Source: Gaiellales bacterium
Lineage (GTDB): Bacteria; Actinomycetota; Thermoleophilia; RBG-16-64-13
Length of the DNA: 36,561 nucleotides
Direction of reading: 5' to 3'
NCBI GenBank assembly: GCA_012719395.1
Contig: JAAYAL010000080.1
Location: forward strand, 1 to 36,561
This document shows, piece by piece, positions 1-36,561 of the stretch; position 1 is the first letter of the stretch; every line of letters starts with the position of its first letter. The notes beneath the pieces were generated by a model. That model was not told the origin of the DNA. It searched no databases and worked only from the letters and a program-made list of their open reading frames with translations. The translations under genes were made by a program, and so were the position numbers.

Positions 1-1583
1 CAGGCATAGGAGACAATGCTGCCGTCCGGGTCGACGGATGCGGTGCCGTCGAAGCTCACGGTGAGCGGGGCAGTGCCGCTGGTGGGGGTGGCCGTCATGG
101 CGGCCGTGGGTGCCTGGTTGCTTCCCGAGGCGGGCACGTTGAGCGCCAGCGAATAGGCACCCAGCGAACCGTAGTTCGAGTAGCCGGTCAAGGGATTCCC
201 TCTGCCTGTGCCGCTGACCGCCACGTAGAAGGTGCCTCCCGCCACGGTCTTGCTGAGAGATGCGGTGAGCAGGTCGGTTGGATTGGATGAAGCCACCACT
301 GCTCCTCTGGAGTTCCGCAGCTCAAGCTTGATGTCGAGGTTGGAACCGACGGCAAGGGGAGCGGCGCTCACGGACAGCGTGCCGGCTCCGCTGCTGACAG
401 AGAAGAAGTCCACGTCCCGCGTCCGGCCAATCACCCCGGACGCACTGAGTTGGCCGCTTCCGGCGAGCGCGCTGGCGGCCGAGATGCTGCCGCCGTGATC
501 ATCCGCCCGGTAAGGGATATGGGAACTGGTGGACAGGATGGCCAAGTCGTCCTCTTTGTTGTTGGCCAGCGAGTACTCTCCCTTGCTCCACTGGGTCAGG
601 TTCTTGTAGTAACCGGAGCCCATGATGGGCGCCCAGCCCGTATCACCCGAGCCGTGCCCCGAGTAGTACTCAACCCCCGAGGTGGTTCCGTCGTGGTAGA
701 GACCCAACGTGTGACCGTTCTCATGCGAGGCCGCCTCCGCCACGTACTTGCTCCCGTTGGGGCCCAGGTTCTCCGGGAACACCAGCGCCGGCTTGTAGTA
801 GTCACCCACGAAGTCGAACACGTTCACATAGGCGATGCCACCATAGTTGCCCATGTACTGTGATAGGGGACTGATGAGCACGCGCATGCCGTAGACGCGA
901 TCAGCGGAGCTGGAGCGGGTGATTCTATCCTCGCCCGGAAAGGCGGTGGTGACATCAACCGCGAAGGGAGCGTAGTCCTCAGCCACCCGCTGCCAGATCT
1001 CCTGGATGCGAACCCGCTCTTCGTTGCTGAACGTCTCCGGCGCACCGTCAATGTCGAAGGGCGGGCAGACAATGTCCGCTCCACTGTTGTACGAGTTCCA
1101 AGCACAGCCGCTCAATACGTGGCCGTCAAAATCCAGGTAGATGACCCGGTTGGCCCCCGGGAGGCTGTGCAGGAGAAAGGTGTCCGCGAGGGAGGCGGGC
1201 GTGTTGGCGAAGGAGAAGGCTCCCGCGGCAGCATCCGCCACAGCCGGATCGCCGGCCTCCGGCGCCGGATCCAGGTAGAACAGCCGGCCGTCGCGGTCCA
1301 CGGTGAGCGCACGATCCCAGAGCAGACGCTCGGAGAGCTCGGTAGCGCTGATGCCGTGAGCCTCGGCCACGCTGGGGAGCGCCGTGTCCAAGGAGTCGAT
1401 GGCCTCCCGGCCTGAGACGGGCGCACTCAGGGCCACGCCCGGTACCGCGCTCTTACCCGCAGGAGCGCGGCCGGTCGTCGCCCCGGCCTGCGCCGCCATG
1501 AGCCCGAACATGACGTAGCCGACGACGGTGAGCGTCACGAGCGCCCGCATGTGCCGGGGTAGACCTGCTTTGGTGCTTCTCAT
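1..1583 (-). CDS. Secreted HExxH zinc metalloprotease with PPC and PKD domains, C-terminus cut by window edge
   Basis: About 527 codons are visible and the protein runs off the left edge. The ATG at 1583 follows a GGAGG 8 bases upstream; two earlier ATGs (1597, 1588) hit a stop at once. Residues 1-34 form a Sec signal peptide: basic start, hydrophobic core, probable cleavage after AQA near residue 33. A propeptide-like stretch follows, then a catalytic region opening with IYLDFDG near residue 145. Residues 287-298 read HENGHTLGLYHD, a metzincin-type HExxHxxGxxHD zinc site with Glu288 as catalytic base. A pre-peptidase C-terminal (PPC) beta domain lies around 365-480, and a PKD repeat begins near 490 (APTAAMTATPTSGTAPLTV). 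The protein is predicted to be exported and to degrade extracellular protein. The substrate is unknown. It is divergent from the next gene, which is also a zinc peptidase. Confidence 0.85.
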   Translation of the reverse strand, partial: MRSTKAGLPRHMRALVTLTVVGYVMFGLMAAQAGATTGRAPAGKSAVPGVALSAPVSGREAIDSLDTALPSVAEAHGISATELSERLLWDRALTVDRDGRLFYLDPAPEAGDPAVADAAAGAFSFANTPASLADTFLLHSLPGANRVIYLDFDGHVLSGCAWNSYNSGADIVCPPFDIDGAPETFSNEERVRIQEIWQRVAEDYAPFAVDVTTAFPGEDRITRSSSADRVYGMRVLISPLSQYMGNYGGIAYVNVFDFVGDYYKPALVFPENLGPNGSKYVAEAASHENGHTLGLYHDGTTSGVEYYSGHGSGDTGWAPIMGSGYYKNLTQWSKGEYSLANNKEDDLAILSTSSHIPYRADDHGGSISAASALAGSGQLSASGVIGRTRDVDFFSVSSGAGTLSVSAAPLAVGSNLDIKLELRNSRGAVVASSNPTDLLTASLSKTVAGGTFYVAVSGTGRGNPLTGYSNYGSLGAYSLALNVPASGSNQAPTAAMTATPTSGTAPLTVSFDGTASVDPDGSIVSYA

Positions 1584-1799
1584 GCCATTCCCTCCATGAA
1601 CATCATCCCGGGGTTCGCCATGCATTGGGCATCCGTCCTCTACTCATTTCTTCGCCCTTGGCACCCTCTCGGTCCAACAACGAAGCATCGCGCCTGAGGT
1701 TACGTACATCCACCGGTGGCCGGATGCTGCCACCGCGGTATGATCGAACCAAACATCGAAAATATCTCGCACGGCAAGGTCGCCAAAACGGAGGGTAGC

Positions 1800-2657
1800 A
1801 TGCGTTGGTCGGGAAGGCGGCGGAGCGGTAACGTACAGGACCGCCGCGGCTCAGGCACCGTAGGCACCGGTCAGGGCTTGGCCGTCGGCGGCGGTGTGAT
1901 AGGCATCATCATCGCCATCATCATCTTCCTCCTGGGTGGCGACCCGGGCTCCATATTCACACAGGGCCAGGAAGGCGCCGGTCCTTCCACCACGTTGGCC
2001 GGAAGCGTAGCAGAGGATGAAGCCGCCCAGTTCGTGTCCGTGGTCCTCGCCACCACGGAGGACGTGTGGACCCCACAGTTCGAGCAGATGGGACGCACCT
2101 ACGACAAACCGATCCTGGTGCTGTTCTCGGGCAGCGTGGCCACGCCGGGCGGTGCGGCCACCTCGGCCACCGGCCCCTTCTACTCCCCCCAGGACGAGAG
2201 CATCTACATAGACCTCGCCTTCTTCGATGAGCTCAGCCGCCGCTTCGGCGCGCCCGGCGATTTCGCCCAGGCCTACGTCATCGCCCATGAGGTGGGACAC
2301 CACATCCAGTATCAACTGGGCATCCTGGAGCAGGTGTCGTCGCTGCAACGCCAGGTCGGCCAGGCGAAGTCCAATGACCTCTCTGTCCGTCTGGAACTGC
2401 AGGCCGATTTCCTCGCCGGCGTATGGGCTCACTACGCCGAGCGCTCGCTGGACGTGGTGGAACCGGGGGACATCGACGAAGCTCTGGCGGCGGCCGGTGC
2501 CGTCGGCGACGACCGTATCCAGCAGCAGGCGCAGGGCTATGTAGTGCCGGACTCCTTCACGCACGGCACGTCGGCCCAACGCGCCCGCTGGTTCCGCCTG
2601 GGTTACGAGACCGGAGACCTCTCCCAGGGAAACACCTTCGCGGCCGAGAGTCTCTGA
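1800..2657 (+). CDS. ypfJ: YpfJ/KPN_02809-type putative neutral zinc metallopeptidase
   Basis: This is a 285-residue membrane-anchored protein of the Zn_peptidase (YpfJ) family, whose physiological substrate is unknown. The start is ATG 1800, not the upstream in-frame ATGs, because GGAGGG sits 5-10 bases before it and the protein then begins MRWSGRRRSGNV, the usual basic N-terminus of this family. A single hydrophobic segment (about residues 27-47, rich in Gly and Ile) should anchor it with the catalytic domain outside. The zinc site is HEVGHH at residues 163-168, with Glu164 as base. The family's third ligand is Glu199 in ELQADFLAGVWA. Length matches the family (about 280-300). A TATGAT hexamer at 1739-1744 could be a -10 box, but no -35 accompanies it. 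Confidence 0.88.
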   Translation: MRWSGRRRSGNVQDRRGSGTVGTGQGLAVGGGVIGIIIAIIIFLLGGDPGSIFTQGQEGAGPSTTLAGSVAEDEAAQFVSVVLATTEDVWTPQFEQMGRTYDKPILVLFSGSVATPGGAATSATGPFYSPQDESIYIDLAFFDELSRRFGAPGDFAQAYVIAHEVGHHIQYQLGILEQVSSLQRQVGQAKSNDLSVRLELQADFLAGVWAHYAERSLDVVEPGDIDEALAAAGAVGDDRIQQQAQGYVVPDSFTHGTSAQRARWFRLGYETGDLSQGNTFAAESL

Positions 2658-2704
2658 CTGCGGCGCGCTCGTCCCCTCCGGCGGCGCAGCGGGAAGAAGC
2701 CAAA

Positions 2705-2722
2705 ACCGGTATCGGGACCGGT
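2705..2722 (-). terminator. Probable intrinsic terminator of the amino-sugar/guaD operon
   Basis: Read on the minus strand, directly after the guaD stop codon, ACCGGT, a 6-base loop and a second ACCGGT form a 6-bp GC-rich hairpin, followed by TTTTGG. Hairpin plus a short T-run placed right after the stop fits an intrinsic terminator. On the plus strand it also lies downstream of the convergent peptidase gene. The stem is short, so efficiency is uncertain. Confidence 0.5.
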
Positions 2723-2723
2723 C

Positions 2724-3194
2724 TCAGTACTCAGTCCTGCCGGGGAGAGCCGCCCACTCCTCCAGCACAGCACGCGCTCCCTCCACGGGGAGCGCCACGC
2801 AGGGCAGGGACCGCTGGGGCTTCGGCAGCCGTAGCTCCTGGTAGAGAAAGCGGTCATCGAAGCCCGCGGCAGCCGCGTCGGCCGAGGTGGTGGCGTAGTA
2901 GACCATCGAGACCCGCGCCCAGTAGGCCGCCGCCAGGCACATGGGGCAGGGCTCGCAATTGGCGTAGATCACTGCCCCCTCAAGCGAGAACGTGCCCAGT
3001 GCGCGACAGGCGGCGCGGATGGCCATCACCTCGGCATGGGCCGTGGGGTCGTTGAGGCTGGTGACCTGATTCCACCCTTCCGCCACCACTCTTCCGTCCT
3101 TGACAATGACCGCGGCGAAGGGACCTCCCTCCCCCTCCAGCATCTTCTGCCTGCTCAGGGCCACCGCGCGGCGCATGTGCTCCTTGTGCGTCAT
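2724..3194 (-). CDS. guaD: Guanine deaminase (GuaD, cytidine-deaminase fold)
   Basis: The protein is predicted to hydrolyse guanine to xanthine and ammonia in the cytosol (purine salvage or catabolism). It has 156 residues, the length of Bacillus subtilis GuaD, and aligns with it from memory over the whole chain. Zinc ligands are His53 (TAHAEV) and Cys83 and Cys86 (EPCPMC), with Glu55 as proton shuttle. The conserved FDD and the C-terminal EY are present; in the domain-swapped Bacillus enzyme the tail of one subunit caps the active site of the other. Its ATG overlaps the stop of the upstream gene as ATGA, so translation is coupled. It is the last gene of a five-gene minus-strand operon. A tRNA adenosine deaminase (TadA) is the alternative, but the C-terminal half is GuaD-like. 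Confidence 0.88.
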   Translation of the reverse strand: MTHKEHMRRAVALSRQKMLEGEGGPFAAVIVKDGRVVAEGWNQVTSLNDPTAHAEVMAIRAACRALGTFSLEGAVIYANCEPCPMCLAAAYWARVSMVYYATTSADAAAAGFDDRFLYQELRLPKPQRSLPCVALPVEGARAVLEEWAALPGRTEY

Positions 3195-4156
3195 TCGAAC
3201 TCGTCCGACTCGGCGGCGGTGTAGAAGAGGTAAAGGTCCTCTCCCTGCAGTACGTGCTGCTCAGTGGACAGCAGGTAATCTTCGGCCCGCTCCCGCAAGG
3301 TAATGGCCGACTGCTCCATCTCCTGCAGCTGTCCCGCCACCCCACAACACCGCAGGAGCTCCTTCGCCTCACGAAACAGATACTCGCTGCCGAAGAGAAG
3401 CACGGCCTCATCAAATATCTTGCACGCCACCATCTTCTTGAAGGTGTTGAACTCGGATTGCTCCCGCAGGCGCGACAGGCGTTTGATCACGTAGTCGATC
3501 TCCTCGCGAAATGCCGGATTGATCAGATAGCGGTACTTCTTCTCGTAGATGGAGTCGTCCAGCCGCGCAATCAGCTCCTCCGGCGCGTCCTCCTCCACGA
3601 TGGTCACGATGTCGAGGTCAGAACCACGCACCATGCTGCCGGTGCTGCGCTCAGGACGCGGGACGTCATGGGCCATCTCATACACAATGTCCCCGGCCAC
3701 CACGATGCAGAACGGGGGCTCGCCGCAGGTCCCCGCCGCGTGCCGGGAGCCGACGGTGGTGGCCACCCCACGCGCCATGTCCAGCTTGCGACGGCTGACC
3801 TCCTCGATGTGCGCGCGCAACTCCTGTGCCCGCCGCTCCAGCGCCGCTTCCTGCTCGGCCAGAGCCACCACCGTGTAGGTCAGGAACTCGCGCAGGATGG
3901 AAGGAGAGAGCCTGGCATAGCCTTCCACCCTCTGATCCAGCCGCAGGTAACGCCTCCCCACCCGGCGCACCGCCACCCACGGCGACAGTGTGCAGGCCTT
4001 CCACTGAGCAAAGGCATCGTCCCCCACCGCCGCGCCCAGCTCGGCCCCGGTCAGAGGGCCGTGTTGCCCCAGAGCACGGATCACCCTCTGTTCCGCCGCG
4101 GCCGGCGACCGCGTACCAGCAGGTTCGGCCGGCCATCCCGCTCCAGGCGCTCCCAC
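3191..4156 (-). CDS. Unknown protein: winged-helix-like N-terminus, coiled coil, nucleotidyltransferase-like domain
   Basis: I do not recognise a named family for this 321-residue protein. Residues about 20-80 look like a winged helix (EQRVIRALGQHGPLTGAEL followed by a basic wing). Residues about 95-128 are Glu/Arg/Ala-rich and helical, probably a coiled coil. Residues 177-186 (RGSDLDIVTI) resemble the GS-x-D-x-D motif of Pol-beta-type nucleotidyltransferases, with Asp180 and Asp182 as candidate metal ligands. A helical C-terminal third follows. The start is GTG 4156, 7 bases after the stop of the nagB-like gene, with GAGG overlapping that stop. Its own stop overlaps the guaD start. Tight coupling on both sides suggests a role linked to amino-sugar or purine metabolism, but no function can be assigned. 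Confidence 0.7.
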   Translation of the reverse strand: MGAPGAGWPAEPAGTRSPAAAEQRVIRALGQHGPLTGAELGAAVGDDAFAQWKACTLSPWVAVRRVGRRYLRLDQRVEGYARLSPSILREFLTYTVVALAEQEAALERRAQELRAHIEEVSRRKLDMARGVATTVGSRHAAGTCGEPPFCIVVAGDIVYEMAHDVPRPERSTGSMVRGSDLDIVTIVEEDAPEELIARLDDSIYEKKYRYLINPAFREEIDYVIKRLSRLREQSEFNTFKKMVACKIFDEAVLLFGSEYLFREAKELLRCCGVAGQLQEMEQSAITLRERAEDYLLSTEQHVLQGEDLYLFYTAAESDEFE

Positions 4157-4163
4157 GGTCGAG

Positions 4164-5186
4164 CTACCTCAAGCGCCCACTGTCGGGGTCGCGGGCGAAC
4201 ACCACGTCCGCCACGCGGGGGTAGGGCAGATGGCGCATATCGATGATCTCGCAGCCCCGTGCTTCCACTTCAGCCCGCCGCGCGAGGACATCAATCGCCG
4301 CGGCCTCATCCAGGACGTAGATCAGCGTGCCTCCGCGCTGCACCAGATTCCGGCCGTAGCTGATGGGCACGTCGCAGCTGATATCACCCAAGATAGACTC
4401 CGCCACCGGGCCGGTCTTCCGGCTGCCGTTTGCCAGCAGCACCACGGTTCCCGCTTGGTACACGAGCTCGGCCCCCATGGAGATGGCGTAGAGCGGGCTC
4501 TCCTCCCGGCAGGAGAAGTGCCCATCATGGACCGCGTTGTCCACCGTGTTGTCATCCAGCTTGACCAGCAGCACGCGATTTCCCTGAAAGGGGATGCCGC
4601 TCTCGTGGAAGGCCACATGGCCCCTGCCCCCCACTCCCACCACGTGGAGGTCAATGCCGCCGGCAGCGAAGATCTTCTTCTCGTACGCCTCGAGCACTCC
4701 CTCCTTGATGGTGCGCAACACACCACCGGCGTTGTCCTTTATTACCACGGCCTTGCCTCTGCCCGTGCCCTGCAGCTCGTATTCGGCGGGGCGATCCCTG
4801 AGCGCCTCCACCAGCTCTCCCTGGTCCACCAGGGTCCCCCAGGGCACACTGGTCTCCAGGAACTTGTCCTTCAGCAACCCGAACAGCTCGGTCACCATGA
4901 AGTAGCTGTACGATTCGCAGTGGAGCCCCCGCTGCTGCGCGTTCTCCCCAGGCAGGCCCACATACTCATCAAGGTTGAAGGTCCGTACCCGCCGGGGATC
5001 CACGCGGCCGTCGTTGAAGACCTTGGCCAAGTGTTTGTAGAGACCGGTGGGCGAGTTGCCGGTAGCCAGGCCCAGCACGTACTCATCCTTGACGGCCTGC
5101 TTCTCCTTGATGTCCGCCTCCACGATGTCGGCGGCCACCTTGCTCATCTGATCGAAATCCGTTGTCACGTAAATGCGAAACGGCAT
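4164..5186 (-). CDS. NagB-like glucosamine-6-phosphate deaminase/isomerase with a long insert and altered active site
   Basis: The protein has 340 residues, against about 240-270 for typical NagB, which interconverts glucosamine-6-phosphate with fructose-6-phosphate and ammonia. Family motifs are present: GLATGNSPTGLY (39-50, phosphate loop), FNLDEYVGLP (70-79, catalytic Asp73, equivalent to Asp72) and GVGGRGHVAFHE (184-195). In the last motif the usual sequence is G-G-x-D-G-H-x-A-F-N-E. The His (190) and Glu (195) are kept, but the Asp equivalent to E. coli Asp141 is Arg188. About 50 extra residues (roughly 115-170) sit before this motif. The gene lies directly downstream of glmM, which suggests UDP-GlcNAc synthesis rather than catabolism. 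It may have a divergent activity. The ATG at 5186 follows GAGG in AGCTGAGGAGGCCCC. Confidence 0.82.
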   Translation of the reverse strand: MPFRIYVTTDFDQMSKVAADIVEADIKEKQAVKDEYVLGLATGNSPTGLYKHLAKVFNDGRVDPRRVRTFNLDEYVGLPGENAQQRGLHCESYSYFMVTELFGLLKDKFLETSVPWGTLVDQGELVEALRDRPAEYELQGTGRGKAVVIKDNAGGVLRTIKEGVLEAYEKKIFAAGGIDLHVVGVGGRGHVAFHESGIPFQGNRVLLVKLDDNTVDNAVHDGHFSCREESPLYAISMGAELVYQAGTVVLLANGSRKTGPVAESILGDISCDVPISYGRNLVQRGGTLIYVLDEAAAIDVLARRAEVEARGCEIIDMRHLPYPRVADVVFARDPDSGRLR

Positions 5187-5237
5187 GGGGCCTCCTCAGC
5201 TCGCCCTGTCCTCTCGTCCGACGCCGTCCGGCGAGCC

Positions 5238-6587
5238 TCAGCCTATGACCGCCCTGACCACTTCCGCCACCCGGTGCACACACACCTCAGTCAGTTCCTT
5301 CGTGGGACCTTCCACCATCACCCGACACATGTTCTGGGTGCCCGAGTACCGCACTAGAACGCGGCCCTGGCCCTTCAGTTCCGCCTCCACTTCAGAGACG
5401 ACCCGTGCAATCTCCGGCACGGCGGTGACCTCCGGCTTGCTCTTCACATCCACGTTGACGAGCTTCTGCGGGAACACCTTCATCAAACCTGCCAACTCCG
5501 AAAGCGGCCGCCCGGTCTTGAGCATGGCGGCGATGAGCTGAAGGGCGGTGAGGATACCGTCCCCCGTGGTGTGGTGATCCAGGAAGATCATGTGCCCGGA
5601 ATCCTCGCCGCCGATGACAGCGCCCAACCGCTGCATGTCTTCCAGTACGTAGCGGTCGCCTACCTTGGAGGCGTGGTGCCGGAAGCCGTATTCCCGGCAG
5701 GCCACCGACAGCCCCATGTTGCTCATGATGGTGCTGACCAGCAGGTCGTTCTTGAGTTTGCCCTCGTCTTTGAGCATACGAGCGCAGATGATGAGGATCT
5801 GGTCGCCGGTGATCTCATTGCCTTTCTCGTCAATGGCGATGAGCCGGTCGCCGTCACCGTCGAAGGCCAGCCCCACGGCCGCTCCCGTCTCCACCACCGT
5901 CCGCCGCAGATCCTCAGTGTGCTGCGAACCACAGTCGAGGTTGATGTTGAGCCCATCCGGCGTGTTGTGGATGACGGTGAGATCCGCCCCCAGCTCGGTG
6001 AAGGCCTCCGGTGCCACTTTGTAGGTTGCGCCATTGGCCGCGTCCATGGCCACCTTCAAGCCTTCCATGGAGAGACTGCGGGGGAAAGTGTTCTTCAGGA
6101 AGACGATATACCGGCCGAGAGCGTCCTCCATGCGGTATGCGCGGCCCATGTCGTGAGGAGGCGGCACCATGTTGGGCAGGTTCCCGCCCAGGACGAGCTC
6201 CTCGATCTCCGCTTCCTGCTGATCCGAGAGCTTGAAGCCCGTCCCGGAGAAGATCTTGATGCCGTTGTCCTGGTAGGGATTGTGCGAGGCGGAGACCACG
6301 AAACCGGCATCGGCCCGCATGCCCTCCGTCACGTAGGCGATGCCCGGCGTGGGCAGGACGCCCACCAGATAGGGGACGCCGCCCATGGAGGTGACACCGG
6401 ACTCCAGCGCGCTCTCCAGCATGTAGCCGGAGATGCGCGTGTCCTTACCTATGATGACGCGGACCCGGTGATTGCGCTTCTTCAGCACATGAGTGACCGC
6501 TTGGCCCACGGCGAAGGCCATAGTGGCGTCCATGGGGTAGCGGTTGGCTTCGCCCCTGATCCCATCGGTCCCGAATAGCTGGCCCAT
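5238..6587 (-). CDS. glmM: Phosphoglucosamine mutase GlmM
   Basis: The enzyme converts glucosamine-6-phosphate to glucosamine-1-phosphate on the way to UDP-N-acetylglucosamine. It has 449 residues, the normal GlmM length. The ATG at 6587 is chosen over upstream in-frame starts because AGGAGA lies just upstream and the protein then begins MGQLFGTDGIRG, the GlmM signature. The phosphoserine loop is SASHNP (Ser101 is the phosphorylated residue). The metal loop is FDGDGDR, and the C-terminal phosphate-binding loop is RYSGTQNMCRVM. GlmM normally reads R-x-S-G-T-E-x-x-x-R-V-M; here Glu is Gln. It lies between the beta-helix gene (68 bases upstream) and the nagB-like gene (51 bases downstream), in one orientation. 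Confidence 0.93.
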   Translation of the reverse strand: MGQLFGTDGIRGEANRYPMDATMAFAVGQAVTHVLKKRNHRVRVIIGKDTRISGYMLESALESGVTSMGGVPYLVGVLPTPGIAYVTEGMRADAGFVVSASHNPYQDNGIKIFSGTGFKLSDQQEAEIEELVLGGNLPNMVPPPHDMGRAYRMEDALGRYIVFLKNTFPRSLSMEGLKVAMDAANGATYKVAPEAFTELGADLTVIHNTPDGLNINLDCGSQHTEDLRRTVVETGAAVGLAFDGDGDRLIAIDEKGNEITGDQILIICARMLKDEGKLKNDLLVSTIMSNMGLSVACREYGFRHHASKVGDRYVLEDMQRLGAVIGGEDSGHMIFLDHHTTGDGILTALQLIAAMLKTGRPLSELAGLMKVFPQKLVNVDVKSKPEVTAVPEIARVVSEVEAELKGQGRVLVRYSGTQNMCRVMVEGPTKELTEVCVHRVAEVVRAVIG

Positions 6588-6655
6588 CGGTATATCTCCT
6601 CTTCTTCCTACCCGCAGGCAGGGTCGCATATGCTGTGGCGTGGAGCGGGTTCTTC

Positions 6656-7870
6656 TCAGGAGGGTACGAGATCGCCCAAGGAGGGCAGTAGCGCACCGGC
6701 GCGTGCGCACATATCGTCAACGATGCCCTGCAGCCAGACCACCGCCGCGCCTGCCGCCTCGGGGGGCAGGCCTTGCACAGCGGCAACATAGCCTGCGTCC
6801 GCCCCGGCAGCCATGCTTTCCCGCAGGAGGTCAGGAGCCTCCACCTCACGCACAGAGTGCCGTTCCCTGAAGAGAACACATACCTCAGCGACGTGATCCT
6901 TCAACTCCCTCCTCAGCCCGTCGTCCGGCGAGACCTTCTCCACCATGGCCACCAGGCGCTTGGTGCGTTCCACAACGGCCGCGTTCAGGATCTCCAGCGC
7001 CCCCTCGTACACCAGCAGCCCCAATTCCTGCGCTTCAAAGAAGGGCCGCCGGATCTGCCGGTACCACTGCTCCAATGCCACCAGGTTGGCGAGATAGAGA
7101 AGGTTGTGACCCACCACCCGCGCCAGGCTCTTGTAGGCCTGTGGAGTGAAGGGGCGTTCCGTCCCTGGGTGAGCGGCGGAAATGACGAAGTGCCCGTCGG
7201 CCCGCACGTCATCGCGCAACACCGAGCCGGCCGCCACCACCGTCCCGTAGCCCACACGCACCGGTCCCACCGCGCCACCCTGTCCACCCAGGAAGATGGG
7301 AGGCTGGTTGAGCAGCACGCCCCGGGGCACGTCTCCGAAGAGCGACGCGGTGGTCTTGTTGCCGTCAGGCGTGAAGTTGAAGTGGACGTAGGAGCTGCCC
7401 ACCTCGCTGTGGTCTTTGCGGCTGGTGCCACCAGCCATGAGGCAGTCACAGAAGTTGATGAGGCTCCCCAGGGTCACGAAGGGGAAGAGGATGGTCTGCT
7501 TGAGGCCCACGCAGTGCGCTCCGTTGGCCTCTTCCTCCAAGAGTGTGCCTTCCCGCACCTGTGCACCCAAGCCCATGTTGGCCTTCTCCAGAAAGACGGA
7601 CTTCTTGAAGTAGCCAGCCTTGAGTTCCACCTGAGGTCCGAGACGGCAGCCGTCAAGAGTGACCGGCCCTTCCGCCCCCAGTCTGACCCCGGCCGACAGA
7701 ACGGTGGTGGCGCCGCAGATGCGGCACCCCGGATAGATCACCACCTCCCGACCGGAAACCCTCTCCGGGTCCACCTCCGGCCCAATGTCCAGACTGAGGG
7801 GGTTGGGAATGCTCACCCCCTTATCCATCAGCCGTAGCGCCGTGTCATATCCCCTGGGCATCACGTCCAT
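6656..7870 (-). CDS. Left-handed beta-helix (hexapeptide) protein, GlmU C-terminal-like
   Basis: The protein has 404 residues. Residues about 40-225 carry hexapeptide-type repeats with turns of the [LIV]-G-x-x-x-x kind, including SVFLEKANMGLGAQVREG and VGYGTVVAAGSVLRDDV. This is the left-handed parallel beta-helix of acyltransferases and of the GlmU acetyltransferase half. Residues about 235-404 are helical and of unknown role. There is no N-terminal Rossmann-type uridylyltransferase domain, so it cannot be a complete bifunctional GlmU. It is the first gene of the glmM/nagB-like operon, which makes an N-acetyltransferase on glucosamine-1-phosphate, or a sugar-nucleotide-binding role, plausible inferences. 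The ATG at 7870 has a weak GGGATGG upstream; ATG 7861 is an alternative. Confidence 0.75.
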   Translation of the reverse strand: MDVMPRGYDTALRLMDKGVSIPNPLSLDIGPEVDPERVSGREVVIYPGCRICGATTVLSAGVRLGAEGPVTLDGCRLGPQVELKAGYFKKSVFLEKANMGLGAQVREGTLLEEEANGAHCVGLKQTILFPFVTLGSLINFCDCLMAGGTSRKDHSEVGSSYVHFNFTPDGNKTTASLFGDVPRGVLLNQPPIFLGGQGGAVGPVRVGYGTVVAAGSVLRDDVRADGHFVISAAHPGTERPFTPQAYKSLARVVGHNLLYLANLVALEQWYRQIRRPFFEAQELGLLVYEGALEILNAAVVERTKRLVAMVEKVSPDDGLRRELKDHVAEVCVLFRERHSVREVEAPDLLRESMAAGADAGYVAAVQGLPPEAAGAAVVWLQGIVDDMCARAGALLPSLGDLVPS

Positions 7871-7954
7871 AGTCCATCCCTACTGCAGCCATCACGCTGG
7901 AAGGAAGCCCGGCGGGCGCCGGGCAACCGTCTTTCAGAGTCACTCAGCACGGGT

Positions 7955-7967
7955 ATCTTGTCAAGAT
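7955..7967. promoter_or_regulatory. 13-bp palindrome overlapping a TTGACA element upstream of the amino-sugar operon
   Basis: ATCTTG-T-CAAGAT is a perfect inverted repeat with a single central base. On the minus strand its centre reads TTGACA, a perfect -35 hexamer for the operon that starts at 7870. No convincing -10 follows at 16-18 bases, so it may be an operator or an ECF-type promoter element instead. Confidence 0.3.
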
Positions 7968-8049
7968 GAGCTGCCGAGGGCCCCGGAGTCACCCTGCAAC
8001 CGTGACCGGGGCTTGAGCCAGACGGGCAAGCGCGCGTGCGCTCCTCACC

Positions 8050-8076
8050 TCGAAGAGTTACATTCGAAAGGTTACA
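8050..8076 (+). repeat. Tandem 13-bp direct repeat upstream of the ABC transporter
   Basis: TCGAAGAGTTACA (8050-8062) and TCGAAAGGTTACA (8064-8076) match at 11 of 13 positions with a 14-bp period, ending 24 bases before the ATPase start codon. The block is AT-richer than its surroundings. A repeated element in this position could be an operator for a regulator of the exporter or part of its promoter. No regulator gene is adjacent. Confidence 0.45.
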
Positions 8077-8100
8077 GCACCGGCCCGGGCGAGGAGGGAG

Positions 8101-8970
8101 ATGACAGGCATGCAACCGCCTATCCAGGCCCAGGATATCCGTTACGCCTACGGCGAACTGGAGGCCGTCAAGGGCATCAGCTTCGAGGTCGGCCCCGGTG
8201 AGATCCTGGGCTTCCTGGGCCCGAACGGTGCAGGCAAGTCCACCACCATCAAGGTTCTTACCGGGCAGCTGTCCCCCTGCTCCGGCCGGGCCCTCATCCT
8301 GGGGCGCAGCGTGCACGAGCACAGCGCCGAGGTGCAGGCCCTCATCGGTGTGTGCTTCGAGGAGAAGAACCTCTACCTCAACATGTCGGTGAAGGAGAAT
8401 CTCGATTTCTTCGCCCGGCTCTTCTCGCTCAAGCACTTCGACGCCATGCCCCTGCTGAGGCGCGTGGGCCTGGCCGACCGCGCCAAGGACCGCGCCAAGA
8501 ACCTCTCCAAGGGCATGAAGCAGCGCCTCATGATGGCCAGGGCCCTGGTCAACAGCCCCAGCGTGCTCTTCCTGGACGAGCCCACCGACGGCCTCGATCC
8601 CATCTCCAGCCAGGCCATCCGCCAGGTCATCAGAGAAGAAGCCGCCCGCGGCGCCGCCGTGCTGCTCACCACCCACGACATGCTGGAGGCCGACGCCCTC
8701 TCCCAGAGGGTGGCCTTCATCAACGAGGGGCGCATCGTGGCGCTGGACACGCCGGAGAGCCTCAAGCTCGCGCACGGCAAGCGCTCCGTCAAGATGCGGA
8801 TGCACGGGACGCAGGGCGTGCGGGAGGTGGTGGTGGCGCTCGACGAGGCCGATGCCGGCGACAAGCTGAGGGCGGCCGTGGCAGACGAGGGCCTCATGAC
8901 CATCCACACCGAGGAAGCCACGCTGGAGGCCATCTTCATCAAGCTCACCGGCCGGAGGTTGGAGGGATGA
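8101..8970 (+). CDS. ABC transporter ATP-binding protein (ABC-2/drug-export type)
   Basis: This 289-residue ATPase energises the two permeases that follow. Walker A is GPNGAGKSTT (40-49), the signature is LSKGMKQ (135-141), Walker B is VLFLDEP (155-161) with catalytic Glu160, and the switch His is in LLTTHD (His192). The C-terminal 70-80 residues form the small beta-domain common in CcmA/NatA-like ATPases (DrrA, NatA). The start is ATG 8101, where AGGAGG is only 3 bases away. ATG 8110 (MQPPIQAQ) is an equally good choice because its spacing from GGGAG is better. It is likely to drive efflux of a drug, ion or lipid; the substrate is unknown. Confidence 0.9.
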   Translation: MTGMQPPIQAQDIRYAYGELEAVKGISFEVGPGEILGFLGPNGAGKSTTIKVLTGQLSPCSGRALILGRSVHEHSAEVQALIGVCFEEKNLYLNMSVKENLDFFARLFSLKHFDAMPLLRRVGLADRAKDRAKNLSKGMKQRLMMARALVNSPSVLFLDEPTDGLDPISSQAIRQVIREEAARGAAVLLTTHDMLEADALSQRVAFINEGRIVALDTPESLKLAHGKRSVKMRMHGTQGVREVVVALDEADAGDKLRAAVADEGLMTIHTEEATLEAIFIKLTGRRLEG

Positions 8971-8998
8971 GCCGGCTCACCGACCGACGACGAGGAGC

Positions 8999-10096
8999 AT
9001 GAGCCGCTGGGGCATCATCGGGGCCATCATCCGCAAGGACCTGGTGGAGTTCTCCCGCGATCGCCTGTGGGTGTTCCTCTCTGTGCTGGGCCTGGTGTTC
9101 TACGTGGTCCTGTTCTGGCTGACGCCGGCAAATGTGGACGAGACCCTGGTGGTGGGCGTGCACGGCGAAGGCTTGGAGCAGGCGCTGGAGCAGTACACCG
9201 CCGGGCAGGCAAAGGGCATCCGCCTGGTGCCCTTTGCCTCCGCGGAGGAACTGAGAGCGGCGGTGGAGGGTGCGCCGGGCACGTCGGAACGCGTGCTCAT
9301 GGGCATCGCGTTCCCGGATGACTTCCTGGCGGCGGCCCGGGAGGGCCGCGGCGGCACGGTCACAGTGCTGGTGGACGCCTCCGTGCCCTCGGAGACCAGG
9401 GTGGCGTTGTCCGCCTTTGTGCGCGAAACGGCGTATGCACTGGCCGGGGACGATCTTCCTGTCACCGCCCCCGACCAGCAGACGGTCATTCTGGGCCCGG
9501 ATCGGGCCGGTGACCAGATCCCTTTCCGCGACAAGATGCGCCCCTTCTTCGCCTTCTTCGTGCTGCTGGTGGAGGCAATGGCCTTGGCCTCGCTGGTGAG
9601 CACTGAGATCCAGGATCACACCGTCACCGCGCTGCTGGTGACCCCGGCGCGCACGGCGGACATCCTCGTGGCCAAGAGCACCGTGGGCACAGGCCTGGCC
9701 TTCTCGCAGGCGGTCATCCTGCTGCTGGCCCTGCGGGCCTTCGGCGCCAACTGGCCCGCCCTCCTGCTCACCCTGCTGCTGGGGGCGATAATGGTCACGG
9801 GGCTGGGCATGATCGCGGGCGCCGCCGGCAAGGACTTCATGGGCACCCTGTTCTACAGCATGCTCTTCATGATCGCCATGGTCGTCCCCGCCATGGCTGC
9901 GCTCTACCCGGGCCTGGCCTCCAGTTGGGTGCAGGCCATCCCCTCCTACGGCGTGGTGCAGGCCATTTTCGCCCTCACCACTGGGTCTACAGCCTGGGGC
10001 GATGTGGCCCGCTACCTGCTCATGGCGCTGGCGTGGTGCCTGGTGCTGTTCGGGATCGGGCTGCTGGTGTTGAAGCGCAAGGTGGAGAGTCTGTGA
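8999..10096 (+). CDS. ABC-2 type permease, first of two
   Basis: The protein has 365 residues. One membrane segment lies near residues 22-42 (LWVFLSVLGLVFYVVLFWL). A large extracytoplasmic domain (about 43-175) is followed by five or six membrane segments from about 178 to the end. This 1+5 layout is the ABC2_membrane_3 architecture of NatB/YhgE-like exporters. EIQDHTVTALLVTPAR, after the second segment, matches the conserved E-(R/D)-x-T-x-x-x-L-L-x-(T/S)-P motif of the family that contacts the ATPase. GAGGAG precedes the ATG. It is 28 bases downstream of the ATPase gene and probably forms a heterodimer with the next permease. Confidence 0.88.
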   Translation: MSRWGIIGAIIRKDLVEFSRDRLWVFLSVLGLVFYVVLFWLTPANVDETLVVGVHGEGLEQALEQYTAGQAKGIRLVPFASAEELRAAVEGAPGTSERVLMGIAFPDDFLAAAREGRGGTVTVLVDASVPSETRVALSAFVRETAYALAGDDLPVTAPDQQTVILGPDRAGDQIPFRDKMRPFFAFFVLLVEAMALASLVSTEIQDHTVTALLVTPARTADILVAKSTVGTGLAFSQAVILLLALRAFGANWPALLLTLLLGAIMVTGLGMIAGAAGKDFMGTLFYSMLFMIAMVVPAMAALYPGLASSWVQAIPSYGVVQAIFALTTGSTAWGDVARYLLMALAWCLVLFGIGLLVLKRKVESL

Positions 10097-10150
10097 GAGC
10101 CGCGGTGGACCGCGCGGGTGACAGGGCATGAGCCGCACGGGAGGCAGGCG

Positions 10151-11218
10151 ATGAACCCACTGCGCGTCTGGCGGGTGCTCCGCAAGGACTTGGCCCTGGG
10201 GCCGCGCTCCCCCTTCTTCCTGTGGGCAGTGGCTATCCCCGTGGTGGCCACCGTGCTGCTGCAGGTGGTGTTCGGCGGGCTATTCGCGCCCAAGCCCCGG
10301 CTGGGCATCGTTGACGACGGCGCCTCGGAGGTCGCCGTCGCCTACCAGGCCATGGACGGTATCGCCGTCACCATGGTGGCCGACGAGCCGGAGCTGAAGA
10401 GGCTGGTGGAGCAGCACCGCTTCGACGCCGGACTGGTGTTGCCGGCCGGCTTCGACGACGCCGTGCGCTCCGGGGCCAAGCCGCCTCTCCGATTCTTCCT
10501 GTCCGGGGGGAGCCTGGCCTCCAACCGCATCGTGTTGGCGGTGACCACCATCGACCTGGTGAGGGCCGTGGAGGGGTCGGCGCCCCCGGTGGACGTGCAA
10601 ATGGAGATTCTTGGTGCCGCCGATTGGCTGCCCCTCTCCGCACGCATGGTACCGCTGCTGGTGATGTTCTCCCTCATGATTGCCGGCATGTTCTTGCCGG
10701 CCACAGCGCTGGTGGAGGAGAAGGAACGGCGCACGCTGAGCGCCCTGCTGGTGACACCCGTGAAGCTGCCCGAGGTGCTGGCGGCCAAGGCCCTGCTGGG
10801 CATCCTGCTGGCGCTGGTCATGGGCCTGGTGACGCTGCTGCTCAACAACGCGCTGGGCGGCGACGTGGGCACATTGCTGCTGGCCATGGTGGTGGCCGCG
10901 CTCATGTCTGCCGAGGTGGGGCTGCTCTACGGCGTGGTGTCCAGAGACATGAAAGCCCTCTTCGCCCTCTTCAAGGGGCTCAACATCTTCCTATTGGCCC
11001 CGGTCGTCTTCTACCTCTTCCCCGAGTGGCCGCAGTGGATCCCCAAAGTGCTGCCCACCTACTGGATCATCAATCCCATCTTCGACGTGGCCGTCAAGGG
11101 GGCGGGGCTGGGCAGCGTGTGGATCCAGCTCATGATCGCCTTGGCCATCTGCGTGGTGCTGGCCGTTGCCATCGTGAGCCTGACGCGCCGGCTGGAGCGC
11201 ACCCTGGCCGCCGGGTAG
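10151..11218 (+). CDS. ABC-2 type permease, second of two
   Basis: The protein has 355 residues and the same plan as its neighbour: a first membrane segment near residues 17-38, an extracytoplasmic domain to about 165, then a membrane bundle. EEKERRTLSALLVTPVKLPE is the conserved cytoplasmic motif found in ABC-2 permeases. The start is ATG 10151, preceded by GGGAGG at a 6-base gap. An in-frame GTG at 10118 would add 11 residues but has no ribosome binding site. It is the last gene of the three-gene export operon. With the previous protein it should form an asymmetric channel. Confidence 0.88.
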   Translation: MNPLRVWRVLRKDLALGPRSPFFLWAVAIPVVATVLLQVVFGGLFAPKPRLGIVDDGASEVAVAYQAMDGIAVTMVADEPELKRLVEQHRFDAGLVLPAGFDDAVRSGAKPPLRFFLSGGSLASNRIVLAVTTIDLVRAVEGSAPPVDVQMEILGAADWLPLSARMVPLLVMFSLMIAGMFLPATALVEEKERRTLSALLVTPVKLPEVLAAKALLGILLALVMGLVTLLLNNALGGDVGTLLLAMVVAALMSAEVGLLYGVVSRDMKALFALFKGLNIFLLAPVVFYLFPEWPQWIPKVLPTYWIINPIFDVAVKGAGLGSVWIQLMIALAICVVLAVAIVSLTRRLERTLAAG

Positions 11219-11374
11219 ACGTCCCGCCTGTGGTAGCCCCCGCGGAGCACCGGGCGGCGTCACGAGCGAAGAGCGAGGCCCCGCCCCCACTCCGGCCGAC
11301 CATCGAGACCCAAAGCGCACAGCGCCCTGCGGCGTCTACGCGAGCGCGCATCCACGCAGCCGCCCGTATCCCGC

Positions 11375-12142
11375 CTACACGCCCAGAACGGGGATCCCCC
11401 TGCCCGCCAGGTAGTCCTTGACCTGTCGGACGGTGAACGTCCGGAAATGGAAGACGGAAGCAGCCAGCAGCGCCGCAGCCTTACCCTCAGCCACACCTTC
11501 ATAGAAGTGCTGAAGCGTCCCCGCGCCTCCGGAGGCGATGACGGGCAGACCGACCGCCTCGGCGATGGCGCGGGTGAAGGGGAGATCATATCCGGCCAGA
11601 GTGCCGTCGCCATCCATGCTGGTGGGAAGGATCTGGCCCGCGCCCAGCGACTCGCACTCCCGGGCCCATTCCACCGCATCACGCCCGAGGGGCTTGGTCC
11701 CCCCGGCCGCCACCACCTCGAAGCCGGAAGGCATTTCCGGGTTGCGCCGGCCGTCAATGGCCACCAGCACGCGGCCCGAGCCGTATCGGCCGGCCGCGTC
11801 CTCAATCAAAGCCGGGTGAGCCAGGGCCGCCGTATTGATGGAAGCCTTGCTCACGCCAACCTGGAACAGCGCTTCGATGTCATCCAGGGACGAGATACCG
11901 CCTCCCACCACGAGGGGGATGTGCAACACTTCGGCCACCTGCCGAAACCAACCCAGGCGAGTCTTGCGGTTCTCCACCGTGGCGGCGATGTCCAGCATGG
12001 CCACCTCGTCCGCTCCCTCCTGCTGGTAGAAGAGGGCATTCTCCACGGGGTCGCCGGCGTCACGGACATTCACGAAGTGGACGCCCTTGACCACCCTTCC
12101 CTCCTTCATATCCAAGCAGGGGATGATTCTCACCGGCTCCAT
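11375..12142 (-). CDS. hisF: Imidazole glycerol phosphate synthase cyclase subunit HisF
   Basis: HisF cyclises PRFAR, using ammonia from HisH, to imidazole glycerol phosphate and AICAR in histidine synthesis. The protein has 255 residues with the full (beta/alpha)8-barrel markers: RIIPCLDMKEGRVVKG with Asp11, and LVAIDGRR with Asp130. These two catalytic acids fall at exactly the canonical positions. SMDGDGTLAGYDL and IASGGAGTLQHFYEG form the phosphate sites. The ATG at 12142 has GGGAGG 5 bases upstream; an in-frame start at 12160 would add six residues without a good site. No other his gene lies in the window, so it is a stand-alone copy, divergent from the sensor phosphatase. Confidence 0.93.
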   Translation of the reverse strand: MEPVRIIPCLDMKEGRVVKGVHFVNVRDAGDPVENALFYQQEGADEVAMLDIAATVENRKTRLGWFRQVAEVLHIPLVVGGGISSLDDIEALFQVGVSKASINTAALAHPALIEDAAGRYGSGRVLVAIDGRRNPEMPSGFEVVAAGGTKPLGRDAVEWARECESLGAGQILPTSMDGDGTLAGYDLPFTRAIAEAVGLPVIASGGAGTLQHFYEGVAEGKAAALLAASVFHFRTFTVRQVKDYLAGRGIPVLGV

Positions 12143-12184
12143 GCAGACCTCCCGCCTCATACCTCAGCCTGAGCTAAGCCATTT

Positions 12185-12214
12185 TGCATATCACTCAGAG
12201 GCCCACTGTGTCAA
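12185..12214 (-). promoter_or_regulatory. Predicted hisF promoter
   Basis: On the minus strand there is a perfect TTGACA (12214-12209). After 18 bases comes TATGCA (12190-12185), a weak -10. This would give a leader of roughly 35 bases before the hisF ATG, with the GGGAGG site inside it. The -35 overlaps the region used by the divergent promoter. Confidence 0.4.
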
Positions 12215-12220
12215 ATCACC

Positions 12221-12254
12221 CGGACATCCCAGCAAACACAGTTATACTCAATTC
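12221..12254 (+). promoter_or_regulatory. Predicted promoter giving a leaderless mRNA for the sensor phosphatase
   Basis: CGGACA (12221-12226, 4 of 6 to the -35 consensus), a 16-base spacer and TATACT (12243-12248, 5 of 6 to TATAAT) are followed after only 6 bases by the GTG at 12255. Transcription would then begin at or next to the start codon. No purine-rich ribosome binding site exists before this GTG. Confidence 0.5.
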
Positions 12255-15200
12255 GTGGGTCATTCCGGTACAGCCACCGCATACCGCTCATTCCTGCTTG
12301 AGCCGTGCCTGTCCAACCTGGAGCGTGTGCGCGCCTTCATTGAGGAGGTGGGTTCCCAGGCGGGGCTGAGCTCCAGTCGCGTCTTCGACATCAAGGTGGC
12401 AGTGTCCGAGGCCTGTGCCAACGCCATAGAGCACGTGGCGGAGGACCAGGTGGACGTGAGCACCAGGATGTTCCACGACCGCCTGGAGGTAGACGTGGCA
12501 TCGCCGCAACCGTTCCTGGTGCCTTCCCCTGAGCGCAGCGAGCGCGGTCGGCACCGCGGCCTGGGCCTCCCCATTATGGCCTCGCTCTCTGACCACCTGG
12601 CCGTCCACACCACCCCCGAGGGCGGCACGCTCATCACGCTCACGTTCTACCGGCCCTCGGTAGTGAGGGAGAAGGCGGAAGACCCACTCCCACCCTCCGT
12701 GCGCAGGTTGGTGGAACAGAACGCTCTGGTCTCCTCCATTGTTGACGCGGTGCCGGTGAGCATGTTCGTGCTTGATCCCGATCTCCGTTTCCAGTGGGCC
12801 AATCGCGCACTCCTGGATCAGCTGCAAGAACCCTACTGTTCACAGGGAGTCGTGGGCGCCACGCTGACAGAGGTCATCCCCAGCCTGGCGGAACTGGGCG
12901 CCAGCGAGAAGCTCCGTCGGGTATCCAAGCGCGGCGGGCGCACGTTGCCGAAAGAAGAAACCGTGCGCCATACCCGCGGCGACGTCCTACACGTTGTGTG
13001 GCAGGCCGTGTCGCTGGTGGGTGACAAGCCCACCCCACCGTATGACATTCTCCTCATTACCTCAGACATCACCGACCGCCGGCGCGCGGAGCATGGTCTG
13101 CGCGAAAGCGAGGAACGCTTCCGCTCACTCTACGATGGAAGTCCGGACGCCGTGCTGCTGACCCGATCGGACGGCAGTGTTCACTCGGCCAATGCCGCGG
13201 CCCGACAGCTCTTCCAGTTGCCGGAGAAAATGGTGCCGGAAACCACCATCTCCGCTCTGGTCGTAGCCGACGACCGCCTTACCGCGGCGAGAATGGAGCA
13301 CAATCACCATGGCCACAGCACTGGGGAGCTCACTTTCCGTCGGGGAGACGGAGCCACGTTCGAGGGCGAGTTCTCCTCCCACTCCTTCCTGAGCGCGGAC
13401 GGCCGGCAGGAAACCAGCCTTTTCGTCCGCGATATCACAGAGCGCAAGCGGACCGAAGAGGCTGCCCGCCGGGCGGCGGAATCCAACGCCTTCCGCGTGG
13501 CCCTTGACGACGCACTGCGGGAAGCCACCGACCCCGAGGAGATCCGTGTCGCCGCCGCCCATCTCCTTCGGCAGCTCTTTGGCGGAGCAGAGGCCACCTA
13601 CCGTGAGATCCTGGAGGAGACGGGCATTCCCGCCTCCACCGAATACGCCGACGGCCGGGTCCGCTCTCGCCTGAGCCTCCCGCTGTTCAAAGGGGGCCAT
13701 CCGGTGGCCGAACTCAGCGTGTGTGCACCCCAACCACGGCTGTGGTCGGAGACGGACATGGCGCTCATCGCCGAGACGGCCGAGCGCATCTGGCAGGCCA
13801 TCGAGCGGGCGCGGGCCGAGAAAGCGCTCAGGGAGAGCGAAGAGCGCTTCCGCACCATGTTCGAGCGTCACACGGCTGTCATGCTGCTCCTGGATCCGGA
13901 GACCGGCGCCATCGTGGATGGCAACACCGCCGCCGTGGAGTTCTACGGCTACTCAAAAGAGCAGCTCACGCGCATGCGCATCGAGGACATCAACATGCTG
14001 CCCGAAGCCGAGGTGGCCGCAGGACGCCGGGAGGCTTTCGCAGGGCAACACCACAAGTTCGTGTTCCCCCACCGACTGGCTGACTCGCAGGTGCGCTGGG
14101 TCGACGTGTATTCGGCACCCATGGATCTGCACGGCACGACACTCTTGTTCTCAGTGATCCACGACATCACCGAGCGCAAAGAGGCCGAGGACATGACGGC
14201 ACGCCAGACACGCATCGTGGAAGGCATCAACCGGATCTTCCGCGAAGCACTTCGTGCCCCCACGCTCCACGCGCTGGGACGCCAGTGCCTGCTGGTGGCC
14301 GAAGACATGACCGGGAGTGCCTTCGGCTTCATCGGGGAGATCCGAGGCGACGGACTCCTCTACCCCATCGCGCTGACAGACCCCGACATGGAAGGGGCCG
14401 CCTTCAGCCAGAGTGTTGGGCATCGCAAGCTCCCCACCCTCCTTGTGGGTGGAGAGCACCCCAGCAGCATGCTCAACGGGAACCAGGGCTTCTTCACCAA
14501 TACCCCGGCGCCCTCGCTCTTTCCGCAAGGCCTGCCGGCCGGTCATCCCACCTTGGCATGCTTTCTGGGGGTCCCGCTACAGGAGGGTGGACGCATGATG
14601 GGAATGCTGGCGCTGGCCAACCGTCCCGGAGGATATGGACAGGAGGATCTGGAGACGGTCACGGCATTGGCGCCCGCCATCTCCGATGCCCTGTCCCGCA
14701 AGCGGGCGGAAGAGGAGCTGCGGCGCAGCGAAGAGCGCCATCTGGCATTGGCGCGGGAGAAGGAGCGCCTCTATGAGGAGCAGCGCACCATCGCCCAGAA
14801 GCTGCAGATGGCGTTCATTCACGTCCCGGCTCGCATCGGCGGCCTCAGTGTCGGCCATCTCTATCGCTCCGCCACCGAGGCGGCACGCGTGGGCGGGGAC
14901 TTCTACGACGTCTTCTCCGTGCGAGAGGGCAGCATCGCCATCCTGCTGGGAGACGTGGCAGGCCACGGCATAGATGCCGCCCGCGCCGCCACCCTCTCCA
15001 AGGACGCTGCACATGCCTTCAGTCACCAGTCTGTCCGACCGGAAGTCGTGTTGCGGCGCGTCAATGAGCTGTTGGTGGAAAGCCTTCCCGAGGGCTTCGT
15101 GACCATGTTCTTCGGCGTGCTGGACCTGGCCACCGGCGCCCTCCGCTACGGGTCGGCGGGACATCCCCAACCACTGCTTCGCCGTGAGGCAGGCGGACTG

Positions 15201-15491
15201 GACCGATTGAAGCTCGGCGAGCTGCCCTTGGGCGTGTTCTCCGACGCAACGTGGACCACCTCAGAGGCAACGCTCAAGCCGGGCGATCTGCTCTTTCTCT
15301 ACACGGACGGTCTCACCGAAGCCCGGCGGCGGGGCCACCTATTCGGGGAGGAGGCCCTGGCCAAGGCCCTGCGTCGCCACCGCCGCTCACGGACAGTCGA
15401 CCTCCCACAGAACATCCTGAACGATGTCCTTCAATTCTCGGGCGGAGTGCTGCAAGACGACGTTGCCATACTGGCCCTCAAACGCAACTAG
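12255..15491 (+). CDS. Sensor phosphatase: RsbW-like HATPase, PAS/GAF sensors, SpoIIE-type PP2C phosphatase
   Basis: The protein has 1,078 residues and should act in partner-switching control of a sigma factor or of another STAS-domain target. Domains in order: anti-sigma-factor-type HATPase (about 14-135, N-box VSEACANAIEHV, G-box RGLGLPIM), PAS (150-280), PAS (284-405), GAF-like (410-525), PAS (526-650), GAF (650-820), a short coiled coil, and a SpoIIE/RsbU PP2C phosphatase (865-1078). The phosphatase keeps its metal-binding acids: Asp882 (GGDFYDV), Asp900 (LGDVAGHG), YTDGLTEA, and Asp1068-Asp1069. No membrane segment is seen, so it is probably cytosolic. The reading frame is open further upstream, but that part overlaps hisF and lacks a ribosome site. 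GTG 12255 is chosen because a promoter lies directly before it. Confidence 0.87.
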   Translation: MGHSGTATAYRSFLLEPCLSNLERVRAFIEEVGSQAGLSSSRVFDIKVAVSEACANAIEHVAEDQVDVSTRMFHDRLEVDVASPQPFLVPSPERSERGRHRGLGLPIMASLSDHLAVHTTPEGGTLITLTFYRPSVVREKAEDPLPPSVRRLVEQNALVSSIVDAVPVSMFVLDPDLRFQWANRALLDQLQEPYCSQGVVGATLTEVIPSLAELGASEKLRRVSKRGGRTLPKEETVRHTRGDVLHVVWQAVSLVGDKPTPPYDILLITSDITDRRRAEHGLRESEERFRSLYDGSPDAVLLTRSDGSVHSANAAARQLFQLPEKMVPETTISALVVADDRLTAARMEHNHHGHSTGELTFRRGDGATFEGEFSSHSFLSADGRQETSLFVRDITERKRTEEAARRAAESNAFRVALDDALREATDPEEIRVAAAHLLRQLFGGAEATYREILEETGIPASTEYADGRVRSRLSLPLFKGGHPVAELSVCAPQPRLWSETDMALIAETAERIWQAIERARAEKALRESEERFRTMFERHTAVMLLLDPETGAIVDGNTAAVEFYGYSKEQLTRMRIEDINMLPEAEVAAGRREAFAGQHHKFVFPHRLADSQVRWVDVYSAPMDLHGTTLLFSVIHDITERKEAEDMTARQTRIVEGINRIFREALRAPTLHALGRQCLLVAEDMTGSAFGFIGEIRGDGLLYPIALTDPDMEGAAFSQSVGHRKLPTLLVGGEHPSSMLNGNQGFFTNTPAPSLFPQGLPAGHPTLACFLGVPLQEGGRMMGMLALANRPGGYGQEDLETVTALAPAISDALSRKRAEEELRRSEERHLALAREKERLYEEQRTIAQKLQMAFIHVPARIGGLSVGHLYRSATEAARVGGDFYDVFSVREGSIAILLGDVAGHGIDAARAATLSKDAAHAFSHQSVRPEVVLRRVNELLVESLPEGFVTMFFGVLDLATGALRYGSAGHPQPLLRREAGGLDRLKLGELPLGVFSDATWTTSEATLKPGDLLFLYTDGLTEARRRGHLFGEEALAKALRRHRRSRTVDLPQNILNDVLQFSGGVLQDDVAILALKRN

Positions 15492-15527
15492 CCCCATCAA
15501 CGGGTGATATCGTGGGCTCCGGCCGCG

Positions 15528-15543
15528 GCCGGCGTGCGCCGGC
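15528..15543. terminator. GC hairpin between the sensor phosphatase and ybaK-like genes
   Basis: GCCGGCG-TG-CGCCGGC is a perfect 7-bp inverted repeat with a 2-base centre (or 6 bp with a 4-base loop), 37 bases after the phosphatase stop. It has no T-run, so it could be a factor-assisted terminator or an RNA-stabilising hairpin. Confidence 0.25.
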
Positions 15544-15620
15544 GAGGCCGAGCGTCTCCGCTGCACACGCAACGAAGACGGAGCTGTTCGAGCAAGGTGG
15601 GGGAGAAAGGGCCGGAGATC

Positions 15621-16094
15621 ATGAGCGTGGAGACCGTCAGACGTCTGTTCCGCGAGAAGGGGATTGAGAACGAGATCGTAGAGTTCGAACAGAGCAGCGC
15701 CACCGTGGACCTGGCGGCGCAGCGCCTGGGGGTGGCACCGGGTCTGATAGCCAAGACCCTGGCTGTCTGGGCGGGCGACACCCCGTTGGTGATCGTGGTC
15801 CGAGGTGACGCCAAGCTGGACAACCGCAAGTTCAAAGACACCTTCAAGGCCAAAGCCAGGATGCTGGGACCGGCCGAGGTGGAGGAGATCACCGGGCACG
15901 CGGTTGGTGGTGTCTGCCCCTTCGCGCTCCGCACGCCGGTGGACGTCTACCTGGACATCTCCCTACAGGCTTTCGAGCACGTGTATCCCGCGGCCGGAGG
16001 AGACAATACCGCCGTGCGCTTCACCCCCACCTCCTTGCGCGACGTCACCGGAGCCACCTGGGTGGACGTCTGCAAAGTCCCGGACAACGACTGA
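15621..16094 (+). CDS. YbaK/EbsC-type aminoacyl-tRNA deacylase
   Basis: The protein has 157 residues and the YbaK/ProX fold that hydrolyses mischarged tRNA (for example Cys-tRNA-Pro or Ala-tRNA-Pro) in the cytosol. Visible markers are VAPGLIAKTLAVW with Lys45 (equivalent to YbaK Lys46), VIVVRGDAKLDNRKFK, and the glycine loop HAVGGVCPFAL (93-103), where the family reads G-Y-x-x-G-G-x-x-P. The start is ATG 15621, with GGAG upstream. In-frame sequence back to 15504 is GC-hairpin DNA and is probably not coding. Which misacylated tRNA it edits cannot be told from sequence. Confidence 0.88.
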   Translation: MSVETVRRLFREKGIENEIVEFEQSSATVDLAAQRLGVAPGLIAKTLAVWAGDTPLVIVVRGDAKLDNRKFKDTFKAKARMLGPAEVEEITGHAVGGVCPFALRTPVDVYLDISLQAFEHVYPAAGGDNTAVRFTPTSLRDVTGATWVDVCKVPDND

Positions 16095-16142
16095 ACCGGC
16101 GGCAGAAAGGCGTCCACCCGGGGCAAGAAGGCCCACCTCGCC

Positions 16143-16808
16143 CTAGAAACCGAGCAGACGGATGGCGTCGTCCGGCGGGCGCCGCCGGCTACGAAAGCTG
16201 TTCAGGACGGCTTCATCGTCTCGGTATCCCAGCGCGATCCCCACCGCCACGGCCACATCCTGCGGGATGCCCAGCACTTCGTGCACGAGGTCTGAGTACA
16301 GGACAAGGCTGTACGAGGGTATGGAGTCTATCCCCAGCTGCAGCGCGGCCAACATGATGCTCTGCGATAGGGCACCCAGGTCGTACAAGGCCCAGGGCAG
16401 CAGGCTGCGTTCGAAACCCAGGAAGACCACCACGGGAGCCCCATAGAAGCGGTAGTTGGGGAGAGAGAACTCGTGGAGGCCTTCAGGCGCGGCCAGGTCA
16501 AGACCCAGGAGGGCGGCACGTTCCGCCCGTAGCTCCGCCGTCCTCGCCGCCGCGGCAGGTGTCCACTCAGTCAGGGCCGAGATGTCCGGACAGGGTTGCT
16601 CTCCGATTTCGAATCGCTGCAGATACTGCCGGCGAAGGTGCTCCAGCGGCTCACCCGCGGCCGCGAACACCTCCCAGGACTGCGTGTTGGCCCAAGACGG
16701 CGTCTGGGTGGCCGCGGTCAGCACCTCCTCTACCAGCGTCTTGGGCAGCGGGTCCGAACGAAAGACCCGGACGGAGTGGCGGGCGGCCAGCGCTTCCATT
16801 ACGTTCAC
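16143..16808 (-). CDS. Nitroreductase-family flavoprotein
   Basis: The protein has 221 residues and an FMN-dependent nitroreductase fold: ALAARHSVRVFRSDPLP at the start (basic FMN phosphate contact ARHSVR), TPSWANTQSWEVFA as the second FMN contact, and IALGYRDDEAVLNSFRSRRR near the end. It should reduce nitro or quinone compounds with NAD(P)H in the cytosol; the substrate is unknown. The start is GTG 16808, with AGGAGG 4 bases upstream (MNVMEALAARHSV). ATG 16799 is the alternative. It lies 13 bases after the Nudix gene and is probably cotranscribed. Confidence 0.87.
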   Translation of the reverse strand: MNVMEALAARHSVRVFRSDPLPKTLVEEVLTAATQTPSWANTQSWEVFAAAGEPLEHLRRQYLQRFEIGEQPCPDISALTEWTPAAAARTAELRAERAALLGLDLAAPEGLHEFSLPNYRFYGAPVVVFLGFERSLLPWALYDLGALSQSIMLAALQLGIDSIPSYSLVLYSDLVHEVLGIPQDVAVAVGIALGYRDDEAVLNSFRSRRRPPDDAIRLLGF

Positions 16809-16821
16809 CTTTCCTCCTCTG

Positions 16822-17364
16822 CTAGGGGGCCCGGCCCGGCAACCGCGCCGTGGCACCGGCTGTCCGGGGTGCGGCGCACGGGTGCCCGGGCAAGCCGGGC
16901 CCCGACGCGGACAGCAGGCTCTCCAGCTCATCCAGCAGGGGCGCCTGGGCGGGGACGATCTTGAGCCTCGCCTGGTCCAGACTGAACCACCCGGCGCGGT
17001 CTACCTCTGGCACCGAGATGTATCGGCCGGAGCGGGGGGGCCACTGCAACTCGAACTCGTTGCTCTTCACCCGCGCGGGATCGAGATCCATCTGCACGGC
17101 CCACGCGTGCACCATCTTTCCGCTCGAGTAGCGCACGGGATGCAGCGGCAGGAAATCGCCGTGAACCCCCACACCAGTCTCCTCCCGGAATTCGCGCACG
17201 GCCGCCGCTTGGGGCTCCTCCCCCGGTTCCATCTCCCCTTTGGGCACCGACCAGGCCCCCGTGTCCCTCTTGGCCCACAAAGGGCCACCCGGATGGACCA
17301 GCATGACCTCCCAGGGCTGAGCTGACTGCCGATACAGGAGAATACCGGCGCTGTTCTTGGGCAC
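16822..17364 (-). CDS. Nudix hydrolase
   Basis: The protein has 180 residues. The Nudix box is complete at residues 43-65: Gly43, Glu49, then REFREETGV (57-65) with Arg57, Glu58, Glu61 and Glu62 as the metal-binding core. The flanks GILLYR, WAKRDTGAWSVPKGE and the motif FLPLHPVRYSSGK are typical of a widespread family of predicted house-cleaning phosphohydrolases. The substrate (nucleotide diphosphate derivative) cannot be fixed. The last 30 residues are Pro/Ala/Gly-rich and go beyond the normal end of the family, so the original stop may have been lost. The start is GTG 17364, with GGAG 9 bases before it. Confidence 0.87.
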   Translation of the reverse strand: MPKNSAGILLYRQSAQPWEVMLVHPGGPLWAKRDTGAWSVPKGEMEPGEEPQAAAVREFREETGVGVHGDFLPLHPVRYSSGKMVHAWAVQMDLDPARVKSNEFELQWPPRSGRYISVPEVDRAGWFSLDQARLKIVPAQAPLLDELESLLSASGPGLPGHPCAAPRTAGATARLPGRAP

Positions 17365-17504
17365 GTGTTCCGCTCCTTCGCCTCACGGGTAGGTTTTGGG
17401 TTGCAGTGACTCTAGCGCTTGGGTTCTCCCGCCGCCACTCCCGCCGGAACCCGGGTTCATGCGGCTGAGAGTACACTACACCGCAGCTTCGAGAGGGAGG
17501 ACAT

Positions 17505-18479
<975 letters not shown>

Positions 18480-18510
18480 GGTGCCCCCGGACAGAGACGA
18501 CACACGTGCC

Positions 18511-21306
18511 TCAGGCTATTCCCAAGGCGCGCTTCATGGGTTCGGTAATGGTTTGGGTGCGTTGTACCTGGAAGTAGCCGGCCCAGGGGTCATCCTGGAG
18601 ATGGGCCAGCCGGCGACGCAGGTTGCGCACGGTGTAGCTGTCGGGGCGGGCCCTCCCTCCCAGTTCGTCCCAGCGCAGCGGTACCGCCACGGTGGCGTGT
18701 GCCCGGGCCCGGGGAGAGAAGGGGGCAATGGCAGTGGCCCCGCGTGCATTGCGCAGGTAGTCCACGAAGGTCTTGCCCGCCCGCTTTGCCTTCGACACGT
18801 TGGAGGTGTAGCGTTCAGGCGCCGCCTTCACTATGGCGTCGGCCACGGCCTTTGCGAAACGTTTGACCCCTTCCCAATCCTCGCCCGGCATGAGGGGGAC
18901 CGCCACGTGGAGGCCCTTACCCCCGGTGGTCTTGACGAACGAGACCAATCCCAATCCCTGCAGTAGATCGCGCACGAGGTGAGCACCCTCCACCAGCCCA
19001 GCCCAACCGACGGCAGGATCAGGGTCCAGATCGAAGACCAGCAGATCGGGGCGCTCGATGTCTGGCCAGGTGGAGCCCCAGATGTGGATCTCCAGCACCC
19101 CCATCTGCGCCATGGCCATCAGGCCGGCCACTTCGCCCAGGGCAAGGTAGTCTCCCAGGCCTCCCGACTCCAGGATCTCCATCCGCTCAACCGGCCCCGG
19201 GAAATCCCGGCCGGGATGCTTGTGGAAGAAGCAGGCTCCCCCCCGGCCCTGCGGCTCCACGCCCCCCACCCCCTCCGGACAGCGCACCATGGCGACCGGA
19301 CGGTGCAGTATGTAGGGCAGCATATGATCCGCTACCGCTTGGTAGTACCGGACCAGATCCAGCTTCGTCAATCCATCCGCCGGCCAGAACACGCGCCCGG
19401 GGTTGGTGAGCCGCACGCCGAGGACCTCGGTCTCCCCCAGCGTGTGGCGCAACCGTCCCGCGGCTCCTCCCCCGGCCACTCCTCCGCCGGCGGCGAGGCC
19501 GGATGCCCGGCGCGCCGGCCGGACCCCCTTTCTTGGAGGGGAGGGCACCGCGGGTGCGGGCGGCAGTGGCACCTGAGATCGTGGTGGAGCCTGGGGTGGC
19601 GGTGAGGCCTCGCGTTCCTCGCTCACCTCGCCGGCCGACTTGTCCTCCCGCAGGCCTCTGAAGCTGGGGTGCCGGATCCCACCGTCCGCGGTCCACTCGG
19701 TGAAGGCCACCTCAGCCACCAACTCCGGCCGTACCCAGTGCGCTCCTTTGGGAGCCCGCTCCAAACCCAACTCGAATGGCGGCACAGCCACCTTCAGCGC
19801 CGCCAGCCTCCGGCTCAGCTCGCGCAGCATCCTCTCGTTGAACCCCGTGCCCACCCGGCTCACGTAACGAAGCTTCCCTTCCGGCCCGTGAGTACCCAAC
19901 AACAGCGCCCCGAAGCCCCGTCGCGCCCCCGACGGGTCCGTGAACCCGCCCACCACGAACTCCTCGTGGCGCACGCACTTCACCTTGAGCCAGTCACCTC
20001 CGCGGAAACCGGGCCGGTACGCACTGTCTGCCCTCTTGCTGACTATGCCCTCCAGCCCCAGCCGGCAGGCCTGCTTGAAGAAGGCGTCGCCCCTACCCAC
20101 CACGTGCTCCGTATAGCGGAGCCGGTTCGCAGCGGGAGCCGCCGTCAGCAGCTCTTGGAGCAGCGTCTTGCGCCCCTCCAAGCGCACACCGGTGAGATCC
20201 CAGCCGTTCAGGTGCACAAGATCGAATACATAGTAGAGGAGACGTCCGGTGCGGCCACCCGCCAGGTCGTCCTGTAGGGCCCGGAAGCTGGTGGTGCCAT
20301 CCGGCAGTTGCACCACCACCTCGCCGTCCAGCACGGCACTCTCCGCGGGAAGCGCAGCCACGCTCTCCGCGATGGGAAGGTAGCGGTCGGTCCAGTCCTT
20401 CTCGTTGCGAGAGTAGATCTCCACGCCACGGCCCGTCAGCCGCGCCAGAGCCCGATAACCGTCCAGCTTGATCTCGTGCAGCCAACCGTCGCCAGAAGGG
20501 ACCGTCTTCACCAGGGTGGCGAGTTGCGGCGGCACGAAGCGGGGCGGAGGAGCCGCGGCCCGGCGGGCGCCGAAGAGCCGCGATGGATCCACGGGGATAT
20601 CCGCAGGCTGGGGACCATCCACCCGCCCCTCCGGCGGCCGGTCACCGTGCCATACGTGGCCCTGCGCCTCACTCGCAATCTGCTCGAGGCTTCGCCCGCT
20701 GACCACGGATTCCGGCCGCCGGTCCAGCACGGCGCGACCCTCACCATCCACGGCTTGCTCGTCGCGGTGCTTGATCAGCAACCAGTTCTCTTTGGCCTCT
20801 TCCCCCGGACGAGAGCGCATCCGCGCCAACACCCAGCCACCCCGCAGCTTCCGACCGCGCAATTGGAACTTCAGGTCACCCTTGGCCAGTCCCTTGTGCG
20901 GGTCACCCACCGGTTCCCAGGTGCCCAGGTCCCAGAGAAGAACCGTGCCGGCGCCGTACTCCCCTTTGGGGATGGTTCCTTCGAATGAACCGTACTCCAA
21001 GGGATGGTCTTCTGTGCGCACGGCCAAGCGCCGATCACGTGGATCCAGCGACGGCCCTTTAGGCACAGCCCATGAGAGCAGAACGCCGTCCAGTTCCAGG
21101 CGGAAGTCGTAATGGAGACGAGTGGCGGCGTGTTTCTGGATGACGTAGAGACGTTGGCGCGGCTCCGAAGACGAGCTCTCCGCAGCCGCGCCGGCCTGCA
21201 CCTGAGCGACATCCTCGCGCGCAGGCCCGGCCGCGTGCTCTCCCCCGGCCGGCTCGGGAGTCCTGGCAAAGTCCCTTCTGGCCCGATAATCATCGAGCGG
21301 TGCCAC
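18511..21306 (-). CDS. ligD: ATP-dependent DNA ligase D (phosphoesterase-ligase-polymerase)
   Basis: The protein has 931 residues and performs end processing, gap filling and sealing in Ku-dependent non-homologous end joining. Order: 3'-phosphoesterase (about 50-190; His59, His65-Tyr-Asp67, His101 in EDHPLEY), ligase (about 260-555; nucleotidyl Lys280 in EIKLDGYR, DGEVVV, SKRADSAYRPG), then a 70-residue Pro/Ala/Gly linker, then the primase-type polymerase (about 635-931; metal site FDLDPDP, TTGGKGLHV, DYLRNARGATAIAP). This PE-Lig-Pol order is that of Pseudomonas LigD, not the Pol-PE-Lig order of mycobacteria. The start is GTG 21306, 3 bases after the ku stop, with GAGG 9 bases before it in the ku tail, so translation is coupled. 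Confidence 0.94.
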   Translation of the reverse strand: MAPLDDYRARRDFARTPEPAGGEHAAGPAREDVAQVQAGAAAESSSSEPRQRLYVIQKHAATRLHYDFRLELDGVLLSWAVPKGPSLDPRDRRLAVRTEDHPLEYGSFEGTIPKGEYGAGTVLLWDLGTWEPVGDPHKGLAKGDLKFQLRGRKLRGGWVLARMRSRPGEEAKENWLLIKHRDEQAVDGEGRAVLDRRPESVVSGRSLEQIASEAQGHVWHGDRPPEGRVDGPQPADIPVDPSRLFGARRAAAPPPRFVPPQLATLVKTVPSGDGWLHEIKLDGYRALARLTGRGVEIYSRNEKDWTDRYLPIAESVAALPAESAVLDGEVVVQLPDGTTSFRALQDDLAGGRTGRLLYYVFDLVHLNGWDLTGVRLEGRKTLLQELLTAAPAANRLRYTEHVVGRGDAFFKQACRLGLEGIVSKRADSAYRPGFRGGDWLKVKCVRHEEFVVGGFTDPSGARRGFGALLLGTHGPEGKLRYVSRVGTGFNERMLRELSRRLAALKVAVPPFELGLERAPKGAHWVRPELVAEVAFTEWTADGGIRHPSFRGLREDKSAGEVSEEREASPPPQAPPRSQVPLPPAPAVPSPPRKGVRPARRASGLAAGGGVAGGGAAGRLRHTLGETEVLGVRLTNPGRVFWPADGLTKLDLVRYYQAVADHMLPYILHRPVAMVRCPEGVGGVEPQGRGGACFFHKHPGRDFPGPVERMEILESGGLGDYLALGEVAGLMAMAQMGVLEIHIWGSTWPDIERPDLLVFDLDPDPAVGWAGLVEGAHLVRDLLQGLGLVSFVKTTGGKGLHVAVPLMPGEDWEGVKRFAKAVADAIVKAAPERYTSNVSKAKRAGKTFVDYLRNARGATAIAPFSPRARAHATVAVPLRWDELGGRARPDSYTVRNLRRRLAHLQDDPWAGYFQVQRTQTITEPMKRALGIA

Positions 21307-21309
21307 GCC

Positions 21310-22191
21310 CTACGCCTCTTTCGCGGCGCGCCTCTTCCGCTTCGCCGCGCCACCGCCGAGGGATGCCGCCTCCCCGCCGACCCGTGGCGCCTGCCGCTTC
21401 CGCTCTTCCACGCTCCTCTTGAGCAGCGCCATGATGTCCACCACCTGGCCACCCTCCGCTTCCTCGCGTGCCGGCGCCGATGCGCTTTCCGTCAACTCGC
21501 CCCGGCTCACCTTGTCTTCTATCAGGCGCAACAGGTCCTCGCGGTAGGTATCACGGTACTGAGTGGGATCCCATTCGGTGACCATGGCATTCACCAACCG
21601 CTCCGCCATCTGCACTTCCTGCGGGCTGATGCCCAGTCGCTCCAGGTGCAGCTCCGGTAGGTCAAACTCCTCCGGGCTGCGCAACTCGTAGCTCCAGCGG
21701 AGCAGGTCCACCACCAACATGGGCCCGTCCGCCTTGAGGGCGCAGACGTGCTGGCGGCTGCGGATGACGACCTTTCCTATACCCACCCTGTCGCTGCACG
21801 TCAGCACCTCGCGCAGCAGCGCATAGGCTTTGCGGCCCGTCTTCAGCGGCTCCACGTAGTACGGCTTCTCGTAGTAGACGGGATCGATGGAGCGGGCGTC
21901 GACAAAGTGCATGAGATCAATGGATTGGGTGGCCTCCACGTTGGCCGCCTCGAAGTCTTGGGGCGTGACCACCACGAACCGGTCCTTCTCGTACTCGTAG
22001 CCCTTGACGGTGTCCTCATAAGCAACTTCGTTCTGCTCGATATCAAAACGACGCTCACGCACCGGCTGCAGGTGGGCACGGTCCAGGGTCCGGAACACGA
22101 GATCACTCCCTGCCGACTGTGCCGGATACAGCGAGACGGGGATGGTCACCAATCCAAAGCTGATGGCCCCCTTCCAGAGCGGACGAGGCAT
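21310..22191 (-). CDS. ku: Ku DNA end-binding protein
   Basis: The protein has 293 residues and forms the homodimeric ring that binds double-strand DNA ends and recruits LigD. It begins with the family hallmark MPRPLWKGAISFGLVTIPVSLYPA truncated here to MPRPLWKGAISFGLVTIPVS. It continues with YEYEKDRFVVVT and the bridge region (IDPVYYEKPYYVEP), and ends in a Lys/Arg-rich tail (AAKRKRRAAKEA) that in other bacterial Ku proteins aids DNA binding. GGGAGG lies 5 bases before the ATG. It is the first gene of the ku-ligD operon and divergent from the PPC-domain gene across a 205-base gap in which I see no clear promoter. Confidence 0.94.
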   Translation of the reverse strand: MPRPLWKGAISFGLVTIPVSLYPAQSAGSDLVFRTLDRAHLQPVRERRFDIEQNEVAYEDTVKGYEYEKDRFVVVTPQDFEAANVEATQSIDLMHFVDARSIDPVYYEKPYYVEPLKTGRKAYALLREVLTCSDRVGIGKVVIRSRQHVCALKADGPMLVVDLLRWSYELRSPEEFDLPELHLERLGISPQEVQMAERLVNAMVTEWDPTQYRDTYREDLLRLIEDKVSRGELTESASAPAREEAEGGQVVDIMALLKRSVEERKRQAPRVGGEAASLGGGAAKRKRRAAKEA

Positions 22192-22396
22192 GACTACCTC
22201 CCATCGCCACCAAACGAGACAACCTCAGCATGGGCGCACAGCCCTTCCCTTGCCATGAGAGCAGGGATGAGGCAGCCCTCTTTACCCGCCGGGGGCAAAC
22301 CGGAATCACCCGCCCCTTCTTCAGAGTACCCCAACCGGCCTCCACCACGACCGTCGCCGGCTGGTACCCTTTTTGTAAGAGAGGTAAGGAGGAGCA

Positions 22397-22888
22397 GTGA
22401 ACTACAGCGAGGGTCGGATAGGGCGTGTCTTCGTGCTGCGGCTGCAGGACGGCGAGGTGCTGAATGACACACTCGAGGCGTTCGCCGCCCACAAGGGAGT
22501 GCTGCGAGGGTTGGCCTTCTTCGTGGGCGGCAGCGCTGATGGCAGCAAGATGGTCGTGGGGCCGGACGCCTCCCGACCTGACGAGATCGTGCCGCTGCTC
22601 CATGCTCTCACCGGAGCGCGGGAGGTACTGGCCGTCGGCACCATCTTCCCCAACGAAGCAGGGCGTCCCGTGGCCCACGTGCATGCCGCCGCCGGGCGGG
22701 AAGGTGGAGCCACCGTAGGCTGCACTCGGGCCGGTCTCACCACTTGGTTGGTGGGTGAGGTGGTGGTGCTGGAGCTCGTGGGAGACGAAAGCCGGAGAAC
22801 GATTGACCCCGCTACCGGATTTGAGCTGCTTCAGACCGGAGCCGACGAGGTGACCGACAGTGGTGCCCGTGCGGCAACAGGGACGTGA
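22397..22888 (+). CDS. PPC/DUF296-domain protein
   Basis: The protein has 163 residues and is almost entirely one PPC (plant and prokaryote conserved, DUF296) domain: MNYSEGRIGRVFVLRLQDGE, then GLAFFVGGSADGSKMVVG, then GRPVAHVHAAAGREGG with His94 and His96 as the probable metal site. Members form trimers; plant versions bind AT-rich DNA together with AT-hooks, but single-domain bacterial proteins have no established function. The start is GTG 22397, with GGAGGAG directly upstream. Its stop overlaps the start of the following small gene, which suggests a functional pair. Confidence 0.85.
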   Translation: MNYSEGRIGRVFVLRLQDGEVLNDTLEAFAAHKGVLRGLAFFVGGSADGSKMVVGPDASRPDEIVPLLHALTGAREVLAVGTIFPNEAGRPVAHVHAAAGREGGATVGCTRAGLTTWLVGEVVVLELVGDESRRTIDPATGFELLQTGADEVTDSGARAATGT

Positions 22889-23103
22889 TCACCGGCTACT
22901 GGGCCACACGCGCCTTCCGCGTGGGCGACAGGCTCATCTTTCGGCATGGAGGCCGGCGAAGGGCTTGCCGGGTGCTCTCCCCGCCGTGGATGGACAACAC
23001 GGGACGGGTGGTGGAAATCCTTGTCCTGGAAGAGGACAGGGTGGTCCGCTGCCATGACACCGATCTGGAACTGCCCAACGAGCCCGTGGAGCCGGACTGG
23101 TAG
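22885..23103 (+). CDS. Small protein of unknown function, coupled to the PPC-domain gene
   Basis: The protein has 72 residues, GTG start inside the PPC gene stop (GTGA overlap). No family is recognised. The sequence is rich in Arg, Val and Asp and reads like a small beta-barrel: GDRLIFRHGGRRRACRVL, a loop with PPWMDNTGR, then VVEILVLEEDRVVRCHD. This resembles KOW/SH3-like folds in general shape only. It has no membrane segment. Strong third-position GC and the 4-base coupling support it as a real gene; the lack of a strong ribosome site fits reinitiation from the upstream gene. Confidence 0.5.
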   Translation: MITGYWATRAFRVGDRLIFRHGGRRRACRVLSPPWMDNTGRVVEILVLEEDRVVRCHDTDLELPNEPVEPDW

Positions 23104-23130
23104 ACGAGCAGGTGGTGCATCCCTGGTGTG

Positions 23131-23586
23131 CTAGTGGGGACGCTGGGATCCGCGCGATCGCCTTTCGGGACGAGGGACAACCTCAAAGCCCTGCTGCTCG
23201 AAGTGGCGATCAATGGTGAATGCGGTCTTCACTCCCAAACGGCGCATGCACACGAAGCTGGTGCAGTCAACCAGGCTGAGATCGCGCCGGCAGGCCACGC
23301 GCAGTGCCGATTGTGCCTCTCGATGCAAGGACTCGTCGACCCACACCGTGCTCACCCAGGGGAGCACGTGGTCATGCAGGGCGGCCACGGCGGCCACGCC
23401 CAAGCGCCGCCCCAGCAGCGCGTGCATCTCCACCAAGACGTAGTTGGTCACCAGCAGAGGCGCCTGCGAGTGGAGCACCTCTCCCCACGCCTCCGCAGTC
23501 ACCCCGTGCCAATGGTCATCCCGGTCAAAGACCGCATACAGCGCAGATGTGTCCAGCATCAGCGGGCCGGGCCCGACCTCTTTCAC
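23131..23586 (-). CDS. PIN-domain toxin (VapC-like ribonuclease)
   Basis: The protein has 151 residues. It is a PIN-domain endoribonuclease, probably the toxin of a type II pair. The acidic cluster is complete: Asp12 (LMLDTSALYA), Glu53 (YVLVEMHALL), Asp107 (LSLVDCTSF) and Asp126 (AFTIDRHF). DHWH near residue 24 is common in this subgroup. Family members cleave tRNA or rRNA; the target here is unknown. Its GTG start overlaps the antitoxin stop (GTGA). The C-terminal 15 residues are basic and low-complexity. Confidence 0.87.
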   Translation of the reverse strand: MKEVGPGPLMLDTSALYAVFDRDDHWHGVTAEAWGEVLHSQAPLLVTNYVLVEMHALLGRRLGVAAVAALHDHVLPWVSTVWVDESLHREAQSALRVACRRDLSLVDCTSFVCMRRLGVKTAFTIDRHFEQQGFEVVPRPERRSRGSQRPH

Positions 23587-23861
23587 CCGTCTCCCTCATC
23601 CACGCAAAGGTCCGGCCGGAAGCCATCCTCCAGGTAGTCATCATGGCGTGCGGCCACATCGCTACGTCCAGACGCCGCCCACCCCACCACCTGCAGTGCA
23701 TCCAGTCTTGAAAGCCCGACTGCGGGAACAACCCCCCGGGCGTCCAGAAAGCGATCCACTGATTGCCGGACAAGCTCAGCCACGGACTGGTCCGTCTCCC
23801 GCGAGAGGCACTGCAGCCTCTCTGCCTGATCGGCGCGCAACTGTATTTGGGTTCTGATCAT
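23583..23861 (-). CDS. Ribbon-helix-helix antitoxin of the PIN toxin
   Basis: The protein has 92 residues. Residues 1-41 form a CopG/Arc-type ribbon-helix-helix: strand IRTQIQL, helices DQAERLQCLSRET and SVAELVRQSVDRFLDA. It should bind its own promoter and, through the C-terminal half (YLEDGF and acidic end), neutralise the toxin. It is placed first and overlaps the toxin start, as usual for such pairs. The ATG at 23861 has no ribosome binding site but sits 6 bases after an extended -10 element, so the mRNA may be leaderless. Confidence 0.83.
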   Translation of the reverse strand: MIRTQIQLRADQAERLQCLSRETDQSVAELVRQSVDRFLDARGVVPAVGLSRLDALQVVGWAASGRSDVAARHDDYLEDGFRPDLCVDEGDG

Positions 23862-23867
23862 GAACCC

Positions 23868-23876
23868 ATTATGCCA
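23868..23876 (-). promoter_or_regulatory. Extended -10 promoter of the toxin-antitoxin pair
   Basis: On the minus strand TGGCATAAT matches the extended -10 consensus TGnTATAAT at all but one position, and ends 6 bases before the antitoxin ATG. No -35 is apparent, which is usual for extended -10 promoters. The spacing implies initiation at or next to the start codon. Confidence 0.5.
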
Positions 23877-24021
23877 TCTTGTTATCGTTTGCGCCTACAT
23901 GATGCGTATATGCGAGGCGCTGCGCGGCGTGGGGAAGTCCGTCCCGCGGCATCCCTGTCCAAAGCGACACAGGTGTGTTTCCATTGCACGCCATGGATCC
24001 AGACGCGGCAACAACTCTCGC

Positions 24022-25380
24022 GTGACCGCCCCTGAACCCCAGGGCACTGGCTCCGAAGCCGAGGTGGTGACCCCCGGAACGGGCCCGGAGTCAGCCTGCC
24101 CCGCGGCCGGCATGCTGCCCGGCGGAAGGGTCACACCCTTTGCCTGGATCGTGCTGGCCACCGCCTTCCTCATGCTGTTCGGGGCTCTGGGGCTGGCCCG
24201 CTTTGGGTACGGGATGGTTCTGCCGGCCATGCAGGAGGACTTGGGCCTCACCAACACCCAGACCGGCGGGCTGGCCACGGCGAACCTGCTGGCCTACATG
24301 GGCATTTCGGTGGTGGGAGGCGCATTGGCATCGCGCTTCGGGTCACGGGTGGTGGTGATCCTCGGCCTACTGGCCGCCGCGCTGGGGATGGCCATGACCG
24401 GCTTGGCCGGAGGCTTGACCGGGCTCATCGTGTGGCGGGCGGTGACGGGAGCGGCCAGCAGCTGCATCAGCGTCCCCACCATAGGCCTCATGCCCCGCTG
24501 GTTCCCCGAGCGCAGCGGGTTTGCCATGGGGATGGCCACGGGGGGGCAATCCCTGGGGCTGGTGGTGGCCGGCCTCTCCCTGCCCCGCCTCATTGACGCT
24601 TTGGGCAACCAGGGATGGCGGGCATGCTGGTATCTCTTTGCCGCCATCGCGCTGGTGCTGGCGGTCGTAGCCTACCTGTTCCTGCACAATCGCCCCGGGG
24701 ATCGCCGCTTGCGCCCACCCGTCACACCCGCGTCACCCACGCCCTCCACCAGGCTGGGCTACTCCCGCGTCTACCGCTCGGGGCGGATCTGGCACCTGGG
24801 CCTTGTCTACACCGCCTTCGGCTTCTCCTACATTGTCTACATGACGTTCTTCACCAAACGGCTCATCGCCGACCTCGGCTACACCGCCGATGCCGCCGGC
24901 GACCTTTTCATGCTCATGGGATGGTGCAGCCTGCTGTCGGGGGTGATCTGGGGATCGATCTCCGACCGCGTGGGCCGGAAATGGACACTGGCGGTGGTGT
25001 ATCTGGCCCACAGCATCGCCTTTGCCGTGTTCGCAGCGTGGCCGGCCCACACCGGCATCATCCTCTCCACCCTCCTCTTCGGCCTCACCGCCTGGAGCGT
25101 GCCCGTAATCATGGGCGCCTCCTGCAACGACATCCTGGGGACGCGACTGACGGCGGCGGGCCTCGGCTTTGTCACGCTCTTCTTCGGGTTGGGCCAGGCG
25201 ATGGGACCCAGCATAGCCGGGGCTCTGGCCGACGCCGAAGGCGGTTTCCGCTCCGCCTTCCTCACCGCCGCCGGGGTGGCACTGCTGGGCGCACTGGGCG
25301 CGGCATCCTTGAGACCCGCGGCCGGCCGCGGTACGAGCCGCCGGCACACGCCGGGTGACCTACCGGACGGTGAGCGGTGA
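24022..25380 (+). CDS. Major facilitator superfamily transporter
   Basis: The protein has up to 452 residues and about 12 membrane helices in two halves joined by a Pro-rich cytoplasmic loop (RPPVTPASPTPSTRLG). The MFS loop between helices 2 and 3 reads GGALASRFGSRVVVILG, and its repeat in the second half is GSISDRVGRKWTLAVV. The first helix includes GALGLARFGYGMVLPAMQED, a pattern seen in YbfB/YjiJ-like MFS carriers. The substrate is unknown. Start choice is uncertain: third-position GC becomes coding-like from about the GTG at 24022, but no ribosome site is visible; ATG 24112 (422 residues) would leave the usual short N-terminus. The frame is open to 23860, but that part has poor codon character. 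The 3' end overlaps the convergent helicase gene by 21 bases. Confidence 0.85.
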   Translation: MTAPEPQGTGSEAEVVTPGTGPESACPAAGMLPGGRVTPFAWIVLATAFLMLFGALGLARFGYGMVLPAMQEDLGLTNTQTGGLATANLLAYMGISVVGGALASRFGSRVVVILGLLAAALGMAMTGLAGGLTGLIVWRAVTGAASSCISVPTIGLMPRWFPERSGFAMGMATGGQSLGLVVAGLSLPRLIDALGNQGWRACWYLFAAIALVLAVVAYLFLHNRPGDRRLRPPVTPASPTPSTRLGYSRVYRSGRIWHLGLVYTAFGFSYIVYMTFFTKRLIADLGYTADAAGDLFMLMGWCSLLSGVIWGSISDRVGRKWTLAVVYLAHSIAFAVFAAWPAHTGIILSTLLFGLTAWSVPVIMGASCNDILGTRLTAAGLGFVTLFFGLGQAMGPSIAGALADAEGGFRSAFLTAAGVALLGALGAASLRPAAGRGTSRRHTPGDLPDGER

Positions 25381-26688
25381 GGACTCACCGGCGCCGCCGG
25401 CACGGGCCAACCCGTGGTAGAAGCGGCGAATCCGCGCATCGCAGCTGACGTCGGAGGCACGAAGCGGGCGGGCAAGCCGTATGCCCCGCAACGACCGGCA
25501 CCGGCTGAGCGCAACATACGCCTGCCCAGTGGCGAACGCACCCCGCCCGAAATCGATGAGCACGCGTTCTAACGTCTTGCCTTGGCTCTTGTGGATGGTG
25601 ACGGCCCACGCGGGCATAAGAGGGAACTGCGTGTATTCCCCCACCTTCTGCGCCACGATCCGTTCCTCCGCCACGCCGAGCCGGTATTCAAAGGATTCCC
25701 AAGAGGCCGGCCGCACCTCGTGCACGGTTCGTGCGGGGTCCCCTGCCAAGCACACCCGCACCTCATCCGCGGAGACTGCGCGCACCACGCCCAGGGAACC
25801 GTTGACCCAGCGCTCCTGCTCGTCATTCTTGGTGAACATCACCTGCGCGCCCACCTTGAGCCGCAGTTCCAGCGGCGAAGGCAGGCGGTCGCCTCCCAGC
25901 CGGAACTCCCCCTTCACCGTCCCTCGCAGCAGATGCTCCTCCGTGTCCAGCGCCGCCATAGCCGCCTGGTTCAGGGCATCGGCCGCCCGGTTGGTGCAGG
26001 TGAGGGTCATCTCCGGCTCAATATCGTCACCGAGGCAACACCGCTCGTTGAGCGCCTCCACCACCACATCCAAGTCCCGGGCCACGCGCACCCTGTCCAG
26101 CAACCCCACGAAGGTGGGATCCGCCTGGCGGTAGACGCGATCCAGCTCCACGTGAGCCAGAGGGAGGTCCGCCAGGGCGGCGGCATCGAAGAAGTACGGG
26201 CCCGCGTACCCTCTGCTCTCCAGCACTGCCCATTCCGGCCGGGGCACCACCGGGGGCAGCTGGAACATGTCGCCCAGCAGCAGGAGTTGCACGCCCCCGA
26301 AGGGTCGAGCGTCCTCACGGGCGCGGCGCAGGAAGGTGTCGATGGCGTCCATGATGTCGCAGCGCAGCATGGAGACTTCATCAATCATGAGCAGCTGCAG
26401 CCTGCGGTGGAGACGGGGGTCGGCGGGTACACGGACGTCCCGCGGCTCCTGCAGGCGTGGCGGGAACTGGAAGAAGGAGTGGATGGTGGAGCCACCGGCG
26501 TTCAAGGCCGCAACACCGGTGGGCGCCACGACCACGCTTTGCAGAGGAAGCATCCGGCGCAAATAGCGGATCAGTGTTGTCTTCCCGGTCCCGGCGTTGC
26601 CGGAGACGAAGACAAGAGGATGCCCGGCCTGCAGCAGCCGCTCCACCTGCAGGTATCCCTCGGGGATGTCCATGGCGGCCACCACCAT
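25360..26688 (-). CDS. Pif1-like superfamily 1B DNA helicase
   Basis: The protein has 442 residues. Helicase motifs in order: Walker A GNAGTGKTT (30-38), Ia APTGVAALNAGGSTIHSFF (55-73, the Pif1-type signature), II LMIDEVSML (100-108), III LLLGDMFQLPPV (137-148), IV/V VTIHKSQGKTLERVLIDF and VI YVALSRCRSLRGI. This is the short bacterial Pif1/Dda-like form, a 5'-3' helicase that unwinds structured DNA such as G-quadruplexes. No accessory nuclease or HRDC domain is present. The ATG at 26688 lacks a good ribosome site; ATG 26673 is an alternative. It lies downstream of a decayed thioesterase and the CoA ligase operon and is probably not part of that system. Confidence 0.87.
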   Translation of the reverse strand: MVVAAMDIPEGYLQVERLLQAGHPLVFVSGNAGTGKTTLIRYLRRMLPLQSVVVAPTGVAALNAGGSTIHSFFQFPPRLQEPRDVRVPADPRLHRRLQLLMIDEVSMLRCDIMDAIDTFLRRAREDARPFGGVQLLLLGDMFQLPPVVPRPEWAVLESRGYAGPYFFDAAALADLPLAHVELDRVYRQADPTFVGLLDRVRVARDLDVVVEALNERCCLGDDIEPEMTLTCTNRAADALNQAAMAALDTEEHLLRGTVKGEFRLGGDRLPSPLELRLKVGAQVMFTKNDEQERWVNGSLGVVRAVSADEVRVCLAGDPARTVHEVRPASWESFEYRLGVAEERIVAQKVGEYTQFPLMPAWAVTIHKSQGKTLERVLIDFGRGAFATGQAYVALSRCRSLRGIRLARPLRASDVSCDARIRRFYHGLARAGGAGESSPLTVR

Positions 26689-26695
26689 CGGCGGG

Positions 26696-26901
26696 CTAGG
26701 CCGTCAGCCCGCAGCGCTGCCCGATGCGCGCCTCGAACCTCTGCAGATCGACGAGGACGCGCCGGCGGGTGCCGCGGGCGCGCGCCACCACCATCATGCC
26801 CACCGGAGTGGCACCAGATGCTCGATATCCAGGTGCACACCCACCGACGACTGCCCCGGCGCCATGGCGCCGGCCACGGCGCGCATGCAGAGCGCCTGCA
26901 T
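26696..26901 (-). pseudogene. Frameshifted, truncated FlK-type acyl-CoA thioesterase
   Basis: Two frames together resemble the hotdog-fold FlK (fluoroacetyl-CoA thioesterase-like) family. From ATG 26901 one frame gives MQALCMRAVAGAMAPGQSSV and then GVHLDIEHLVP, the family's P-G-Q-(S/T)-(S/T)-V-G-x-x-(V/L)-x-(V/I)-x-H-L. The frame is lost near 26809; the other frame continues TPVGMMVVARAR, the family's T-P-V-G-M. One missing base restores the reading H-L-V-P-T-P-V-G-M. The first 40 or so residues and the conserved C-terminal G-T-H-E-R are missing or decayed, and the catalytic M-E-G-A-A segment reads MRAVAGA. It lies 59 bases after the CoA ligase stop, so a CoA thioester hydrolase may once have belonged to this operon. 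Confidence 0.6.
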
Positions 26902-26960
26902 AGGAGCCCCCTTCCACTTCCGTCCTCGGTCCCGCGTAGCTCCTCCGCCAGGATACGCGA

Positions 26961-28334
26961 TCACCCTCGGCTCCGGGTGTCCCGAATCCTCCTCTTGCCG
27001 GGCGCAGCCGTCTCCCCTCCCGTCGTGACCTCGATCCTCACGCCGGTGTGGGAAGCAGCGACGGCCGGGATGGCCTCAACGTCCGCTTCTAGCCCTTCGA
27101 CCCTGGCCCTCGAAGGCCGGCCCCGCGCCGTCACCGTCAAAACCAGTTCACCGCAGGCAGTCGGCCACGAAAGGCCGGCGGGCGCAGCATCGGTCACCTC
27201 CGCCGAGAACGTGCGCACCCACTCCTGCGCGTAGACCACGCCGTCCAGATCGGCCATGGTGAGGCGCTCGGCCCCCCCGAGGTCCACCTCGTCCGCCATC
27301 CTCCCCCGCACGCGGTCCAGGCACCGGAGCACGCTGCCACAGGCGCAGCGCCCCCTCAGCAGACGCCCGCTATCGCCCGTGCGATAGCGGATGAGCGGCA
27401 TCCCCCGCCGTGTGAGCGTGGTCACCACCAGTTCCCCCCACCGGCCACGAGGCAGCGGCTCATGGGTGTCGGGGTCGACCACTTCGAAGAGGAGATCGGC
27501 CTCCCGGATGTGGAGCCCGGCAAAGGCACGGCACTGCACGGCCCCGCCCAGCCCCGTCTCCGTGGAACCGTAGTGCTCGAACACGCGACAGCCCCAGGCC
27601 CGCTCGATGGACGCGCGCACCGGTTCGGCCACATAATCGCCGGAGAACAGCACGCTCTTCACGCGGCCCACGGGGATCTCCCTCCCTTCGCGGCTGCGGG
27701 CCAGCCACAGCACCTGGCCGGGCACGCCCACCAGGCAGTCCGCCCCGAACTCCAGGATGCGTCGCGCCACGCGCCCGCAATCGTCCACGAACCCGTAGGC
27801 CTCCGCCTCCACCCCGTCGCGGGCGAGGGCCACGCGCAGGAGGGCTCCCACGCTGCCCGGCGCCGGGCCAGGCATGAGCACCAGCACCCGGTCTCCGGGC
27901 TCGACCAGCGCCCGCATGCCGTGCCGGAAGTGATCCGCAGTGAGTTCCAGATCCCCCTCGGTGAACCACAGGCGCTTGGGTTGCCCGGTGCTGCCCGAGG
28001 TGGGCAGGGTGACCACGCGGGCGATGTCACCCAGAGGGACGCAGACCAGATCGGTGCCGCGCCGGCGCACGTCGTCCTGGGTGACGAAGGGCAGACCACG
28101 AAGGTCCCGCAGACCTCGCGGCTCATTAGAAGGCAGACGAGCATAGAGCTCACGATAGAAGGGGCTCCGTTCGCGCGCCCAGGCGACGACCTCCGCCAAC
28201 TGCCGGGACTGCCAACGGGCCAAGGCATCACGATCCACCACGGGGACAGGACAATCCGGGGCTGGGCAAGCGAGGCCAAGACGCCGCGCCGTCCAGCCGT
28301 CCAAGGGGGTGCGGGGAGGTGCCGCCACGTTCAC
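26961..28334 (-). CDS. Phenylacetate-CoA-ligase-like AMP-forming acyl-CoA synthetase (DVU_1553-type)
   Basis: The protein has 457 residues and the adenylate-forming fold: P-loop TSGSTGQPK (112-120), FEHYGSTETGLGG (around 250), LIRYRTGDSGRLL (around 320), and a degenerate C-terminal lid. The core is nearest to PaaK. After the TGD motif it has a zinc-knuckle-like CACG and the family's short RMADEVDLGG. It should activate a carboxylate with ATP and CoA in the cytosol. I recall this subgroup named after DVU_1553 of Desulfovibrio vulgaris, always beside a Mop-like oxidoreductase; the acid is unknown. The start is GTG 28334, overlapping the TrsS stop (GTGA). Last intact gene of the operon; a decayed thioesterase follows. 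Confidence 0.85.
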   Translation of the reverse strand: MNVAAPPRTPLDGWTARRLGLACPAPDCPVPVVDRDALARWQSRQLAEVVAWARERSPFYRELYARLPSNEPRGLRDLRGLPFVTQDDVRRRGTDLVCVPLGDIARVVTLPTSGSTGQPKRLWFTEGDLELTADHFRHGMRALVEPGDRVLVLMPGPAPGSVGALLRVALARDGVEAEAYGFVDDCGRVARRILEFGADCLVGVPGQVLWLARSREGREIPVGRVKSVLFSGDYVAEPVRASIERAWGCRVFEHYGSTETGLGGAVQCRAFAGLHIREADLLFEVVDPDTHEPLPRGRWGELVVTTLTRRGMPLIRYRTGDSGRLLRGRCACGSVLRCLDRVRGRMADEVDLGGAERLTMADLDGVVYAQEWVRTFSAEVTDAAPAGLSWPTACGELVLTVTARGRPSRARVEGLEADVEAIPAVAASHTGVRIEVTTGGETAAPGKRRIRDTRSRG

Positions 28335-29722
28335 AGCCGACGCGGGTACAGACGATCACCGGACACGCCGGTGAGGTTCCAGAGGCAAAAGGGGACCAGG
28401 CCGCGGCCCGGAGCCACGGCATGCACGCAGCACTGCCGTATGCGCTCCAGGTCGATGCTCCAGGCGTCCTGGAACAGCATGCCGGACACGGAGAGGATGC
28501 GCCCGGCCTCCGCCAGGAAGCGATCCAGGTCGTCCCCGGGCTCGTTGGGGCAAACATCTGCGCCGCTGAGCCCGCGCGGCAAACCCTCGGGGGACGGCGC
28601 CACACGCGGCCCACGTCCCCACTGCCGCGCCGTGGCAGCGATAGCGCGGCGTGCCGCGGAGCCTGGTTCCGCGGCGCACGGTGAGGGCGAAGGGCGAACC
28701 CATTCCAACTCACCACCGTCACGCACCCAATATCTGGCCCGGAAGGAACAGCGCACGTGCTCGCACGAACTGGGCTCGAAGTCGGAGGCCCGAATGGCAC
28801 CTTCAGTCTGCCGCTCCAAGCCCCGCAGGACTTCAGGGAGCGTGAGCCGAGCCCGCTCCACTCCCCGGTAGCGCCCGAAGTAGCTCACCGGCTGGAAGTG
28901 CACCCCGCGCACCACCCCCGCCCAGCCAGCCGCGAAGCGCACCAGCGCGCCCAGTTCGTGATCATTCACGCCGGGCACCAGCGTGGGCACCAGCACCACC
29001 CCCAGGCCCGCTTGGGCGCAGCGCTCCAGCGCGCGTTGCTTGACCGCCAGCAAGGAACGACCTCGGATGAACCGGTAGGTGGCGTCGCTCAGCCCGTCGA
29101 ACTGGAGGAAGACGGAGGCAAGCCCCGCCTCGCACAGGCGCTCGGCATACCCCGCCTCGGCGGCCAGGCGCAGCCCATTGGTGTTCACCTGCACAAACGT
29201 GAACCCGGTAGCCCGCGCGGCGCGCACGATGTCGAGGAGATCCTCCCGGAGCGTGGGCTCGCCCCCGGACAGCTGCACATTCACCGGCCCCTGGTTCACC
29301 AGGAGGTCCCGCAGCACACCTCTCAGCTCCCGCAACTCCGGATCGGCCTCCTGGACGCCAGGCGCCGCATCGGCGAAGCAGATGCGGCAGTGCAGGTTGC
29401 AGCGGCGCGTGACGTCCACCACCGCCGTGCAGGTGGACTGCCGGTGCTGCGGACACAGGCCGCACTCCAGGGGGCAGCCGTCGGAGGCCGCCGGAGGCGG
29501 CGCGTTCCCGCAGGCGGAGGCCTTCTCTCGGCACCAGGAGCGGTAGGAGGGCAACCCGCGCCAGATGACGGTGCGCCAGGGACCGTGCTGCGGACAGGTG
29601 GCCTCCAGCACCACGTCGTCGCCGCTGAAACGTCGCACTGCCGGCACCCGCCGCAGACAGACGGGGCAGAGGCTCTCGGTGGGTTCCAGCGTTTCCTGGG
29701 CTTCAAGCCCTTCTGCCGTCAT
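28331..29722 (-). CDS. trsS: Radical SAM protein TrsS-like
   Basis: The protein has 463 residues. An N-terminal Cys-rich zone (CPVC 19-22; CPQHG 43-47; CPLECGLCPQH 83-93) is followed by the radical SAM core: CNLHCRIC with Cys108, Cys112 and Cys115 for the 4Fe-4S cluster, SAM-binding QLSGGEPTLRED (150-161), and VNTNGLRLA. The C-terminal third has further cysteines: SSCEHVRC (319-325), QCCVHAV (430-436) and VPFCLWNLTG. I recall NCBI naming this family radical SAM (seleno)protein TrsS; here all candidate positions are Cys and there is no in-frame TGA. The N-terminal pattern also resembles archaeal tetraether lipid synthase (Mj0619). The start is ATG 29722, with GGGAG 6 bases upstream. The reaction is unknown. 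Confidence 0.85.
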   Translation of the reverse strand: MTAEGLEAQETLEPTESLCPVCLRRVPAVRRFSGDDVVLEATCPQHGPWRTVIWRGLPSYRSWCREKASACGNAPPPAASDGCPLECGLCPQHRQSTCTAVVDVTRRCNLHCRICFADAAPGVQEADPELRELRGVLRDLLVNQGPVNVQLSGGEPTLREDLLDIVRAARATGFTFVQVNTNGLRLAAEAGYAERLCEAGLASVFLQFDGLSDATYRFIRGRSLLAVKQRALERCAQAGLGVVLVPTLVPGVNDHELGALVRFAAGWAGVVRGVHFQPVSYFGRYRGVERARLTLPEVLRGLERQTEGAIRASDFEPSSCEHVRCSFRARYWVRDGGELEWVRPSPSPCAAEPGSAARRAIAATARQWGRGPRVAPSPEGLPRGLSGADVCPNEPGDDLDRFLAEAGRILSVSGMLFQDAWSIDLERIRQCCVHAVAPGRGLVPFCLWNLTGVSGDRLYPRRL

Positions 29723-29732
29723 CCGAGGCTCC

Positions 29733-30179
29733 CTACCCGTCACGCGACTCGGTGGGATCGAAGCCGTGCTCCAGCAGCATCTCCATGGTCTTGCCATAGA
29801 CCCTTGCTACCATGGGGCCGCAACGTTGTTTGCGCGGCGTCCCGTCGCTCAGGATGTCGTCGCAGCAGACACCGCCATACCGGGCACCAACCTCCGCCTC
29901 AAACCAATCCCACAGTTCCTCCAGCATGAGCCAGAGCCGTTCGTCCTCCTCCTCCTCCTCGCAGCCTTTCCCGGCGTGGAGCGCGATGAGGCAGGCGGCG
30001 CCGCTCAGCGCGCCGCAGGTACCCGCGCCCCTTCCCACTCCCAGTGCCAGACCACCGGCGGCCCGAACGAGGTCGGTGTTCTGCTTGCCCTGCGCCTCAA
30101 GGCCCAGCTTGAGCAGGATCTGGCTGCAGTAGTAGCCCTTCTCGGACATCTCCATCATGTGCAGTTGGATCTCATCCAT
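29733..30179 (-). CDS. C-GCAxxG-C-C family protein (DVU_1555-type)
   Basis: The protein has 148 residues. The family's spaced cysteines are present: Cys18 (GYYCSQILL), Cys55 in GTCGALSGAACLIAL (the GCAxxG motif with Thr for the first Gly), Cys63, Cys73, the pair Cys105-Cys106 and Cys120. Such proteins are thought to be redox or metal carriers and are often exported or found beside oxidoreductases; the exact role is unknown. An acidic run EEEEEDE (75-81) could bind a basic partner. The ATG 30179 is chosen over TTG 30185 because GAGAGG is 6 bases before it. It lies 45 bases after the methyltransferase gene and 10 before trsS. Confidence 0.83.
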   Translation of the reverse strand: MDEIQLHMMEMSEKGYYCSQILLKLGLEAQGKQNTDLVRAAGGLALGVGRGAGTCGALSGAACLIALHAGKGCEEEEEDERLWLMLEELWDWFEAEVGARYGGVCCDDILSDGTPRKQRCGPMVARVYGKTMEMLLEHGFDPTESRDG

Positions 30180-30224
30180 GTCCAACCTCTCCCTCGAGTC
30201 GAGCCTTACCCCGTGAGCCCTGCG

Positions 30225-31073
30225 TCAGCGGCACTCGGCCACCAGCAGGAAGTACCCGGGCTTCGCTGCCGTCACCTTCTCCCGGGTGAGGGAGCACGCA
30301 GCAGCGGGTGCCCCTCCCAGCGCAGCCTGCCAGAAGCCGGCGACCGAGCCGTAGGCAAACACCATCTGCGCCAGGAAGCGCGTGAGCACCTCCGAGCGAT
30401 CGCGCCAGAACAGGGGGGCGAAGCCGCTCTCCTCAAGCCGCGAGAGGACCATGTCCCGGCCCACGGCCCCGTGCAGACACGTCGTGGAGGGAAGCGAGTG
30501 CGTAGGCGTGGCGTGCGGGGGGTTCCGCAGGTAGAGATCGGAGACCGCCAGACGGCCGCCGGGGCGCAGCACGCGGTGCGCCTCCAGCAGCGCCTGACGG
30601 GGATCGTCTAGTTGGGTTAGGAAGCATTCGGCGAAAACCGCGTCGAAGGAATCCTCGGGGAGCGGAACATGCTCTGCCTGCCCTTGCACCCACGTGACCG
30701 GCGCGCACGGCAGGCGCGACCCGCAGCTCCCTGACCGTGGGCCGAAAGCCCGCTCGTGGCCGTCCTGACACTGCCCAGTCTCCCTCCCGCTGGCCTCCCT
30801 CTCGCGGACCTCCCGTGCGCGGGCCTCACGCAGATGCTCGGCAGAGACATCGAGTCCCGTGACCACGGCCCCCCATACTCTCGCCAGATACAAGGCCGTG
30901 GACCCTACCCCACACCCCAGGTCCAACACGCGCCGACCGGCCGTCAACCCACAGACCTCCGCCAGTTCCCCGGTCAGCTCCAGCCCCCCCGGCCGCAACT
31001 CGCCACCGGCGGCGGCGCGGAAGGATGCCTGATCGTAGAGGCACGACGGTTCGCGCGACTCACTTGCTCTCAA
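30225..31073 (-). CDS. Class I SAM-dependent methyltransferase (DVU_1556/TrsM-type)
   Basis: The protein has 282 residues. SAM motif I is VLDLGCGVGST (49-59), the acidic ribose contact is TGLDVS (72-77), and the post-motif RVLRPGGRLAVSDL (167-180) is typical of class I enzymes. Features of this subgroup are ELRPGGLELT before motif I, the cysteines Cys150 (AECFL) and Cys199 (TTCLHGA), LAQMVFAYGS, and the end AAKPGYFLLVAECR. A hydrophilic insert of about 35 residues (88-122, rich in Glu, Arg, Gly and Cys) interrupts the fold after motif II. The start appears to be TTG 31073, overlapping the previous gene by 14 bases. The substrate is unknown; arsenite methyltransferase-like enzymes share this layout. 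Confidence 0.83.
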   Translation of the reverse strand: MRASESREPSCLYDQASFRAAAGGELRPGGLELTGELAEVCGLTAGRRVLDLGCGVGSTALYLARVWGAVVTGLDVSAEHLREARAREVREREASGRETGQCQDGHERAFGPRSGSCGSRLPCAPVTWVQGQAEHVPLPEDSFDAVFAECFLTQLDDPRQALLEAHRVLRPGGRLAVSDLYLRNPPHATPTHSLPSTTCLHGAVGRDMVLSRLEESGFAPLFWRDRSEVLTRFLAQMVFAYGSVAGFWQAALGGAPAAACSLTREKVTAAKPGYFLLVAECR

Positions 31074-31278
31074 GGACCTGCTCCACCTCGGCCATGCGCC
31101 CGGTGGCCAGCTCCTCGGGGATCAGGTAGATCCCGCAGTGCGGGCACCGCGGCAGATCCAGCGTGAACGCGTTCCCCAAGTACGTGAGCTGCACCGGCCC
31201 CACCTCGAGCGGCCGCCCGCAGTGACAACACACCCAGCGCAGATCATCCTCGCTGAGACGGGCGATGCTGCTGCTCAT
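31060..31278 (-). CDS. Small two-CxxC redox/zinc-ribbon protein (DVU_1557-type)
   Basis: The protein has 72 residues. WVCCHCG (15-21) and PRCPHCG (44-49) give two CxxC pairs, a rubredoxin-like or zinc-ribbon arrangement. The ending IPEELATGRMAEVEQVLESK is a helix conserved, as I recall, in proteins annotated DVU_1557 family redox protein. It probably carries electrons or a metal for the neighbouring enzymes. The ATG at 31278 overlaps the previous stop as TGATG and has GGGGG upstream. A GTG one codon earlier is possible. Confidence 0.8.
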   Translation of the reverse strand: MSSSIARLSEDDLRWVCCHCGRPLEVGPVQLTYLGNAFTLDLPRCPHCGIYLIPEELATGRMAEVEQVLESK

Positions 31279-33545
31279 CACACCCCCTTCCCCGCGGTCA
31301 TGCGGTGGCCGTAGGCGTTGTGCACCTGGAAGCCACCGTCCGCCGCCGGCGAGTACTCCACCCAGAAGGTCACCAGACGCGGCCGGTGCGAGGCCAGGAA
31401 ATGGCCGGTCACGCTGTGGCAGAGCTTCTCTTCCGTGGTTTCTGCGTGGTGGATCACCTGTTGCACATCCTCCAGCAGGATGCGGCGCTCGTCCAGCCGA
31501 GCCTGCACCTCCTGGGAGATCAACAGCTGCACCGCCTGCCAGGGCTCCACCGCACGGCCTCCTTCATCCCACAGTTGGGCGAGCAGCCGCTCCCGGAGAA
31601 GAGCGCGATGCTCGCGGCGTTTCGACCACCCCGGTCGTGGTCGGGCGGCTGGGTCAGTGTCCGCCTCCCCCGGAAAGACCAGGTCAAGCATGTGGACAAC
31701 CCGCTTGCCGGCCGCGGCCAGGCTGTCGCGGCACATGGCGCAATAGGTCACATATTCCAGGGGGCTTTCCGCGGCACGCCGGGTGGCCACCGTGCGCGCC
31801 AACTCCGGGAAGACGTTGGCCTCCAGGCCCCCATAGCCGCAACACTCCGTGATCTCCTGGGACAGCGCCAACTCCTCCAGGGGCTGCCCCACAAGCCCCA
31901 GCAGGCGCCGCGCGCTCTGCTGCAGGCCAGGGTGGTGGCGGGTGGTGCAGGGATCGTGGAGAGCGCGCAAAGGCCACTCCCGCTTCTGGGCAGCCGGCGA
32001 CACTCCCACCTCTTCCAGCACCTGGGTCAGGAACCGGCTCTCCGCCCCTTTCAGCCGGGGGCCGAGCAGCCCGTAGCAGGTGGGACAGGCGAAGATGAGC
32101 GTGGGGCGGCCGAGCGCCTGCCAGCGCGCTCGAATGTCGGCCACGCCCTGTTCGAAGAGGTCTTCCCTCCCCGCCCAGTGAACGGGAGCGCCGCAGCAGT
32201 CCAGGATGAGACCCACGCCGCCGGACAGCCGCTCGCGAAGATGCGCGTACACCATCTCCACCTGCGCCGGATCGGACCCGGCCAGCTGGCAGCCGGGAAA
32301 GAAGGCGTAGGTGGTGGTAGCGGCCTCGGGCGCCGGGCGGGCCAAAGCGAACGAAGGCCCATGGCTCCAGGCATAGTCCTCCAGGGCAAACTCGTAGGCG
32401 GAGGGCGGCATCTTGCCTATCCCCGCCATCTCACGCCGCGCCTCCAGACAGAGATCGGGCATGGAGAAACGCTCGGGGCACACCGTGGTGCAGAGGTCGC
32501 AGAGCATGCAGGAGTTGATGAGGAGGTTGGCTTTGCGTTCGCCGAGGACGATGGAGGAGTTGTTGTAGATGTCACGGGCGTAGCGGCGAGGGTAGCTGCC
32601 GAAGTGCTTCAGGTACTCACAAACCTTCACGCACTCCAGGCATTCGCAGCGCAGGCAGCGCTGCGCCTCCTGCTGAGCCTCTTCCGCCGAGTATCCCATC
32701 GCCGGATCCGCCGGTCTCACCGCCGCGAGCGGCTCCACCCCGGCCAGGCTGACGACGAGGCGCGTCGACTGCGGGCCTTCCTTCTCCCGCCCCGCGGTGA
32801 GCGATGCCTTCTGCATCATCCTGTCAACCGAGACCGCCGCCCTCCGTCCGGCAAGCGCCCAGCCCACCGGCGACACCGCGGCGCCGGCCGCGGTGTCGCC
32901 ACCGACAAACACCGCCTCCTCTTCCCCGGGCAGACGCCCCAGACCCGACAGCCCGGCATCGAGCCCCACGTACACGGCATCGAACCCGGCCCGCAGCGCC
33001 GGCACGCCTGGGAACTCGCCCACACGGAGATCCACGCCCAGCCTGCGAAGCGCGGCCAACTCGGACCCCAAGGCGGCCGCGGCCAGCACCTCCTCCGGGA
33101 ATCCGAGGAGCAGGCCGCCGATCCGATCAGCCGGCTCATACACCGTGACGGGGTAACCCTTGCGAGCCAGGTCTGAGGCGAAGGTGAGGCTGGACAGCCC
33201 GGAACCGGCTACGGCCACCCGCTGGGCGCGGCGCGGCAGAGGCAGGATGCGCTGATCGGGAGGAGTCACCTGCACGCAGGCCCTCTCCAGCGCTCCCACG
33301 CGGATGGCCTCTCCACAGTCCCGCCGCCTGCAGCGCACCTCACAGGGGTGGTCACATATGCGACCCAGTACCGCCGGCAGGGGCATGGCTTTGCGCAGTA
33401 TCTTCCAGGCATCCGCCCAGTCCCCCCGCGTCGCCGCGATGACGAAGGAACGCGCGTCCACGTGCAATGGGCAGGCGGCCACACACTCCGCCGGCTCTTC
33501 TTGGATACAGCGCCGTTCGAACTCATGCAGCCGCGCTTGCTCCAC
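31278..33545 (-). CDS. Flavin/iron-sulfur/CCG-domain electron-transfer protein (DVU_1558-type)
   Basis: The protein has 755 residues and several cofactors. Residues about 12-90 form a GltD/DPYD-like N-terminal iron-sulfur module (CVAACPLHVDA; CDHPCEVRCRRRDCGEAI). Residues about 105-235 hold an FAD-type Rossmann fold (VAVAGSGLSSLTFASDLA), with GGDTAAGAA as the second nucleotide loop. Then come cysteine clusters CLRCECLECVKVCEY and CMLCDLCTTVCPERF for two 4Fe-4S centres. After these are two CCG domains (FFPGCQLAG...LDCCGAP; DPCTTRHH...ECCGYGG, CAMCRDSL) as in heterodisulfide reductase HdrB/HdrD. It is a good candidate for passing electrons between the aldehyde oxidoreductase and a soluble acceptor. 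GTG start with AGGAGG 7 bases upstream. Confidence 0.87.
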   Translation of the reverse strand: MEQARLHEFERRCIQEEPAECVAACPLHVDARSFVIAATRGDWADAWKILRKAMPLPAVLGRICDHPCEVRCRRRDCGEAIRVGALERACVQVTPPDQRILPLPRRAQRVAVAGSGLSSLTFASDLARKGYPVTVYEPADRIGGLLLGFPEEVLAAAALGSELAALRRLGVDLRVGEFPGVPALRAGFDAVYVGLDAGLSGLGRLPGEEEAVFVGGDTAAGAAVSPVGWALAGRRAAVSVDRMMQKASLTAGREKEGPQSTRLVVSLAGVEPLAAVRPADPAMGYSAEEAQQEAQRCLRCECLECVKVCEYLKHFGSYPRRYARDIYNNSSIVLGERKANLLINSCMLCDLCTTVCPERFSMPDLCLEARREMAGIGKMPPSAYEFALEDYAWSHGPSFALARPAPEAATTTYAFFPGCQLAGSDPAQVEMVYAHLRERLSGGVGLILDCCGAPVHWAGREDLFEQGVADIRARWQALGRPTLIFACPTCYGLLGPRLKGAESRFLTQVLEEVGVSPAAQKREWPLRALHDPCTTRHHPGLQQSARRLLGLVGQPLEELALSQEITECCGYGGLEANVFPELARTVATRRAAESPLEYVTYCAMCRDSLAAAGKRVVHMLDLVFPGEADTDPAARPRPGWSKRREHRALLRERLLAQLWDEGGRAVEPWQAVQLLISQEVQARLDERRILLEDVQQVIHHAETTEEKLCHSVTGHFLASHRPRLVTFWVEYSPAADGGFQVHNAYGHRMTAGKGV

Positions 33546-33573
33546 GGAAGACCTCCTCGCGGCAAGGGCAGGA

Positions 33574-33609
33574 ACCGGCGGGGTCCCCCCAAGGGGCGCC
33601 CCCGCCGGC
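33574..33609 (-). other. Strong intercistronic hairpin between mop and the electron-transfer gene
   Basis: ACCGGCGGGG (33574-33583) and CCCCGCCGGC (33600-33609) pair over 9 bp plus a wobble, with C-run/G-run pairing possible inside the loop. It lies in the 78-base gap, 14 bases after the mop stop and 28 before the next start. With no T-run it is more likely an RNA-processing or stabilising element than a terminator. Confidence 0.5.
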
Positions 33610-33623
33610 AGACTACCTCAAGG

Positions 33624-36404
33624 CTACAGTGCCTTCAAGCCGGCCAGGACCTTGTCGGGCAGGGCCGGCGGATGGGTGATGCGCACGCCGGTGGCGTGGT
33701 AGATGGCGTTCAGGATGGCCACGTGCGGTGCGGTCAGCGTGAGCTCACCGGCACCGCCCGCGCCGAAGGGGCCGACACGCGGCGTCTGCACGTACAGAAG
33801 CTCGATGTCGTCCGGTACGTCAGCCGTGTACGGCAAACCACAGGAATGCAGCGTGGTGTGTTTGTCGAAGTCCTCGAAGTCCTCGCTCAGCGCCAAGCCG
33901 ATACCCTGGGCAATGCCGCCGTACAGCTGGCCATCGACCACGAGCTTGTTGTTGATCTTGCCCATGTCCGCGACGGCCGTGAACCTCTCCACGCTGGTCT
34001 TGCCGGTCCTAATGTCGACCGCCACTTCAGCCAGGAACACCCCATACTGGTGACAGACGTACATGTTGCCCTGGAAGTCCTGGTTGGGAAACTCGCAGGG
34101 CAGCGTGTAGGTTCCCTTGTAGCGAGTGGGGATGCCTTCGGCCACCATCTCGTCGTAGGTGCGATAGCTGGTGTAGGTAACCTTGCAGGATCTCCAGGAA
34201 GCGCCTTCTTCGCGCTCGACGTCCTCCCAGCAGGTGACGTCCGCTTTCTTCATGGCCTGTAGGAGCGTCTCGCAGGCGATGCGCAGGGCGTTGCCTGTCA
34301 CCAGCTGCTGGCGGCTGCCGGCGGAGTTGCCGGAGACCGGCACCAGAGCGGTGTCGTTGCCCACCTGGCTGATCTGTTCAGGCGTGAGACCCAGCGGGCG
34401 CAGCGCTTCGTGGACGGTGCCCAGCACGCCCATGTCGGCGCCTTGGCCGTGGTCTTCCCAGGAGTGGTAGACGGTAACGCCGTCCTTGGTGAGCTCCACC
34501 TCCACGTCCGAGGTATCCGGGCCGAACAGGCCGCAGCCGAAGATGCCGAGCGCGACGCCCACGCCCTTCTTCACTGTGGCGGTCGACTCCTTCTGGGCCC
34601 TCTCCTGCGCGGCTCTGTACGTGGGCCTGACGGTGTCGAGCATCTGTGGCAGCGAGTAGACATCCAGCGGGGCGCCGAACGGCGTGGTGGAGCCAGGACG
34701 GTTCACGTTCAGATAGCGGAGTTCCAGCGGGTCCATGCCGATCTTGCCGGCCAGTTCGTCCATCAGGCTCTCGAACGCCAGATAGGTTTCCGGCGAGCCG
34801 AAGGAACGCATGGCCGTGCCGTAGGCGTGGTTGGTGCACACCGAGCGCAGGTCGCCGCGGATGTCGGCAATCTCGTACCCTGCCCCCATGGTCTGGGAGG
34901 AGATGTTGCAGCTGATATCGCCCAGTTCCGAGAAGGGACCGTGATCCAGGGTGAGATCGTACGCGGCGCCGACCAGTCTGCCCTTCTCGTCCGCGCCGAT
35001 GCTGAGGCTTACGTAGGCCGGCGGGCGCTTACCGGTGCTGGCGATCTGCTCCTTCTGGTCGAAACGCAGGTAGGCCGGCCTCCCGGTGGCCAGCACGGCC
35101 ACCGCCACCAGAGCCTCGTTGGTGGGGCTCAGCTTGTAGCCGAAGGTGCCGCCGGTGGGATTCTGGATGATCCGCAGCTTGTCCATGCCCACACCGATAC
35201 CCTCGGCGATCATGGCCATGTGCATGTGGATACCGATGCTCTTGGATTGAATGGTGAGGACACCATCGTCGTCCAGGTAGGCGAAGGCCACGTCCGGCTC
35301 GATGGGCAGATGCGGCTGGCGCTGCAGGCGGAAATCACCCTCCACCTTGTACTTGGCCTGGTTGATGGCCGCCCGGGGATCCTGGCCCTTCTTGAGCGTC
35401 ATCTCGAAGTAGACATTCGGCGTCCCGGGGTGGATCTCGATAGCGTCGTCGGCCATGGCCTCGGGAGCGGTCATGTAGGCCGGAAGCACCTCGTACTCCA
35501 CCTTGACCTTGGCGGCCGCAGCCCGAGCGTTGGCTTCGGTATCAGCGCAGACCAGAGCCAGAGCGTCACCCCTCTTGAAGACCTTCTCGTCGTTGAGGAT
35601 GGGCCGATCCCAGCCGTCACCCTTGTTGCCGGGGAAGGTGGTCACGGCCAGGATGCGGTTCTTACCCTTGACGTCTTTGCTCGTGAGCACGCGGAACACG
35701 CCGGGCATCTTCTCGGCCTCAGACGTGTCGATGCTCTTGATGATGGCATGCGACACTTCCGCGCCCACCACTGCCAGCCGCAGCGTTTCCGGCGGCAGAT
35801 CCAGCCCCAAGTCCGCACCAAACAACCAGGTGCCGGTGACCTTGGCCACGGCGGAAGGACGGGGATAGTCGCTGCCCCAGATGCGCCCGTCGGCCGGCAT
35901 CTTGAACTCCAACTCCTCGCGGGCCATCTCGCCGCGCAGCACCTTGGCCGCATCCATGACGGCGTCGACACTGACCTTGTAGCCGTTGCAGCGGCAGGCG
36001 TTCCGGTTGCGATCGAACCAGTTGCGCACTTCCTGCCGAGTGGGGTCCGGGTTCTCGTCCAACAAGGCTTTGGCCGCCACCACAAAGCCGGGCATGCAAA
36101 AGCCGCACTGTGCAGCTCCGTGCTTCACCAGGGCCAGCTGGATAGGATGCAGGCTCTCCGGAGCGCCGACGCCCTCCACCGTGGTCACACAGGCACCGTC
36201 CGGGACACGTTTCATGGTGGTAGTGCAGGAGCGCACGAGCTTGCCGTCGAGAATGACCGAGCAGGCTCCACACTGCCCCTGCCCGCAGCCGACCTTGGTC
36301 CCTGCCAGGTGTAGCTGGCCACGGATGACGTTGACCAGCTTCTCGTCTGGGTCTACCACCACAGCCCTGGGTAGCCCGTTGACATAGATGCTCTTTCTGA
36401 TCAT
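33624..36404 (-). CDS. mop: Molybdenum aldehyde oxidoreductase (Desulfovibrio Mop type)
   Basis: The protein has 926 residues and the xanthine-oxidase family single-chain form, oxidising an aldehyde to its acid at a molybdopterin cytosine dinucleotide centre. Iron-sulfur ligands fall at the D. gigas Mop numbers: Cys40, Cys45, Cys48, Cys60 (plant-type cluster) and Cys100, Cys103, Cys137, Cys139. EFKMPADGRIWGSDYPRPSA begins the molybdenum part; GGTFGYKLSPT, EDHGQGADMG and GNSAGSRQQL are cofactor contacts; the catalytic Glu is Glu887 in GAGGAGELTLTAPH (Glu869 in D. gigas). It has no FAD domain, so electrons must leave to another protein, probably the next gene product. The ATG 36404 begins MIRKSIYVNG, with GGGAG upstream. 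Cofactor insertion (XdhC-like) genes are not in the window. Confidence 0.94.
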   Translation of the reverse strand: MIRKSIYVNGLPRAVVVDPDEKLVNVIRGQLHLAGTKVGCGQGQCGACSVILDGKLVRSCTTTMKRVPDGACVTTVEGVGAPESLHPIQLALVKHGAAQCGFCMPGFVVAAKALLDENPDPTRQEVRNWFDRNRNACRCNGYKVSVDAVMDAAKVLRGEMAREELEFKMPADGRIWGSDYPRPSAVAKVTGTWLFGADLGLDLPPETLRLAVVGAEVSHAIIKSIDTSEAEKMPGVFRVLTSKDVKGKNRILAVTTFPGNKGDGWDRPILNDEKVFKRGDALALVCADTEANARAAAAKVKVEYEVLPAYMTAPEAMADDAIEIHPGTPNVYFEMTLKKGQDPRAAINQAKYKVEGDFRLQRQPHLPIEPDVAFAYLDDDGVLTIQSKSIGIHMHMAMIAEGIGVGMDKLRIIQNPTGGTFGYKLSPTNEALVAVAVLATGRPAYLRFDQKEQIASTGKRPPAYVSLSIGADEKGRLVGAAYDLTLDHGPFSELGDISCNISSQTMGAGYEIADIRGDLRSVCTNHAYGTAMRSFGSPETYLAFESLMDELAGKIGMDPLELRYLNVNRPGSTTPFGAPLDVYSLPQMLDTVRPTYRAAQERAQKESTATVKKGVGVALGIFGCGLFGPDTSDVEVELTKDGVTVYHSWEDHGQGADMGVLGTVHEALRPLGLTPEQISQVGNDTALVPVSGNSAGSRQQLVTGNALRIACETLLQAMKKADVTCWEDVEREEGASWRSCKVTYTSYRTYDEMVAEGIPTRYKGTYTLPCEFPNQDFQGNMYVCHQYGVFLAEVAVDIRTGKTSVERFTAVADMGKINNKLVVDGQLYGGIAQGIGLALSEDFEDFDKHTTLHSCGLPYTADVPDDIELLYVQTPRVGPFGAGGAGELTLTAPHVAILNAIYHATGVRITHPPALPDKVLAGLKAL

Positions 36405-36479
36405 GCGGGTACTCCCTCTCCAGTATGAAGTCAAGCTAAGGGCCTATCCCGGTAGGAATCCTGAAGCACCCATCGAATA

Positions 36480-36514
36480 CTCTGATCGGCCGGCCATCTG
36501 AGCACCGATCAGAG
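36480..36514 (+). promoter_or_regulatory. Hairpin overlapping the transposase ribosome binding site
   Basis: CTCTGATCGG (36480-36489) and CCGATCAGAG (36505-36514) form a perfect 10-bp stem with a 15-base loop. The right arm runs into GAGGAGG (36512-36518), the ribosome site of the transposase. When transcribed from outside the element, the stem would hide part of that site. Confidence 0.55.
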
Positions 36515-36522
36515 GAGGAACC

Positions 36523-36561
36523 ATGGGACTCGTCGATCGCGACGATGGCTGGCGTATCCCC
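36523..36561 (+). CDS. IS5-family transposase, first 13 codons only
   Basis: The visible residues are MGLVDRDDGWRIP. This matches, from memory, the start of IS5-family transposases of the D-D-G-W-R-I-P-D type that continue with a tryptophan and a P-L-L-P motif. GAGGAGG lies 4 bases before the ATG. The rest is outside the window, so integrity is unknown. Confidence 0.6.
   Translation, partial: MGLVDRDDGWRIP

Follow-up and report, generated by a model that had tools for sequence, protein, structure and literature searches.

A seven-gene locus couples a molybdenum aldehyde oxidoreductase to a Tes-like radical SAM module that may supply a redox carrier or cofactor

The DNA analysed here originates from a Gaiellales bacterium (GCA_012719395.1, contig JAAYAL010000080.1) and the window refers to the whole stretch from position 1 to 36,561. 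Between 26961 and 36404 it encodes seven genes, all on the minus strand and either overlapping or spaced by less than 80 nt, as described in the original prediction, and all seven score above the cut-offs of their own curated NCBIfam models. The gene mop (33624-36404) encodes an MCD aldehyde oxidoreductase (NF045668, 1452 bits, cut-off 1100) and precedes the gene of a FAD/4Fe-4S dicluster/double CCG protein, here called dicluster protein (31278-33545; NF045663, 957 bits, cut-off 530). These are followed by the small CxxC...CxxC redox protein DVU_1557 (DUF7479), the extent of which was corrected to 31060-31278 (NF045645, 91 bits, cut-off 60), and by the class I SAM methyltransferase DVU_1556 with an invariant Glu-Cys in the motif AECF (30225-31073; NF045667, 209 bits, cut-off 155). 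The C-GCAxxG-C-C redox protein DVU_1555 (29733-30185; NF045669, 163 bits, cut-off 103) returned chance-level matches only when compared with the PDB. The radical SAM protein TrsS, present in its cysteine form (28331-29797; NF045646, 574 bits, cut-off 490), probably starts near 29722 instead of 29797, and the last gene encodes the AMP-forming, PaaK-like CoA ligase DVU_1553 with the catalytic Lys kept (26961-28334; NF045666, 438 bits, cut-off 300). Scans for sigma-70 promoters and terminators gave no excess over shuffled sequence. Elsewhere in the window, genes for LigD and Ku (bacterial end joining) adjoin each other at 18511-22191, and a PIN-domain protein with an overlapping ribbon-helix-helix protein at 23131-23861 constitutes a typical toxin-antitoxin pair.

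The region upstream of mop (36405-36561) is ended by the contig edge. It contains AGGGCCTATCCCG, followed by a ribosome-binding site and the start MGLVDRDDGWRIP of a divergent gene, which is probably a transposase gene. The element cutting the contig looks like an insertion sequence, and as the contig ends just there, the upstream region of mop is not readable. A second Mop of the same genome lies at the end of contig C1; it shares 88% identity with the Mop found in a sister genome's cassette, while the window cassette Mop is only 64-65% identical to either of the two. AGGGCCTATCCCG is common to the end of the window and the end of C1 (L168, about 9650-9782), and both ends run into transposase-like reading frames. 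The orientation of the contig ends would fit, but does not prove, a tandem mop pair with an insertion sequence in between (mop2-IS-mop1-cassette). A Pfam search with the short C1 peptide gave no match.

The seven families and their order are those of DVU_1559-DVU_1553 in Desulfovibrio vulgaris, as the NCBIfam family names (NF045645, NF045646, NF045663, NF045666-NF045669) bear out for the parallel drawn in the original prediction. Judging by their adjacent accession numbers, the families appear to have been curated together, so that the existence of the system as such is not new. DVU_1559 is listed as Aor (PMC10920352). It is distinct from the gene named 'aor' that showed a strong chlorate phenotype in the fitness study of D. 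vulgaris: that gene, DVU1179, encodes a tungsten enzyme and was discarded as a source of information on this locus. In contrast to D. vulgaris, the window set has no adjacent DVU_1551 NTP transferase and no adjacent XdhC_rel_AOR, its Mop pocket has diverged and its TrsS is the Cys form. For DVU_1551 and XdhC_rel_AOR the own genome yields weak matches (80 bits against a cut-off of 315 and 181 against 350, respectively); as other members of the set lack them too, the two linked genes are not strictly defining. In Clostridium ljungdahlii tandem four-protein sets (CLJU_RS11815-11870) comprising Mop, a FAD/CCG protein, a four-Cys protein and a C-GCAxxG-C-C protein were described together, with the suggestion that a carrier is reduced or oxidised via the CCG pair; the passage concerned does not mention TrsS, the methyltransferase or the ligase (PMC5640608). 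The earlier statement that the system has no known function was right in that the literature searched contained no description of a function of the set, although NCBIfam curates the families and four of the seven proteins appear in that passage.

With profiles grown from the window proteins, 83 TrsS loci were mapped in one genome scan and in stretches of related genomes. Many of these loci are truncated by contig ends; within them TrsS (83) is accompanied by the ligase in 80, the C-GCAxxG-C-C protein in 77, the methyltransferase and DVU_1557 in 74 each, the dicluster protein in 66 and Mop in 63 cases. The loci are distributed over Desulfobacterota, Clostridia/Negativicutes, Chloroflexota, Betaproteobacteria, Campylobacterota and Actinomycetota, and since the order seen in the window (mop, dicluster, DVU_1557, methyltransferase, C-GCAxxG-C-C, TrsS, ligase) recurs in most of them across six phyla, the seven-gene arrangement is beyond chance. 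Frequent neighbours are the MocA-HD-CobC-like NTP transferase DVU_1551 (NF045665; 55 of 83) and the XdhC-like maturation factor XdhC_rel_AOR (NF045664; 53 of 83), followed by a MoeA-like protein (20), sigma-54 activators (18) and a cysteine desulfurase (14). For Clostridium a mop regulon of unknown function under the sigma-54 activator MopR was predicted (PMC6615313). In Sporomusa a 105-aa protein without NCBIfam match lies between cysteine desulfurase and TrsS (L109 at 9648-9962, L120, L129).

Where it is divided, the cassette splits cleanly into mop-dicluster-DVU_1557 (module 1) and methyltransferase-C-GCAxxG-C-C-TrsS-ligase (module 2), with both parts retained in the genome, a pattern that is new here. 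In the class containing the Desulforhabdus genome of L063, mop-dicluster-DVU_1557 stand alone at three loci (L211, L212, L213) and the same genomes carry the other four genes at L063, L066 and L097, the first with an additional copy of DVU_1557; at L214 both modules lie about 2 kb apart. In one genome of the own family (G206), mop-dicluster-DVU_1557 and DVU_1557-methyltransferase-TrsS-ligase are found on different contigs. As the ligase stays with TrsS in split cassettes, it is to be grouped with TrsS and not with Mop. Pairwise distances of the dicluster protein, methyltransferase, C-GCAxxG-C-C protein, TrsS and ligase are correlated with each other (0.64-0.83), and those of Mop correlate weakly with module 2 (0.31-0.57). 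Separately, a gene of the aldehyde:ferredoxin oxidoreductase family was seen about 2 kb from the Mop-less TrsS module of Desulforhabdus (L063, 5760-7718).

Mop and TrsS occur near one-to-one in three bacterial groups, which is also new here. Among 288 Desulfovibrionaceae genomes 172 encode both, 16 only Mop, nine only TrsS and 91 neither; the 56 genomes of the class of L063 include nine with both, none with only Mop, two with only TrsS and 45 with neither, and in the own class, where identity was used to separate TrsS from Tes-like matches, the corresponding numbers for 299 genomes are seven, two, one and 289. These counts ignore the relatedness of the genomes and p-values derived from them are only descriptive. 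Most of the discordant genomes that were read represent contig ends or search misses; the reading covered ten of the 16 Mop-only Desulfovibrionaceae and the TrsS-only genomes other than G653 and G655. Among those ten, TrsS is in fact present in three (G574, G575, G715), Mop lies at the end of a contig or close to it in six, and the remaining one (G641, L237) has an apparently decaying cassette with mop and methyltransferase in two frames and with TrsS and ligase lost. The TrsS-only loci that were read are explained by the ends of contigs, by remnants of Mop or by Mop genes with split frames; eight discordant genomes have cut, partial or frame-split loci, and in G482 Mop is present in pieces. 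Two draft MAGs (G483, G484) encode TrsS and have no Mop above the cut-off. The co-occurrence of the homologues, proposed originally as the observation on which the prediction should stand or fall, was thus put to the test, and the families were found together.

The copy numbers are informative as well. Among 24 Desulfovibrionaceae with two to four Mop matches, two TrsS occur in one genome, none in two and a single one in the rest (about 21). At 12 extra Mop loci that were read, none has the dicluster protein, methyltransferase, C-GCAxxG-C-C protein, TrsS or ligase nearby (0/12); an iron alcohol dehydrogenase adjoins Mop at seven of the 12 and a MoeA-like gene at others. Because these loci are free of the module and mostly have alcohol dehydrogenases alongside, the extra Mops look like alcohol-to-acid enzymes that rely on a shared module. 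That several Mops share one TrsS suggests that the set acts on Mop in trans and is not part of a linear pathway.

A reference point for the enzyme itself is the Mop of Desulfovibrio gigas, since its genome (G761, L167) carries mop-dicluster-DVU_1557-methyltransferase-C-GCAxxG-C-C-TrsS-ligase in identical order, differing in that xdhC directly follows. The Mop encoded there corresponds to the chain of 1VLB/1SIJ, being identical over 309 residues and of the same length (907). According to a review by its discoverer, the structure at 1.28 Å contains an ordinary MCD and two [2Fe-2S] clusters, lacks flavin and carries an oxo where a sulfo ligand is usual, and flavodoxin is described as a putative partner (PMC10223205). 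This enzyme stems from a cassette genome and shows no reported trace of the module, so that a covalent modification of Mop or its MCD was marked down as an explanation. The window Mop (58% identity to D. gigas Mop) keeps the eight Fe-S Cys residues and the catalytic Glu869 (D. gigas numbering). It differs at positions 394, 425, 494, 497 and 535, at which the Mops of C1 and of the sister genome match D. gigas and which we take to line the substrate tunnel. These changes, together with about 17 additional residues (VTCWEDVEREEGASWRS...) in the window Mop, suggest that it acts on another substrate.

Up to about residue 216 the dicluster protein can be aligned with the FAD half of NfnL/GltD/DPD-type proteins, and it has no NAD(P)H domain, which makes the name 'pyridine nucleotide-disulfide oxidoreductase' misleading. 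It contains two complete CCG (HdrB/GlpC-type) cysteine motifs (Pfam CCG); among 64 members, the cysteines of these motifs, like those of the N-terminal sites and the ferredoxin pair, show 96-100% conservation. For its C. ljungdahlii homologue, a membrane carrier served via the CCG pair was proposed in the passage on the tandem sets (PMC5640608). With Mop having no FAD, and the protein offering a GltD-like FAD half, ferredoxin sites and two CCG motifs, the earlier assumption that it takes up the electrons of Mop fits; judged from these motifs, it is a candidate electron acceptor of Mop. As the missing partner, a flavoprotein encoded beside mop is more plausible than flavodoxin.

The closest solved structure to TrsS is the tetraether synthase Tes/GDGT-MAS, an enzyme of archaeal membrane lipid synthesis that joins sp3 carbons of lipid chains (MJ0619, 7TOL; E 1e-87), and an AlphaFold model of TrsS (mean pLDDT 81) matches 7TOM/7TOL over 494 columns with a TM score of 0.72. 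By alignment with the ligands reported for Tes (PMC9433317), the four metal sites and the labile Met were found in TrsS as sequence motifs, with the C-terminal cluster ligands, terminal Cys residues in both proteins, partly assigned. C44-x2-C47-x20-C68-x2-H71 corresponds to the rubredoxin-type site, C108, C112, C115 and H118 to the N-terminal Cys3His cluster site, which is missing in a close relative, C133/C137/C140 to the CX3CX2C motif and Met440 to the labile Met439. Unlike Tes, TrsS has Ala at the position of Tyr459, a replaced substrate cap and an aldehyde oxidoreductase operon as its setting: the helices conserved in bacterial Tes-like proteins are absent from the segment C345-M440, which contains an additional invariant C374, usually in a CC motif. 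As fold and ligands are kept and the cap segment is changed, Tes-type chemistry on another substrate is likely. Plasmid-borne relatives yielded nothing beyond Tes-like or weaker matches below 60% identity. In agreement with the original remark on selenoproteins, TrsS is classed as a (seleno)protein family (PMC13188914). The window TrsS contains no in-frame TGA and full-length open frames are found in the 83 mapped loci; a reading of TGAs in relatives as selenocysteine codons was rejected, as the alignment places them upstream of the start.

Taken together, a functional link between Mop and the module is very probable. The near-invariable co-occurrence, and the presence of one set in spite of several Mops, suggest that what the set supplies is a cofactor or electron carrier needed by Mop. 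We tentatively favour, at somewhat less than an even chance, that the locus is a support cassette for Mop, in which module 1 provides an electron route and module 2 a redox carrier or cofactor. Aldehyde would be oxidised to acid at the Mo-MCD site and the electrons would pass the two [2Fe-2S] clusters of Mop to the dicluster protein, which would provide the flavin that Mop lacks and might hand them via its two CCG sites to a small carrier. In module 2 the CoA ligase would activate a carboxylate and TrsS an inert C-H bond in the manner of Tes, with a 5'-deoxyadenosyl radical and an auxiliary cluster with labile Met, possibly forming a C-C or C-S bond. The methyltransferase and the C-GCAxxG-C-C protein might then finish or handle the carrier or cofactor, and one module 2 would serve every Mop in the cell. 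Against this reading stand the weak correlation of the Mop distances with module 2 and the two draft MAGs with TrsS but no Mop above the cut-off. The original interpretation holds in part.

The same near obligate co-occurrence, and the several Mops per module, would also be expected if module 2, together with the XdhC-like and MocA-like proteins, tailors, sulfurates or inserts Moco for every Mop. The frequent presence of XdhC_rel_AOR, the DVU_1551 NTP transferase and cysteine desulfurase (53, 55 and 14 of the 83 loci) speaks for such a maturation role, which we nevertheless consider doubtful: we know of no role of a CoA ligase in Moco maturation, the own genome and its sister keep module 2 though their DVU_1551 protein is not above the cut-off, and D. 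gigas Mop, with the whole operon in its genome, has an ordinary MCD and two [2Fe-2S] clusters (PMC10223205).

Chemical logic and the common operon order would instead suggest a linear pathway, in which the acid formed by Mop is converted by the ligase to a CoA ester that TrsS and the methyltransferase modify. What speaks most strongly against this rather improbable scheme is that several Mops go with a single module and that the extra Mops, most of them beside alcohol dehydrogenases, lack a ligase of the set in their surroundings; in addition, split cassettes keep the ligase with TrsS and not with Mop. The position of the ligase in split cassettes and its absence near extra Mops likewise leave the earlier proposal that the CoA ligase activates the acid of Mop unsupported. 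A role of the cassette in making a lipid, with TrsS as a Tes-like synthase of bacterial membrane-spanning lipids, is very unlikely, even though the closest structure, the full-length fold match and the kept labile Met point in this direction: TrsS stays below the cut-off of the Tes model (NF045702, 336 of 450 bits), the substrate-cap region differs with Tyr459 lost, and a strict link to an aldehyde oxidoreductase would be unexpected for a lipid enzyme. Within the favoured reading of a support cassette, the narrower proposal that the four-gene module makes a new small (lipophilic or thiol) redox carrier, which in sulfate reducers, acetogens and other anaerobes would be the true electron acceptor for Mop and its dicluster protein, is a speculative one and on balance unlikely.

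The Mop of D. gigas provided the first structure of the xanthine oxidase family, and what takes up its electrons physiologically is still described as putative. Mop-type enzymes are almost always accompanied by a single Tes-like radical SAM module and a FAD/CCG protein, and the cassette offers a concrete bacterial setting to study non-lipid relatives of tetraether synthase. If module 2 makes a carrier or cofactor, common anaerobes would contain a new redox metabolite, and the reconstitution of Mop with flavodoxin would merit a second look. If the carrier reading is true, the natural partner and carrier would have been missing when the first xanthine-oxidase-family structure was studied.
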